In this document: one piece after another, positions 1-64,000 of the stretch | How positions within the stretch are numbered: position 1 is the first letter of the stretch | Layout of the letters: each line of letters opens with the position of its first letter | Assembly (NCBI RefSeq): GCF_020271745.1 | Contig: NZ_CP084296.1 | Location: 1,054,001 to 1,118,000 of the forward strand | Source: Providencia alcalifaciens | GTDB taxonomy: Bacteria; Pseudomonadota; Gammaproteobacteria; Enterobacterales; Enterobacteriaceae | DNA length: 64,000 bases | Direction of reading: 5' to 3' | The notes under the pieces: generated by a model | The model's input: the letters and a program-made list of their open reading frames with translations, nothing else | Databases searched by the model: none | Told to the model about the DNA's origin: nothing | Made by a program: the position numbers and the translations under genes

Positions 1-187
1 CATTTTTACCTCGAGTGGCTTTAACATAGCCAAGGTGACTTAGCTGATTAATAATTTTAACCATGTGATTACGAGAAACACCATACACCTCAGTAACTTG
101 TGTAATGCTCGTCATCTGCCCTTTTTCTAGGGCGGCTAAGTAGATTAGGGCTCGTAACCCATAGTCAGTAAAACTTGTCAGCTGCAC
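1..187 (-). CDS. nsrR: NsrR, nitric-oxide-sensing Rrf2 repressor (N-terminal part)
   Basis: Only the first 62 codons lie in the window; the gene runs off the left edge. The reading begins at a GTG (185-187) and gives [17 protein letters not shown], then a winged-helix segment with [16 protein letters not shown], the signature of the NsrR branch of the Rrf2 family. In the family a [2Fe-2S] cluster, bound by cysteines further along and not visible here, senses NO, and the protein represses hmp and other NO-stress genes. It lies downstream of purA on the same strand, as in E. coli (purA-nsrR-rnr). The start is inferred from homology to the usual [10 protein letters not shown] beginning. Confidence 0.9.
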
Positions 188-446
188 AATCACCTCAAAA
201 TTTTTGGCGCTACAAATATGTCATGAAATACTTATCTGCCATTTTCGTTATATTTGTTTTCTGGCTACCATCTAAAGTACATTTTGAACGATTTTCTACA
301 GTATATCGCCTTAGTTTTAGTCTAGCCCATCCTTGCCTGTAAAGATGCTTACAATGGCACAGAATGTTCAACTTGATGGATATTATCTGAAAATTTTAGC
401 GTTTTATCAAAAAGGAATTCATCGGAAGGAAAATGGGAGAGATAAA

Positions 447-473
447 AAAACAGCGCTCAGTGAGCGCTGTTCA
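447..473 (-). terminator. Rho-independent terminator after purA
   Basis: A near-perfect palindrome (aacagcgctca / tgagcgctgtt) begins six bases past the purA stop codon and is followed on the minus strand by a run of seven T. It separates purA from nsrR, so nsrR probably has its own promoter in 188-446. Confidence 0.85.
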
Positions 474-478
474 TTTTA

Positions 479-1813
<1,335 letters not shown>

Positions 1814-1981
1814 CTACCATCAAAAATGAACTGTTCCAGTGATATTTTGGCATTACAAAAATTTTTTTCTAGAAAGCAAGTAAAATGGTAGTTTTATTTC
1901 TGTCGTAGACTCAAAGTGAATTTTCCCAACCTGAGCAGCTCAAATTTTCCCTGAAAAATCCATCACTTAAAACGACAGGCG

Positions 1982-2007
1982 AAAAAAAGCCCACCGAAGC
2001 GGGCTTT
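1982..2007 (-). terminator. Rho-independent terminator after hflC
   Basis: The hairpin aaagccc / gggcttt with a short loop is followed on the minus strand by seven T, about 60 bases past the hflC stop. It closes the long tsaE-to-hflC transcription unit. Confidence 0.8.
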
Positions 2008-2065
2008 TCTTTATTAGATTAACAGTAATTTAAGCTCGTTGCACGTAACTTAAGCTGTTTATCAT

Positions 2066-3067
2066 TTAATCCGTTGAACGCAGCTTAGTTGGCGCCTTCA
2101 TAAAGCGGAAGAAATCAGTGTCTGGGCTAAGCACCATCACATCATCACCGGTCTTGAAGCTCTGCTCATAAGCACGTAGGCTACGAATAAAGGCATAAAA
2201 CTCTGGGTCTTGGTTGAATGCATCGGCAAACAGTTTCGTTGCCATTGCATCACCTTCACCTCGCAGGGTCAGTGCCGTACGCTCTGATTCTGCCAGTGTT
2301 TCTGTTACTGTCTTATCCGCTACCGCACGAATTTTAGTTGCTTCTTCTTGACCTTGTGAACGGTGCTGACGCGCTACCGCTTCACGCTCTGCACGCATAC
2401 GTGCATAGATGGCTTCAGAAACTTCATTTGGTAATTCAATACGTTTGATACGCACGTCAACCACTTCGATACCTAACGCCGCCATACTGTTTGCGTTCAC
2501 AACCAGAGGCTTAAGGTTAGTTTCTTTTTCAACACGAGCCGCTGCATCTGCAATTGCAGCATCAGCGTCTTTGGTTGCTTCGTCGGTTGCGGTACCTTTG
2601 TTCAGTGCATCACGAACATCAACAGTTAAACGACCACGAGAGTCAGTGATGATGTCTTTAACGCTTAAACGACCAAACTCAGAACGTAAACGGTCACTGA
2701 ACTTACGCTTTAACAGGGTTTCTGCTTGGAATGGATTACCGCCGCCAGTCGCTACATAGTAACGGCTGAAGTCAGTGACACGCCATTTCAGGTATGAATC
2801 CACCATTAAGTCTTTGTTTTCGCTAGTCAGGTAACGGTCAGCTTGAATTTCTAACGTTTGAATACGTGCATCTAGCATCTTCACAGTTTCAATAAATGGA
2901 ACTTTGAAATGCAGACCCGGTTCATAAACGATAGGTTTATTCTCAGAATCACGTAAAACCTTACCAAAGCGTAATACAATACCGCGCTCAGTTTGAGGAA
3001 CAATAAAGATTGATGCGTAGGCTACCGCTAAAACAGCAATCACTACAAAAATAAATGACTTACGCAT
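2066..3067 (-). CDS. hflC: HflC, FtsH protease modulator
   Basis: HflC is an SPFH/prohibitin-family membrane protein that forms, with HflK, a large periplasmic cage around the FtsH protease and modulates its turnover of membrane proteins and CII-type substrates. The protein has 333 residues (E. coli 334). One N-terminal transmembrane helix (about residues 4-21) is followed by the prohibitin domain (QTERGIVLRFGKVL) and a long charged helical region (AEREAVARQHRSQGQEEA). It starts two bases past the hflK stop, so the two are translationally coupled, in keeping with their fixed stoichiometry. Confidence 0.96.
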   Translation of the reverse strand: MRKSFIFVVIAVLAVAYASIFIVPQTERGIVLRFGKVLRDSENKPIVYEPGLHFKVPFIETVKMLDARIQTLEIQADRYLTSENKDLMVDSYLKWRVTDFSRYYVATGGGNPFQAETLLKRKFSDRLRSEFGRLSVKDIITDSRGRLTVDVRDALNKGTATDEATKDADAAIADAAARVEKETNLKPLVVNANSMAALGIEVVDVRIKRIELPNEVSEAIYARMRAEREAVARQHRSQGQEEATKIRAVADKTVTETLAESERTALTLRGEGDAMATKLFADAFNQDPEFYAFIRSLRAYEQSFKTGDDVMVLSPDTDFFRFMKAPTKLRSTD

Positions 3068-3069
3068 GA

Positions 3070-4278
3070 TTATTGTCTCCCTACTCTAACTGCATCACCA
3101 CGCACAGGATTGTTTGGCTGCGCAGGTGCTGAACTCGTAGAAGATGAATTGTTCGTTGAGTTCGTCATTCTTGCTGACTGATTCACTTTTGGTGCCGCAG
3201 TCGTATTGCCCGTCCCACCACGCATGATTTGATCCAACGGCAGTACTAACATGCTGTTGCTCTTATCATTAGCAATCACTTTACGTGTATTGGCTAATAC
3301 GCGTTCCATCGTTTCGATGTACAAACGTTCGCGGGTAATTTCTGGTGCAGCGCGATATTCAGGTAACATTTTCGCAAAGCTTGCGACCTCACCCTCTGCT
3401 TTAAAGACGACGCTCGCCTTGTAAGCTTCAGCTTCTTCGATCATACGTTGTGCGTTACCTTTCGCGAGAGGAAGAACTTCATTTCGGTAAGCATGCGCTT
3501 CACGAATTGTTTTTTGTTCTTCTTCCCTTGCGGAAATTACATCATCAAACGCCGCTTTAACATCTTCAGGCGGACGAGCCGCTTGGAAGTTGACGTCCAG
3601 CAGGGTAATACCCATCTTGTATGGTGCAATCGTTGCTTCTAGCTCTTTCTGCGTAACATCACGGATAAAGGCTCGATTCGTAGTCAATACTTGCTCCATG
3701 GCAGATTGACCAATAACACCACGTACCGCACTATCCAGCGCTTGACGCAGGCTGTTATCAGGATTAGTCACACTAAACAGGTATTGAGCAGGATCGGTAA
3801 CACGGTACTGAACGTTCATTTCAACGCGGATCACGTTTTCATCTGATGTCAGCATCATACCGTTAGTCGCTTGCTCGCGAACGGTTTCAACGTTCACAGG
3901 AACGACTTGATCGATAAACGTTGGTTTCCAGTTCAGACCAGGTCCGACAACACCACTATATTCACCAAAACGTAATACTACGCCACGGTCACTTTCTTTA
4001 ATGGTATAGAAGCCTGAGCCTGCCCATACTACGACAACCGCAGCAATTGCTAACATACCTAAACGACCACTCAGCTGTGATGGCTGTTTGTTATTGCCTT
4101 CACCGCCGCCTTTATTACCGCCGCCGCCAAGCTTGCTGCCTATTTTACGAAAGAGATCGTCGAGATCATAAGCCCCAGGTTTCCGACCACCTTTGTTCCC
4201 GCCAGAGTTGCTGCCTTTATTGCCGCTTCCCCACGGATCGCGGTCTTGTCCGTCATTACCGGGCTGATTCCACGCCAT
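3070..4278 (-). CDS. hflK: HflK, FtsH protease modulator
   Basis: HflK is the partner of HflC in the HflKC complex that encloses FtsH at the inner membrane. The protein has 402 residues (E. coli 419). It begins with a Gly/Asn/Lys-rich cytoplasmic tail (MAWNQPGNDGQDRDPWG), then one transmembrane helix (about residues 72-90), a prohibitin domain (ESDRGVVLRFGEYSG) and a helical region. The tail ends in low-complexity Asn/Ser/Thr repeats before NPVRGDAVRVGRQ. A 170-base spacer separates it from hflX. Confidence 0.96.
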   Translation of the reverse strand: MAWNQPGNDGQDRDPWGSGNKGSNSGGNKGGRKPGAYDLDDLFRKIGSKLGGGGNKGGGEGNNKQPSQLSGRLGMLAIAAVVVVWAGSGFYTIKESDRGVVLRFGEYSGVVGPGLNWKPTFIDQVVPVNVETVREQATNGMMLTSDENVIRVEMNVQYRVTDPAQYLFSVTNPDNSLRQALDSAVRGVIGQSAMEQVLTTNRAFIRDVTQKELEATIAPYKMGITLLDVNFQAARPPEDVKAAFDDVISAREEEQKTIREAHAYRNEVLPLAKGNAQRMIEEAEAYKASVVFKAEGEVASFAKMLPEYRAAPEITRERLYIETMERVLANTRKVIANDKSNSMLVLPLDQIMRGGTGNTTAAPKVNQSARMTNSTNNSSSTSSAPAQPNNPVRGDAVRVGRQ

Positions 4279-4451
4279 GTTTTAGCTCCATTCTTTATGA
4301 TTGATTTTTAGGGCTAAGAGCGATATTTCTCATCATTCATTTCACCCGAGGATGTCTTGAATCAAGTCGAGGATATTGGGCTCTTAATATCAATTCCATT
4401 GCCTAACTACGTTGCGGTTAATTCAGTCAACTAACTGTTTTAACGTCATTT

Positions 4452-5732
4452 TCAAACAACATAGTTAGGTAATTGTTGCTCTTGCTTGCATAAACGTCGC
4501 CAATCCACCATTGGCATACGCACCTCAAGTCCAATAGTGCCGTCTTCTTCTTGCCATTCACGTTCGATGGATTGAAGTTGATAAAAACGACTCCGTAAGC
4601 GACCTTCATTCGGCGGTAAACGCAATTCAAAATGTGCGATCTCACCTGAAAGGCATTCCGTTAATGCTTGAAGCAACAAAGGGATACCTTCACCTGTTTG
4701 CGCTGAAACCCAGACACGAACAGGCTTGTTATCCTCATCTCTGTCAATACGCGGGACAAAATCGTCGAGCATATCAACTTTGTTCATTACTAAAAGTGTG
4801 GGGATCTCATTTGCTTCGATTTCTTCCAGCACACTGTCAACTGCTTGGATATTTTCATCCAGTCGGACATCAACTGCATCAATCACATGGAGCAGTAAAG
4901 TGGCTTCACGCGTTTCTTGCAGAGTTGCTTTAAATGCAGCAACCAGATCATGTGGAAGGTGGCGAATAAAACCCACAGTGTCCGCTAATACGACAGTTCC
5001 TACATCATCAACATCGATACGACGCAAAGTAGGATCTAACGTAGCAAACAGTTGGTCTGCCGCGTAAACATCTGCCGACGTCATCCGATTAAATAAACTG
5101 GATTTTCCGGCGTTGGTGTAGCCCACCAAGGAAACAGTTGGAATATCTGCTTTACTTCTTGATTGACGACCTTGCTCACGCTGTTTTTCGACTCGTCCTA
5201 GACGAGATAAAATCTGTTTGATTTTATCTCTAAGTAATCGACGGTCAGTTTCAAGCTGAGTTTCACCAGGACCACGTAAACCAATCCCGCCTTTTTGTCG
5301 CTCAAGGTGCGTCCATCCCCTCACTAAGCGAGTGGATAAATGCCGTAATTGAGCTAATTCAACTTGAAGTTTACCTTCATGCGTACGCGCACGTTGTGCA
5401 AATATATCTAAGATTACCCCTGTACGATCAACGACCTTACATTGGCAAACCCGTTCGAGATTACGCTCTTGTGCAGGGCTAAGTGTGTGGTTAAATAGCA
5501 CCACATCCGCACCACTAGCTTCGACGGCTTCAGCGATTTCTTCAGCTTTCCCTTCCCCAACGAAAAATTTTGGGTGAGGAGCCTTACGGCTGCCAGTCAC
5601 TATTTGTACAGGTTTAACGCCAGCAGACGTCACTAAGGACTCAAATTCTGCTAAATTATCAATATCTTTTTCTTGATCAAAAAAGACATGAACCAGTACA
5701 GCTAGTTCACCGCCTTCATACCTATCAAACAA
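4452..5732 (-). CDS. hflX: HflX, ribosome-splitting GTPase
   Basis: HflX is a GTPase of the Obg-HflX superfamily that binds the 50S subunit and splits stalled or heat-damaged 70S ribosomes. The N-terminal nucleotide-binding domain contains GSRKAPHPKFFVGEGKA and is followed by the G domain with G1 GYTNAGKSS, G3 DTVG and G4 NKVD. The start is a TTG at 5730-5732 preceded by AAGAGG seven bases upstream. It gives 426 residues, exactly the E. coli length, and begins LFDRYEGGELAVLVH. The longer reading from an upstream TTG at 5765 lacks support. Confidence 0.95.
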   Translation of the reverse strand: MFDRYEGGELAVLVHVFFDQEKDIDNLAEFESLVTSAGVKPVQIVTGSRKAPHPKFFVGEGKAEEIAEAVEASGADVVLFNHTLSPAQERNLERVCQCKVVDRTGVILDIFAQRARTHEGKLQVELAQLRHLSTRLVRGWTHLERQKGGIGLRGPGETQLETDRRLLRDKIKQILSRLGRVEKQREQGRQSRSKADIPTVSLVGYTNAGKSSLFNRMTSADVYAADQLFATLDPTLRRIDVDDVGTVVLADTVGFIRHLPHDLVAAFKATLQETREATLLLHVIDAVDVRLDENIQAVDSVLEEIEANEIPTLLVMNKVDMLDDFVPRIDRDEDNKPVRVWVSAQTGEGIPLLLQALTECLSGEIAHFELRLPPNEGRLRSRFYQLQSIEREWQEEDGTIGLEVRMPMVDWRRLCKQEQQLPNYVV

Positions 5733-5822
5733 AGTGTAACCTCTTAGGTTAAACAATAATTGCAAAGGAAAGACACAGGTATAGTCTCCCTACCCATGCT
5801 TTCCTTGTTTTAGCGTACAATC

Positions 5823-6119
5823 TTACTCAGCTGATTCGCCATCTTGACCAGCAGAAGCACCACCGTGGTAGTTACTATTGCTAGCGCCAGCAGTACCAGT
5901 ACCGCTATGATGAGAAACAGGGCGTGCTGGAACAACAGTAGAGATAGCGTGTTTATAAACCATCTGGCTTACTGTGTTTTTCAGCAAAATAACAAATTGG
6001 TCAAAAGATTCGATTTGACCTTGCAATTTAATACCATTAACTAAATAAATAGAGACCGGAACCCTTTCACGACGTAATGCGTTCAGGAACGGATCTTGCA
6101 AAGATTGCCCCTTAGCCAT
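5823..6119 (-). CDS. hfq: Hfq, RNA chaperone
   Basis: Hfq is a hexameric Sm-like protein that pairs small RNAs with mRNAs. The Sm core is intact: [22 protein letters not shown] (Sm1) and [14 protein letters not shown] (Sm2). The 30-residue C-terminal tail is Ser/Gly/His-rich and disordered. The protein has 98 residues (E. coli 102). It lies in the usual miaA-hfq-hflX order. Hfq normally assists trans-acting sRNAs such as GlmZ, whose gene is at 49.1 kb in this window. Confidence 0.97.
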
Positions 6120-6226
6120 TCTATGTTTTCCTTATTTTGTTGTTTTTTAAATGAGAATCTTACGATTCCTAAAAATTACTACTCAAAAATTACGCTTAAC
6201 GCTTTAATTGTACACAAAGAATAGCC

Positions 6227-7168
6227 CTATGCACTAATAACCTGTATAACGGTGTCAAGCGCTTGCTGAGGTTGTTCACTATCTAACCGATGAACATTGT
6301 CCCAGCTTCTCAACCAAGTGATCTGCCGTTTAGCCAATTGGCGCGTCGCACAAATCCCTCGATAAACCATTTCATCATAATCTATTTCACCATCGAGATA
6401 AGACCACATCTGCCGATAACCTACGCAACGAATGGAAGGTAAATCAACATGGAGATCGCCTCGTTGGTATAGCGCTTTCACTTCGTCTTCAAACCCTGCT
6501 TCTAGCATTAAGCGAAAACGTTGTTCGATACGCTCATGTAAAATTTTACGATCTTGTGGCTCAATAGCAAACTGAAACACATTATAAGGCAATTCCGTGC
6601 CTGCTGTTTGAGTCATTTCAGTCAAAGTTTGTCCCGAAATGAGATATACCTCTAAAGCTCGGGATAATCTTTGTGGATCATTAGGATGAATACGTGCCGC
6701 AGAGACGGGATCTACCTCAGCTAAACGACGATGTACCTCAGCCCAACCTTGTTCTTGTGCTATGTTCTCTATTACCTCACGAACTTCTGGAGAAGCCGAT
6801 GGCAGCGGTGATAAGCCTTCTAGTAAGGCTTTAAAATAGAGCATGGTGCCGCCAACTAATAATGGAATTTTACCTTGAGACGTAATTTCATCCATTACAT
6901 TTAATGCGTCGCGACGAAAGTCCGCCGCAGAATAAGGCTGAGAGGGATCGAGAATATCAATCAAGCGGTGAGGGGCTTGGCTAAGCTCTTCTTTATTAGG
7001 CTTCGCGGTACCAATATCCATTCCTCGATAAATCAATGCCGAATCGACACTAATAATCTCCACAGGCAAATGCTTGCGTAATTCAATGGCTAATGCCGTT
7101 TTACCCGAGGCCGTTGGCCCCATTAAGAAGATGGCATTTGGTTTTTGTTGAGTTACTAAATCACTCAT
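6227..7168 (-). CDS. miaA: MiaA, tRNA dimethylallyltransferase
   Basis: MiaA adds a dimethylallyl group from DMAPP to A37 of tRNAs that read UNN codons, the first step towards ms2i6A. The P-loop is GPTASGKT (residues 17-24), followed by [16 protein letters not shown] and the substrate-binding stretch around [15 protein letters not shown]. The protein has 313 residues (E. coli 316). Its start overlaps the 3' end of mutL by eight bases, which implies coupled translation. Confidence 0.97.
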
Positions 7169-9176
7169 TTGTTAGTGTAGCTACCACAGGTTGTAAATTA
7201 ATTAATTGTAATAATGTTGGCGGTGGATTTGTAACCCACTGCGGACAAATCCGCTCAACATCAGCCAGTAATTGAACTGCCTGCGCCAAACTCCAACTTT
7301 CTTCGGTTTTTGTCTGTAAAATCGCATTTGCAAGCCATTGTACGATGTTTTCATTCGTGACACTTTCTTTTGTCGACAAAAATACGATTAAATCAGAAAA
7401 AAGCTGCGATAAATTTTGCGTTCTTAGCGGTAACGATACCGTATGAATTGTTACTTTTCCATGAAATATCGAAGCATCGATACCAAATAGTGTCAATTGT
7501 TCCTTATAACGTTGCAAAACCTCTATTTCGTCACTTTTTAGTGACAATTTTAAGGGAATTAACAACGGTTGAGGTTTTAATCCACCATTTTCTGGCGTTA
7601 ATTGAGCCAGCTTGAGTAAGTAATTCGCTTCATTCAAGGATAACAGGATTATCCCTAATGAAGACTCAATTAATGCAAAGTTTTTTGCGTAAATTGTCAA
7701 TACTTTACCGAATTGGTAGTTATCCGCACTTTTCGCGACAGATTGGCTATCTACAGGGCTGACACTCAACGGCTTTCTTTCTGGGAATAACGATTTTTTA
7801 TCTTCAGGAGCAACGGGAATTGACATCAAACGTTGATACAGCTCCCCGGCTTTACGTTCATAGCTTGGCTCTGAGCGACTGTAGTTTGATTCTGAGCGAC
7901 TGTAGTTTGATTCTGAGCGGCTATAGTTTGGTATTGGACTGGATTTGCCTGCATTGCCTGAAGCAAAAGAGCGATTTTTGCCTGTTACTGATTCATTTCG
8001 AGGCTCACCATAAGAAAGTGAAGGCTCTTGAGCATGATTCCGCGGAGATCCTTGTGATTTTCCTGTTTCCAGTGAAGCAGGAGAAGCAGGAGAAGCAAAG
8101 TAGTTATCCCCTGCTGATGCCCGGTTTTCAACTTCGTTGGATACAGAGTCTATTCCCGGAAGCTCATTTTCCGTCAGCGCATTAAGCAATACAGCGCGTA
8201 CCGCTTGATAGATAAAATCATGCACTAATCTGGCTTGGTGAAAACGCACTTCATGTTTAGCGGGATGGACGTTCACATCCACTTGCTTTGGATCGATGGT
8301 CAAATACAACACATAAGCGGGTTGTTGATTCTCATCCAAATGACCTTCATAAGCTTGGCGAATAGCATGGTTGATCAGCTTGTCGCGCATCATACGACCA
8401 TTCACGTAGCAATACTGAATATCACTGACTCCACTCGACGTCGTTGATGGTGCAACCACCCAGCCTTTGATCCCTAAATCACTGTGTTCCCATGAAAGCG
8501 CTAACGCGCCTTGCATAAAACCCGTTCCGCAGATTGAGCCTAAACGGCGCTCTTGCTGATTGGCATCTTGCGCTGCACGATACTGCTTAACCAATTTGCC
8601 ATTGTGTGACAAATTAATCGTCACATCAGGGCGCGAAAGTGCAATTCGGCGTACGATTTCATCAATATGCCCAAACTCAGTTTTCTCTGTGCGCATAAAT
8701 TTACGACGAGCAGGCGTATTGTAAAAAAGATCGAGCACTTCCACCGTTGTGCCATTTGGATGGGCTGCGGGTTTTACCGTCACCTGCATGTCACGGCCTT
8801 CTGCATAAGATTGCCATGCCTCAGTCTGCTCTGCGGGTTTGGAAGTTAATGTTAGGCGAGAAACAGAGCTAATACTGGCAAGGGCTTCTCCACGGAATCC
8901 CATGCTCATAATAGCTTCGAGATCATCTAATGTCGCAATTTTACTGGTGGCATGGCGCGCTAAAGCGAGGATCAACTCATCTTTGTTGATGCCACAGCCA
9001 TTATCCCGAATACGGATCAGCTTTTCTCCCCCTCGCTCAATCTCGATATCGATGCGAGTTGCCCCTGAATCAAGGCTATTTTCGACTAACTCTTTAACCA
9101 CGGAGGCGGGTCTTTCGACTACCTCACCCGCCGCTATTTGGTTCGCTAATTGAGGAGAAAGGATCTGGATTGCCAT
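7161..9176 (-). CDS. mutL: MutL, mismatch-repair ATPase
   Basis: MutL couples MutS mismatch recognition to MutH nicking and UvrD unwinding. The N-terminal GHKL ATPase has [21 protein letters not shown] and [12 protein letters not shown]; the C-terminal dimerisation domain follows a long linker. At 671 residues it is about 55 longer than E. coli MutL (615), and the extra length is in the linker (about residues 345-470). The linker contains a three-unit 21-base tandem repeat encoding repeated NYSRSES. The DQHAxxExxxxE endonuclease motif of non-MutH MutL proteins is not seen. The stop lies inside miaA; amiB ends 12 bases upstream of the start. Confidence 0.96.
7870..7932. repeat. Three-copy 21-bp in-frame tandem repeat in the mutL linker
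   Basis: Two identical 21-base units (7870-7890, 7891-7911) are followed by a third with three differences (7912-7932). The period is a multiple of three, so copy-number change would alter the linker by seven residues per unit (repeating S-N-Y-S-R-S-E) without shifting the frame. Confidence 0.95.
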
Positions 9177-9188
9177 AACCTAATTCAC

Positions 9189-10529
9189 TTATTTTGGCGC
9201 TGCTTGCAGCGGATTCGCTAAAAAGTACTGACGTAACCCTCGGTGAATACCATCAGCCACTTTTTCTTGATAATCATTGGACTTCAGTAGCTGCTCTTCG
9301 GATGTATTACTGATAAACCCGGTTTCCACTAAGATGGATGGAATATCGGGAGAACGCAGTACTCCAAGGCTAGCGTGTTCTGGTGATTTCTTATGAATAT
9401 TACCAATTTTTCTAAGCTGCTGAATGACATGAACTGCAACATCGTAACCCACGCGTTGTGAGTGTCCAAACTGTAAATCCAATACCGCTTGGCTTAAATA
9501 CGGATCTGCACCACTGAGCGCGTCACCCGCCCCACCAAGAAGCTCAGATTGTTTTTCACGCTGCTCCAACCAGCTACCTAATTCACTGTTTGCTCGGCGG
9601 TTAGATAGCACCCAAACGGATGCTCCGCGAGCGCTACTGTTTGGTGCTGAGTCAGCGTGAATAGAAACCAGCATGTTGGCGCCTTTCTTACGAGCCACGT
9701 CTGAACGACCACTGACGGAAATAAAATAGTCTCCATCCCTTGTCATTACAGGCTTAAACATCGGATCCGCATCCAGTTTTTGATATAGTTTACGCGCCAC
9801 ACTCAGTGTCACGTCTTTTTCTTTATAACCGTTTTTACCAATCGCCCCTGGGTCTTTTCCACCATGGCCCGCATCAATCGCAATCACTACCTGCTTAGTA
9901 CCTTTTGGCAAGGTTTTGGTTGGTGTTGCTGGGGTTGATGGTGTGGTTGACGTGGTCGATGAAGGCGCCGCTGGTGTATTCATTTTTAAGGGTTTTTCTT
10001 GCGACGGCTGAACGGGCTGCGAATTACGTGCAGATGGCGTTGCCGTCGGCAGGGCTGGCATCACGGTATTATTATATGAATTTGGTGTCTGTCCTTTACC
10101 TGTTGATACAGTAAAAACAACTTGGTATTGACCTGAAACCTGCTGAACACTCGCTTTAGTCTTCGCTACTTGAGAAAGTTCAAGGACAATACGTTTGTGC
10201 TGGCTATCTGGTGCTTGGCTTGCACGTACTTGCTTCACTAAATCCCCTTTAGGAAGTTTAAGCGGCAGACCAATAATTTCACCACGTTGCCGAACATCAA
10301 TCACTAAGCGTTCAGGAGAGTGCAGCGGGAAGTAGGAATAATCAGGCTTTCCATCAACAAATGTTAATGTCACTTGCGCCTGTGAAGGGCTATTACTAAC
10401 TTGAATATTAGAGAGAGAAGCAGCTTTGGCTGTTGATGTCATCAGAGCCAGAACAAACATCATCAATAATAATAAGAAAAGAGAAAAAATACCCTTGGTA
10501 GCTATTCTGTTCATCGATGCATTCATCAT
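9189..10529 (-). CDS. amiB: AmiB, N-acetylmuramoyl-L-alanine amidase
   Basis: AmiB is a periplasmic zinc amidase that cuts the peptide from N-acetylmuramic acid to split septal peptidoglycan at division, activated by EnvC. There is a signal peptide (about residues 1-36), an N-terminal AMIN domain (SNIQVSNSPSQAQVTLTF), a Thr/Ser/Pro-rich linker, then the Amidase_3 domain with IDAGHGGKDPGAIG, SIHADSAPN and ETGFISN. The protein has 446 residues (E. coli 445). No LysM repeat is present, as in E. coli AmiB. It lies between tsaE and mutL, the usual order. Confidence 0.95.
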   Translation of the reverse strand: MMNASMNRIATKGIFSLFLLLLMMFVLALMTSTAKAASLSNIQVSNSPSQAQVTLTFVDGKPDYSYFPLHSPERLVIDVRQRGEIIGLPLKLPKGDLVKQVRASQAPDSQHKRIVLELSQVAKTKASVQQVSGQYQVVFTVSTGKGQTPNSYNNTVMPALPTATPSARNSQPVQPSQEKPLKMNTPAAPSSTTSTTPSTPATPTKTLPKGTKQVVIAIDAGHGGKDPGAIGKNGYKEKDVTLSVARKLYQKLDADPMFKPVMTRDGDYFISVSGRSDVARKKGANMLVSIHADSAPNSSARGASVWVLSNRRANSELGSWLEQREKQSELLGGAGDALSGADPYLSQAVLDLQFGHSQRVGYDVAVHVIQQLRKIGNIHKKSPEHASLGVLRSPDIPSILVETGFISNTSEEQLLKSNDYQEKVADGIHRGLRQYFLANPLQAAPK

Positions 10530-10543
10530 GAGCTATATGTTCC

Positions 10544-11008
10544 TTAGAATACCGTTAACGCTTCCAATAATGACTCTCCCGTTGCCGAAAAAGCGACAAC
10601 CCGAGCCTGACGCCCTTCATCTTGATAGGTTAAATGGATCTCCAGATCCGCTTCAGGTAAGAAGCCTTCACCCTTCTGTGGCCATTCCACTAAACAGACT
10701 GAGTTGTCTGAAAAATAGTCGCGGATCCCCATAAACTCAAGTTCTTCAGGATCGGCTAAGCGATACAGATCAAAGTGAAAAACGTGTCTATCCTCTAATT
10801 CATAAGGCTCAACGAGTGTATAGGTTGGGCTTTTTACATGACCTTGATGACCCAATGCTTGTAAAAATCCACGACTAAATGTGGTTTTCCCTGCGCCCAA
10901 ATCACCATACAGGTTAATGACCGCACCTTGCTTACAGGCCATAGCGATCGTGCGCCCAAGCGCGACTGTTTGCTCTTCATTAGCAAGTTGTACTGTACGT
11001 TCTTTCAT
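10544..11008 (-). CDS. tsaE: TsaE, ATPase for tRNA t6A synthesis
   Basis: TsaE is the ATPase of the TsaB-TsaD-TsaE complex that makes threonylcarbamoyl-A37 in ANN-reading tRNAs. The Walker A is [23 protein letters not shown] and [16 protein letters not shown] follow. Starting at ATG 11006-11008 gives 154 residues (E. coli 153); an in-frame TTG five codons upstream has no better ribosome site. In E. coli nnr (yjeF) precedes tsaE; here the 214-base gap to the divergent queG has no room for it. Confidence 0.94.
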
Positions 11009-11161
11009 AGTTAGTGAAGCCAATTATAATGATAAAATTTATTCAATATTGATATTAACGCCTATTTTAACTCAAGCAGATCTATTTGTGTTATTTAACA
11101 TGGTTGGAACATCGAGATCGGAAATTTCCGAGCAAGATCGAGTCAACGCGATCCGTGGATT

Positions 11162-11189
11162 TTGACAAATCCAATGATCGTGTTAGAGT
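11162..11189 (+). promoter_or_regulatory. Probable sigma-70 promoter of queG
   Basis: A perfect -35 TTGACA (11162-11167) lies 16 bases from TAGAGT (11184-11189), about 35 bases before the queG ATG. Confidence 0.6.
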
Positions 11190-11222
11190 GCCTGCGAATC
11201 CACTTTTACCTAGATATTTCCC

Positions 11223-12380
11223 ATGTCCACACGCCTCGATCTCGACCTTCTTGCCCAAAATATTAAACAATGGGGCATTGATGCTGGCTTTCAACAAGTC
11301 GGTATTTGCGATACGGATCTTACCCTTGAAGAACCCAAGCTCCAGGCATGGCTGGATAAACAATATCATGGAGAAATGGAGTGGATGAAGCGCCACGGTA
11401 TGATGCGGGCGAGACCCCATGAATTACATCCCGGCACATTGCGCGTCATTAGTGTTCGAATGAACTACTTACCCGCAAAAGCAGCTTTTGCCAGCACGCT
11501 AAACAATCCAGAGCTAGGTTATGTCAGCCGCTACGCCCTTGGCCGCGATTATCATAAGCTATTAAAAAAACGCTTAAAAGTGCTTAGTGATCGGATCCTC
11601 GAGTATTGCAGTCAGTTTGAATGCTCCGATGACCTGAATTTTCGCCCCTTTGTTGACTCAGCCCCTATTCTTGAACGCCCTCTTGCTGTCAAAGCAGGTT
11701 TAGGTTGGACGGGCAAACATTCATTGGTACTCAACCAACATTCAGGATCATGGTTTTTCCTTGGCGAATTGCTAGTCAATCTCCCTCTCCCCATAGATCA
11801 ACCTGTTGAAGAGCAATGCGGGCGCTGCGTTGCCTGTATGACAACTTGCCCAACGGGTGCAATTGTAGAGCCTTACACTGTTGATGCAAGGCGCTGTATT
11901 TCCTATCTAACCATTGAGCTCGATAGCGCGATCCCCGAAGAGTTTCGCCCTTTAATGGGTAACCGGATTTATGGCTGTGATGACTGCCAACTTATCTGCC
12001 CGTGGAATCGCTTTTCTCAGTTAACTGATGAGGAAGACTTCAGCCCTAGAGCCGCATTGCATACGCCAGAGCTATTAGATCTTTTTTCATGGGACGAAGC
12101 AAAATTTCTTCGTATTACGGAAGGATCGGCAATCCGCCGTATCGGCTATATAAAATGGCTACGTAATATCAGCGTCGCTTTAGGTAATGCACCCTATCAA
12201 GATAATATTGTCCTCGCATTACAGAACCGTCTTGGGATCAACTCTATGCTAGACGAGCACTTCCAATGGTCGATTAGCCAACAACTCAAGCGCCGAGAAG
12301 AAAACCAAGTCACAATTCAAACTTCGCAACAAAAACGTCTTGTTCGGGCAATTACTAAAGGTTTACCTCGGGACGCCTAA
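11223..12380 (+). CDS. queG: QueG, epoxyqueuosine reductase
   Basis: QueG reduces epoxyqueuosine to queuosine at position 34 of GUN tRNAs, using cobalamin and two [4Fe-4S] clusters. Both cluster motifs are present: CGRCVACMTTCP with a following C, and CDDCQLICPW. The substrate region GLGWTGKHSLVLN and DSAPILERPLA are typical. The protein has 385 residues (E. coli 379) and ends in GLPRDA, as in the family. It is divergent from tsaE. Confidence 0.96.
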   Translation: MSTRLDLDLLAQNIKQWGIDAGFQQVGICDTDLTLEEPKLQAWLDKQYHGEMEWMKRHGMMRARPHELHPGTLRVISVRMNYLPAKAAFASTLNNPELGYVSRYALGRDYHKLLKKRLKVLSDRILEYCSQFECSDDLNFRPFVDSAPILERPLAVKAGLGWTGKHSLVLNQHSGSWFFLGELLVNLPLPIDQPVEEQCGRCVACMTTCPTGAIVEPYTVDARRCISYLTIELDSAIPEEFRPLMGNRIYGCDDCQLICPWNRFSQLTDEEDFSPRAALHTPELLDLFSWDEAKFLRITEGSAIRRIGYIKWLRNISVALGNAPYQDNIVLALQNRLGINSMLDEHFQWSISQQLKRREENQVTIQTSQQKRLVRAITKGLPRDA

Positions 12381-12587
12381 AAAAAAACCAGCCTTATATC
12401 CTGATCTATCAATTGTCAAACCGATGTGAATAAAATAAAAAAATGCTTAGCCGACAATAGGTAAAGGATTTGCAAGTTGTGCTAAGCACATTTTGAATAA
12501 ATAGTTTTTCACTTTAATTTCAATCAATTAAAATTAAAATCAATAATATTCATTTTGTGATAATAAAAAATTAACCAATAACTAACC

Positions 12588-12661
12588 TGTGGATAACTCT
12601 GTGCAGCAAAGTATTTCTGCTTAGGATAAATTGAATCTAATCCCACTCAGGTTGTGGATAA
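12588..12661. promoter_or_regulatory. datA-like DnaA-box locus (two perfect DnaA boxes)
   Basis: Two perfect copies of the 9-mer TGTGGATAA (reverse of TTATCCACA) are at 12588-12596 and 12653-12661, same orientation, 65 bp apart, in an AT-rich gene-free stretch of about 700 bp between queG and the tRNA-Gly cluster. In E. coli the DnaA-titration and DnaA-ATP-hydrolysis locus datA lies in the same interval (queG-glyV) and needs DnaA boxes plus an IHF site. I saw no exact IHF consensus, so the assignment rests on position and boxes. The rest of 12381-13079 shows no gene. Confidence 0.6.
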
Positions 12662-13079
12662 CTTTCTCATGAAAAGAAATAATAAAAAACGCCGAATTTT
12701 AGCTAACTAATTAAAGTAAAGTTATCAAAAAGTCAGGTTAAGAATAAATTTTAACTGAAAAGGTAAAAATAGGATTTTTTACCTTTTACTCGAACGTTTG
12801 CCATTTTGGCTGAAGTTCTTATAGGATGCCCTATTGCTAAGGGGTGGCTATTCTATGGCTCTCCGCCTATGAATGCAAGCAAAAAACTCACTTGGATCCT
12901 AAAAAGATCATAAATAATAAAAGGATCGTGAACAAGAGAGATAAAAGTTACTTTTGTATAAAGTATGAACATTAAAATGCTAATAAATATTAATGCATAA
13001 GCACAAAACCAGTATTTGATAGAATGTCTATTAGAGGGGAATATAAAAAGAATAATTGAGAAGATTGAGAGAGAAAATT

Positions 13080-13155
<76 letters not shown>

Positions 13156-13195
13156 ATTTGGTGGGTACTGCATTTGCTAAAACACTAAGAAAGTT

Positions 13196-13271
<76 letters not shown>

Positions 13272-13311
13272 ATTCCGAAAATAGTGCTGTAGCTAAAACA
13301 TCAAGAAAGTT

Positions 13312-13387
<76 letters not shown>

Positions 13388-13454
13388 ATAACCAATTCTT
13401 GGTGCCTTAATCGTGCCAATAAAATCATAAAAACTTCATCGGTACGGGGAGCGC

Positions 13455-13482
13455 ATTATACGAGAAATTAAGATACTAGCAA
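13455..13482 (-). promoter_or_regulatory. Stringent-type promoter of the tRNA-Gly operon
   Basis: On the minus strand TTGCTA (13477-13482) lies 16 bases from a perfect TATAAT (13455-13460), followed by a GC-rich discriminator GCGCTCCCC, the hallmark of growth-rate and ppGpp-controlled stable-RNA promoters. Confidence 0.8.
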
Positions 13483-13620
13483 GCGTTTGAACTCAAATTT
13501 TTTATTTTTTTGTTCGTTTGATGATAAAACAATCATAGTGATGATTTTGTCGTCGCCGTTTGTTAAATAAGCATTTCAAGGTGTTAAGCTTGTTAATTTG
13601 CGCAGCCATATTTATAACGA

Positions 13621-13940
13621 CTATGGCTTTATCTCTTTCGCAACTCTTGAATTTGCCGCTGTGTAAGCTTTGCCCGCTTCTCGCTTACCTACTGAGATAA
13701 CTAGAATAACAATTTCAGAATCAATAACTTGATACACTAAACGGTAACCTGATGCCCGTAATTTGATTTTATAGCACCCAGATAAATCCCCTTGTAAGCG
13801 GCTTGATTCCACATAGGGACTATTTTATAGGGACTACTTTGTAATTTTTTCAGTTTCTTTTTGAATTGTTCTCGAATATCACTACCAAGCTTCTGCCATT
13901 CCTTTAACGCTCGTTCATCGAAATCAATATTATAAATCAT
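13621..13940 (-). pseudogene. relE: RelE-family toxin, frameshifted by a 14-bp duplication
   Basis: RelE cleaves mRNA in the ribosomal A site. Frame one starts at 13940 with IDFDERALKEWQKLGSDIREQFKKKLKKLQ, matching the RelE N terminus, but leaves frame near 13825. The C-terminal half continues in another frame (13812-13621) with CYKIKLRASGYRLVYQVID and VISVGKREAGKAY. The join is a direct repeat, atagggacta at 13813-13822 and again at 13827-13836; removing one 14-bp unit restores a single RelE frame of normal length. As written the toxin should be truncated and inactive. It overlaps relB by 11 bases. A sequencing or assembly error is possible but a clean duplication makes it less likely. Confidence 0.88.
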
Positions 13941-14184
13941 CCAAATTCACTCTGATTCGTTTTGCTGGTTTTTTCAAACGCTCACGAACGACAGCCAGAA
14001 TATCTTCATCATCATCATTGTCACTCACAACAACAGAAACCTCCGCAAAGGGAAGCTTCTTATTCTCTGCGACGTATCGTAAAAACAATCTAAGCGCATC
14101 TGATGGCGATAAATTTAAATTTTCTAAGGCTTGATAGGCTTCTTTTTTTAATTGTTCATCGACTCTAATCTGAATTGTTGACAT
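13930..14184 (-). CDS. relB: RelB-family antitoxin
   Basis: RelB has a ribbon-helix-helix DNA-binding N terminus (STIQIRVDEQLKKEAYQALENLNLSPSDAL) and a C-terminal toxin-binding tail (VVRERLKKPAKRIRVNLDDL). The protein has 84 residues (E. coli RelB 79). The ATG at 14182-14184 was chosen because GGAG lies just upstream; the longer TTG reading puts that site inside the gene. Palindromes upstream (14220-14256) are likely the auto-repression operator. The antitoxin is intact although its toxin gene is broken. Confidence 0.9.
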   Translation of the reverse strand: MSTIQIRVDEQLKKEAYQALENLNLSPSDALRLFLRYVAENKKLPFAEVSVVVSDNDDDEDILAVVRERLKKPAKRIRVNLDDL

Positions 14185-14219
14185 CACTTTCTCCAACTTT
14201 CAAAGTAATTTAACAAAGA

Positions 14220-14256
14220 TTGTCGTAATGACAAATGTAATGCAAATCGCATTACA
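14220..14256 (-). promoter_or_regulatory. Probable relB operator palindromes
   Basis: Two adjacent inverted repeats, ttgtc-gtaat-gacaa (14220-14234) and tgtaatgc-aaatc-gcattaca (14236-14256), lie 36-72 bases upstream of relB, where RelB-type repressors bind their own promoter. Confidence 0.6.
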
Positions 14257-14315
14257 ATAAATACCGAGAGAGAAGTTGATTTTTTGAGAAAAACCAACTC
14301 ACCCTGATAGCAAGG

Positions 14316-14858
14316 CTATTTAATAAACATTTCTCGGTAATATACCAGCTCAGCAATTGATTCACGGATATCATCCAGCGCTTGGTGGGTATTTTTCTTT
14401 GAGAATCCGGCGAGGATCTCAGGTTTCCAGCGGCGAGCTAACTCTTTTAATGTACTCACATCAAGATAACGGTAGTGAAAATAGCTTTCTAACTCTGGCA
14501 TATAATTAAATAAGAAACGGCGGTCTTGCCCTACGCTGTTCCCACAGATAGGCGATGCCCCTTTTGGTACCCATTTTTCTAAAAACTCAATGGTCGCCAG
14601 CTCTGCTTCACGCTCATTAATGGAACTTTTACGAATGCGCTCTACTAAGCCGCTATTAGTATGGGTGTTTACATTCCACTCATCCATCAATGCTAACTGC
14701 TCTTCGGTTTGATGTACCGCGATAACAGGGCCTTCAGCCAAGATATTCAGGTTACTGTCAGTCACAATGGTCGCGATTTCAATAATACGATCACGAATAG
14801 GATCGAGGCCGGTCATTTCTAAATCGATCCAAATTAAATTATTCTCATTCTTTTGCAT
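14316..14858 (-). CDS. orn: Oligoribonuclease Orn
   Basis: Orn is an essential 3'-5' exonuclease that degrades 2-5 nt RNAs, including pGpG, to mononucleotides. It is a DEDDh-family enzyme: [10 protein letters not shown] (ExoI), [12 protein letters not shown] (ExoII) and [11 protein letters not shown] (ExoIII) are all present. The protein has 180 residues (E. coli 181). It is divergent from rsgA, the usual arrangement. Confidence 0.97.
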
Positions 14859-14932
14859 GATATGCCCTAACTGAATACGGTGGAGTTAAGGTATGATAAC
14901 ACCCTTCGTGCTATCCGTTATAGGTATGTAGT

Positions 14933-14961
14933 TTTTCAATAATATCCCTATCGGTTATAAT
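14933..14961 (+). promoter_or_regulatory. Probable promoter of rsgA
   Basis: TTTTCA (14933-14938), a 17-base spacer and a perfect TATAAT (14956-14961) lie about 35 bases before the rsgA start. Confidence 0.5.
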
Positions 14962-14995
14962 ATAGACGCCAAATTATTTAAGTGAGAGAGGTCAG

Positions 14996-16048
14996 GTGGC
15001 TAAGCAGAAACTGTCGAAAGGCCAACAGCGCCGCGTGCAAGAAAATCATCAAAAAAGACTCAAAAAGCAGAAAACCATTGAGATTGATGATAGCCAATTA
15101 GGTGAGGCTCAAGAGGGCTTAGTGATTAGTCGCTTTGGTCAACATGCGGATATTGAAGCCGCAGACGGCACAATACAACGTTGTAACCTACGTCGAACTA
15201 TCTCATCTTTAGTGACTGGGGACAAAGTTGTCTGGCGCCCTGCACTAAACACACAGAGTGATATCAAAGTGAATGGTATTGTCGAAGCCGTTCATGAGCG
15301 CCACTCCGTCTTAACGCGCCCTGATTATTATGATGGGTTAAAACCTATCGCCGCAAATATCGACCAAATCGTCGTGGTTTCTGCGATTTTACCTGAATTA
15401 TCGCTCAACATTATCGACCGCTACTTAGTCGCCTGCGAAACCACAGGGATCCAGCCGATTATTGTCTTAAACAAAGTTGACTTGCTAGATGAAGAAAATC
15501 GCGAGTGGGTCAGTGATTTAATGACAATTTATAGCGACATTGGCTACCAAGTGCTCGAAGTTTCCAGCCATACCGGTGAAGGAATGGAAGCGCTCACTAA
15601 CACACTATCCGATAAAGTATCGGTCTTTGTTGGTCAGTCTGGTGTTGGTAAATCCAGTTTGTTGAATACGCTGTTACCTCAAAATGAAGCCGCGATCTTA
15701 GTTAATGATGTCTCTGATACCTCGGGCTTAGGTCAACACACCACGACCGCATCCAGGCTGTACCACTTCCCACAGGGTGGTGATGTCATCGATTCACCGG
15801 GCGTGCGTGAATTCGGTCTCTGGCATCTGACAAAGGAACAAGTGACCAAAGGATTTGTCGAATTTAAAGATTACCTTGGCGGCTGTAAATTCCGTGATTG
15901 TAAACACTTAGATGACCCTGGTTGTTTACTGAGAGACGCAATGGAAGATGGAAAAATTGCTGAATCACGCTTTGAAAACTATCACCGTATTTTAGAAAGT
16001 ATGGAACAAGTTAAACTGCGTGGTAACTTTACTGCCAAAGAAAAATAA
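14996..16048 (+). CDS. rsgA: RsgA, 30S-assembly GTPase
   Basis: RsgA is a circularly permuted GTPase that helps mature the 30S subunit and release RbfA. An N-terminal OB fold is followed by G4 NKVD, then G1 [12 protein letters not shown] and G3 DSPGVREFG, with the zinc-binding C-terminal domain [14 protein letters not shown]. The protein has 350 residues, as in E. coli. It starts at a GTG (14996) with a GAGAGAGG ribosome site. Confidence 0.96.
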
Positions 16049-16193
16049 TCCCCAAAATCAGTCTAAAATAAGTTAGTGAACGCTCACGTTTCATGGTTTA
16101 TTTCATCCGCTTTGTGAAATAATTCGAAAGCGGATCAGTTTCAGTTACAATAGCGCCCTTTCACTAACTTACCTTTAAAATTCAGAGGTTAAC

Positions 16194-17087
16194 GTGCTAG
16201 ATAAAATCAAAATTCGCCTGCAATTTATGCTTCCTAAACAAGGGCTTACTCAACTTGCAGGATGGTTTGCTAGTCGAAATGTCGGGTTTGTAACCCAATG
16301 GGCAATAAAGCTGTTTGCTAAAGCCTATAAAGTGAATATGAATGAAGCTCAAAAAAGTGAGCTGACTGCATATTCAACCTTTAACGACTTCTTCATCCGT
16401 ACGCTGAAAGATGGCGCGCGCCCAATTGTTGAAGCTGAACATCACCTAGCACAGCCCGCAGATGGTGCCGTTAGCCAGTTAGGCCCTATCGATAATGACC
16501 TAATTTTTCAGGCAAAAGGTCATAACTATACGGTTGAAGCCCTACTTGCTGGGCAATATCAGTTAGCGGATAAATTCCGTGGTGGTGATTTTATCACAAC
16601 CTACTTATCCCCAAGCGACTACCACCGTGTACATATGCCATGTGACGGCTTATTAACAGAGATGATTTACGTCCCTGGCGATTTGTTCTCCGTTAACCCA
16701 TTAACCGCGGCAAATGTGCCAAATTTATTCGCACGTAATGAACGTTTAATCTGCGTGTTTGATACCCCGTTTGGCACAATGGTGCAGATTTTAGTGGGTG
16801 CAACCATTGTAGGCAGCATTGATACAGTTTGGAGCGGTTGTGTTAACCCACAGCGTGAAGGCGTGATTAAACGTTGGACTTATCCCGCACAAGGGGAAGA
16901 AGGCGCTATCTTCCTACAAAAAGGGGAGGAAATGGGTCTATTCAAACTCGGTTCCACGGTCATTAACCTGTTTGAACCTAACAAAATTCGCTTTAATGCC
17001 TCATTGATCCCCGGCTATGCAACCCGCATGGGTGAGCTATTAGCAGAATCAATTGATGAGCAGCAACGCACTGAAACTGTTAGCTAA
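16194..17087 (+). CDS. psd: Phosphatidylserine decarboxylase proenzyme
   Basis: Psd converts phosphatidylserine to phosphatidylethanolamine at the inner membrane. The proenzyme cuts itself at the LGST motif, and the Ser (residue 254) becomes the pyruvoyl group; LGST is present and correctly placed. [13 protein letters not shown] carries active-site residues. The protein has 297 residues (E. coli 322) and starts at GTG 16194 with an AGAGG site. psd and mscM lie 50 bases apart, as in E. coli where they form an operon. Confidence 0.96.
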
Positions 17088-17136
17088 TCATTTAAACTAT
17101 AATTAAGTTATTCTATCGCTGAAGGAGCTCCTCACT

Positions 17137-20100
17137 GTGCGTTTGATTATCAGTTTTTTACTTAGCCTGTTAATCGTTTTTTCATCCCAAGCGGCGCCAG
17201 CCTCCGCACAAGATGAAGCACAGATTACACAGGAGCTCAAACAGCTTGATCCAAGTAAAAACCCCAAAGATGCTGAAATTGCTCAAGCATTGCAAGGGGC
17301 ATTAAGCTGGATTAATGAAGCTCGTGATTCAGACAATAAGGCAAAGTCTTACCAAGATGCTATTGATAATTTTCCTAAAATTATCAAAACAATTCGCCAA
17401 AACTTGCTCAATGAAACCGATACACCCCCTGCTATTCCAACAAGCATTAGTTTAAGTGAACTCGAGCAGCGTATTACCCAACTCAGCAGCCAGCTACTTG
17501 ATCAAGGCCGCTTGATGCAGCAAGAGCAAGATAAAGGGCGTGAAATCAGCGAATCCCTGAATCTCTTGCCACAGCAGCTGTCTGAAGCACGACGTCAATT
17601 AACGGATGCCTCAACACGACTCCAATCACTCAATACGCCAACGTCCCCGTTAGCTGAAGCCCAATATACCTTAGCTCAAGCCGAAGTAAGCGCTCGCAAA
17701 TCCATTGTGAATGAGCTAGAAATGGCGCAGTTATCAGCCAATAACCGCCAAGAAATTTCTCGAATGACACTGGAGCTCGAGAAAAAGCGTTATCAGCGCC
17801 TAGAGCTTGAACTTCAACAACTCCGTGATTTTCAAAATACCCAACGCCAACAAAAAGCAATATTGGCGTTAGAGCATACCGAAATGTTAGCGGAACAGGG
17901 TGAATTAACCCCGTTCTTAAAAGAGCAGCTTGATATCAACCGCAAAATGTCCCAAGAGTTGACCGAGCAAGCTCAACGCATGAGCGAGATCACCACCAAC
18001 CAAGCCGAAATCTCCACCAGCATTCGAAATGCACGGCAAGCGCTATCCACTATCCGCGAACAAGCCCAGTGGATCAGCAGTTCAAGTTCCTTAGGGGAAG
18101 CGCTTCGAACTCAGCTTTCTCGCCTGCCAGAAATCCCTAAAAGCCAACAACTTGACCGTGAAATGGCGGATTTACGTGTTCAGCGCTTAAATTATGAAGA
18201 TATGCTTGAGCGCTTATCCAAGCTCGATGTATCAGTGCAAGAAAGCGCTAATGATTTAAATCCCGCCCAATCTCAGGTTTATCAGTCATTGATGAAGACC
18301 CGCAAAGAGCTATTAACCTCGCTCATTTCGGGCTTTGACGGTGAAATGCTAGAGCTGACCAAGCTCAATGTTGCAACGGGGCAATTAACGGATGCGCTAA
18401 AAGAGGTGAAAGACGCCTCAAACCGCTATCTGTTCTGGGTCGCTGATGTCCCGCCTATTAGCATTAATTATCCGGTACTTGTGGTCACTGACATGACCCA
18501 ATTACTTTCACTAGATACTCTCTCCCAGCTAACGGGCGCGCTGCAAGTGATGGCCACTAGCCAAGACTCGTTCTTATACCTGCTGGGTTCCATCATCTTA
18601 GTGATTTTCAGTGTCAGCACACGCCGCCATTACCAAGATTTCTTAGACCGCTCAAGCCTGCGCATTGGTAAAGTCACACAAGATCGTTTTTATTTAACCG
18701 TTCGTACTATTTTCTGGTCGATTATTGTCGCGCTTCCCCTTCCTATGATGTGGTCTGCCATTGGTTATGGCTTACAAAGTGCATGGCAATATCCAATGGC
18801 AGCGGCCATTGGCTATGGTGTTAGCGCAACTACCCCGCTGCTCTGGCTGTTTATGATCAGCGAAACATTCTCACGACCAACTGGACTGTTCATTGCCCAC
18901 TTAGGTTGGGATAAAGACGCGGTAAAACGCGCAATGCGCCACTACCGATTAGCCATTTTCGTGATTGTGCCGTTAGTGATGGCAATCATCACTTTTGAAC
19001 ATTACAGCGAAAGAGAGTTCTCCGCGACCTTAGGCCGCCTCTGTTTCTTAGTGCTGTGCGTTGCATTAAGCCTAATTACCAATAACCTACGCCGTTCTAA
19101 AATCCCATTGTATTTGGACAGACACGGCTCCGGTGAAAACTTAGTTAACACCGCATTATGGTGGCTCATTTTCATTGCACCGGTGATTGCCGCGTTTTTC
19201 TCTGTATTAGGTTATTTCTCAACGTCTCAAGCACTGTTGGCACGGCTCGAAACCTCAGTTGCGATTTGGTTTGTGATTTTAATTATTTATCACACTATCC
19301 AGCGCTGGATGTCGATGCAGCGCCGAAAACTCGCCTTCGAACGAGCAAAACAGCGCCGTGCGGAGATCTTAGCCCAGCGAGCTAAAGGGGAAGAAGACTC
19401 TCAATTACCCAATGCCAGTGGTGAAGGGAATATTGATATCGAAGAGCAGGTTCTTGATCTTGATACCATCAGTTCTCAATCTGTTGGATTGGTACGCTCC
19501 ATTCTGACCATGATAGCGCTGGTATCGTTAATCTGGTTGTGGTCTGAATTGCATACCGCATTTTCGTTCCTTGAAAATATTCGCCTGTGGGATGTGACCT
19601 CATCCATTAATGGTGTCGAAACTGTTCAAGCCATCACTATGGGGTCGATTTTCATCGCTATTTTGGTGATTATCGTTACCGCACAGCTCGTCAGAAACCT
19701 GCCTGCACTATTGGAACTGGCAGTCCTTCAGCATCTCGATTTAACACCGGGTACCGGTTATGCCATCAGTACCTTGACCAAGTACGGCATCACTATCATC
19801 GGAACCATTGTCGGTTTCTCAATGCTGGGGATCGACTGGTCAAAACTGCAGTGGCTTGTCGCTGCAATGGGGGTCGGGCTGGGATTTGGTTTACAAGAAA
19901 TTTTCGCCAATATTATCTCTGGTTTAATGATCCTGTTTGAAAAACCGATCCGTATCGGTGATACCGTCACTATCCGCAACTTAACCGGTAGCATCACTAA
20001 GATTAATACCCGCGCCACTACGTTAACGGACTGGGACAGAAAAGAAATTATTGTGCCGAACAAGGCATTTATTACTGAACAGTTTATTAACTGGTCGTTG

Positions 20101-20478
20101 ACCGACACCATTACCCGTATCGTGATGACCATCCCTGCTCCTGCGGATGCCGATAGCGAAAAAGTGACAGAGATTATTTTGAGTGCGGCAAAACGCTCCT
20201 CCATGATCTTGGATAACCCTAATCCTGAAGTTTATCTCGTGGACTTACAGCAAGGGATCCAAATTTTCGAGCTGCGGGTGTATGCCGGCGAAATGGGGCA
20301 CCGTTTACCAGCTCGCCACGAAATCCATCAACATATTTTAGAAGCCTTCGCAGAACAAGGAATTACATTGCCATTCCCACCGTTCCAAGCCCGTGTTGAT
20401 GTACGCAGTAATTCGCTGCAAAGCGCCACAAATAACCTTTCTGGTCGCAATCCACCTCGTGGTACTGGTGAGCTATAA
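17137..20478 (+). CDS. mscM: MscM (YjeP), miniconductance mechanosensitive channel
   Basis: MscM is a large MscS-family inner-membrane channel that opens on hypo-osmotic shock. The protein has 1113 residues (E. coli 1107). It has a signal peptide (residues 1-24, ending ASA), a long periplasmic coiled-coil region (about 25-470), then about eleven membrane segments, and a C-terminal MscS core with GLGFGLQEIFANIISGLMILFEKP and the beta domain RIGDTVTIRNLTGSITKIN. It starts at GTG 17137 with a GAAGGAG site. A terminator follows. Confidence 0.95.
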   Translation: MRLIISFLLSLLIVFSSQAAPASAQDEAQITQELKQLDPSKNPKDAEIAQALQGALSWINEARDSDNKAKSYQDAIDNFPKIIKTIRQNLLNETDTPPAIPTSISLSELEQRITQLSSQLLDQGRLMQQEQDKGREISESLNLLPQQLSEARRQLTDASTRLQSLNTPTSPLAEAQYTLAQAEVSARKSIVNELEMAQLSANNRQEISRMTLELEKKRYQRLELELQQLRDFQNTQRQQKAILALEHTEMLAEQGELTPFLKEQLDINRKMSQELTEQAQRMSEITTNQAEISTSIRNARQALSTIREQAQWISSSSSLGEALRTQLSRLPEIPKSQQLDREMADLRVQRLNYEDMLERLSKLDVSVQESANDLNPAQSQVYQSLMKTRKELLTSLISGFDGEMLELTKLNVATGQLTDALKEVKDASNRYLFWVADVPPISINYPVLVVTDMTQLLSLDTLSQLTGALQVMATSQDSFLYLLGSIILVIFSVSTRRHYQDFLDRSSLRIGKVTQDRFYLTVRTIFWSIIVALPLPMMWSAIGYGLQSAWQYPMAAAIGYGVSATTPLLWLFMISETFSRPTGLFIAHLGWDKDAVKRAMRHYRLAIFVIVPLVMAIITFEHYSEREFSATLGRLCFLVLCVALSLITNNLRRSKIPLYLDRHGSGENLVNTALWWLIFIAPVIAAFFSVLGYFSTSQALLARLETSVAIWFVILIIYHTIQRWMSMQRRKLAFERAKQRRAEILAQRAKGEEDSQLPNASGEGNIDIEEQVLDLDTISSQSVGLVRSILTMIALVSLIWLWSELHTAFSFLENIRLWDVTSSINGVETVQAITMGSIFIAILVIIVTAQLVRNLPALLELAVLQHLDLTPGTGYAISTLTKYGITIIGTIVGFSMLGIDWSKLQWLVAAMGVGLGFGLQEIFANIISGLMILFEKPIRIGDTVTIRNLTGSITKINTRATTLTDWDRKEIIVPNKAFITEQFINWSLTDTITRIVMTIPAPADADSEKVTEIILSAAKRSSMILDNPNPEVYLVDLQQGIQIFELRVYAGEMGHRLPARHEIHQHILEAFAEQGITLPFPPFQARVDVRSNSLQSATNNLSGRNPPRGTGEL

Positions 20479-20484
20479 GTTTAT

Positions 20485-20512
20485 CGAGGGCACGCTTGCG
20501 CCCTCGTTTTTC
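20485..20512 (+). terminator. Rho-independent terminator after mscM
   Basis: The stem cgagggc / gccctcg with an eight-base loop is followed by a T run, seven bases past the mscM stop. Confidence 0.85.
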
Positions 20513-20532
20513 ATCATAGAAAAGGCAGAATA

Positions 20533-20862
20533 ATGACCCACGCAGTAGAAATCCAAGACGAATCCATCAAATTGAAAATTGCACAGTATGAGCGTGTAGG
20601 CTCCATTCTGTTTTTTCTGATCCCGTTAGTGATTTTGTTGATTGTTGGAAAGGATTTTGCCTTTAATACGCTCTATCTGTGGCAAGGATTCAGCCTGCTG
20701 TATTTAGTGATTTATCGCTTACAAGTTCGTCAATTATCGACAAAACCTCTACAACTGAGTGTACGCCGAGGATGGGGATATAATCGATTTTACCGCTTTT
20801 GCTGGGGATATTTGATTCTGTCTGTGATTGGATTAACGGGATACCTACTGATATCCCGTTAA
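20533..20862 (+). CDS. Small inner-membrane protein of unknown function
   Basis: This is a 109-residue protein with a charged N terminus (about 25 residues), hydrophobic segments at about 25-41, 46-60 and 91-107, and a basic loop (VRRGWGYNRFYR). I do not recognise its family. It follows mscM, where E. coli has the small membrane gene yjeO, so it may be the positional equivalent; I cannot show homology. An mscM terminator separates the two, so it may be expressed on its own. It converges on the Sel1-repeat gene with a 16-base gap. Confidence 0.75.
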   Translation: MTHAVEIQDESIKLKIAQYERVGSILFFLIPLVILLIVGKDFAFNTLYLWQGFSLLYLVIYRLQVRQLSTKPLQLSVRRGWGYNRFYRFCWGYLILSVIGLTGYLLISR

Positions 20863-20878
20863 ATTAATATTGAAAAAA

Positions 20879-21676
20879 TTAGCTTTTTTCGCTATTACCG
20901 TAGGTTTTAATATAGTTATCAGCCAGTTTTTGCGCTTGTTTCAGCTCTTCTGCATTCAACTGTTCTGCGATTTTTTTCTGTAAACGTTGGCTCTCTTTAT
21001 TACCACTATAAACCGCAGTAGACAGCCATGCATACGCTTGCTGTAGGTTCTTTTTCACCCCTTTCCCTTCAGAGTACATCACCCCTAAACGGTCTTGTGA
21101 ATTTGCATCACGCTGTTTTGCGGCTTTTCTGAACCAAAACACGGCTTTTTCATTATCTAATGCGACGCCACTGCCAATCGAGTACATTTGCCCAATTTTG
21201 AATTGCGCAATCACATTACCGCCTTGCGCTGCCTTTCTAAACCAGTATGCGGCTTTTTCCAGATCTTGTTTGACCCCTAAGCCCTGTGAATACATGGTGG
21301 CCATGTTGGCTTCTGCGCGAGTATCACCATTTTTAGCGGCTTCTTCGTACCACAGCATCGCTTTATCATAATCTCGGCGAACACCAAAACCATTGACATA
21401 CATAGTGCCAAGGCGGAATTGGGCGTCTGAATTACCTTGATCCCCTGCTTTGATAAACCATTCCGCAGCCATTTCGGAGTCTTGAGAAACACCCTGACCT
21501 TTAAAATAACGCTCACCTAACAAAAATTGAGAAGCGGGATCACCTTTTTCAGCTAACTGCGTAATTTGCTCTATCGTCTTCTGTTCACTGGCTGTCGTTG
21601 TTTTTGCCGGTGTAGCCAGTAATAATGAACTATAACAAACAGATCCTAACAACAGCGCTAACGCAATTTTTTTCAT
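20879..21676 (-). CDS. Exported Sel1-repeat (TPR-like) protein
   Basis: The 265-residue protein has a signal peptide (MKKIALALLLGSVCYSSLL) and five consecutive Sel1-like repeats of about 36 residues (for example AQFRLGTMYVNGFGVRRD), then a charged helical tail. Such repeats form solenoids for protein-protein contact, and the signal peptide predicts a periplasmic location. The partner cannot be told from sequence. It stands alone between convergent and same-strand neighbours, at the junction of two blocks that are far apart in E. coli. Confidence 0.85.
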   Translation of the reverse strand: MKKIALALLLGSVCYSSLLLATPAKTTTASEQKTIEQITQLAEKGDPASQFLLGERYFKGQGVSQDSEMAAEWFIKAGDQGNSDAQFRLGTMYVNGFGVRRDYDKAMLWYEEAAKNGDTRAEANMATMYSQGLGVKQDLEKAAYWFRKAAQGGNVIAQFKIGQMYSIGSGVALDNEKAVFWFRKAAKQRDANSQDRLGVMYSEGKGVKKNLQQAYAWLSTAVYSGNKESQRLQKKIAEQLNAEELKQAQKLADNYIKTYGNSEKS

Positions 21677-21878
21677 CCTAAGTAACCCTCAACAGTGCAG
21701 TATGGCAACTGGCGACACAGTAATACCCATCATTATCGGCTGATCTGGCAGATCATACAGCCTAAACTCGCTTTTTATTCGTAGTAGTTTAAATTTACTC
21801 GTCATAAGACAAAATAGGATAAACACCTTAATTTAGCTAAATAGCACTTTTCGTTATCATTCATGACAAAAGGCAAAT

Positions 21879-21913
21879 AAAAAGCCAGATAGTTTTTTAT
21901 TCTATCTGGCTTT
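21879..21913 (-). terminator. Rho-independent terminator after yigL
   Basis: The stem aaagccagatag / ctatctggcttt is followed on the minus strand by TTTTTATTT, about 25 bases past the yigL stop. Confidence 0.85.
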
Positions 21914-21938
21914 CTGTTCATACACATAGAAAAAATGA

Positions 21939-22751
21939 TTATTTGTTGTCTAAATATTTACTTCTCAAATAACGCGCAACCGCATCATCTTGGTTAGACC
22001 CGATCACTTCCATTTGAGGTAAAGCATCTTTCAGCAGCTGATGAGCATTCTGCATAATGCAACCTTTACCCGCTAACCTCAGCATCTCTTTGTCATTCAT
22101 GCCATCACCAAACGCGATGCAATCATGGGTTCCATAACCATGCAATGCCGTGACTTGTTTCAGTGCTTCCCCTTTAGAAACGGAGCCTGCCATCACTTCA
22201 AGGCAACTGTGTAAGGAAAAAGTGACATGAACCTTATCCTGCCAACGGCGTTGAATACGCTGTTGCAGATCTACCAGTAAGTCATGATTTTCACTGGTGT
22301 AGTACACTTTGCAGACTTCCGAAGTGGGAAAATCGCGGTGGTCAAACAGTTGGTAATTAAACACGGACTCTTTGAAAAACTCTTTTTGCTCTGGGCTTTC
22401 ACGGTTAATAAACCAATCATCACCATGGTAGTAATTGGTGAGGATTTCAGGGTGATCAAACTCCATTAAGCACAGTTCTTTCGCTATCTGCGAGTCAACG
22501 TTGTTCTCAAAAACGAGATCGCCATTGGTATTATGAATACGCGCCCCATTAGAGGTGATCATATAAGCATCAATACCCAGACCATCACGGATCTGTGCAA
22601 CATCAATATGATGGCGTCCCGTCGCGAACACAAACCGCACTTCTTCAGTCGCCACAAGCTGTTTGAGCGTGTCTTTGGTATACAGGGTTAAATCATGATT
22701 GGGAGATAAAAGTGTTCCGTCCAAATCGGAAGCAACAACCGGATATTTCAT
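21939..22751 (-). CDS. yigL: YigL, HAD sugar-phosphate / pyridoxal-phosphate phosphatase
   Basis: YigL is a Cof-type haloacid dehalogenase phosphatase; in E. coli it acts on sugar phosphates and PLP and its mRNA is stabilised by the sRNA SgrS during phosphosugar stress. Motif I is DLDGTLL, motif II TSNGAR, motif III the Lys in SKGEAL, motif IV FGDGMNDKEML. The protein has 270 residues (E. coli 266). It lies 19 bases downstream of pldB, as in E. coli. Any SgrS-type control is inferred, not seen. Confidence 0.93.
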   Translation of the reverse strand: MKYPVVASDLDGTLLSPNHDLTLYTKDTLKQLVATEEVRFVFATGRHHIDVAQIRDGLGIDAYMITSNGARIHNTNGDLVFENNVDSQIAKELCLMEFDHPEILTNYYHGDDWFINRESPEQKEFFKESVFNYQLFDHRDFPTSEVCKVYYTSENHDLLVDLQQRIQRRWQDKVHVTFSLHSCLEVMAGSVSKGEALKQVTALHGYGTHDCIAFGDGMNDKEMLRLAGKGCIMQNAHQLLKDALPQMEVIGSNQDDAVARYLRSKYLDNK

Positions 22752-22770
22752 ACAAGATCCCTAATTATGG

Positions 22771-23766
22771 CTAATGCTGCTCAAAAAAATCACAAATTGC
22801 ATTGAGTGCCATGGCTCTCAACGCATCTATTTCAAACAGGATTTCGTGGTGAGCCCCTTCGATAATGAGAGGTAATTTTTCTTCTCGTCCTGTTTGCGCT
22901 TTTTGCCGACTTTGACAAAAAGCTTGTAGCTCTCGATTACTGACTACCTTCTCTTCGCTCGCTTCAAGTAGCATCAGAGGAGTTTCAATCTCTCCCGCTT
23001 TCGCAACCAGCTCTTTGCCAATCGCAAAACTTTCTCGTAACCAGTGGTAAGTTGGCCCACCGAGACGTAACTCTGGGTAATCCGCATAGTAGCGCAAATA
23101 GCGCCGATAACGCTCTTGGCTATGGGTTAACACATTGATTAAATAAGGTAATGGCTGCCATTTCCCCGTAGAAACCGCATAATCATTCCGTACACTGCGG
23201 CGCAGTTCTGCGCGCTCAACAATAAAGCTCGCGAGCCAGTGAGGCATCGGTAAATTCACGCCAATCATGGGAGCGCACAATGCGGCAGCGTCAAATGTCA
23301 CGCTATCTCGGAGTAAATACCCAGCGAGGATCGCGCCCCCCATCGAATGAGCCAGCGCATAGCATTTAGGATAGTGACGATCTCTCACTTCTAAATCAAT
23401 GAATTTTTCAAAATCATCAATGTAATCTGTGAATTTTTCAACGTGCCCTTTTTGGGGATCCGCCAGCATACGGCCAGATCGCCCTTGCCCACGATGATCA
23501 ATAATAAAAACATCGAATCCTAAATGATAAAAATCGTAGGCGACTTCAGGGTATTTAACGTAACTTTCACTGCGACCCGGTGAGATAACCACGGCTTTAT
23601 GGTGCTTTGCATGAATAAAACGCACATAACTAATAGGGACGTCATCAACACCTAAAAACTCAGCTTCTTCACGTAACTGCCAAAAATCTAAAAGCGGACC
23701 GTTGGTAAAGGCCGAAAACTCAGTTTCTCGATTTAACCAACTGGCTTTTAGACTATCTGGCGACAT
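22771..23766 (-). CDS. pldB: PldB, lysophospholipase L2
   Basis: PldB is an alpha/beta hydrolase at the inner membrane that hydrolyses lysophospholipids. The nucleophile elbow is AHSMGG (GxSxG-like); DHRGQGRSGR and the C-terminal GAHHEILFE (catalytic His) are present. The protein has 331 residues (E. coli 340). It follows recQ after nine bases, whereas in E. coli rhtC and rhtB lie between recQ and pldB; those two exporter genes are absent here. Confidence 0.93.
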   Translation of the reverse strand: MSPDSLKASWLNRETEFSAFTNGPLLDFWQLREEAEFLGVDDVPISYVRFIHAKHHKAVVISPGRSESYVKYPEVAYDFYHLGFDVFIIDHRGQGRSGRMLADPQKGHVEKFTDYIDDFEKFIDLEVRDRHYPKCYALAHSMGGAILAGYLLRDSVTFDAAALCAPMIGVNLPMPHWLASFIVERAELRRSVRNDYAVSTGKWQPLPYLINVLTHSQERYRRYLRYYADYPELRLGGPTYHWLRESFAIGKELVAKAGEIETPLMLLEASEEKVVSNRELQAFCQSRQKAQTGREEKLPLIIEGAHHEILFEIDALRAMALNAICDFFEQH

Positions 23767-23775
23767 GGGTTTTCC

Positions 23776-25602
23776 TCATTCATAACCTTCTAGATGGTCT
23801 TGGATGAGTGTCATAAACGCCTCACCAAAACGCTCTAATTTTTTCTCACCAACCCCATTAATCAGTAATAATTCAACGGGTTTGGTCGGGCAATGCTCAG
23901 CCATTTCAATCAACGTTGCATCATTGAAAACCACGAAAGGCGGGATATTTTCTTCATCCGCAATGGATTTACGTAATTTACGTAATTTGGCAAATAGCTT
24001 CTTATCATAATTGCCATGATAAATTTTGTTTTGTTGATTCCGGCTTTTGGTGACTAAAACTCGTGGAACGGCTAACTGTAATGGCATTTCACCACGCAGT
24101 ATGGGTCTGGCTGCTTCCGTCAATTGTAATGCCGAGAAATGCGCAATATTTTGCGTGATCATGCCTAAATGAATTAATTGACGTAAAACGCTCACCCAAT
24201 GTTCATTAGTGTGCTCTTTACCAATACCATAAACCGGCAGTTTATCGTGCCCTAACTCGCGGATCCGCTGATTGTTAGCGCCTCGTAGCACCTCAACAAT
24301 ATAACCAATACCGAACCGCTGCCCAACGCGATAAATGCAGGAGAGTGCTTTTTGCGCGTCCACCAGCCCATCATAACGTTTTGGCGGATCAAGGCAGATA
24401 TCACAGTTACCGCAAGGTTTTTGGCGATTTTCACCAAAATAGTTAAGTAAAACAAGGCGGCGACAGGTTTGCGCTTCCGCAAAGGCAGCAATCGCATTGA
24501 GTTTATGTCGTTCAATATCCTGCTGCATTCCTGCTGGCTTTTCTTCTAAGCATCGACGAAGCCACGCCATATCAGCAGGGTCGTAAAATAGAATAGCTTC
24601 GGCTTCGACACCATCACGCCCAGCTCGTCCTGTTTCTTGGTAATACGCTTCAATGTTGCGAGGGATATCAAAGTGTGCCACAAAACGGACATTGGACTTG
24701 TTAATTCCCATTCCAAATGCCACAGTCGCAACCACAATTTGCAGATTATCTTTCTGAAAAGCATCTTGCACCCAGTCACGCTGGGTGCTCTCCAAACCGG
24801 CATGATAGGCAGCCACACTCAAGCCACGTTTTTGCAATCTTTCCGCAGTTTCTTCAACTTTGCTACGGCTATTACAGTAAACAATCCCTGATTTACCTTT
24901 CTGAGCCTTAATAAAAAACCATAATTGATCTAACGGCTTATACTTCTCGACTAAAGTATAGCGAATATTCGGTCGGTCAAAGCTACTCACATGAACTAAT
25001 GGCTCATTAAGCTCGAGTAAGCGAATAATATCAGCACGCGTGGTTTCATCTGCCGTGGCAGTCAGCGCCATCACAGGCACATTTGGCAAAGAATGACGTA
25101 ATTGACCTAATGAACGATATTCAGGACGAAAATCGTGGCCCCATTGGGAAATACAGTGCGCTTCATCTACCGCCAGTAAGGCAATATCCCAGCCACCAAT
25201 TTGCTGAATAAAGTAGTCGGTCAATAAGCGCTCTGGCGCCACATACAGAAGTTTGATTTTCCCTTGAGCGCATAATTCCATAATTTGGCGCTGCTCTAGG
25301 GGAGTTTGTGAGGAATTCAAACAAGCCGCTTCAACGCCGTGTAATTTGAGTTGATCGACTTGATCCTTCATTAAGGAGATTAAAGGTGATACCACCAGCG
25401 TAATGCCTTGTTTGACCAACGCAGGCACTTGGTAGCAGAGCGATTTTCCGCCCCCCGTTGGCATTAAGACTAAGCAATCACGACCATCAAGAATCCCACC
25501 AATGACAGCATCTTGTCCCGGACGAAAAGATTGGTAACCAAACGTGCTATTGAGCACATTTTCAGCCAGTGAAAGTTGATTGATAACGCAAGCGGTAGAC
25601 AC
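23776..25602 (-). CDS. recQ: RecQ, ATP-dependent 3'-5' DNA helicase
   Basis: RecQ unwinds DNA in RecF-pathway recombination and at stalled forks. Helicase motifs are in order: [12 protein letters not shown] (Walker A), [17 protein letters not shown] (DEAH plus aromatic-rich loop), ALTATAD, and [10 protein letters not shown] (motif VI). The zinc site is [12 protein letters not shown] with CGNCDIC; winged-helix and HRDC domains follow. The protein has 608 residues (E. coli 609) and starts at GTG 25602. Confidence 0.97.
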
Positions 25603-25619
25603 GAATTTCCTCTAGAGGT

Positions 25620-25653
25620 TGAAACAAATAGCTGCCCGAAAAGAGCAGCTATT
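25620..25653 (-). terminator. Probable terminator after pldA
   Basis: The nine-base perfect stem aatagctgc / gcagctatt is followed on the minus strand by TTTGTTT, between pldA and recQ. Confidence 0.65.
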
Positions 25654-25694
25654 GGCAAGATATTACCCTGAAATGACTGGGATGTCTGCCCAGA

Positions 25695-26588
25695 TCACAT
25701 GATATCGTTAAGCATCACTCCGATACCAAAACGTGTTTGGCGATAGTCATAGTCTATCATCGACTCACCATAACCGCTAAACAACTGGGTATACAAACGC
25801 ACATGCTTCGTCATTGGGTAGCTCCAGCCCAGCTCCGCATTGCCATAGCCGGAATTCCAGTTATAGTGACCAGCCGCTGAAATCACGCTATCCCCAAGTG
25901 CATACCCTACTTTTACGCGGTAATAGCCGAGATATTTATTAATGTCTGGGTTGTCATCACTACTTTCGCTTTCAGGAATGCGATACCACGGTTTTAGCTC
26001 AACTTGCCAGTTATCATTCTGCGCCATGGCTCGAGCATAAATACGGTTCCAACTGCGTGATGTTGGATCGGAGCGACCATTTGATTCATGGTTAAAGCCC
26101 GTTTCGAATTCGCGTAACGTCCAGCCTGCAAATTGATTATCTAGCGCCCAACCCACGAAAATCTGTGGTTCATAGTTGGTTTCACGAAATGGCGAAGATT
26201 CTTTCTTATTACTAAGTTGCCACCAAGAACGCTGAGTATAAGATGCCGCAAGAACCGAGTTTTCCCCCGCAATACCACGCCAAATAGGGAACGCCAAACT
26301 CAATTGGAATTTCACTTCATCTTTCAGTGCATCATTACCCCAATCATAACTCTCGATGGCCTTCTTATTTATCGAAGACGTATAGGTATAAATGATGTAA
26401 TTGGGTTCATAAGGATACAAAACGAATGGGTTATCATAATTTTGCAGTAACCCCGCAATAATACTTCCGCGAACGGGTGTATGATTTTCAGTATCCTGCT
26501 GCGCCGGTTCGTTGGTATTGTCAGATGCAAAAAGTGAAACAGACCAGAAACAGAGCACAGAACTCAACAACATTTGTAAAGCGCGCAT
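25695..26588 (-). CDS. pldA: PldA, outer-membrane phospholipase A
   Basis: PldA is a beta-barrel phospholipase of the outer membrane that destroys mislocalised surface phospholipid. There is a signal peptide (residues 1-21, LFA-S), and the active-site segment FNHESNGRSDP with SRSWNRIY carries the His-Ser-Asn catalytic triad. The chain ends in alternating barrel strands (RFGIGVMLNDIM). The protein has 297 residues (E. coli 289). It is divergent from yigI and upstream of recQ, as in E. coli. Confidence 0.95.
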   Translation of the reverse strand: MRALQMLLSSVLCFWSVSLFASDNTNEPAQQDTENHTPVRGSIIAGLLQNYDNPFVLYPYEPNYIIYTYTSSINKKAIESYDWGNDALKDEVKFQLSLAFPIWRGIAGENSVLAASYTQRSWWQLSNKKESSPFRETNYEPQIFVGWALDNQFAGWTLREFETGFNHESNGRSDPTSRSWNRIYARAMAQNDNWQVELKPWYRIPESESSDDNPDINKYLGYYRVKVGYALGDSVISAAGHYNWNSGYGNAELGWSYPMTKHVRLYTQLFSGYGESMIDYDYRQTRFGIGVMLNDIM

Positions 26589-26738
26589 TTGCCATTCCTA
26601 TTTCAACTGCGGTGAAAAAATTTGTCTCATTTTACACCGAAAAATGATTAACCGCTGAAAGATTATTCATTTGTTTTCTAGATATTAGCACATACATAAT
26701 GCTAACTTATCATTAACATCATGAACAAGGAGCCTAAA

Positions 26739-27209
26739 ATGAATGACCGCATCTATACCTTCGAAGAAGCCAGCAAGTTTATGAGCGATGCATTTATCTA
26801 TAGAATGCCTTTTAATCAATTGCTTGGAATTGAACTACTGCAAATGACGGATGACTTAGTCCAGCTATCCGTGAAAAATCGTCCTGAGCTTATTGGTAAT
26901 TTCACCCAAAATATTCTCCATGGTGGTGTTATTGCATCCTTATTAGATGTGGCGGGAGGCATGGTGTGTATCAACCGGATCCTTCAACGCATTGAGCCTC
27001 TCGTTCACCAAGACATTGCCGAAAAGATGTCCAAAATGGGCACAATTGATTTACGCGTTGACTATTTGCGGCCCGGTCGTGGAGAGGTTTTTATCGCTAG
27101 CGCCAGCTTACTACGCGATGGTAATAAAATCGCCGTTACCCGCTGTGAACTACATAATGAGAAAAATCAGCATATTGCTACTGCTACTGCGACTTATTTG
27201 ATTGGATGA
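26739..27209 (+). CDS. yigI: YigI, hotdog-fold thioesterase
   Basis: YigI is a PaaI-like thioesterase; E. coli YigI is reported to hydrolyse medium- and long-chain acyl-CoA. The hotdog signature is GNFTQNILHGGVIASLLDVAGG, and the second half is IDLRVDYLRPGRG. The start ATG 26739 has AAGGAG seven bases upstream; an ATG at 26721 would put that site inside the gene. The protein has 156 residues (E. coli 155). Confidence 0.92.
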   Translation: MNDRIYTFEEASKFMSDAFIYRMPFNQLLGIELLQMTDDLVQLSVKNRPELIGNFTQNILHGGVIASLLDVAGGMVCINRILQRIEPLVHQDIAEKMSKMGTIDLRVDYLRPGRGEVFIASASLLRDGNKIAVTRCELHNEKNQHIATATATYLIG

Positions 27210-27411
27210 AAAACCTGCTCGAATTAAACAATATTATCGAATTAAAAAATATGACCGAATGAAACAGTCTGGTAAATAATTAATAACATCATTAACTAAT
27301 AGCTTGTAAAAAAACCTGAGCAATGTCACATTAATGGCATCACAAATCGAGCCTCTCACATTCTTGGCTTCGATCTCTCAGTTTGACTTTATATCAATTT
27401 CAGAGCTATTC

Positions 27412-28305
27412 ATGAGCCAACAAAATACTACCAAAGGCGTACTATGTGCCTTAGGCGCTTATTTTATTTGGGGTGTCGCTCCCATTTATTTTAAATCCAT
27501 CAAAGAAGTGCCTGCTGAAGAAATTTTAACTCACCGTATTATTTGGTCATTCTTCTTTATGCTGTTATTACTGACCATTACGCGCCATTGGAATTATTTC
27601 CGCCAAGTCTTAAAACAGCCTAAAAAGATCTTAATTTTAGGTGTGACAGCTGTGACAATTGCATCTAACTGGTTGATTTATATCTGGGCGGTAAATAATG
27701 GTCATATGCTGCAAGCCAGCTTAGGGTATTTTATCAACCCTCTAGTTAACGTATTGTTTGGTATGTTATTTTTACATGAGCGCTTCCGCCGAATGCAATG
27801 GGTTGCGGTCGGATTAGCGCTCACCGGCGTATTAATTCAACTCTGGCAATTTGGCTCCGTGCCAGTCATTGGATTAAGCCTTGCCGTAACGTTTGCCACC
27901 TACGGTTTATTACGTAAAAAATTGGGTGTTGATGCACAAACCGGTATGACATTTGAAACCTTATGGCTGCTACCTGTCGGCGTGATCTTCCTACTATTCT
28001 TTGCAGATAGCCCGACAAGTGACATGGCAATGAACAGTTGGCATTTAAACATTCTTCTGATTGCCGCAGGGATTATTACCACAGTGCCATTGTTACTGTT
28101 TACTGAAGCCGCTAACCATTTAAGACTATCAACGTTAGGGTTCTTCCAGTATTTAGGCCCAAGCATTATGTTCTTACTTGCCGTATTTGTGTATGGTGAG
28201 GTGATGACCCACGAATTGTTAATTACATTTGGTTTTATCTGGATTGCATTAGTTTTATTTACTTTAGATGCTTTATATACACAACAGAAACTCAGAAGAA
28301 AATAG
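27412..28305 (+). CDS. rarD: RarD, EamA/DMT-family transporter
   Basis: RarD is a ten-helix inner-membrane transporter of the drug/metabolite family; its substrate is not established. LCALGAYFIWGVAPIYFK, ASLGYFINPLVNVLFGM and LSTLGFFQYLGPSIMFLLAV are typical of RarD. Starting at ATG 27412 gives 297 residues (E. coli 296); the longer reading from 27334 adds 26 residues not found in the family. Confidence 0.93.
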   Translation: MSQQNTTKGVLCALGAYFIWGVAPIYFKSIKEVPAEEILTHRIIWSFFFMLLLLTITRHWNYFRQVLKQPKKILILGVTAVTIASNWLIYIWAVNNGHMLQASLGYFINPLVNVLFGMLFLHERFRRMQWVAVGLALTGVLIQLWQFGSVPVIGLSLAVTFATYGLLRKKLGVDAQTGMTFETLWLLPVGVIFLLFFADSPTSDMAMNSWHLNILLIAAGIITTVPLLLFTEAANHLRLSTLGFFQYLGPSIMFLLAVFVYGEVMTHELLITFGFIWIALVLFTLDALYTQQKLRRK

Positions 28306-28321
28306 AATTTAATTTTCCATG

Positions 28322-28343
28322 TTATGGGCATTTCTGCCCATAA
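28322..28343 (+). terminator. Possible terminator hairpin after rarD
   Basis: The nine-base perfect stem ttatgggca / tgcccataa has a four-base loop and lies 16 bases past the rarD stop. The T run is weak, so termination is only likely. Confidence 0.45.
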
Positions 28344-28675
28344 TATCTGACTTAAATTAGTATTAACCCGCTTATTATATTATCCATTTAATGTGCGTTT
28401 CATTTAATGGAACCCGAAAGGTTAAATTATTTAATATAATCAGCTTATTTTTATTAATGCTAATTTACCTTTTGGGTACTTTTATCTTATTTTAGTTAAT
28501 TTTAAAACTAAAAATTTTCTTGTTTGATTTCAATGAATTATAAAAATTTTCACCCCTTGATTTTATCGAAAATTTGATTCATATTTAACTTACATTAAAT
28601 TCCACCTTATTAACACACAATTCAAGCATCAACCCATTGAAATAAAACAGTATATTTATTTGTTGAAATAAATGA

Positions 28676-28704
28676 TTGCTTAATAGGAGCTTGATAATTA
28701 TATT
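28676..28704 (+). promoter_or_regulatory. Putative promoter of the permease leader
   Basis: TTGCTT (28676-28681), a 17-base spacer and TATATT (28699-28704) would start transcription near 28710, at the 5' arm of a long-range stem, 280 bases before the permease ATG. Confidence 0.45.
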
Positions 28705-28706
28705 GT

Positions 28707-28837
28707 ACGCCGCTTGTATTCACCCCAGCGGATGGTAATGGTCCGATTCATTACTGACGTTTCATTAAAGTGCGCACGATGACAGTGATTTATATTCTAT
28801 CCTGGTGCGAGGTTTTCTGAAATTGAATACACGGCGT
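28707..28837 (+). ncRNA. Candidate structured leader RNA (unclassified)
   Basis: A closing helix pairs acgccg (28707-28712) with cggcgt (28832-28837) and, after a two-base bulge, tgtattca (28715-28722) with tgaataca (28824-28831): 14 perfect pairs around 101 bases. Inside are a hairpin gtaatg / cattac (28735-28754) and a helix cgcac / gtgcg (28773-28777 with 28805-28809), which would give a multi-branch junction like a riboswitch. I cannot match it to a known class. It could instead be a DNA palindrome or a free sRNA. The rest of 28306-28992 is AT-rich with no convincing gene. Confidence 0.45.
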
Positions 28838-28992
28838 CTATCCACATACCTAATTAAATAATTTACGTATGTAAAAACAAACAAGATATGTAGTGCTATA
28901 GCTCAAGTTATATGGCTGCATTTTTAGGTTCACTCGGCCTGTGTATTCAGAAAGAGTTAACGTTGTTAAGGGCTTTTGGGAAGGGCTTCAAA

Positions 28993-30366
28993 ATGCAACA
29001 GAATACCGTTCAAATGAAACGTGTACTGACCACCCCTGCGTTAGTATTTTTCGGGCTGGCCTATATGGTGCCTCTCGGAATATTTACCACCTATGGACAA
29101 GTGACTGTGTTAAGTGAGGGCCATCTGCCTATCGCTTATTTAATTACGCTCGCCGCTGTCTTCTTTACCGCCATGAGCTATTGCCGCATGACCAGCGCAC
29201 TCCCGCTTTCTGGGTCTGCCTATTCATATGTGCAAAAAACCTTTGGTGGCACTCTTGGATTTCTTGTTGGTTGGGCACAACTGCTGGATTATCTCTTTCT
29301 ACCGATTATTAACTACATTGCGATTGGGATCTTTGTCCACGAGGCATTCCCGAACATACCAATGCCAGTGATAATTTGCTCAACCATCGCGGTTGTCAGC
29401 ATCATGAATATTTTGGGTATCAAATTGGTATCTTGGATGAATATGCTGATTATTCTGATGCAATTTGTCTTCATCGCCATCTTCTTGTACATCTGTTTGC
29501 AAAATGCAATGGTACTCGATGTCGAAGCGCTTATGGCACCATTCACAGTGATGGCGTCACAAACATCAGGGCTCTTTGCAGGCGCTGCAGTACTGTGCTT
29601 AGCATTCCTTGGTTTTGATGCCATTTCAACCATGGCTGAAGAGACAAAAGACGCCCGTCGTTCTTTGCCTAAAGCAATTTTATATACCGTATTTATCGCG
29701 GGAGCCTTATTTATTGCCATCTCTTATGGGGCACATTTAATGTACCCAGTGTGGCAAGATTTTATCCCTAATACGGATGTCGCGAGTATCGCGGTGATGC
29801 AGCAAGTGGGCGATAAAATGAAGTGGATCGGCGCCTCCTTGATGGCATCGAGCTTTATTACCGCTTATGTTATCGGCGTATTTGCTTCTGCAATGACATC
29901 GCAAGCCAGTATCGTGCGTATTTTCTATGCGATGGGTCGTGAAGGTGTGCTACCGCGCTCTATCTTTGCCTATTTACACCCACGCCTGAACACACCGGTA
30001 TACTCCATTATCTTTGTGGCGGTGGCTTCGTTGCTGTCTCTAGTGTTATCACTCAGCATGGTCGCTTCAATGATTAGCTTTGGTGCGCTGATAGCCTTTA
30101 CCTTTGTGAACTTATCAGTCATCAAACATTTCTACATTGACCGTAAAGCCTCCTTGGATAATACCAAGTTGCTCACTTGCCTTATCATGCCATCTATTGG
30201 GGTTGTTTTAACATTATGGTTATGGACAAGCTTAGATGCAGAAGCCTTTACAGTCGGCTTATGCTGGTTAGCGGCAGGGGCTGGTTATCTCACACTTCTC
30301 ACTCATGGTTTTACTCGTCGTCCACCTGCTATCTCTGATGCCGAGACTGAGATGATTATCAATTAA
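28993..30366 (+). CDS. PuuP-like APC-family amine / amino-acid permease
   Basis: This is a 457-residue, about 12-helix inner-membrane importer of the APC superfamily. Layout and motifs follow E. coli putrescine importer PuuP: FGLAYMVPLGIFTTYGQV, LPLSGSAYSYVQK, LGFDAISTMAEET, MGREGVLPRSIF and SFGALIAFTFVNLSV. The ATG at 28993 has AAGGG seven bases upstream; the longer reading from 28912 has no ribosome site. The substrate is unknown: a polyamine, amino acid or small amide is likely. It heads a two-gene unit with the amidohydrolase, and lies behind a 280-base leader with a candidate RNA structure. Confidence 0.85.
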   Translation: MQQNTVQMKRVLTTPALVFFGLAYMVPLGIFTTYGQVTVLSEGHLPIAYLITLAAVFFTAMSYCRMTSALPLSGSAYSYVQKTFGGTLGFLVGWAQLLDYLFLPIINYIAIGIFVHEAFPNIPMPVIICSTIAVVSIMNILGIKLVSWMNMLIILMQFVFIAIFLYICLQNAMVLDVEALMAPFTVMASQTSGLFAGAAVLCLAFLGFDAISTMAEETKDARRSLPKAILYTVFIAGALFIAISYGAHLMYPVWQDFIPNTDVASIAVMQQVGDKMKWIGASLMASSFITAYVIGVFASAMTSQASIVRIFYAMGREGVLPRSIFAYLHPRLNTPVYSIIFVAVASLLSLVLSLSMVASMISFGALIAFTFVNLSVIKHFYIDRKASLDNTKLLTCLIMPSIGVVLTLWLWTSLDAEAFTVGLCWLAAGAGYLTLLTHGFTRRPPAISDAETEMIIN

Positions 30367-30389
30367 TCCTCCAGTACCTTTCGTTGATT

Positions 30390-30420
30390 ATGGGGAAGCT
30401 TATCTTCCCCATTGTTTTTT
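30390..30420 (+). terminator. Intercistronic terminator between permease and amidohydrolase
   Basis: The stem atggggaag / cttccccat with a five-base loop and six T lies 24 bases past the permease stop and 42 before the next ATG. It could reduce amidohydrolase expression relative to permease. Confidence 0.75.
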
Positions 30421-30461
30421 GGTTCTGGCTCCGTAGGAGCCCCTGATACAGACGGTTTACG

Positions 30462-32183
30462 ATGAATAATAAAATTGCTGATGTTATTTATTTCAACGGT
30501 TATATCTATACCGCAGACAGTCAAGATAGTGTTGTCGACGCTATCGCCTTGAAAGAAGGTTATATTCTTGCAACAGGGACTTCAGATGAATTACATCAAT
30601 ATGTTGGCCCAGAAACCGAGAGCATCGACCTTGAAGGTAAAATGATGATGCCCGGGATCATTGATGGGCATATGCACCCATTTTGGGGTGGCATTCAGCT
30701 GTTCGGCTGCCATCTTAATTACGAATCCCTGACTATCGACCAAATTTTACAACGCGTGCAAGATCACCTCGATAAGGATCCTCGCACGGGCGAAAATGAC
30801 TGGCTAAAAGTTACTGCATGGTTACGCCAAGGCATGTTGCCAGCAGGTATTGATATGTACCGTGAAGATATGGACAAGCTCAATACTAAGCGCCCAGTCG
30901 TCCTGTTTTCTAATGACTGCCATACCCTCTTAGCCAATAGCCGCGCCCTCGAATTATTCGGGATCACCAAAGAAACCCCTGAGCCACCTGATGGCAAAAT
31001 TGGTAAATATGAAAATGGTGAACTCAACGGAATTTTAGAAGATGCGCCCGCTATGCGTGCCGCAGATAGCATTCCGTCTATCCGTGATGAACAAGCAGTT
31101 GAAGTCGCTGAGTTAGTTCAAAAAGTATTGAATCAGCAAGGTGTCACCATGGTGATGGATGCACGCGTTTCCGAGCAGCAATTAGATGCGTTTCACCAGC
31201 TTCAGCAACGTGGCGAACTCACTTTACGCTTCCAAGCTGCACGCGAAATCACACCAGATGATACCCCAAATGTGGCTGCTGTTGCTGCTGCTGTGGATAA
31301 AGCCGTGGCATTCGCCAAGAAATGGCACCAAGCGGAGTGGACACCAACGCCAGGTATCGGTCTACGTAATATCAAAATGTTTGTGGATGGCGTGCTGCAA
31401 TACCCAACCATGACCGCATCATTATTACAGCCATACCGCGTGAATAAAGGCACCGATACAGCCCCTAATTGGGTTGAAACCGATAACTACGGCGACCTCT
31501 ATTTCACGGCTGAAATTCTGGATGAGCTGCTCGAAAAAATCGCCGCTGCGGGTTACGACCCTCACTTGCATACCGTCGGTGAAGGTGCCGTCTCTATCGT
31601 GCTGGATGCCATTGAAAAAATGCGTGCAGCTCACCCAGAGAAAGATATCCGCCCAGGCCTTGCCCACAATGAACTGGTTGATGCCAAAGATTATGCCCGT
31701 TTTGCGCGCCTGAAAACCATTGCGTGTTTATCATTCCAGTGGGCAGCACCAACCCCTGAACTGGCTGCTTTCGAAAAAAATATGCTGGGCGAAACCCGCT
31801 TCCAACAGCTAGAGCCAATCGCTAAGTTTATTGATGCAGGTGCAGTGGTTGCCTTTGGTAGTGACTGGCCAATCGATGATTTTGACGAATGGTATGATTT
31901 AAAAGTCGCCGCAACCCGCCGTGGTCGTGATATTAATGGTCAGCCAGCCCCACGACTGGATAACGACCGCGATATGACCGTGATCGAAGTTTTGCGTTCG
32001 GCAACGATTGACTCTGCTTATGCGCAACATCGTGAAGATGTTTTAGGATCACTTGAGGCAGGTAAATTCGCAGATATGATCGTGCTGGATCGCAATGTAT
32101 TTACCATCCCAGCAGATGATATTGAAAATGTAAAAGTGCTCCGCACCATTGTGGGCGGAAAAACCGTTCATATCGCGTCGTAG
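30462..32183 (+). CDS. YtcJ-like metal-dependent amidohydrolase
   Basis: This 573-residue protein belongs to the Amidohydro_3 (YtcJ) family of TIM-barrel hydrolases that cut amide, formamide or hydantoin-type bonds. Metal and active-site motifs are DGHMHPFWGG (HxH, about residues 69-71), KMFVDG (candidate bridging Lys), HTVGEGA, GLAHNEL and FGSDWPID (metal-binding Asp). The C-terminal strand FADMIVLDRNVFTIP completes the composite beta domain. There is no signal peptide, so it is cytoplasmic. Its partner permease suggests uptake and hydrolysis of an N-acylated or cyclic amide; the substrate is unknown. Confidence 0.87.
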   Translation: MNNKIADVIYFNGYIYTADSQDSVVDAIALKEGYILATGTSDELHQYVGPETESIDLEGKMMMPGIIDGHMHPFWGGIQLFGCHLNYESLTIDQILQRVQDHLDKDPRTGENDWLKVTAWLRQGMLPAGIDMYREDMDKLNTKRPVVLFSNDCHTLLANSRALELFGITKETPEPPDGKIGKYENGELNGILEDAPAMRAADSIPSIRDEQAVEVAELVQKVLNQQGVTMVMDARVSEQQLDAFHQLQQRGELTLRFQAAREITPDDTPNVAAVAAAVDKAVAFAKKWHQAEWTPTPGIGLRNIKMFVDGVLQYPTMTASLLQPYRVNKGTDTAPNWVETDNYGDLYFTAEILDELLEKIAAAGYDPHLHTVGEGAVSIVLDAIEKMRAAHPEKDIRPGLAHNELVDAKDYARFARLKTIACLSFQWAAPTPELAAFEKNMLGETRFQQLEPIAKFIDAGAVVAFGSDWPIDDFDEWYDLKVAATRRGRDINGQPAPRLDNDRDMTVIEVLRSATIDSAYAQHREDVLGSLEAGKFADMIVLDRNVFTIPADDIENVKVLRTIVGGKTVHIAS

Positions 32184-32210
32184 TTTTTTAATGAGTTAAA
32201 ATAGTAAAAA

Positions 32211-32240
32211 GAGCCCCAATGATATTGGGGCTCTTTAGTT
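32211..32240 (+). terminator. Rho-independent terminator after the amidohydrolase
   Basis: The ten-base perfect stem gagccccaat / attggggctc with a three-base loop and following T-rich tract lies 27 bases past the stop. Confidence 0.85.
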
Positions 32241-32267
32241 TGGGTGCTTGATATCCCAACCGGTAAT

Positions 32268-32335
32268 AAGAAAGAAGAAAGAGTGGGGAATTAACTGTTA
32301 TTAAATTGAATTAATTAAAATTAACTTCCCCACTC
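32268..32335 (-). terminator. Probable 3' terminator of the hok mRNA
   Basis: On the minus strand GAGTGGGGAA (32281-32290 complement) pairs with TTCCCCACTC (32326-32335 complement), then TTTCTTCTTTCTT follows. It lies just past the hok stop codon. Confidence 0.5.
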
Positions 32336-32340
32336 AGTGA

Positions 32341-32487
32341 TTAATTGATTTCGTAATCCAATCTCACCTGAACGACTGTATTGTCATTATCAATATGCAA
32401 ATAGCTTAATCTATCCTTTATTAAAAATGAGCAACCCAATATTGTTACGCAAATAGAAACTACAGCTATCATTGCGTACTTCGTCAT
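32341..32487 (-). CDS. hok: Hok/Gef-family type I membrane toxin
   Basis: The 48-residue product begins MTKYAMIAVVSICVTILG, continues SFLIKDRLSYLHI and ends VQVRLDYEIN. This follows the Hok/Gef plan: short basic start, one membrane helix (about 5-24), K-D-x-L motif, then a periplasmic tail ending near DYE/AYE. The usual cysteine of the DSLCEL segment is replaced (DRLSYL). Such toxins depolarise the inner membrane. AAGGAG lies just upstream of the ATG. The mRNA can pair end to end: ACTCAGT near its 5' end (32609-32615 complement) with ACTGAGT just past the stop (32332-32338 complement), like the tac/fbi fold-back of hok mRNA. Confidence 0.78.
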   Translation of the reverse strand: MTKYAMIAVVSICVTILGCSFLIKDRLSYLHIDNDNTVVQVRLDYEIN

Positions 32488-32623
32488 TTCTCCTTGACCT
32501 CTCTTTTATTAAGAGGCACACTCCCGATTGTTGGGTTGGGAGTGTAGCCTCGTTGGTGAATATCACTAACGGGGCTTTTTCTTTCCCAGACCAAAAATAA
32601 ATGCTTGAACTGAGTAAGATCAA
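32411..32623 (-). CDS. mok: Possible mok leader ORF overlapping hok
   Basis: A 70-codon frame starting at TTG 32623 runs through the leader and ends inside hok in a different frame, the arrangement and length of mok, whose translation opens the hok ribosome site in R1. The start codon is weak and the peptide has no recognisable features, so this is tentative. Confidence 0.3.
   Translation of the reverse strand: MILLSSSIYFWSGKEKAPLVIFTNEATLPTQQSGVCLLIKERSRRNDEVRNDSCSFYLRNNIGLLIFNKG
32494..32584 (+). ncRNA. sok: Putative Sok antisense RNA with terminator
   Basis: On the plus strand, opposite the hok leader, TTGACC (32494-32499) lies 17 bases from a weak -10 (32517-32522). Downstream is a strong terminator: agcctcgttggtga pairs with tcactaacggggct (32546-32559 / 32563-32576) with two G-U pairs, followed by a T-rich tract to about 32584. 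The RNA would be about 50-60 nt from near 32530. A second inverted repeat, gaggcacactccc / gggagtgtagcctc (32513-32551), overlaps. The exact 5' end is uncertain, and the promoter -10 is poor. Confidence 0.55.
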
Positions 32624-32879
32624 GCACCCAGCAAAAGAGTAGCAAAGTTAAAATAGCGAAAATATACCTGTTTGCGCTTATCTTAATGAAATATTTTTAT
32701 AATATTAAAATCTAGAATTAAATATAAAATTTCATTTTTCATTATTATTAGTCGTAATAATAATTAATTACTCATTTATTAATTACTTTAAAATAAAGAT
32801 TGATTTTACACCTTTTTTCTTTTCCCTTTTGAAAAAAAAGTTACCGTAAATATTCACCGCGCTTTCATTCATTCAATCA

Positions 32880-32955
32880 ATTCACTGCAAGAAGGTTCAT
32901 CTATTTCCTGTTTATTATGAAGTGACGTTGAGAGTGAATTGCCTTCTTGCTGAAT
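32880..32955. other. Imperfect long hairpin in a gene-free AT-rich stretch
   Basis: attca-ct-gcaagaagg-ttcat (32880-32900) can pair with atgaa (32917-32921) and, after a 20-base bulge, ccttcttgc-tgaat (32942-32955). No ORF covers it. The rest of 32624-33093 is very AT-rich with no other clear feature. Confidence 0.4.
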
Positions 32956-33093
32956 AAAGAGGTCTAATAATAGTGCGTTCAAATTAATTATATAATTTAT
33001 ATTTTATTTAAATTTAAATAAATGGATTAATTTAAAAAACAAACTCATAGTTTATATACAACTTTTATTTTTATTATTAGCGTGATTAGTTTA

Positions 33094-33119
33094 CAGCCCG
33101 CCCCTTTACAGAGGCGGCT
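33094..33119 (-). terminator. Possible terminator hairpin after the 2OG oxygenase
   Basis: On the minus strand AGCCGCCTC pairs with GGGGCGGGCT (one bulge), 15 bases past the stop. There is no good T run, so confidence is low. Confidence 0.35.
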
Positions 33120-33133
33120 TAGATGAGAAAGGG

Positions 33134-33718
33134 CTACAGTATCTTTTCAGTTAGGAACCAACCGGCAATACTTTCACGCTTTTGTTGGGTAGGCAGGACT
33201 TCATGGGGAAAATCTTCAGACATGAAAACTACCATGCGCCCTGCTAGCGGCTCTAAGGTAAACAACTCATTATCTTGCATGTCGTACATAACAATTTCAC
33301 CACCATCTCCCTGCTGCCATGATTCATTCATATACAGCACAGTGGTTACTCGGCGGCGTCCTTGCCCACGGAAGTTATCCACATGTTTTTTATAGAATCC
33401 CCCATTGGGATAACGACAAAAATGGGTTTCAAAATCGCGTAATCCAAGAAATAACTGGCAATTAAGTTCCTGACGCAAGGTTTCCATTTTATCTAGGTAG
33501 TGTACGACTGACGCACCCATTTCAGGTTCGAGCCACACCGTTTGGTCACCGCGGATAGTTTTGTTGTCTTGTAACGTATTTTGATAGCCAATACGTGCGT
33601 CTTGCAGCGTATCGGGGATACAACTTTTAATAGCCTGAATTTCTGATAGGTTCAGAAAATCGTCCCACACATACCAACCCTGTGTGGAAAGTGAATCAAT
33701 AAGTTTATTGATAGACAT
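33134..33718 (-). CDS. 2OG-Fe(II) dioxygenase (prolyl-hydroxylase-like)
   Basis: The 194-residue protein has the facial triad of the 2-oxoglutarate/Fe(II) oxygenase superfamily: His112 and Asp114 in KKHVDNFRG, His172 in DFPHEVLP, and Arg181 (KRESIAGWF) to bind 2-oxoglutarate. Length and motifs fit the SM-20/PHD2-like bacterial proteins, of which a Pseudomonas member hydroxylates a proline of EF-Tu; whether this one does is unknown. No E. coli K-12 equivalent is known at this position. It stands alone in an accessory stretch. Confidence 0.85.
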   Translation of the reverse strand: MSINKLIDSLSTQGWYVWDDFLNLSEIQAIKSCIPDTLQDARIGYQNTLQDNKTIRGDQTVWLEPEMGASVVHYLDKMETLRQELNCQLFLGLRDFETHFCRYPNGGFYKKHVDNFRGQGRRRVTTVLYMNESWQQGDGGEIVMYDMQDNELFTLEPLAGRMVVFMSEDFPHEVLPTQQKRESIAGWFLTEKIL

Positions 33719-33892
33719 GATGAATCTATGAATGGTTATTAGGTAAGATTTTATACTTTATTAGCGGAAAAAATTAAAATAAAAAACGTGAATCCTGATG
33801 ATTCAACAACTCAATCAATACTAAGGACTAAAACGACACATTCCTTATTATCAAACAACATAATTATTTTTTATATCATAGACCTAGAGATA

Positions 33893-33933
33893 TTCTAAAA
33901 TAAGAGGCATTCAAATTGCATAAATACCTCTTA
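33893..33933 (-). terminator. Probable terminator after the coiled-coil gene
   Basis: On the minus strand TAAGAGG (33927-33933) pairs with CCTCTTA (33901-33907) around a 19-base loop and runs into TTTTAG, 34 bases past the stop codon. Confidence 0.5.
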
Positions 33934-33966
33934 AATATCATCTATAAATATCCTAATTAGGACACG

Positions 33967-34746
33967 TTACATACAAAAAGCCGTTCGCCCTAAACCACCA
34001 CAATCACATATAAATGACGGTACTTCCATAGAATCTATTGAGCTTTCTATCATGACGTAACCCTCAGAGGTGGATTCAAAACCTGACTGATATTCAACAA
34101 GAATATCAAATGGTTGAGGCTCAAAGCCGGGGTCAAACTCAGGCTGAATATCTAATATTACTGGATCTTTCATTGCCTTCAATCTATCTAGTTCAATATT
34201 CAGACGTTCTTGATTAATTTCATGCATCAACACTTCAACTTCATAGATCGCTTTGGCTAACTCATCGCTTTTTCTATTAAAATCAGCAATAGGTGTGAAA
34301 ATCATGCCCCTTAATCCGCCATGATTAGTGAAGTCTATTTTCTTGAAAGAATATTCTGGTTTATTCCAAACTTCACTATTCTTTAAATCTTGATTGACTT
34401 CTTTAATATAAAAATCAATTTCAACTTGATTATAAGAGCCATTGTCTTCTTTCAAATCAGTCAGCATAGATTCTTGCTTTAATAACATATTCGAAATTAG
34501 GCTTACTTTCTCCATTTGCTCAACTGAGCGGTTATTTATTTCACTCTCAACCTTATTCATGGTTTTCTTCATTGAGCTAGCATCACGTCGGCGAGAGATA
34601 GACAATTTATCACTCGTAGAATTCATATTTTCTATTGATTTGTATGCGTGACTATTTGCTTCCTCTAATAAGTGATTAACGCTTTCCATCTTTAATTTAA
34701 TCAAATCTAACTTTTCATTTAAACCAGTAAATCTTTCATTTTCCAT
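33967..34746 (-). CDS. Coiled-coil protein of unknown function
   Basis: I do not recognise this 259-residue protein. It has no signal peptide or membrane helix. The N-terminal two-fifths are charged and helical with heptad-like spacing (EKLDLIKLKMESVNHLLEEA; KTMNKVESEINNRSVEQMEK), a mid-region contains another helix (MHEINQERLNIELDRLKAM), and the acidic Pro-rich tail (DIQPEFDPGFEPQPFD) ends in a cysteine cluster (ICDCGGLGRTAFCM). The ATG at 34746 was chosen for the GGAG nine bases upstream. AT-rich codon use and isolation between AT-rich spacers suggest horizontal acquisition. A role cannot be assigned. Confidence 0.75.
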   Translation of the reverse strand: MENERFTGLNEKLDLIKLKMESVNHLLEEANSHAYKSIENMNSTSDKLSISRRRDASSMKKTMNKVESEINNRSVEQMEKVSLISNMLLKQESMLTDLKEDNGSYNQVEIDFYIKEVNQDLKNSEVWNKPEYSFKKIDFTNHGGLRGMIFTPIADFNRKSDELAKAIYEVEVLMHEINQERLNIELDRLKAMKDPVILDIQPEFDPGFEPQPFDILVEYQSGFESTSEGYVMIESSIDSMEVPSFICDCGGLGRTAFCM

Positions 34747-34899
34747 ATGATAAATCTCCATTAATTAATTTAATCAAAATGAAAATAGAGATTATAGTAG
34801 GTAAAAATAAAAAACAAATATTTTAAATATATGTTTAAGATATAAAAATAAAGATAAATTATTCTATATTATATAATATTTTTTGGATTGATTTTGGGT

Positions 34900-34925
34900 T
34901 AGCACCGCGATTCTTTGCGGTGCTA
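34900..34925 (-). terminator. Hairpin after uvrD, probable terminator
   Basis: The nine-base perfect stem tagcaccgc / gcggtgcta lies 15 bases past the uvrD stop. The T run is poor. Confidence 0.5.
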
Positions 34926-34939
34926 TATTTAAATTAGGT

Positions 34940-37102
34940 CTATAGCATTTCTAACCGAGCATAAGATGCCACCAGCCACTTAATCCCTTGCCCTTGGAAG
35001 GCAATTTGTAGGCGGCAATGTTCGCCGCTACCTTCGAGGTTAATAATGGTGCCTTCCCCGAATTTAGGGTGCATCACACGCTGCCCTAATGCATAGCCAG
35101 AATCATTTTGGCTAATTGGCGTACCTAAACGTTGATGGCTAACAGGACGAGAAATTGTGGCTCTTAAGCGAACCTCTTCCACGCACTCCGTCGGCAGCTC
35201 GCCAATAAAACGTGAAGGTCGATGATAAACTTCTTTACCATATAAACGTCGACTTTCCGCGTAAGTGATAGTGAGTTTTTCCATCGCGCGGGTAACTCCC
35301 ACATAAGCAAGACGACGCTCCTCTTCAAGACGACCACTTTCATCCATCGACATTTGGCTTGGGAACATGCCTTCTTCCACGCCCACCATAAACACGACAG
35401 GGAATTCCAGTCCTTTTGCTGAGTGCAGCGTCATCAATTGCACTGCATCTTGGCTGGCATCCGCTTGGCTTTCACCCGATTCCAACGCCGCATGGGATAA
35501 AAATGCCTGCAATGGCATTAAATCTTGGTCTTCATCTTGATAGCTAAAATCGCGGGTTGCGTTGACTAACTCTTCCAAGTTTTCAATTCGCGCTTGGGCT
35601 TTTTCGCCTTTTTCTTGTTCATACATGGCACGCAAACCAGAATCATTGATCACGCGGTCAGCCTGCACATGCAGCGGCATCTCTTGAGTTTCTTTGGCTA
35701 GCGCATCGATTAACTCGAGGAAACGCTCGATGGAGCTTGCCGCGCGTCCTCCCAGGACTTGCTCGCGAAGTAAGTACTCACAACTCTCCCATAATGTCAG
35801 TTGCTGATCCCGTGCAGTTTGGCGAACCGTATCCAACGTTCGCTCACCAATGCCTCGTGTTGGTGTGTTTACCACACGCTCAAAAGAGGCATCGTCGTTA
35901 CGGTTAGCAATTAATCGGAGATAGGATAAAGCGTCTTTGATCTCTTGGCGTTCAAAGAAGCGCTGACCTCCATAAATACGGTATGCCATCGCGCCTTGAA
36001 TCAACGCTTCTTCCATCACACGAGATTGGGCGTTACTACGATAAAGAATGGCGCAATCTTGCAGCGCACCACCATTTTCATGCCACTGTTTAATCCGCCC
36101 AACCACATAGCGAGCTTCATCAAGCTCATTGAAAGCGCAATAAAGGGAAATCGGCTCGCCGTCACCGCCTTCCGTCCATAAATTTTTCCCTAAACGGTCG
36201 CTATTATTGGCGATCAGGGTATTTGCCGCTTTCAAAATATTGTTGGTAGAGCGGTAGTTTTGCTCAAGACGGATAGTTTGTGCACCGGGGAAGTCTTTCA
36301 AGAAACGCTGAATATTTTCAACTTGAGCGCCACGCCAGCCATAGATTGACTGATCATCATCACCCACAATCATCACTTTGCCAGTTTCACCTGCTAACAC
36401 GCGGATCCATGCATATTGAATGCTGTTGGTATCTTGGAACTCATCCACCAAAATATTGGTAAAACGCTCACGATAATGCTGTAAAACATGGGGTTTATTC
36501 AGCCATAATTCATGAGCGCGTAGCAGTAATTCGGCAAAATCCACCAGCCCCGCACGGTCACAGGCTTCTTGATAGGCTTGATACACTTTCAGCCATGTCG
36601 CTTCGACTGGATTACCATAGCTTTCAACATGCTGGGGACGTAGCCCTTCATCTTTTTTGCCGTTGATGTACCACATTCCCTGACGAGGCGGCCACTGCTT
36701 CTCATCAAGATTCATGGCTTTAAGCAGACGACGAATCAAACGGTATTGATCATCGCTATCGAGAATTTGGAAGTCTTGCGGCAGATTCGCATCCAAGTAA
36801 TGCTGGCGAAGTAAACGGTGCGCGAGACCGTGGAAAGTGCCGATCCACATACCGCCTTCGCTAGTACCCACTAACTGATTGATACGGTGGCGCATTTCTG
36901 CGGCGGCTTTGTTGGTAAACGTCACGGCCATAATCGAAAATGGGGAGGCATTCTCCACCGACATCAGCCACGCAATGCGATGCACCAACACGCGTGTTTT
37001 ACCGCTACCCGCCCCTGCGAGCACCAGTAAATTAGTACGCGGGGCGGCAACCGCTTCGCGCTGTTTGTCATTAAGACCTTCGAGCAGATATGAGACGTCC
37101 AT
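34940..37102 (-). CDS. uvrD: UvrD, DNA helicase II
   Basis: UvrD is a 3'-5' SF1 helicase for nucleotide-excision and MutL-directed mismatch repair. Motifs are in order: AGAGSGKT (Walker A), VDEFQDTN (Walker B), GDDDQSIYGWRGA, EQNYRST, LMTLHSAKGLEFP and VGVTRAM. Starting at MDVSYLLEGLNDKQ gives 720 residues, the E. coli length; ATGs further upstream are not supported. The tail GQGIKWLVASYARLEML matches the family (Tudor-like C terminus). A LexA box and two similar hairpins lie upstream. Confidence 0.97.
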   Translation of the reverse strand: MDVSYLLEGLNDKQREAVAAPRTNLLVLAGAGSGKTRVLVHRIAWLMSVENASPFSIMAVTFTNKAAAEMRHRINQLVGTSEGGMWIGTFHGLAHRLLRQHYLDANLPQDFQILDSDDQYRLIRRLLKAMNLDEKQWPPRQGMWYINGKKDEGLRPQHVESYGNPVEATWLKVYQAYQEACDRAGLVDFAELLLRAHELWLNKPHVLQHYRERFTNILVDEFQDTNSIQYAWIRVLAGETGKVMIVGDDDQSIYGWRGAQVENIQRFLKDFPGAQTIRLEQNYRSTNNILKAANTLIANNSDRLGKNLWTEGGDGEPISLYCAFNELDEARYVVGRIKQWHENGGALQDCAILYRSNAQSRVMEEALIQGAMAYRIYGGQRFFERQEIKDALSYLRLIANRNDDASFERVVNTPTRGIGERTLDTVRQTARDQQLTLWESCEYLLREQVLGGRAASSIERFLELIDALAKETQEMPLHVQADRVINDSGLRAMYEQEKGEKAQARIENLEELVNATRDFSYQDEDQDLMPLQAFLSHAALESGESQADASQDAVQLMTLHSAKGLEFPVVFMVGVEEGMFPSQMSMDESGRLEEERRLAYVGVTRAMEKLTITYAESRRLYGKEVYHRPSRFIGELPTECVEEVRLRATISRPVSHQRLGTPISQNDSGYALGQRVMHPKFGEGTIINLEGSGEHCRLQIAFQGQGIKWLVASYARLEML

Positions 37103-37120
37103 AGTTACCATCAAAGCAAA

Positions 37121-37213
37121 ACAGTGGGTTACACCACTGAGGGGTGACTAACAAAGAATCATTTCAAAACCTAATTGATTTGGAAATGGTTTAACAGTGG
37201 CTATCACCACTGT
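37121..37213 (-). repeat. Two near-identical palindromes in the uvrD leader
   Basis: acagtgg-gttaca-ccactga (37121-37140) and acagtgg-ctatca-ccactgt (37194-37213) are 73 bases apart in the predicted 5' UTR of uvrD. Each forms a hairpin, and a third weaker stem lies between them. E. coli uvrD has been reported to be controlled by attenuation, so these may form alternative RNA structures. Confidence 0.7.
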
Positions 37214-37225
37214 GTTTTTATACAG
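37210..37225 (-). promoter_or_regulatory. LexA (SOS) box of uvrD
   Basis: CTGT-gtttttat-ACAG is a full match to CTGT-N8-ACAG with an AT-rich core, placed just downstream of the predicted -10 of uvrD, where LexA would block transcription. uvrD is an SOS gene in E. coli. Confidence 0.85.
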
Positions 37226-37232
37226 AAAAAGG

Positions 37233-37260
37233 ATTATACCAATGACAAGAGAGAATCCAA
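37233..37260 (-). promoter_or_regulatory. Probable sigma-70 promoter of uvrD
   Basis: On the minus strand TTGGAT (37255-37260) lies 16 bases from a perfect TATAAT (37233-37238), inside the 3' end of yigB, right before the LexA box. Confidence 0.65.
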
Positions 37261-37950
37261 CCGACAAATTTCCACATGAGGCAATATACGCCCCGCTTTC
37301 TCATCCATTAACGTCGTATGATCCACGTTGAACCAGCAGGCTTGCATGCCGCTATTAATCGCCCCTTCTACATCTGTCAGTAAATTATCCCCAACATGTA
37401 AAATAGCGCTCGGCTCGATATTCAAGCGCGTTGAAGCAAGGTGATACATATCGCAGCATGGCTTAGAACGCCCATCAGGCCCAGCTTTTAATACAAATTG
37501 AAAGTATTGCCCCAGCCCACATGCTTGCGGCTCTGCGTTACCATTTGTAATCGCCACCAGCGGTAATTTTTCCGCTAATTTTGCCAATATTTCGTGAGTT
37601 GATTGCGGAACATGAATTTGATTACGCCAGTAGGTAAAGTGCGCCATAATATCATCCGCACCTTTGAGTGCAGCCTCTTTACTATAGCCATAGTGGCACA
37701 GCATCATTTTCGACGATAACCAACGCCAACGGGTAATATCATGGCGAATATCTGGATCTTGTTCTTCCACAAGATAGCGAAATGCATAAATGTCATCATT
37801 CGTAAAATGATGAAAACGTGGATCATATTCACGAATAAACCGTAAAACTTCTTCCTCCGTTTTATCAATCACGGGATGGTTGTCGTACAACGTATCATCC
37901 AAATCAAACGTCATCGCTTTGATGGGTGATAACGGACGGTAAAAGTGCAT
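37234..37950 (-). CDS. yigB: YigB, HAD-family FMN phosphatase
   Basis: YigB dephosphorylates FMN and some other phosphates in E. coli (riboflavin pathway). HAD motifs: FDLDDTLYDN (I), ITNGNA (II), the Lys in GRSKPC (III) and HVGDNLLTDVEGA (IV). The protein has 238 residues, as in E. coli. Its start overlaps the xerC stop by one base (TAATG), giving coupled translation. Confidence 0.95.
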   Translation of the reverse strand: MHFYRPLSPIKAMTFDLDDTLYDNHPVIDKTEEEVLRFIREYDPRFHHFTNDDIYAFRYLVEEQDPDIRHDITRWRWLSSKMMLCHYGYSKEAALKGADDIMAHFTYWRNQIHVPQSTHEILAKLAEKLPLVAITNGNAEPQACGLGQYFQFVLKAGPDGRSKPCCDMYHLASTRLNIEPSAILHVGDNLLTDVEGAINSGMQACWFNVDHTTLMDEKAGRILPHVEICRLDSLLSLV

Positions 37951-38885
37951 TAAGATTTCTCCCTCTTCGCTCGCGGATGTGCCACATCATAAACATTAGC
38001 GAGATGTTGGAAATCAAGATGGGTATAGATTTGGGTGGTCGAGAGATTGGCATGACCTAATAACTCTTGTACCCCACGTAAATTACCACTTGATTCGAGA
38101 ATATGAGTTGCAAAAGAGTGACGTAATTTATGGGGATTGATATGGCTATTCACCGCTTGTTTAATACCCCATTGTTCAAACCGCTTTTGTACATTGCGAT
38201 TCGAGATACGCTTGCCACTTTTTGTGGAAATAAATACCGCGCCATCGACAGGATCATACAATTCACGCATTTCAAGCCAGCGTTTTAGCCAGCTCACTGC
38301 CGTTTTTCCTAAGGGAATTTTGCGTTCTTTGCTGCCTTTCCCCATTACCCAAACCTCACCTAAATTGAGGTCAAGGTGCTTCACATCCAAACCAACCAGT
38401 TCAGAGAGACGTAATCCCGCGCCATACATTACTTCCAGCATGGTTCTATCTCGCACCACGAGCGGGTCACCACTGTCCATATTCAGCAGTTGCGAAACTT
38501 CGTCCACATCCATATTTTTCGGCAGACGTTTTTTTGCCTTAGGGGCATGAATGGTTTTAACTGGGTTTGCAGGGAGCTCGCCTTGCTGCACCATCCAATC
38601 ACAAAAACTACGTAGCGCTGAAAGCCTTAATGCCATACTCGCTGCTTGCAAGCCTGTTCGACGACTTTTAGCTGCAATATTGCGCCCCACTGTCATATCC
38701 AATTGCTGCCATTGGCTCACTTTCAATTCATCTAAAATTTGGCAAACCGCACCCAATTGGCGACGATAATTCGTTATCGTGACCGGACTTAACCTGCGTT
38801 CAACACGGAGGTAACGCAAGAAGGCTTCCACTTGAATCATCAGCCCTTCTGGCTGAATGTCTACAGGCGTTCTATCCATTGACAT
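37950..38885 (-). CDS. xerC: XerC, tyrosine recombinase
   Basis: XerC acts with XerD at dif to resolve chromosome dimers. The N-terminal SAM-like domain is [26 protein letters not shown]; catalytic residues are in [13 protein letters not shown] (Arg), [10 protein letters not shown] (His-x-x-Arg), [15 protein letters not shown] (His, nucleophile Tyr). The protein has 311 residues (E. coli 298), with a short N-terminal extension. The ATG at 38885 has GAGG upstream and overlaps yigA by 25 bases. Confidence 0.96.
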
Positions 38886-39565
38886 AATAACCTCGGTAGG
38901 ATTTGAGCCACTTTTTCCAACATCACCGTGCCCATACCCTGTTGATAGTGTTCACGGTCACGGCTGGTAAATATCACCATGCCAGATTCCCCATGATGCC
39001 CAAACAGCGAAATCGCTACTGAACCCACATTTTGTGCATTAGGAAGTAAAAGCTGGAGCTCAGGGCCATTTAGCCGCCCAAGATAATTGAGGTTATCCCC
39101 AAAACGCTGAATACGTACGGGTTCAAAAACGCGGCGTGGGAGCACCAATTCGTAGGCATCCAATGGTGCAGATAATCGCCAACTATCACTAAACAGGCGC
39201 ACAGAAGCTCCCGATAGCCCGAGTTTTTTAGCCCAGCGATTCAACGCAAATAGCATCTCCCGCAAATTATTTGCGCAAGACATTTCAATGACGAGATAAA
39301 GAAGCTCATCGAACAGTTGCCCATTTTCGTGGGCTTGTTCCACCATAAAGCGGATGTCCAGCTCGAGATTTTTGATTTTTTGACGTTGACGGCTCATCAC
39401 CAATTCAGGAAGCGAGATAGCCCCCTGAACGGCATGAGGAACCTTGATATGTTCAGCAAGAGACACATTACGAATAAAGAAATAAGGATTCTGTTTTAAA
39501 TATTGCACCACATCTTGCTCATCAATTAACTGAGCAATCTCCGGCACTTGTTCAGGCTTATCCAT
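38861..39565 (-). CDS. yigA: YigA, DUF484 protein
   Basis: This is a DUF484 (GAF-like) cytoplasmic protein of unknown role in the conserved dapF-yigA-xerC-yigB-uvrD block. Family features: [39 protein letters not shown] and [18 protein letters not shown]. Starting at ATG 39565, with AGAGGGG upstream, gives 234 residues (E. coli 235). The coupling to xerC suggests a shared regulatory setting, but no function is established. Confidence 0.9.
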
Positions 39566-39592
39566 TATTCCCCTCTTTCCACTCAATCAAGA

Positions 39593-40417
39593 TTAAATTT
39601 GGATCACTCCATCATAAACATGGGTCGCAGGACCTGTCATATACAGCGGTGATCCGGGACCTTCCCAACTAATATCGAGGGAACCGCCCGGCAAATCGAC
39701 ACGAACACGGTTAGCTAATAAGCCCTGCCCTACGCCAACGGCAACTGCGGCGCATGCGCCACTACCACACGCTTGAGTCTCCCCCGCACCACGTTCATAA
39801 ACACGTAAGCGAATATAGTCCGCACTGACAATTTCCATAAAACCAATATTGGCACGTTCAGGGAAGCGTTCGTGGCTTTCTAAAGCAGGGCCTAAAACCT
39901 CCACTTCAGCAGTCTGTACGCTATCCACTTGCACGACGCAGTGTGGGTTACCCATGGAGACAACCCCCGCAAACACTGTACGTTCTTGTGCTCGAATAAT
40001 ATAGGTCTTTTCCGCTTTGACCGCACGGAACGGAACGTTTTGCGGTTCAAAATCTGGCTCGCCCATATTCACACAAACATCATCATTTTCATTAATCGTG
40101 AGAGTCATACGCCCAGATTGGGTGCTCACTTTAATTTTCTGTTTGTTTGTCAGTCCTTTTAAGCGGACAAAACGTGCAAAACAGCGCGCTCCGTTGCCAC
40201 ATTGTGCAACTTCACTGCCATCTGCGTTAAAAATACGGTAATGGAAATCGAGGTCAGGATCATAAGGGGCTTCGACCAGTAAAAGCTGATCAAAACCGAC
40301 GCCTGTATGCCTATTCGCTAAACGGCAAATCAGTTCAGGTGAAAAATAAACGTTCTGTGTGACGCCATCCACCACCATAAAGTCATTGCCTAAGCCATGC
40401 ATTTTTGAGAACTGCAA
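39593..40417 (-). CDS. dapF: DapF, diaminopimelate epimerase
   Basis: DapF interconverts LL- and meso-diaminopimelate for lysine and peptidoglycan. The two catalytic cysteines are in CGNGARC and [14 protein letters not shown] chose the TTG at 40415-40417, which has GGAA six bases upstream and gives [17 protein letters not shown] and 274 residues, identical in plan to E. coli; an in-frame ATG at 40429 (four codons longer) lacks a ribosome site but cannot be excluded. It follows lptM closely. Confidence 0.95.
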
Positions 40418-40438
40418 TTCACGTTCCATAGCAGAGGC

Positions 40439-40618
40439 TTACTGTTTGGTCGCAGCAGGCTCTTGGTTCGAGCTGCTTGGCGCTTTAGGTTGCACATCAG
40501 ATTTAGCAGGTGCGGCTGCATTATCTTCAGGCGGAAAATATAACGGCCCTTTTAAGCCACAGCCAGAAAGGGTGAATAAAACAAGAAGTGCGCTAAGTCC
40601 AAATAAACTTTTTTTCAT
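40439..40618 (-). CDS. lptM: LptM (YifL), small lipoprotein
   Basis: This 59-residue lipoprotein has a signal peptide and lipobox LSGC with the lipidated Cys at position 20, followed by GLKGPLYFPPEDN, the conserved LptM motif, then an Ala/Pro/Ser-rich tail. In E. coli LptM binds the LptDE translocon and helps LptD oxidative maturation. It lies just before dapF, as in E. coli. Confidence 0.93.
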   Translation of the reverse strand: MKKSLFGLSALLVLFTLSGCGLKGPLYFPPEDNAAAPAKSDVQPKAPSSSNQEPAATKQ

Positions 40619-40835
40619 TATGATGTTTCGCCTGTAAGACTAAATTTTGCAATCTGATATTTCACACAGTAACAGGTGTCGCTTTTCAAATCACGCCTGT
40701 TTATCAAACATATTAATATTATATACGTTAAATAATTCAAATGGCATCTCACAAGTCAGATGAGCGCCGTTTGACCCCTGAACACATTCAACCCTATAAT
40801 TTCGCCTAAATAAAAGTATAAACAGGAAATACATC

Positions 40836-41153
40836 ATGAACGATAGCGAATTTCATCAGTTAGCGGAGCAATTGCTCAGCTCGATTGAAGAGCATTTAGA
40901 TAATTACGATGGCGATGCGGATATTGATAGTGAAATTAATGGCGGCGTCATGACCTTAAGCTTTGAAGATGGCAGCAAAATCATCATCAATAAACAAGAA
41001 GCCTTCCACCAAATCTGGTTAGCAACCAAACAAGGTGGCTATCACTATGATTATAAAGGTGGAAAATGGATTTGTGACCGCTCAGGTCAAGAGTTTTTAT
41101 CCATGCTGGGTAATGCGATTACCTTCCAAAGCCACTTCCCATTCTCGTTCTAA
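40836..41153 (+). CDS. cyaY: CyaY, bacterial frataxin
   Basis: CyaY binds iron and the IscS desulfurase and tunes Fe-S cluster assembly. The acidic first helix ([19 protein letters not shown] with DGDADIDSE) and the sheet [26 protein letters not shown] and [21 protein letters not shown] are characteristic. The protein has 105 residues (E. coli 106). It is divergent from lptM and converges on cyaA. Confidence 0.96.
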
Positions 41154-41171
41154 ATACGCACATCAAAAATC

Positions 41172-41208
41172 ACAGGCAGTGTCTATAACTTACTCTGCCT
41201 GTTTTTAT
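41172..41208 (+). terminator. Rho-independent terminator after cyaY
   Basis: The eight-base stem acaggcag / ctgcctgt is followed by five T, 18 bases past the cyaY stop. Confidence 0.8.
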
Positions 41209-41232
41209 CATAATAAAATCAACATAATAAAA

Positions 41233-43824
41233 TTAATAGTATTGAGCGTGCTGTTTAGAGTGGTCTAGCTGTTCAGGCTGGCTTAATTGTGGTGCCGAGG
41301 GATATTCATCATCCTCTTCATCTTCAGTAAATGACCAAGAGGCATCAGAGAAGACAATAACTTGCTTTTTACCCTCATCTTCCACAATTTGATAAAACTG
41401 CGGCAAATTGAAATTGATAAAGTTTGCACCGTAGGTAAAGCGGTCATGGGAGGAAGAGTAGAATTTGCTGACATCGCGCACCAGCTCTTCTTTGGAACCT
41501 TCACAATGAGAATAAATTTCCACACGATTAGCTTCATCCAATACGTAGATATTAAACCCTGTATTATCGGGCGTATTCTCAAAGAAAAACTGCACAATCC
41601 CTTCGCTGGCATAGCCATCCACAACCGCAGGAAGATGATTATCTCCTTTCGCTTGTAATTTTACCGGCCAACCATGCAGCTTGTTATGGGAGATTGCACC
41701 GTAAAACTCAACGGCATTTTCGAGTTTTTGTACAGAGACGTTTAAACGCTCAAAGAACAGGCCCCATGTTTGCCCTGCAATGCGCAATGCCTTAAAGCGA
41801 CCAGGTTCATGACGATTACTGGATAAGCGCAATTCAATACATTCAGACACTAACTGCTGCACGCGAGTACGAATAAGCCCACGTAAATGTTCGCTATAGC
41901 AGAATACTTCAACCGCTTCAGGCGGCGCGGCATCTTGGTGCATTTTACCGAGGATGGTTTTCAACGCTTCTAACATGCACTGCTCGCCGCTGAAATGCAG
42001 GGTACGAACTTCATTCCATGAATTGCGATACAAAAGGTCGATGCTGCTTATCAAACACTGCTGAGATTCACCAAAACTGAAAATATCCAATTTTCTGAAG
42101 TCCACATGCACCACCTGCTCAGAATAGACCTGTGTCGGGTCTTTTTCTAAGTTAACGATAATCGCTAAGTGGCGAATTTCACACGGGCTATACAGTGCTT
42201 TAGGGGTTGGAGCAGGTAATCTTATTGGGAAATGGCTCGATACATCATGCATTAATTCCAATAACTTACGTTCATCACATTGGGATTTACCATGATGCAT
42301 ATGGACTTGCGTATTTTCAGTCAGTAGCCCATTAAAATAGGCCCATGCCACCAGTTTATTCAGATAGCGGTTATATTCTAACGGTTGATGACCGATAATC
42401 GTGTCGATTTGCGGCGCTTGGTTATACAGATACCAGCCACTACGATTTGCGCGCCCTTCTGGCACATAAATAAATGTCAGGTGCTCTTCACTCAGATCCG
42501 GTGAAATTTGTGGATTGACTAAGGTCACTTTACCGGGTAGAGCTTCAAACGCAGCATATAACTTACGGGTTAATACCCCAATATCTTGTGGGCTAGCACT
42601 AACACTTAAATTATTACGACGGGCAAATCGAATTAAGTTACGGTAACTTTGCATCATCGTATCGAGCAACTCATTATGCGCTTCACGCACACGCTCAATT
42701 TTCCACTGGCTACGCGTATCTAACAATGCCAGACGCTCAGCGTTCCATCCCCACGACGCCACTAACTGGGACAGCACATCACGACGCCAACCGGAACATT
42801 GGTCATCTTCATCTTCAGAAAGCTTTTCACAGACCTTTAAATAGAAGCAGCGACGAATTAAATCCAAACGGGTGGAATCATTAATTTCAGTCAGATAACG
42901 GGTTACACGCTCCAACATCAAACAGTATGAATCCAATCCATAACTGACGATTTCACCCGCATGTAAATGGCGTTTGAACTCCAATGCTAACAATTTACCG
43001 TGCGGATAGTCCCAAGAGTAGGACTCCAGCAAAATACTTTTCAACACCGCCTTATACGGGGAATCAACGCTTTTATATAGCTGCCACAAACTGGCGCCAA
43101 AGTATTCCGCGGCTGACAATTCACCGAGGCCACCTAAATCCAGCCATTCGTTCGGTGTCAGTACCCCTTGAGCGTATAACCCCATGACATATTCGTCATA
43201 GTGTTGCTCTTCTTCAACAGGCACCATTGTCCATAACAGGCGTTTCCCCGCCATACGTACCGCTGTACGATAAAATTCATCCAGCAGTAGAATATGTTGT
43301 GTGGAACCACAATCTTCACCGCCAAGATGCCCGCTTGCATTATGGCGAAAACGATTTTCATCAATTAAAAATACAGTAACATCAATGCCCAGCGAGGCTG
43401 CCCACTGTTCAATTAGCGTACATTTTTTCTGTAAAGATCGTTTTTCTTCGTTATCTAACCAAGAAGGATGACAAACCCACACATCAATATCAGAGCAGTG
43501 GCTTTGTCCCACAGAGGAGGTGCTACCCATTGAGTAAATGCCTGTAATTGGCAATTCACCATTAGCTTGGTTGTTAGTGGATAAGAAGCGTTCGAAAGGT
43601 TGTAACCATTTGAGCTGTTCTGCATCTGGCGAGAAGAAACAGACGCCATGAGGGACGTTGCCTTCAATATAACCCGGCATCATTGGATGATGATAATGAA
43701 ACAAGACCGGCAACAAGCTGTAAACCTTCGAAAAGGTTTCGCTCATAGAAGCCGTCGCGCGTTCCAACCGTAATTGGTTTATCGCATCAAGTCTTTGCTT
43801 TAAAGTTTCAATATAGAGGTACAA
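41233..43824 (-). CDS. cyaA: Adenylate cyclase CyaA (class I)
   Basis: CyaA makes cAMP from ATP and is regulated by the PTS enzyme IIA-Glc through its C-terminal half. The N-terminal catalytic domain has [17 protein letters not shown] (nucleotidyltransferase Asp pair), [13 protein letters not shown] and [22 protein letters not shown]. The protein has 863 residues (E. coli 848). The start is TTG 43824 giving [13 protein letters not shown]. coli cyaA also uses UUG, which limits translation. The CRP site upstream suggests cAMP-CRP feedback. Confidence 0.96.
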
Positions 43825-43926
43825 AGGTTACGCCTGACTGAAAGAATGTAATGACAAACCTGGGGAATTTTCCCAGCACCCAACAGATAGAGAAAAACTT
43901 AAATTACTTTTCAAAGGGATTGTCGG

Positions 43927-43948
43927 AAACGTGATCAATTTAACACCT
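43927..43948 (-). promoter_or_regulatory. CRP-binding site of cyaA
   Basis: The 22 bases read on the minus strand contain GTGTTAAATTGATCACG, matching the CRP site I recall at the E. coli cyaA P2 promoter, about 100 bases before the TTG start. A second half-site TGTGATC lies about 30 bases upstream. The remainder of the 615-base cyaA-hemC gap (43825-44439) shows no gene. Confidence 0.8.
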
Positions 43949-44439
43949 TGGAGCAAAAGGGTAAAGTAGATCACATAATTTTTCCCGTCTATTTTTAGTA
44001 CAAATTATTTTTCAACATATTGTATAAAAAGACTTTTTATTTTTGCATTGCGGAAATATCCCTTGTTTTTCAATGGAGTAATATCACCATCATGGTTTGT
44101 ATAACAAAAAAGCCGCCCTAATCTAAATTCAGCCTAGTGCTGGCAGGGTCTACGCTTACACGCTTCAACAAAAATCCTGCAAAATAATGCTCACTGCAAT
44201 CCTAAAAGAGCACGAATAGCTAAATAAATTTGTTATGTAGATCCTTTTTTAGGTCGTTTTTTTCTAAGAGACTCACAAAAAAGATGTAAAAAAGCGAACT
44301 TCACTTGATGCATCTCATCCGTTCTTTCTTCTTATATTGCTCATTCTGCGACCAACTGGAAAAATTACCGCTAACATGTTAAAACTAACGCCAATTATAT
44401 GGTTAATCTGTGGCGATATTCGCCTGAGAAAACAGTGAA

Positions 44440-45384
44440 ATGACTTCAACAAATATCGTGCGTATCGCAACGCGTAAAAGCCCTCTAGCGCTATGGCAAG
44501 CTTATTTCGTAAAAGCAGAATTAGAACAACGCCATCCCGGCTTACAGGTAGAGTTAGTCCCAATGGTCACCAAAGGGGATATTATTTTAGATACCCCATT
44601 AGCGAAAGTCGGTGGAAAAGGTTTATTCGTCAAAGAATTAGAGCTAGCTTTACTCGAAGGTCGCGCGGATATTGCCGTTCACTCAATGAAAGACGTGCCT
44701 GTAGAGTTCCCTGAAGGGTTAGGCTTAGTTACCATTTGTGAGCGCGAAGACCCACGAGATGCGTTCGTTTCTAACCATTATGCCAATATTGATGAACTCC
44801 CTGCTGGCAGTATCGTCGGTACATCCAGCTTACGCCGCCAGTGCCAATTACGAGAATTACGCCCAGATTTAGTTATCCGTGACCTACGCGGCAATGTCGG
44901 CACCCGTTTGTCCAAGCTCGACAATGGCGAATACGATGCCATTATCCTTGCGGTAGCAGGCCTAAAACGCTTAGAACTCGATGAGCGTATCAAAACCGCA
45001 TTGGAACCAGAGCAGTCTTTACCTGCCGTTGGACAAGGCGCCGTAGGTATCGAGTGCCGCTTAGATGATCAACGTACCCGTGACTTACTCGCAGCATTGA
45101 ATCACGATGAAACCTCCGTGTGTGTTCTGGCTGAACGCGCCATGAACATGCGTCTTGAAGGCGGTTGCCAAGTCCCTATTGGGAGCTATGCTATTTGGCA
45201 AGGGGATAAAATCTGGTTACGCGCACTCGTCGGCGCCCCAGATGGTAGCCAAGTCATTCGTGGAGAACGCTTAATCTCGCCTGCGGACGCAATCCAAGCC
45301 GGTATTTCTCTCGCGGAAGAGTTACTTGATAATGGTGCCCGTGAAATTCTCGCGGAAGTCTATAAAGGAAACGCGCCTGCATGA
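44440..45384 (+). CDS. hemC: HemC, porphobilinogen deaminase
   Basis: HemC joins four porphobilinogens into hydroxymethylbilane. The dipyrromethane cofactor attaches to the Cys in EGGCQVPIG, present here; [22 protein letters not shown] and HSMKDVP are substrate-contact motifs. The protein has 314 residues (E. coli 313). hemC overlaps hemD by four bases. It is divergent from cyaA, as in E. coli. Confidence 0.97.
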
Positions 45385-46136
45385 GAGTCCTTGTTACTCG
45401 CCCAGAGCCATCAGGCTCGGCGTTGATAACAGCCATTAATGCGACTGGGGCGCAGGCTTACCCGGCCCCCTTAATTACGATTGAAGCGGGTGCGCAGCTC
45501 AATATTTTGCCTTCTTGCCTAGATGGATTATCGGAAAACGACCTTGTCTTTCTTTTATCCAAAAATGCTGTCTGGTATGCAAATTTAACTCTGGAACAAG
45601 CAGGACGAGACTGGTCAGATAAGTTATCCTACTATGGTATAGGACAATCTACAGGTCACTATTTTCAGCAGTTAACTGGACAAACTATCCGTTGGGCTGA
45701 AGCAGGAGAAACCAGCGAGGTGTTACTCACCCATCCTGACCTGCAAAATTTAGTGGGAAAACGCGCCTTACTCCTGCGAGGTAATGGCGGCCGTGAACTC
45801 CTGGCCTCAACATTACGCGCCCGAGGGGCAGAGGTTGATTACTGCGAATGCTACGCAAGACAACCTGTACGCTATGATAAACCTAAGTTTAACCAAACTT
45901 GGTTTAATACAGATATCACCGACATTGTGATTACAAGCGGTGAAATGTTGACCCTATTTAACGATTTGATTGCTGAAGATATGCAACAATGGTGGTATTC
46001 CCGCCGGCTACTGGTTGTCAGCGAACGAATTGCAAAAAAAGCCCGCCAAAGTGGGTGGCGCCGAGTCTGTGTGGCAACTAGCGCAGATAATCACGCTTTA
46101 CTTGAAGCATTAATTTCAACCGATATGGGATGCTAA
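45381..46136 (+). CDS. hemD: HemD, uroporphyrinogen-III synthase
   Basis: HemD closes and rearranges hydroxymethylbilane into uroporphyrinogen III. It has the two-domain HemD fold with little strict conservation; [11 protein letters not shown] at the start, the Tyr-containing [10 protein letters not shown] and [11 protein letters not shown] are typical. The protein has 251 residues (E. coli 246). ATGA overlap with hemC gives coupling. Confidence 0.94.
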
Positions 46137-46139
46137 TTT

Positions 46140-47405
46140 ATGACGGAACAAGACAAAATTACCGATACTGTTAATGATGAAGCTGCGACAGAGAAAAAAG
46201 AAACTCGTCAGCTGACGCCTTCATCCAAACAGAAACGCCCTGGTCTTGCAGTCAGTGCGATTGCTATCGCCATTATCGTCGTCATGGGCGGCGGAATGTA
46301 CTACTTTACTCAGCAAAGCAATGCGCAGCTAGTTCATGATAATAACCAACTGAAACAGCAAGTCAGTGAATTAGTTGAACAACAAAATGCTGATAGGCAA
46401 CGTGTGGATGCGCTCATCGCGACCAACACGGAGCTGAAAAACCATGCGCGTGATTATGAAGATCAACTCAACCGTCGCATGCAAGAATTACAAGCTCATG
46501 TCACCGCACTTTCCAGCTCAGACGTAAAAAACTGGCTGATTGCCCAAGCTGACTTTATGGTGAAAATGGCGGGTCGCAAATTATGGAATGACCATGACCC
46601 TGTCACCGCAGCCGTTCTACTAAAAAGCGCAGACACCAGTTTAGCGGAAATGAACGACCCAAGTTTACTGGATATTCGTAAAGCTATCGCCAATGATATA
46701 AACCGCTTAGCTGCCATCAACCAAATTGACTATGACGGTATTATTTTACGTTTGAATCAGCTCAGTAATGATGTCGATAACTTACGCCTAGCCGATTTAA
46801 ATAATGGCGACGCTCCGGAAGATACTGGCACCAATGTCAGTGACGATATTGCAGACTGGAAAGATAACCTCACGCGCAGCTGGAAAAGTTTCACCAGCGA
46901 TTTTATCACCGTGCGCGCGCGTGATGGTTCTGAAGCGCCATTGCTAGCCCCAAACCAAGATATTTATCTGCGTGAAAATATTCGCTCACAATTGCTTATT
47001 GCAGCCCAAGCTGTACCGCGTTATCAAGAAGAGACGTATAAACAATCCCTTGAGCAAGCGTCTACATGGGTGCGAGCTTACTTTGATGTGGACGCACCAG
47101 CCACCAAAGCCTTTTTAACGGAACTCGATGATTTAATTAATCAACCGATTGATGCCGATATGCCTGAAACTTTAGAAAGCCAAGCAAAACTGGAAAAAGT
47201 AATGCAAACGCGAGTCCGCAATTTGTTATCTCAAATTCCAGAACCAACTGGTGTTACAGAGGATGCCGCGCTTGAAGCAGTAAAAGAAGCCGATAAAGCC
47301 GCCGAAGAGGCAACGGCTCCTGCAGATACGCAAACTAACAAACCGGACGTTGCCGCCGAAGCTCCTGTAACGGACGCGGCAAACGCCCCTGAGCATAAGG
47401 GGTGA
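46140..47405 (+). CDS. hemX: HemX, inner-membrane protein of the hem operon
   Basis: HemX is a bitopic membrane protein of unknown role (once called a uroporphyrinogen methyltransferase; no such motif is seen). A Lys/Thr-rich cytoplasmic start is followed by one membrane helix (about 36-54, [20 protein letters not shown]), a coiled coil ([19 protein letters not shown]) and a large periplasmic domain, ending in an Ala/Asp/Pro tail. The protein has 421 residues (E. coli 393). Confidence 0.92.
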
Positions 47406-47407
47406 TC

Positions 47408-48607
47408 ATGATTAAAGTCTTTGTTCTCTTTATCGTTCTGATTGCTGGCATTATCTTGGGTCCTCTATTAGCAGGGCACCAAGGCTATGTATTTATTCGT
47501 ACCGATAGTTACGATATTACGACCAGCGTCACCAGCCTTGTGCTGTGCTTTATCCTGCTGCAATTTGTTCTGTTATTCCTTGGATGGTGCTACCGCCGCT
47601 TTATGAGCACCACTTCACGGACAAAAGGCTGGCTCAGCGGTCACAAATACCATAAAGCGCACACTCAAACTCAAAAAGCCTTACTCAAATTAGCCGAAGG
47701 GGACTTGGAGCAAGTTGAGAAATTAATGAGTAAGCACGCTGATTTCTCTCAGCAACCCGTCATTAACTACTTGATGGCAGCAGAAGCCGCCCAGCAACGT
47801 GGGGATAGTTATCGTACCCATCAATATTTAGACAGAGCTGCTGAAGCCGCAGGTAAAGATCAACTTCCCGTGGATATTAGCCGTGTTCGCATCCAATTAG
47901 CGGAAGGTGAAATTCATGCTGCCCGTAATGGCATCGATAAGCTGCTTGACCAAGCACCACGTCACCCAGAAATTTTACGCTTAGCTGAACAGGCTTACTT
48001 AGGTACCGGGGCATACCAAGCACTCATTGAGCTGCTGCCGATTATGGCAAAAGTCCAGTTACACAATGAAGATGAGCTTGAAGCGTTAAAACTCAAAGCG
48101 TACAAAGGGCTCATGAACCAATGTATGGCTGAAGGTGGTAGCGATGGTTTGAAAAACTGGTGGAAAGCCCAGCCGCGTAAAGTTCGCCATGAAGTGCCTT
48201 TGCAAGCTTTCTTAGCCGAACATTTAATTGAATGTGGTGATACGCGCAGCGCAGAAAAAATGATCATCGAAGGATTGAAACAGCAATATGATGAACGTTT
48301 ACTGTTGCTAATCCCGAAATTACAAAGCGAGCAACCTGAAGCGATTGAAAAAATACTGTTAAACCTCGTTAAGCAGTCTGGTGCGACACCATTACTCAAT
48401 AGTACATTGGGGGTCCTGGCGCTTCAACATGCCCAATGGGAAAAAGCAGAAAGCTACTTTAAAGCTGCATTGGCACAGCGTTTTGATGCTTATGATGCTG
48501 CTTGGTTAGCCGATGCTTATGACAAGCTACACAAACCGAATGAAGCCGCAAAAATTCGCCAAGAGGCGCTCACTCACTCCCTCAAGCAAGAGCGAGCAAA
48601 GGCATAA
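47408..48607 (+). CDS. hemY: HemY, inner-membrane TPR protein
   Basis: HemY is a membrane protein with two N-terminal helices (about 1-20 and 40-60) and TPR repeats in the cytoplasmic part (LLKLAEGDLEQVEKLM, NYLMAAEAAQQRGD, AWLADAYDKLHKPNEAA). It is not the protoporphyrinogen oxidase of Gram-positive bacteria despite its name. The start ATG 47408 has AAGGGG five bases upstream; a GTG at 47402 is two codons earlier. The protein has 399 residues (E. coli 398). Confidence 0.93.
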   Translation: MIKVFVLFIVLIAGIILGPLLAGHQGYVFIRTDSYDITTSVTSLVLCFILLQFVLLFLGWCYRRFMSTTSRTKGWLSGHKYHKAHTQTQKALLKLAEGDLEQVEKLMSKHADFSQQPVINYLMAAEAAQQRGDSYRTHQYLDRAAEAAGKDQLPVDISRVRIQLAEGEIHAARNGIDKLLDQAPRHPEILRLAEQAYLGTGAYQALIELLPIMAKVQLHNEDELEALKLKAYKGLMNQCMAEGGSDGLKNWWKAQPRKVRHEVPLQAFLAEHLIECGDTRSAEKMIIEGLKQQYDERLLLLIPKLQSEQPEAIEKILLNLVKQSGATPLLNSTLGVLALQHAQWEKAESYFKAALAQRFDAYDAAWLADAYDKLHKPNEAAKIRQEALTHSLKQERAKA

Positions 48608-48638
48608 ATTTTTAACTCATTCGTTGAGCTTTGACCTA

Positions 48639-48667
48639 AAACGCCTCCTAGCCCGAGGCGTTTTTTA
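48639..48667 (+). terminator. Rho-independent terminator of the hemCDXY operon
   Basis: The stem aaacgcctc / gaggcgttt with a seven-base loop and six T lies 31 bases past hemY. Confidence 0.9.
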
Positions 48668-48830
48668 TGTTAACGGTTTGGATCTTTGCTATTTATCTCA
48701 AAAAGATAGTTTCTGTGAGAGTCACTTTTAGCGAATCGAGGCAAACCGCATATTGCTATGTTATAAAAGGGTCACATAGTGTATAAATAATCCTATACAT
48801 TTTCGTTTTGAATGAATTCAGGATAAAGAT

Positions 48831-49061
48831 ATGAATGTAGTGAAAACTCTCTGGTATTGGATTATAGCGAGCCAAAATCGTTTACAGATCTTTTTTGACC
48901 TGCTACTTCTGATTTTATCCCCGTTTATTTTTATTTCGATCATTGGCTTCAATACCGCTGATCTGAACAAAGATATCTTCATTATTACCTTTATTATTAT
49001 TGCCTATACCTACGTCACTCGCTGGATCAGCAAGTGGTTAAGCAAAGAGAAAAAAGAGTAA
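48831..49061 (+). CDS. Small membrane protein of unknown function
   Basis: This 76-residue frame has two hydrophobic segments (about 19-40, FFDLLLLILSPFIFISIIGF, and 47-62) and a basic tail (RWISKWLSKEKKE). AGGA lies eight bases upstream of the ATG. I do not recognise it. It lies between hemY and glmZ, transcribed towards the glmZ 3' end. Composition fits a real small inner-membrane protein, but it may be a chance ORF. Confidence 0.55.
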   Translation: MNVVKTLWYWIIASQNRLQIFFDLLLLILSPFIFISIIGFNTADLNKDIFIITFIIIAYTYVTRWISKWLSKEKKE

Positions 49062-49131
49062 GCTAAAAGATAATGCTTCTTTCCTAATGCTCATCAGGTT
49101 AGGAAAGAAAATGGCAACCCAAGATTGATAC

Positions 49132-49336
49132 AAAAAAAAACACCTGCCGAAGCAGGTGTAAATAACAATCAGGTCTACAGACGGATGGTGCCTCACTCAA
49201 CGTTTCGCCCGTTCGTTGATGGTAAGAGGATTAGCTCTTGATCATCTAAATTGGACAATAGGCACCGATAATCGGCTTTGCGTCATCCCTGGGTTTATGA
49301 AGCTAGGCTGTCATAATAAGTGGGATGAGCATCTAC
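49132..49336 (-). ncRNA. glmZ: GlmZ small RNA
   Basis: The minus-strand RNA begins GTAGATGCTCATCCC and ends in a terminator, ACACCTGC-ttcg-GCAGGTGT followed by nine T. Length is about 205 nt (E. coli 207). The 5' part GATGACGCA-AGCC and the central AACGTTGAGTGA-GCACC (about 49190-49207), which pairs with the glmS leader in E. coli, are conserved. With Hfq, GlmZ activates glmS (glucosamine-6-phosphate synthase) translation and is cut by RNase E with RapZ. Its location next to hemY also matches E. coli. Confidence 0.93.
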
Positions 49337-49349
49337 ATAATAGATAATG

Positions 49350-49366
49350 CAGAATGCGTGCCAACT
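49350..49366 (-). promoter_or_regulatory. Sigma-54 promoter of glmZ
   Basis: On the minus strand TTGGCACGCATTCTGCA has GG and GC separated by 10 bases, the -24/-12 pattern of RpoN promoters (TGGCAC-N5-TTGCA), and ends 13 bases before the GlmZ 5' end. A weak sigma-70 -10 (CATTAT) overlaps, as in E. coli glmY/glmZ type promoters. Confidence 0.75.
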
Positions 49367-49500
49367 TTTATATCATTCCAATTTTTTCTTTTCTTACCCC
49401 GTAACTCCCCTACTTTTAAACACTATTTTTATTTCTTACTTATTGTTATTTTTTAACACCGCATTCTTACCAAATCTCATTCTGTTCGATTCAGCTATTT

Positions 49501-49613
49501 TGTCTCAATTTAGAGACAGCTTAGAAGACCTATTGATTTATTCATATAAATCAACCAGTAAAGTGTCTCTTTTTGACGACATGGAAATAGGGGTTTGTAT
49601 CGGATCTGCGACA
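49501..49613 (-). promoter_or_regulatory. Three GlrR-type activator sites upstream of glmZ
   Basis: TGTC-N10-GACA occurs at 49501-49518 and at 49564-49581, with a one-mismatch copy (TGTA-N10-GACA) at 49596-49613. This is the GlrR (YfhA) site pattern, and three such sites are known upstream of sigma-54-driven glmY/glmZ genes. A near-IHF sequence (aatcaaccagtaa, 49549-49561) lies between the first two. The rest of the glmZ to tRNA gap (49337-49822) has only the octamer repeat. Confidence 0.75.
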
Positions 49614-49732
49614 AATATTTTTATTCATTAAAAACATAACGTTACAAGAACACGCAGATAAGAACCATTCTTGTTAAAAGCGATACCAGAGATCTCTAAA
49701 ATAAAGATAATAAAAAAACAGATTCAAGAATA

Positions 49733-49772
49733 AAGATAAGAAGATAAGAAGATAAGAAGATAAGAAGATAAG
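49733..49772. repeat. Five-copy octamer tandem repeat
   Basis: Five perfect copies of AAGATAAG run head to tail in an intergenic purine-rich strand. Such 8-bp arrays vary in copy number by slippage. No gene reads through it. Confidence 0.95.
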
Positions 49773-49822
49773 GATACCGAAGGGGAACAATCAGGTTAGA
49801 AATAGTTAAGGTTTCAAAATGC

Positions 49823-49849
49823 AAAAACCCCGCTCGATTGAGCGGGGTT
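49823..49849 (-). terminator. Terminator of the argX-hisR-leuT-proM tRNA operon
   Basis: The ten-base perfect stem aaccccgctc / gagcggggtt is followed on the minus strand by TTTTTGC, nine bases past the last tRNA. Confidence 0.9.
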
Positions 49850-49857
49850 CTTTAAAT

Positions 49858-49934
49858 TGGTCGGCGAGAGAGGATTCGAACCTCCGACCCACTGGTCCCA
49901 AACCAGTTGCGCTACCAAGCTGCGCTACTCGCCG
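49858..49934 (-). tRNA. proM: tRNA-Pro (TGG)
   Basis: This is a 77-nt cloverleaf with encoded CCA; anticodon loop TTTGGGA gives TGG, and the T-loop is GGTTCGAATCC. It is the last gene of a four-tRNA operon in E. coli order. Confidence 0.97.
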
Positions 49935-49977
49935 AAATTTAACTGCTTAAGGCAGTAACTCGACATCATTTTTTTCG

Positions 49978-50064
49978 TGGTGCGAAAGGGGGGACTTGAA
50001 CCCCCACGTCCATAGGACACTAACACCTGAAGCTAGCGCGTCTACCAATTCCGCCACCCTCGCA
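49978..50064 (-). tRNA. leuT: tRNA-Leu (CAG)
   Basis: This is an 87-nt class II tRNA with long variable arm and encoded CCA; anticodon loop CTTCAGG gives CAG. Confidence 0.97.
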
Positions 50065-50079
50065 ATGTCACAAAAAAAA

Positions 50080-50156
50080 TGGGGTGGCTAATGGGACTCG
50101 AACCCACGACAACTGGAATCACAATCCAGGGCTCTACCAACTGAGCTATAGCCACC
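50080..50156 (-). tRNA. hisR: tRNA-His (GTG)
   Basis: This is a 77-nt tRNA with the extra 5' G of tRNA-His (GGTGGC start), anticodon loop TTGTGAT (GTG) and encoded CCA. Confidence 0.97.
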
Positions 50157-50234
50157 ATAACTTCACTTATTTCAAAGTGTTGTCATACTACTACATACAA
50201 CTTTGTTTTGCCACCGTAGCTTGTCACCTTTTGA

Positions 50235-50311
<77 letters not shown>

Positions 50312-50332
50312 TTAACGCCGTTGCGGGAGAGG

Positions 50333-50361
50333 ATAGTACGGATTTATCCCCCCGCTGTCTA
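50333..50361 (-). promoter_or_regulatory. Stringent-type promoter of the argX tRNA operon
   Basis: On the minus strand TAGACA (50356-50361) lies 17 bases from TACTAT (50333-50338), followed by the GC-rich CCTCTCCCGC discriminator. Confidence 0.75.
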
Positions 50362-50410
50362 GTCCTTTTTTCAATAAAATTATCGATTGCTTGCCTTTTA
50401 TCCATTTCGT

Positions 50411-50442
50411 CGAGAAAGAGAGCATTTTTTCCCTCTTTCTCG
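50411..50442 (-). terminator. Hairpin after thrP, possible terminator
   Basis: The ten-base stem cgagaaagag / ctctttctcg lies 34 bases past the thrP stop. There is no T run on the minus strand, so it may be a 3' stability element. Confidence 0.45.
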
Positions 50443-50475
50443 TTTATTAGATGAAATTTTACTCACAAAATATTT

Positions 50476-51855
50476 TTACGATGTGCTCTTATCGTGTCGA
50501 CTAAAGCTGCGGATCACAAAATAAAGCACTGAAACCGTCAATAAAAAGATAGCCCCCACAATCAGTGACAAACGCGTTTCTGGATTAATCGCCATTCCCA
50601 CCAGCACACAGGCTAAAAACAACAGTGTGGCGTAGTTCACCCATGGAAACAGAATCGATTTAAACGTATGCCCTGCCATCTGCTGCTGGTTCTGCTTGCG
50701 AAAGCGTAGCTGACTGGTCAAGATCACGAGCCACGGCACCATGCCTGGCAAGACGCTCGCACTATATACATACACAAACACCTGCTCTGGGTTTGGAATG
50801 ATGTAATTCAAGCTCGACCCTGCGACTAAACATAAGATAGTAAAACCGACACAACGCGCTGGAACGCCATTTTTCGTTAACTTTAACAGTGAACTAGGTA
50901 ACTGTTTATTCTGAGCCAGTGCGTACAGCATTCGCCCACCGCTGTACATGCCGCTATTGCAGCCAGACAATGCTGCGGTGAGCACCACAAAGTTAATAAC
51001 CGCGGCTGCCGAGACAATTCCCACTTTAGCGAACGTCATCACAAACGGGCTGCCTTGTTGTCCTACTTCCGTCCACGGGAACAGCGTCACCACAATAAAA
51101 ATAGCGCCGACATAGAAAATCAGAATGCGCCACAGAATATTATTGATGGCTTTTTTCAGTGTCACTTGTGGGTTTTTAGCTTCTCCTGCAGTGATCCCAA
51201 CGAGCTCAACACCTTGATAAGACGCCACCACGATACACAATGCAAATAAGAAACCTTTCCAGCCGCCAGCGAAGAATCCGCCATGTTCGGTTAAGTTAGC
51301 CAATCCAATCGGCTCGAAATTATTGCCAAGACCAAAGAAAATTAGCCCCAAACCAATCAAAATCATCACGACGATCGTGGTCACTTTGATCATCGCAAAC
51401 CAAAATTCCAGCTCGCCGTATAACCTCACTGCGGCCAGATTTGCCAGTGCCACCAACACAACAGCAACCATCGCAAATATCCACTGGGGCACATCAGGGA
51501 ACCAATATTTGGCATACTCCCCTATTGCGGTTATCTCTGAAATCCCAACCGCGACCCACATAAACCAATAACCCCACGCGGTTAAACATCCCCAAAAAGG
51601 ACTTAGATATTTATAACCAAATGAAGCAAATGAACCTGTTACTGGCTCCAGAAAGAGCATTTCGCCCATTGAACGCATGATGAAGAAGACAAATAGCCCT
51701 GCGATAATATACGCCAGCAATACGGATGGCCCCGCCCACTTCAACGTACTCGCTGAGCCCATAAATAGCCCAACTCCAATTGTTCCGCCCAAAGCAATCA
51801 GCTCAATATGACGGGCTTCTAGCCCTCGCTGAAGACCTTGCTGTGGCTTATCCAT
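50476..51855 (-). CDS. thrP: ThrP (YifK), threonine/serine permease
   Basis: ThrP is a 12-helix APC-family proton symporter for threonine and serine. It carries [24 protein letters not shown] (substrate-binding helix 1 break GGTIGVG), [11 protein letters not shown] and [19 protein letters not shown]. The protein has 459 residues (E. coli 461). ATG 51855 has GGGGA upstream; the longer reading of 17 codons is not supported. It lies between wecG and argX, as in E. coli. Confidence 0.94.
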
Positions 51856-52044
51856 AATTTCCCCTGTCGATAATAACCATTCGATATTCGCAGCTCTAAT
51901 AGCCATAACTTTTTAGTCATCGCGGCTGGTTGTCGAAAATAAGATAAAAAATACAATCCCCCAAGATACCGTGAGATCTCTTAGGTTGCATCTATTTTTG
52001 AACAATTGCAGATATATTTGAAGTGAAAATGAGGGCGCCAAAAA

Positions 52045-52068
52045 TAAATAAACCCGCATTGCGCGGGT
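52045..52068 (-). terminator. Terminator of the wec (ECA) operon
   Basis: On the minus strand ACCCGC pairs with GCGGGT around a five-base loop and is followed by TTATTTATTTTT, 20 bases past wecG. Confidence 0.8.
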
Positions 52069-52088
52069 CTATTCAGTCAGAAAAGAGC

Positions 52089-52826
52089 TTAAAGCTTACC
52101 ACCGTAGTAGTAGCCTAAAAACTTCAGCAATTTAAACTGCCGTTTAATTCGTGTTGGTTGAGAAAGTAAGCGATACAGCCATTCTAACCCTAAGTTTTGC
52201 CAAACTTTAGGCGCACGCTTAACGTGTCCGGTGAACACGTCATAAGTCCCACCGACGCCCATATACAGCGCATCAGGATGCACGACACGGCAATCACGCA
52301 TAAAGATTTCTTGCTTAGGAGAGCCCATCGCCACCGTCACAATCTTGGCACCGCTCGCATGAATACGCTCAAACAGCGCACTGCGGTCTTCTGCCGTAAA
52401 GTAGCCATCTTGGGAATCCACAATGTTGACATTCCATTGTGCGCGTAACTTCGCTTTGGTCTGCTCAAGAATTTCTGGCTTGCCACCCACTAAAAATACT
52501 GGCGTGCCTTCTTTTCCTGCACGCTCCATTAAACCTTCCCATAAATCGGCACCTGCCACACGAGAAACCTCGGCTTTCGGGTATTTACGGCGAATAGCAC
52601 GCACAATGCTGATCCCATCTGCATAAAGATATTCTGCCTGCCCTAATAAGGTATTCAGTGCGGTATCTTGCTCTGCAATCATCACTTTTTCTGCGTTGAT
52701 AGCCACTAATGTGCCTGTTTTGGTCTTACCGTCGGCAAACAAATAGTCTAAAAAGTGGGCCATGTTTTTAAAGCCCCAAATATTATGACCTCTGATGCTA
52801 TATTGAGGAATTGACGACTGTTCCAT
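52089..52826 (-). CDS. wecG: WecG, UDP-ManNAcA transferase
   Basis: WecG (WecG/TagA/CpsF family, GT26) adds ManNAcA to lipid I to make ECA lipid II at the inner membrane. [41 protein letters not shown] and [12 protein letters not shown] are family motifs; the basic C terminus ([16 protein letters not shown]) likely anchors it to the membrane. The protein has 245 residues (E. coli 246). Confidence 0.95.
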
Positions 52827-52836
52827 GATGCTCCTT

Positions 52837-54192
52837 TTAACGGCTTTCCCGTTGACCGCTTTTTAAATATAAAGCGGCTTTGGTACGAATAAGACCGGCA
52901 CTTTCAAATAACCAGTACAGTAATTTAGCTAACACTAAACATAGCCCGAAGACTAAACAGAAAAAGACTACGCGCGAAACGAAGGAATCGACTCCTTCAC
53001 GGGCTAATACAATCATGTTGAAGATGGCGCCGAAACAAAATGCCTGCATAATCGCAGCCTTGTAACGGTTGGATTCTTTTAGGCTTAAACCATAAATCCA
53101 GTCAAACCATTTAATGATCATACCCACCACGATGGCACCTAGCGGGATAAACAGCACTCCGCCCATGACCACCAGCGAACCAATTAACGTTGGTGAAATG
53201 GCTAATCCAGAATGGTTATTCAGCACTTCCCACGTAAAATAGTTAGCCGAGTTTAATACCGTATCAGGGCGCTCAGGCCATACCCATGAAGGAATAAACA
53301 CATAGAAATCACGGATAATCGGTGCTAAACCTTGGAATTCCATTTGATCATAATAGCTGAGCAATAACCCTAAGTTTTCCCATGGCGAGAACGTATCACG
53401 GGTTAGATACAAGAAGGTATAAAACGCTTCAGCACCGCTCACATCAAGCCCATAACGTTTGAGGGCTAACCAGAACATCCCGACAATACTTGCCACACCC
53501 GCCGCAGCCAGCATCCAAAGCGTGATCCAACCTCTAACTATCCCAATAAACAGGAATAGAGCAAATGCCAAGATAATATTGGCACGAGTTCCGCCCACAA
53601 TCACATAGGTTAAGAAACCGAATGAGACCGTACTGATCAAGAAGAAAATCCAGCGTTTTTGCGTAGGTTTCAAGAAATAGACAATCAGCATCGCAGGAAT
53701 AAAGAAGTAGAAAAAGCGCTTCAGAGCCACGCCCGACACCTGACTGGAAAATATCTGGCTATAGGATTTTAACTTAAACAATAAGAAACCATTGTCCATG
53801 AAGAAAATCCCTACAGTGACCACGGCGACAGAGATCAACAGTAAGCAGGTCAAATTGGTTTCCACTTTATTCATGCTAAATACGGTGCGACGCTGGGTAT
53901 CCACGCGCTTAGTTAAGCGCGTTTTGTACGTCACATAGTAAATAGCGTAGAAACTGGTTGACGCCAGCATGGCATACATCAAGTAATCTGCGGGGACAAT
54001 TGCCACATCAAACTGGAAAACCAATGCACAAGTCAGCGGGAATCCGAAGTAAAATGTCAGTAAATACAATAAAGTAAAGAAAATATTAAAATTAAAGCGC
54101 ACACGTAAAAACTCTTTATACATCAGCGTGCCGATAAAAATAATAGAGATTAGGTAGATAAGCGCTAAGCCACCCAATTCAAGCAATGTCAT
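52837..54192 (-). CDS. wzyE: WzyE, ECA polysaccharide polymerase
   Basis: WzyE polymerises ECA trisaccharide repeats at the periplasmic face. The sequence is almost wholly hydrophobic with about 11 membrane helices; [15 protein letters not shown] near the start and [23 protein letters not shown] in a periplasmic loop are family-like. The protein has 451 residues (E. coli 450). It overlaps wecF by four bases. Confidence 0.93.
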
Positions 54193-55271
54193 GCTTTAGC
54201 CTCCGCAATGCTGAGGATCTGTTTCCAGCCATCAGTAAAGTTAGGCGCAAAGAATTCAATATGCTGTTTATTAAGCGAATTCATTTGGCGTTGTGCTTCA
54301 TCCACTAATGGCAGAGTCAGCTCATCACCATAGAAAAAGACCGGGACATTCTGCGCTGTTAAATCTTGCCAGAAGGTATTTTGGCGGCTAATGACAAAAG
54401 GAATAGAGAACTGAATAAGCAAACAAACCGTTCCAATCCCTTGTTGACGATTAAAAATAAAGTAGCCGAGGTCGCAGGTTTTCAGCAAATTCAGGTAGTC
54501 ATTGAATGCCACTCGTTCTTTGAGAACCTCCACCTGTCCCTCAGGGAATTCGCTCTGTGCTGCTTGCTCAACTTCGGCAATATAGTTTTGGTTATTCGCT
54601 GGGTAGCCCATCGGGACTATCACCTTCACCTTGTCACCAAATTGCTGTTTAATCGCGCTCAGCGCTTCCACATGACGATTAGAACGGTCACCTGAGTTAC
54701 CGAGCAGGATAGTTAATTGCTCGCCCTCACGAGGCTGACGTTCATTTAGTGTCAATGCCGGATCCATACGCGTCGGGAAATAAAGTACCGACGATGGCAC
54801 ATTAGGATTCGACTGTTGAAAATGGCACAAATCTCCCCGCGTTGCACAAACATGCCCCACTTTCTTTTGAGCCAGACGGCGTAGAATATAAAACAGCTTA
54901 AATTTCAGCGAGCTGGATTCTTCATAGAGATCAGCACCCCAAATATGCCACCAGAATTGATGGGATTTTATCTTGCCAAAAAGCAGCGCTAACCAAATTG
55001 GCGCATTAAATTGCCCATGGAAGAAAAAGCGTGTACGACGCTCCGCTTTCGCGCGACGAATGACGCTGTCTGCAATAGATTGCTTGCTGTCAAAAACTTC
55101 AATTTCAAGCATTGGATAGGCAGCAGCAAGCTGCGCATCCTGGCTTACCACCATAAAATGCGGCTTTTGTGACGGTGCCATCTCTTGGCAAATAACGTTA
55201 TTAAAAAACGTTAAAACCGTCTGATTATGATGCGGGAGATCAGATCCCAGTACATGTATTAAGGTTGTCAT
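54189..55271 (-). CDS. wecF: WecF (RffT), Fuc4NAc transferase
   Basis: WecF (GT56) transfers Fuc4NAc to ECA lipid II to make lipid [31 protein letters not shown] and [19 protein letters not shown] fit the family. The protein has 360 residues (E. coli 359). It overlaps wzxE and wzyE by four bases on each side, so all three are probably translated as a coupled set. Confidence 0.93.
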
Positions 55272-56518
55272 GCTCGCCTACGGTAGATCAAAAATACGCA
55301 ACAACAGAGAGTAAAATATACGATATAGGTCGCCATATAGGCTTGGGTCGCCCCCACGGCTCCATGCTCAGGTATAAACCAATGGGCAAAGCCCGTTAAC
55401 AGAACAAATTGGCTCACTTCTGTAAGAACATAAAAACGCAGCGCTGCTTTCGCGATGACCAGATAACCAAAGACGTAAGCACCCACTTTCAACACATCGC
55501 CGACCAGCTGCCAAGCAAACAGGTCTCTCATCCCTGTAAACTCTTTTGAGAACAGCAGCCAAATCGCAAAATCACGCAGTAGCCAAACCGTAAAGCTGAC
55601 GGCGGCAACAGCAGGTAATACAAACTTCAACGCCTTAACAATTTCGGCAGAAATTTCATTTTTATGCTGTAAACGGGACAGCGTGGGCAGTAAATAGACC
55701 GAAAATGTTGCTGTGATGAATTGTAAATAGGCATCCGAAATCGTGGTGACGCCAGTCCATAACCCAACTTCATCCCAGCTATAGGTCTGTGCCAGTAAAT
55801 TTCGCATCATGATATAGGCAACAGGCAGTGTGATTGCCGTTAGCATTGCCATGATGGTGAACTTACCAAGATTGGTGGCAATGGCTTTATCCCATGCAGG
55901 TTTGAGTGATGACAACGCAAATTGTTTACGTCGAATAACCATTCCTGCCGCAGGCAGTACTACCAACGCGGGTACCAATGCTAGCCCTGCAAGTGCGCCA
56001 TCATAACCGCCCATCAGATAGCATAAATAATAGGCGACCACGCCGATTATGCTACCAAAAATGATCGCTGTTGCATTCCCAGCAGCGTCTCGGTAACCTT
56101 TCAAAATTGCCAAAAAATAGTTCGCATACGCGATACCCATTTGAATCAAGGCAACCATGCGGATCACGCCACTGTATTGCTCACTATCAAATAGTGCAGC
56201 ACTGATCGGGGCACTGCATAACAAGAAAATAATCGCCAGTAACGTTGAAAATCCAAGAATTATCGTTGAAGACGTTCCCAGCACAGCCCGTAATTTTTGC
56301 GGATCTTGATGGTGTTCTGCCACATATTTTGTGACGCCATTGAAGATCCCAGCGCCAGACAATACGCCTAGCACCGTAATTAATTGGCGGAAGTTCCCAG
56401 CAAGACCCACACCACTCGGGCCAAATGAGACTGCAAATAATTTAACGATTAACAGGCCCACCCCGATTTTAATCAGGGTAGACCCAGCAGTCCAAACCGA
56501 TGCTTTAGCGAGTGACAT
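55268..56518 (-). CDS. wzxE: WzxE, ECA lipid III flippase
   Basis: WzxE is a MOP-family flippase moving lipid III across the inner membrane. There are about twelve hydrophobic segments; the start [19 protein letters not shown] and [32 protein letters not shown] are family-like. The protein has 416 residues, as in E. coli. It overlaps the wecE stop by one base. Confidence 0.94.
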
Positions 56519-57648
56519 TAGGCAAAGAACGCTTTAATTCGCTCAATAACCACTTGTTGCTCGTCGTCTGTCATGTTGTAGAACATTGGCAGACGCACTA
56601 AACGGTCACTTTCAACCGAAGTGTATTTGTCTTCACCGTGGAAATAACCAAATTCCATTCCAGCTGGGCTGGTGTGCAGCGGTACATAGTGGAATACCGT
56701 CAAAATACCATGGGATTTCATATAGTCATTGAACGCTGTGCGCTCTTCCACATCTTTGAGTTTGATATAGAACATATGGGCATTATGTTTCAAATCTTCT
56801 GGCACAGTTGCTAACACTAAACGACCGGCAGCTACCAGCGGTTGTAACGCTTGATTATAGCGCTCCCACAGCAGTAAGCGACGTTCGTTGATTTTGTCTG
56901 CTTCTTCTAACTGAGCCCATAAATAGGCCGCTTGTAAGTCAGACAACAGGTAGCTTGAACCGATGTCGCGCCAGGTGTATTTGTCCACTTGACCACGGAA
57001 GAATTGGCTGCGGTTTGTGCCTTTTTCGCGGATCACTTCTGCACGATTAATCAGCGCTTTATCATTGATTAAGGTCGCACCACCTTCACCACCTGAAGAG
57101 TAGTTTTTGGTTTCATGGAAGCTATAGCAACCAATATGACCGATGGTACCCAGTGCTTTACCTTTATAGGTAGACATAACGCCTTGCGCCGCGTCTTCAA
57201 TCACAAATAAATTGTGTTTCTTTGCAATCGCCATGATGGTGTCCATTTCGCAAGCCACACCCGCGTAGTGAACAGGAACAATTGCACGTGTACGATCAGT
57301 GATTGCCGCTTCAATTTTGGTTTCATCGATATTCATCGTATCTGGACGAATATCCACGAACACAATTTTAGCGCCGCGTAACACGAATGCATTAGAGGTC
57401 GATACGAAAGTAAAGCTTGGCATGATGACTTCATCGCCCGGCTTAATATCAATCAGGATCGCTGCCATTTCTAATGAAGCGGTGCAAGACGGCGTTAACT
57501 GGACTTTCGGACAGTTAAAGCGTTTCTCCATCCACTCTTCACAACGCTTAGTGAAACCACCATCCCCACACAGTTTGCCACTTGCCATGGCCTGCTTCAT
57601 ATACTCAACTTCAGTACCTACAACGGGTGGTTTATTAAATGGAATCAT
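56518..57648 (-). CDS. wecE: WecE (RffA), dTDP-4-oxo-6-deoxyglucose transaminase
   Basis: WecE is a PLP enzyme that makes dTDP-4-amino-4,6-dideoxygalactose for Fuc4NAc. The PLP Lys is in HETKNYSSGGEGG; EVIMPSFTFVSTSNAFVLRGA and EDAAQG are typical of DegT/DnrJ/EryC1 transaminases. ATG 57648 has GGGGAC upstream and gives 376 residues, the E. coli length; it overlaps the wecD stop. Confidence 0.95.
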   Translation of the reverse strand: MIPFNKPPVVGTEVEYMKQAMASGKLCGDGGFTKRCEEWMEKRFNCPKVQLTPSCTASLEMAAILIDIKPGDEVIMPSFTFVSTSNAFVLRGAKIVFVDIRPDTMNIDETKIEAAITDRTRAIVPVHYAGVACEMDTIMAIAKKHNLFVIEDAAQGVMSTYKGKALGTIGHIGCYSFHETKNYSSGGEGGATLINDKALINRAEVIREKGTNRSQFFRGQVDKYTWRDIGSSYLLSDLQAAYLWAQLEEADKINERRLLLWERYNQALQPLVAAGRLVLATVPEDLKHNAHMFYIKLKDVEERTAFNDYMKSHGILTVFHYVPLHTSPAGMEFGYFHGEDKYTSVESDRLVRLPMFYNMTDDEQQVVIERIKAFFA

Positions 57649-58375
57649 GTTGTCCCCTGTATAACCAATATGCGGTGCTGGCGATAGCCGCACCGCTACG
57701 TGAATAAAGATTTAATGCCGCAACATTGCTCATTTGCGTGGCAACATTTAACTGTCTTTTTTGGTGTTGCACACACCACTGATACGCTGCTGACATTAAT
57801 TTCCGACCGATACCGCGTCCTGTTGCACTTGGCGTTGCCGCTAATAGCCCAATTCGCGCTGTATCTGCATCAAGGCTGCGTAGGCTAACGAAACCTAAAA
57901 TATCACCTGTATTATTTCTAAGGAGTAAACAGGTATGGTCAAAAGTGCCGAGAACCGCTTTTTCTATCCATAATGCATAAAACCGACCGCTATCCCCTTC
58001 ATGGTACCAAGGGGCTCTAAAACGACTGTTACCAAACACAGCGGCAGCGGTATCGCGCAGAGAAACAATATCCCCGGTTTGTGCAACAACCACATTATCC
58101 GTCTCTGATAACGCTGTGTTTAGATAAGCATTTTCTGTGCCAATCGTTAATGAAAAATCAATTTCGCCTTCAACAAAGCTGAATCCCATACTGGCAAGTT
58201 CATCGATTTTAGCGGTCTCGGATGCCGCAACTTTCGCTTGCACAATATCAAATTTATCCAATTGATAAGAAAGAATAATTTGTGCATCAGTCGCGGCAAA
58301 ATCCAGTTTTGCCGTTGAACGTTTGAAAAAATCAGATTCCCAATCTAGGGGATCAATATTGGCGCGGACGGACAC
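57635..58375 (-). CDS. wecD: WecD (RffC), dTDP-Fuc4N acetyltransferase
   Basis: WecD is a GNAT-family acetyltransferase that acetylates the amino sugar to give dTDP-Fuc4NAc. GNAT motifs: [27 protein letters not shown] (acetyl-CoA loop) and [19 protein letters not shown]. The protein has 246 residues, against 224 in E. coli as I recall, the extra being in the N-terminal half. It starts at GTG 58375, inside the 3' end of rffH. Confidence 0.92.
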
Positions 58376-59234
58376 GAAGTAAGTCCTCTAAGTATTTGCC
58401 ATAGCCCGTTTTATTCAGGCGAGCTGCGGCTTCTTTAACTTGGTCGTCAGACAACCAGCCATTACGCCATGCAATCTCTTCTAAACAAGCTACTTTAAAG
58501 CCTTGGCGTTTCTCAACAGTCTGAACGAACGTGCCGGCTTCAATTAAGCTGTCATGAGTGCCTGTGTCTAACCAAGCGAATCCACGACCGAGTAGCTCAA
58601 CACTTAACTCACCGCGTTCTAAATACATTTGGTTGATGGAGGTAATTTCTAATTCACCACGTTCAGAAGGTTTTACTTGTTTAGCAAAATCAACCACTTG
58701 GTTATCATAGAAATATAAACCCGTCACTGCCCAGTTTGATTTTGGCTGTTTTGGTTTCTCTTCGATAGACAACGCTTTGAAGTTGTCATCAAATTCCACT
58801 ACACCAAAACGCTCAGGGTCCATCACTTGGTAGCCAAATACCGTCGCGCCCTTTTGACGTGCCGCGACTGACATTAATTTAGGGCTGAATGAGTGACCGA
58901 AGAAAATATTGTCTCCGAGCACTAAGCAGCAAGAGTCCCCATTAATGAACTCTTCACCAATGATAAACGCTTGAGCCAATCCATCTGGAGAAGGCTGTTC
59001 CGCGTAGCTCAATTCGATCCCAAATTCATGACCATCGCCCAGTAAACGCTGGAACATTGGCAAATCATCCGGCGTCGAAATCACCAGAATTTCACGGATC
59101 CCTGCCAGCATTAACACTGACAGCGGATAGTAGATCATTGGCTTGTCATAAATAGGCAGTAACTGTTTTGAGATGCCGCGAGTGATCGGGTGCAAACGCG
59201 TTCCCGAGCCACCAGCCAGAATAATACCTTTCAT
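58353..59234 (-). CDS. rffH: RffH, glucose-1-phosphate thymidylyltransferase
   Basis: RffH makes dTDP-glucose from glucose 1-phosphate and dTTP. The nucleotide-binding signature [29 protein letters not shown] is complete; LGDNIFFGH and [14 protein letters not shown] follow. The protein has 293 residues, as in E. coli. It is eight bases past rffG. Confidence 0.95.
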
Positions 59235-59242
59235 ATTGCCTC

Positions 59243-60310
59243 CTAGCTGCCTAAGCCCAGACGTTCACCGGCATAGGAACCATCTTGCACACGGCGCCAC
59301 CAAGTTTCATTGTTTAAATACCACAGCACCGTTTTACGGATCCCGGATTCAAACGTCTCTTCTGGTGCCCAGCCTAATTCACGCTCAATTTTATCGGCGT
59401 CAATGGCATAGCGCATATCGTGACCTGGGCGATCTTTCACATACGTGATTAAGTCGCGGTAATAAGCAACCCCTTGAGGTTTCTGCGGGTGCAGTTCTTC
59501 AAGTAATTCACAAATTGTTTCAACCACTTGAATATTACGACGCTCGTTATGACCACCAATATTGTAGGTTGAACCCGGCTGTGCTTGAGTTGCTACTAAA
59601 TGTAGCGCTCGCGCATGGTCTTCCACAAACAGCCAATCACGAATTTGCTCACCTTTGCCATATACTGGTAGCGGCTTACCGGAAATCGCATTCAAAATAA
59701 TCAATGGGATCAGCTTCTCAGGGAAGTGATATGGACCATAGTTATTTGAGCAGTTGGTGATCATGGTCGGTAAACCATAAGTTCTCTGCCACGCACGCAC
59801 TAAATGGTCGCTAGATGCTTTTGAGGCTGAATATGGGCTGCTTGGTGCGTACGGTGTGGTTTCCGTGAAGAAACCATCTGGACCTTCTAAGTCGCCATAC
59901 ACTTCATCGGTTGAAATGTGGTGGAAACGGAAATCCGCTTTTTTACTATCTTCAAGCCCAGACCAGTAATGACGCGCTGCTTCTAACAGAGTGTAAGTAC
60001 CCACTATATTAGTTTCGATAAATGCCGCAGGACCATCAATTGAGCGGTCAACGTGGCTTTCTGCCGCTAAATGCATCACGACATCAGGTTTGTGTTCAGC
60101 AAACACTTTATCCAACGCAGCACGGTCACAAATGTTCACTTGCTCAAAAGCATAACGCTCGCTATTGGCGACTTCCGCTAATGATTCCAAATTACCCGCA
60201 TAGGTTAAACAGTCAACCACAATCGCGTGGTCTTTTGTGTTTTCAATCACATGACGAACAACAGCAGAGCCGATAAAGCCGGCTCCACCTGTAATTAAAA
60301 TACGTTTCAA
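59243..60310 (-). CDS. rffG: RffG, dTDP-glucose 4,6-dehydratase
   Basis: RffG makes dTDP-4-oxo-6-deoxyglucose. Extended SDR: NAD-binding [11 protein letters not shown], catalytic YSASK and the active-site STDEVYGDL. The start was set at TTG 60310, which has GGAG seven bases upstream and overlaps the wecC stop as TTGA, giving 355 residues and MKRILITGG as in E. coli. The ATG two codons upstream is only one base from GGAG, too close to use. Confidence 0.94.
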
Positions 60311-61569
60311 CGCCATACTCCTTTTGTATCCACAACCCATTTTTGTGGGATAGCAGAACCTTGGATACCTTTAAACAGGTTATGGTCGACTAACATCAGG
60401 ATCACATCCGCTTCGCTCACCGCAGTTTCAATAGAAACCAGCTCCGCAATACCTTTCAGTGCAGTTGGTAATTCGTGAATATGTGGTTCAACCGCAAATG
60501 TTTTACCTGGGTTCCAGTTCGCAACCATCTTGGTGATGTGCATAGCTGGGCTTTCACGCAAGTCATCGATGTTTGGTTTAAAAGATAAACCGAAGCATGC
60601 AATCTTGATTTCATTCGCTTTTTTGCCAGTTTCCACTAAGCAGTCAGCCACTGCGGCTTTCACTTGATCAACAACCCAGATTGGCTTGCCATCGTTAACT
60701 AAACGCGCAGTGTGGATTAAACGAGATTGTTTTGGACTTTGTGCCACAATAAACCATGGGTCTACTGCGATGCAGTGACCACCAACGCCTGGACCCGGTT
60801 GCAGAATGTTCACGCGAGGGTGACGGTTTGCAAGGCTAATCAGTTCCCAAACATTGATATCTTGGTCTGCACAAATCAGCGATAACTCGTTGGCAAATGC
60901 GATGTTAACGTCACGGAAGCTGTTTTCCGTTAATTTACACATTTCAGCCGTTCTTGAGTTAGTGATTACACACTCACCTTCTAAGAAGATGTTGTACAGC
61001 TCGCTAGCACGCAGTGAAGATTTCGGTGTCATCCCGCCTACAACACGGTCGTTTTTGATCAGTTCAACCATCACTTGGCCTGGTAATACACGCTCAGGGC
61101 AGTATGCCACGTCGATATCGGCTTCTTCACCAGCTTGGTGAGGGAAGGTTAAATCAGGGCGAGCTGCTGCTAACCACTGCGCCATTTGCTCAGTCGTGCC
61201 CACTGGAGACGTGGACTCCAGAATGACTAAGTCGCCTTTTTTCAGGACTGGTGCGATAGATTCAGCCGCTGCTTTCACGTACACCAAATCAGGCTCGTGT
61301 TCACCTTTGAATGGTGTCGGAACAGCAATCAGGAATGCGTCTGCAGGTTGTGGCTTGGTGAAGGCTTTTAAGTGACCTTCTTCAACCGCTTTTTTCACCA
61401 CAACGTCCAGCTCAGGTTCCACAATATGGATTTTACCTTGATTGATAGTGTCAACAGCATGCTGGTTGACATCTACGCCGACAACCTGCTTCTTACGAGA
61501 TGCGAAGGCTGCCGCTGTTGGTAAACCGATATAACCGAGGCCGATAACAGAAATAGTTTCAAAACTCAT
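60307..61569 (-). CDS. wecC: WecC, UDP-ManNAc dehydrogenase
   Basis: WecC oxidises UDP-ManNAc to UDP-ManNAcA with NAD. The Rossmann motif is [14 protein letters not shown], the catalytic Cys is in [15 protein letters not shown], and [11 protein letters not shown] is typical of UDP-sugar dehydrogenases. ATG 61569 gives 420 residues, as in E. coli; longer readings are not supported. It overlaps wecB by four bases. Confidence 0.96.
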
Positions 61570-62696
61570 AATTTCACCTGATTGCTTTTTAATGCTGCAA
61601 GAATACGCTGACAAGCATGACCATCACCATACGGGTTATGTGCGCGGCTCATTTCGTGATATTCCGCTTCATCTGTCAGTAACCGATTAACTTCATTTAC
61701 AATGGTTTGTGTATCTGTACCCACTAAACGGACTGTCCCTGCATCAACAGCTTCAGGGCGTTCGGTGGTATCTCTCATAACTAAAACAGGCTTGCCTAAA
61801 GATGGTGCCTCTTCTTGAATACCGCCGGAATCTGTTAAAATCAGATACGCGTGGTTCATCAAATAGACGAATGGCAGATATTCTTGAGGACTAATTAAGA
61901 TAATATTATCAATATCATGCAGAATACGTTTTACAGGCTCGCTCACATTCGGGTTTAAGTGAACAGGGTAAACCACTTGAACATCAGGGTGCGCTTGAGC
62001 GATATCCGCTAATGCATGACAAATGCGCTCGAAACCGCCACCAAAACTTTCACGGCGGTGGCCAGTCACAAGCAACATTTTTTTATTTGGATCGATAAAT
62101 GGGTAATTTGCGGCTAATTCAGCCATCATATTTTGGTTACCCATTACCTTCTCTTTGACCCACAACAGCGCATCAATGACGGTATTACCCGTCACAAAAA
62201 TATGGCTATCGGGAATGGATTCGTTGAGTAAGTTTTGGCGCGAGTTTTCTGTCGGCGCAAAATGGTACTGAGCAAGGTGTCCCGCAATTTTACGGTTACC
62301 TTCTTCTGGCCATGGTGAGTAGAGATTTCCTGTACGCAGCCCGGCTTCAACATGCCCAACTGGGATGCGATGATAGAATGCCGCAAGACTGGTTGCCATT
62401 GTCGTCGCGGTATCGCCATGCACAAGGACAACATCCGGTTGGAAATCCGCAAATACTGCCTTTAATCCTTCCAAAATACGGCAAGTAATATCGGTTAAAT
62501 CCTGACCTGGTTTCATAATGTTGAGATCATAATCGGGCGTGATCTCAAATAAGTTCAGTACTTGATCTAGCATTTCACGGTGCTGAGCGGTGACACACAC
62601 TTTCGCTTCAAAGTCTGCATCATCAGCAAGAGCATGAACCAATGGAGCCATTTTAATGGCTTCAGGCCGTGTGCCGAATACAGTCAATACTTTCAC
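61566..62696 (-). CDS. wecB: WecB, UDP-GlcNAc 2-epimerase
   Basis: WecB interconverts UDP-GlcNAc and UDP-ManNAc for [55 protein letters not shown] and [27 protein letters not shown] are all diagnostic. The protein has 376 residues, as in E. coli. Confidence 0.97.
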
Positions 62697-62755
62697 AGTG
62701 ACTCTCTTATATTTTCTTCGCAGTTTACTGCTTTCTTTAGTTTTAATGATGCTAT

Positions 62756-62785
62756 TTCGCCACCGACCTTGCCGCCGGTGGCGAA
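62756..62785 (-). other. Strong intercistronic hairpin between wzzE and wecB
   Basis: A ten-base perfect stem, ttcgccaccg (62756-62765) / cggtggcgaa (62776-62785), has a ten-base loop and no T run on the minus strand. It lies eight bases past the wzzE stop and 60 bases before the wecB start. Without a T run it is more likely an RNA-processing or decay barrier than a full terminator. Confidence 0.75.
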
Positions 62786-62792
62786 TATGACA

Positions 62793-63851
62793 TTACGATG
62801 GGCGACGGCGAGACAGTACCACTCCGGCACCTACTAACATACCAATTGCACCCCACAGAACAGCAATAAATGCTCTGCGCGGACTATCGCGTTTGATTGG
62901 ATCTTCAGGCGTTCGCAGATAACGGTACGCATGGAAATTATCTTGAAGAACAGGCTCAACATTCAGTGTCGATAACATCGCCACATTCTGATCATAATCT
63001 GTATCAAAATCTGGACCCGTTGCTTTTAACGTCTCAATTTGAGCTTGAAGTAATGGAACGCCTAACATAAACATTTTTGAGTCAGGAATTTCATTCACTG
63101 GCGCAGTAGTTTGATTACGCGAAATACCTTGTTTTTCCGCCACTTTAAGAGCTTGTTCAAGGCTATTTAGGCGACGATCATACGCTGCCGTTGCTACCAT
63201 CGCTTCACGTTTAACTAACGCTTTCATTGATTGGGTTTTGGTTGCCCACGTCCCTTTCAATTCATCATTCAAATTTGTGGTTGCGCGCTGATTAGCAAAT
63301 TCAATATATTCTCGTAAGAGTTGATTACTATCTGCTGCTGTTTCAGCCACTAACTTCACGCTATCTGTAGGATTTTTGAGCGCATCTGCTGGCGTATATT
63401 CGATATTGTTGATCAGCTCATCCAACAATGCCGCGTCCGCTTTCGGATCATTTTCCAAACGTTGCTTATAATATTCAGTACCTAACCAAAATTGGCGACG
63501 AGTATCGTAAGAACCGAGTTGTTTGGTAAATTCTTCATAAGCTTCTTTGGCAATCGTCGGTAATTGCCCTTCTTGTCCCACTACATTAATACGAGAATCA
63601 AGGTTGCGCAGAAACTGTTGCTGAGAATAGTAACTTCCCAGATTGTTCACAGTCGGTAAATCCGTGATAGCCGTAGTGCTCCACTTCGGCTGCATAAAAT
63701 AGGAAGCTCCCAGTGCAATCGCAGCAAAAATCACTGCACATGCGACGATCCAAATTTTACCCTGCCATAATGAACGGCATAAATCACGAATATCTAACTC
63801 CGCTTCAAGCGAGGTTTGATGTTGATTAGGTTGCGTTTCTGAGTTATTCAC
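62793..63851 (-). CDS. wzzE: WzzE, ECA chain-length regulator
   Basis: WzzE is a PCP1a copolymerase controlling ECA chain length. It has two membrane helices: residues 35-55 (ACAVIFAAIALGASYF) and the C-terminal end (VLWGAIGMLVGAGVVLS), with the periplasmic domain between. The proline-rich segment before the second helix is PVLQDN and EDPIKRDSPRRAF. The protein has 352 residues (E. coli 348). It starts at GTG 63851 with GAGG upstream. Confidence 0.94.
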   Translation of the reverse strand: MNNSETQPNQHQTSLEAELDIRDLCRSLWQGKIWIVACAVIFAAIALGASYFMQPKWSTTAITDLPTVNNLGSYYSQQQFLRNLDSRINVVGQEGQLPTIAKEAYEEFTKQLGSYDTRRQFWLGTEYYKQRLENDPKADAALLDELINNIEYTPADALKNPTDSVKLVAETAADSNQLLREYIEFANQRATTNLNDELKGTWATKTQSMKALVKREAMVATAAYDRRLNSLEQALKVAEKQGISRNQTTAPVNEIPDSKMFMLGVPLLQAQIETLKATGPDFDTDYDQNVAMLSTLNVEPVLQDNFHAYRYLRTPEDPIKRDSPRRAFIAVLWGAIGMLVGAGVVLSRRRPS

Positions 63852-63880
63852 TGCACAGAACCTCTATAGTTCGTTTGTCG

Positions 63881-64000
63881 TTACCGGACCGCACTCTTAC
63901 GCGCACGACGTCTAATTCGTTTGATAAAACGGGCGACTTTCCATGCTCGCTTGATGCAGTAACCATACATCATAAATACAAGCAAAAATAATGCCAACAT
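63881..64000 (-). CDS. wecA: WecA, undecaprenyl-phosphate GlcNAc-1-phosphate transferase (3' end)
   Basis: Only the last 39 codons and the stop are present; the gene runs off the right edge. The sequence ends a membrane helix (LALFLLVFMMYGYCIKRAWKV), then a basic tail (RFIKRIRRRARK), as in the WecA C terminus. WecA makes the lipid-linked GlcNAc that starts ECA. Its position before wzzE matches E. coli. Confidence 0.9.
   Translation of the reverse strand: MLALFLLVFMMYGYCIKRAWKVARFIKRIRRRARKSAVR

Follow-up and report, generated by a model that had tools for sequence, protein, structure and literature searches.

The 64,000-nucleotide stretch of Providencia alcalifaciens DNA analysed here (the window), which comes from a genome of 4,196,542 bases in the genus Providencia, probably contains a resident chromosomal type I toxin-antitoxin locus of the hok/sok family that operates by the mechanism proposed below. 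The family itself is known; what appears to be new at this locus is the absence of an ATG-started mok together with an altered toxin motif. We further propose, as a reading that the comparisons somewhat favour, that chromosomal hok/sok loci carry a hypervariable tag, formed by about nucleotides 2-6 of the antisense RNA Sok and the target loop in the hok mRNA, which selection would keep different between sister copies, with each antitoxin restraining only its own toxin, and that in Providencia this goes together with a lost mok and a hok start under direct control.

The locus lies between an amidohydrolase gene (PF07969; 30462-32183, plus strand) and a 2OG-Fe(II) oxygenase gene (PF13640; 33134-33718, minus strand). 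A type I hok/sok system had already been claimed here in the preliminary description, and that identity is well supported, by the Rfam model RF01794, homologous Hok proteins including the divergent 48-codon product of the locus, pairing of the mRNA ends, and an antisense -35 element and terminator. Specifically, RF01794 matches the full hok leader (32479-32629, minus strand) with 91.7 bits against a gathering score of 59, the match beginning at 32629 and lying on the hok strand. As a control for orientation, the same model was placed on E. coli K-12, where it matches the hokC strand, opposite the annotated sokC, with 118.3 bits; a match on the hok strand of the window is therefore in the expected orientation, and we rejected the reading that it places Sok on that strand. 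The Rfam entry is named sok, yet its model matches the hok strand, and a pipeline that took over this strand in annotation would put Sok on the wrong one. RF01794 matches are present in 18 of 24 Providencia genomes and in 156 of 392 genomes of the wider family, and one genome of the same family (G032, genus g10) has 14 of them, three in a tandem array with differing Sok targets. Relatives of Hok were found in 19 of the 60 genomes searched and in 2 of 37 genera, and a search of phage records gave no match. Elsewhere in the window, a 264-codon ORF (33967-34761, minus strand) has no Pfam match at E 0.001, and the segments 13083-13387 and 49134-50311 (minus strand) hold, respectively, three equally scoring tRNA matches spaced 116 bases apart and a match to GlmZ with four tRNA matches nearby.

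An extended -10-like element, TGCTACTCT (32636..32644, minus strand), may belong to the hok promoter; it was read from the sequence, in a stretch conserved in a six-genome alignment, and was not listed by a consensus promoter scan. A perfect 12-mer (32630-32619 with 32251-32240) is the longest stretch of complementarity that the two mRNA ends share; it pairs tac, TGGGTGCTTGAT (32619..32630, minus strand), with fbi, ATCAAGCACCCA (32240..32251, minus strand), and its ten core pairs have probabilities of 0.89-1.0 in the predicted full-length fold. In 46 of 51 distinct Providencia loci, the first nine model bases of tac find a partner 3' of the hok stop, with G-U allowed (shuffles: mean 5.3 loci, maximum 11); this fixed nine-base test was adopted after a free-register tac:fbi shuffle test with G-U pairs, which only 5 of 52 loci passed. 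The tac-fbi pairing that marks the hok/sok family is present, although not where it had first been placed: the elements ACTCAGT and ACTGAGT (32615-32609 and 32338-32332) are one of three 7-base complementary end pairs, about the chance level (0.9 per search of that size by our own estimate), and were ruled out in favour of the better 12-mer. Directly 3' of the toxin ORF, where a terminator had been described, a hairpin is indeed seen in the sequence and the predicted fold (32282..32334, minus strand; arms at about 32334-32328 and 32289-32282), and a terminator scan placed the hok mRNA terminator further on, at 32208..32236 on the minus strand, with 13 pairs followed by a T run. The extent of 32268..32640 given earlier is too short, since its left end excludes both the fbi 12-mer and this terminator (32236-32208), and the locus would rather run from about 32204 to 32644. 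Weaker Rfam matches at about 32157-32351, which overlap the hok mRNA terminator, fell below their own gathering scores and were set aside.

Opposite the leader, the elements of an antisense RNA gene can be read from the sequence, as had been claimed from a promoter-like -35 and a strong terminator. The putative Sok promoter (32494..32522, plus strand) has a -35 TTGACC at 32494-32499, a 17-nt spacer and a -10 CACACT at 32517-32522; no sigma-70 promoter was listed for Sok in a consensus scan of the region, because the -10 is weak. A terminator stem at 32546-32576 is followed by a T run (two terminators in the region by scan, against a shuffle mean of 0.3). From the promoter geometry and the terminator stem, Sok is predicted to span about 32530..32584 on the plus strand, the +1 being set 36 nt from the -35, as in the annotated sokB and sokE (35 in sokC). 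At the level of sequence, a -35, spacing and terminator opposite the leader are all present. The Sok target hairpin of the hok mRNA occupies 32519..32544 on the minus strand, with its loop at 32537-32526 and its variable bases at about 32531-32535, opposite Sok nt 2-6; the consensus structure that RNAalifold derived from 43 leaders lacks this hairpin.

The toxin ORF itself, hok (32341..32487, minus strand), has 48 codons with purine boxes upstream, in agreement with the ORF and ribosome site originally described. It does match the Pfam HOK_GEF model (PF01848), the check that had been proposed for it, but with 16.7 bits it stays under the cut-off of 22, and against the NCBIfam HokA model it reaches 24.1 bits (cut-off 89). 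The same genome holds two further hok/sok loci in tandem, whose Hok products exceed the Pfam cut-off with 23.7 and 23.5 bits, and the 48-codon product is 42% identical to a paralogue that passes PF01848. Its named matches are in P. alcalifaciens DSM 30120 and P. rustigianii DSM 4541 (98% identity). The motif DRLSYL recurs at the amidohydrolase-side locus in five genomes (G000, G003, G004, G009 and G017), a tally based on 60 of 72 RF01794 rows, with 11 of 14 G032 rows and one weak G019 row omitted.

At the amidohydrolase site a homologue of the locus, whole or remnant, is found in 15 of 24 Providencia genomes, and the other nine, G015 among them, gave no match within the 2 kb at that place. The term accessory stretch, used for this DNA at first, is thus only partly right, and the locus appears to be a long-standing resident of the site that has been lost or has decayed more than once. 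The copy in G003 has lost the end of hok, that in G005 is a remnant, and that in G022 (L093) resembles the window at its ends (first 78 bases 96%, last 47 bases 85%) and is strongly diverged in the middle, which includes the Sok target and a 48-codon Hok-like ORF; rapid change or exchange of alleles could each account for this. The amidohydrolase gene is whole in 23 Providencia genomes and matched in three pieces, one with stops, in the remaining one (G012:C1:4235144-4236630), where the gene may be broken or the assembly at fault.

One may ask whether the window copy, too, is a decaying relic, with an ORF that is no longer a toxin and a locus that is drifting away. The truncated, diverged and remnant copies and the nine empty sites would fit such a course, as would the Pfam score under the cut-off and the departure of DRLSYL from the family, and many E. 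coli homologues of hok/sok are non-functional according to a review (PMC8309996). We nevertheless consider it unlikely. Synonymous changes affect five codons in the four intact orthologues, and amino-acid changes two (p 0.005 against the site ratio, on small numbers), and the control elements of the locus, namely the end pairing, the Sok -35 and spacing, and the terminators, are intact. Moreover, E. coli K-12 HokB, which the same review describes as pore-forming (PMC8309996), has TLYEL at the position of DRLSYL and lacks the same Cys. It had been suggested that the motif means altered or lost toxicity: altered stands, while lost is weakened by HokB and by the codon changes in the four orthologues, and DRLSYL would seem to be no sign of it. 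The predicted toxin appears to be changed and yet kept in four species, and to call it dead would not be safe.

The arrangement upstream of hok differs from what had been described. A 70-codon overlapping frame had been likened to mok, but it starts with a TTG at 32623, inside the 5' hairpin and away from the Sok target, so that its placement is not mok-like and it was rejected as a candidate. No other mok-like ORF was found to sustain the claimed hok-mok-sok layout. In mok-bearing controls (K-12 hokC and hokB, two IncF loci, an R1-like locus in G025 and two of three G032 loci), the mok ATG lies at -54 to -60 from the hok ATG, and two controls have no ATG there, K-12 hokE (ATG frame at -36) and the third G032 locus (-78 and -32). 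Across 50 distinct Providencia leaders (52 loci) none has an ATG at the mok position (-62..-52), and on this ground we do not class the locus with the R1 layout; five of the 52 loci have an ATG further upstream (-78 to -76) with a frame reaching hok. This is not special to Providencia, since among 45 tandem copies from other genera (drawn from the matches listed) an ATG in the mok range is present in 23 and absent in 19, with no clear hok in 3; four of the 19 have an ATG elsewhere with a frame reaching hok.

The window does keep a GTG frame of 11 codons at -32, which ends across the hok start (ATGA), and a weak mok may therefore persist. The same frame is kept in G003, G004, G009 and G017, and in an IncF plasmid relative a frame with an ATG start stops in this ATGA overlap as well, all of which would suit a classical hok-mok-sok locus with a short mok, started by this GTG, to which hok translation is coupled. 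That such a locus is present seems to us quite improbable, given the lack of an ATG at the mok position throughout the Providencia leaders. In addition, the leftover NTG frames are spread over all three phases, the GTG lacks a ribosome site of its own at suitable spacing, and in four Providencia leaders, of which three precede a full-length hok, no frame that starts with ATG, GTG or TTG reaches hok. Our estimate for a resident hok/sok locus with the mechanism proposed here was nonetheless lowered slightly, because the nearest orthologues keep the GTG frame and other genera also lack an ATG mok. Translation of hok is described as mok-dependent in two papers (PMC4147584, PMC11228461), and natural loci without an ATG mok would make this dependence directly testable. 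In searches of the open-access literature, we found no account of the missing mok or of the loop variation described below.

How hok could be controlled is suggested by predicted folds. The ribosome-site purine box AGAGG (32502-32498) pairs with GCCTCTT in a hairpin at 32497..32517 (minus strand) in minimum free energy folds, lies inside this local hairpin in two of three predicted structures, and the first hok purine box is likewise paired in 48 of 50 distinct Providencia leaders. The stretch CAAGGA at 32496-32491, just before the hok start, is unpaired with probability 0.21 in the full-length fold and with 0.73 and 0.68 in two trimmed forms. On the mechanism that we favour, the full-length mRNA (about 32629 to 32204) would be held closed by tac-fbi pairing, which would also bury a purine box at the hok start, and trimming of the 3' end would take away fbi and open the hok start region. 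Sok (about 32530-32584, plus strand) would begin pairing with the target loop through its 5' tail, and the duplex would block ribosome entry and be cut by RNase III. As there is no conserved mok frame, Sok probably does not act through mok as it does in plasmid R1. Our hypothesis is instead that Sok, in the way that IstR-1 acts on tisB, occupies a stand-by region for ribosomes that lies upstream of the hairpin enclosing the hok ribosome site. The tag that keeps co-resident loci separate would be formed by the bases opposite Sok nt 2-6.

This last step draws on tandem copies. In the genome of the window the three Sok tails are all different, and all 17 tandem pairs from 11 Providencia genomes differ in the loop, with mismatches in 55 of 329 loop-region columns against 67/1538 in the leader, 8/697 around the ribosome site and 29/2550 in hok. 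Because the loop region was first noticed in Providencia, other genera provide an independent test, for which 20 regions with closely spaced copies, some of those among the matches listed, were picked by eye. With the resulting 28 pairs added, 44 of 45 tandem pairs differ in the Sok-target region, the exception (G346) being identical across the 300 bases compared, and divergence is 185/1283 in that region, 219/4007 upstream and 647/8387 downstream (three of 97 loci, none from tandem pairs, were dropped with the target unrecognised). In 14 pairs that are at most 2% divergent elsewhere, one per genome label so that two G007 arrays count once, the target region accounts for 44 of 69 differences, against an expected 9.4% (p 2e-28). 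The other-genera set alone (at most 4.5% divergence, 11 arrays) has 29 of 84 differences there (p 8e-10), which is also where a 28-nt scan has its maximum, with 29 against 11 in the next window of the scan; when pairs of up to 10% divergence are taken in, the contrast is weak (63 against 56). Sorted by position, the mismatches of 25 pairs number 52 within Sok nt 1-8, 18 within nt 9-20 and 5 within nt 21-59, the remaining 98 lying outside Sok; the peak falls at about nt 2-6. This count left out pairs more than 4.5% divergent and six pairs (G032, G291) with no recognised -35, and the positions are approximate, since for a few loci (G376a, G376b, G430) the fixed +1 is clearly misplaced.

The loop could owe its divergence to a mutational hotspot or to relaxed constraint rather than to selection for separate antitoxin specificities, which we regard as a serious though lesser possibility. 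For the loop no pairing partner in cis is required, any change in it appears automatically in Sok, and variation is seen between genomes as well, with different targets in 10 of 17 close pairs. Within genomes, however, 18 of 19 close pairs differ (Fisher p 0.016, for pairs that share genomes and are not fully independent). Moreover, the nucleotides of the peak, about Sok nt 2-6, belong to the 5' tail, which in R1 pairs with the hok loop to start binding (PMC4485353), and in the OrzO/OrzP pair a 3-nt region near the 5' end determines which sister toxin OrzO represses (PMC3919570). We therefore infer from these comparisons that selection for antitoxins that ignore sister loci may have driven the loops apart. 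If so, multi-copy hok/sok loci would be a set of independent modules and not redundant remnants. The purpose of several chromosomal copies is a matter of debate (PMC4147584), and a tag that differs between almost all near-identical neighbours would give a concrete and testable reason to keep more than one.

Among known systems, the window locus resembles hok/mok/sok of R1 and hokC/mokC/sokC of K-12 in its RF01794 leader, end pairing, Sok promoter geometry and terminator, and Hok-type toxin. It differs from both in having no mok ATG, which in those loci lies at about -57 (for R1, via the R1-like genome locus), and in having DRLSYL in place of a Cys-Glu motif. The closest named plasmid Hok proteins, at 50-54% identity, are those on IncF plasmids beside repA (WP_001312851.1), whose type we take to be SrnB of F, and those on Proteus vulgaris plasmids. 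The Proteus vulgaris plasmid loci are, like the window locus, without an ATG mok, whereas the IncF loci have one at -54 to -57 and keep the Cys. With tisB/IstR-1 and timP/TimR, as portrayed in PMC4147584 and PMC11228461, the locus as modelled shares a buried ribosome site, an antitoxin acting upstream and the lack of a coupling frame, although these systems are not homologous to it and stand-by control is, for the window locus, our hypothesis. In the tag, the nearest likeness is to zorO-orzO and zorP-orzP, neighbours that are almost identical and whose antitoxins are set apart by a 3-nt specificity region close to the 5' end (PMC3919570); these have another toxin family and a divergent gene order, and specificity has been tested for them, whereas the hok/sok tag is deduced from sequence.
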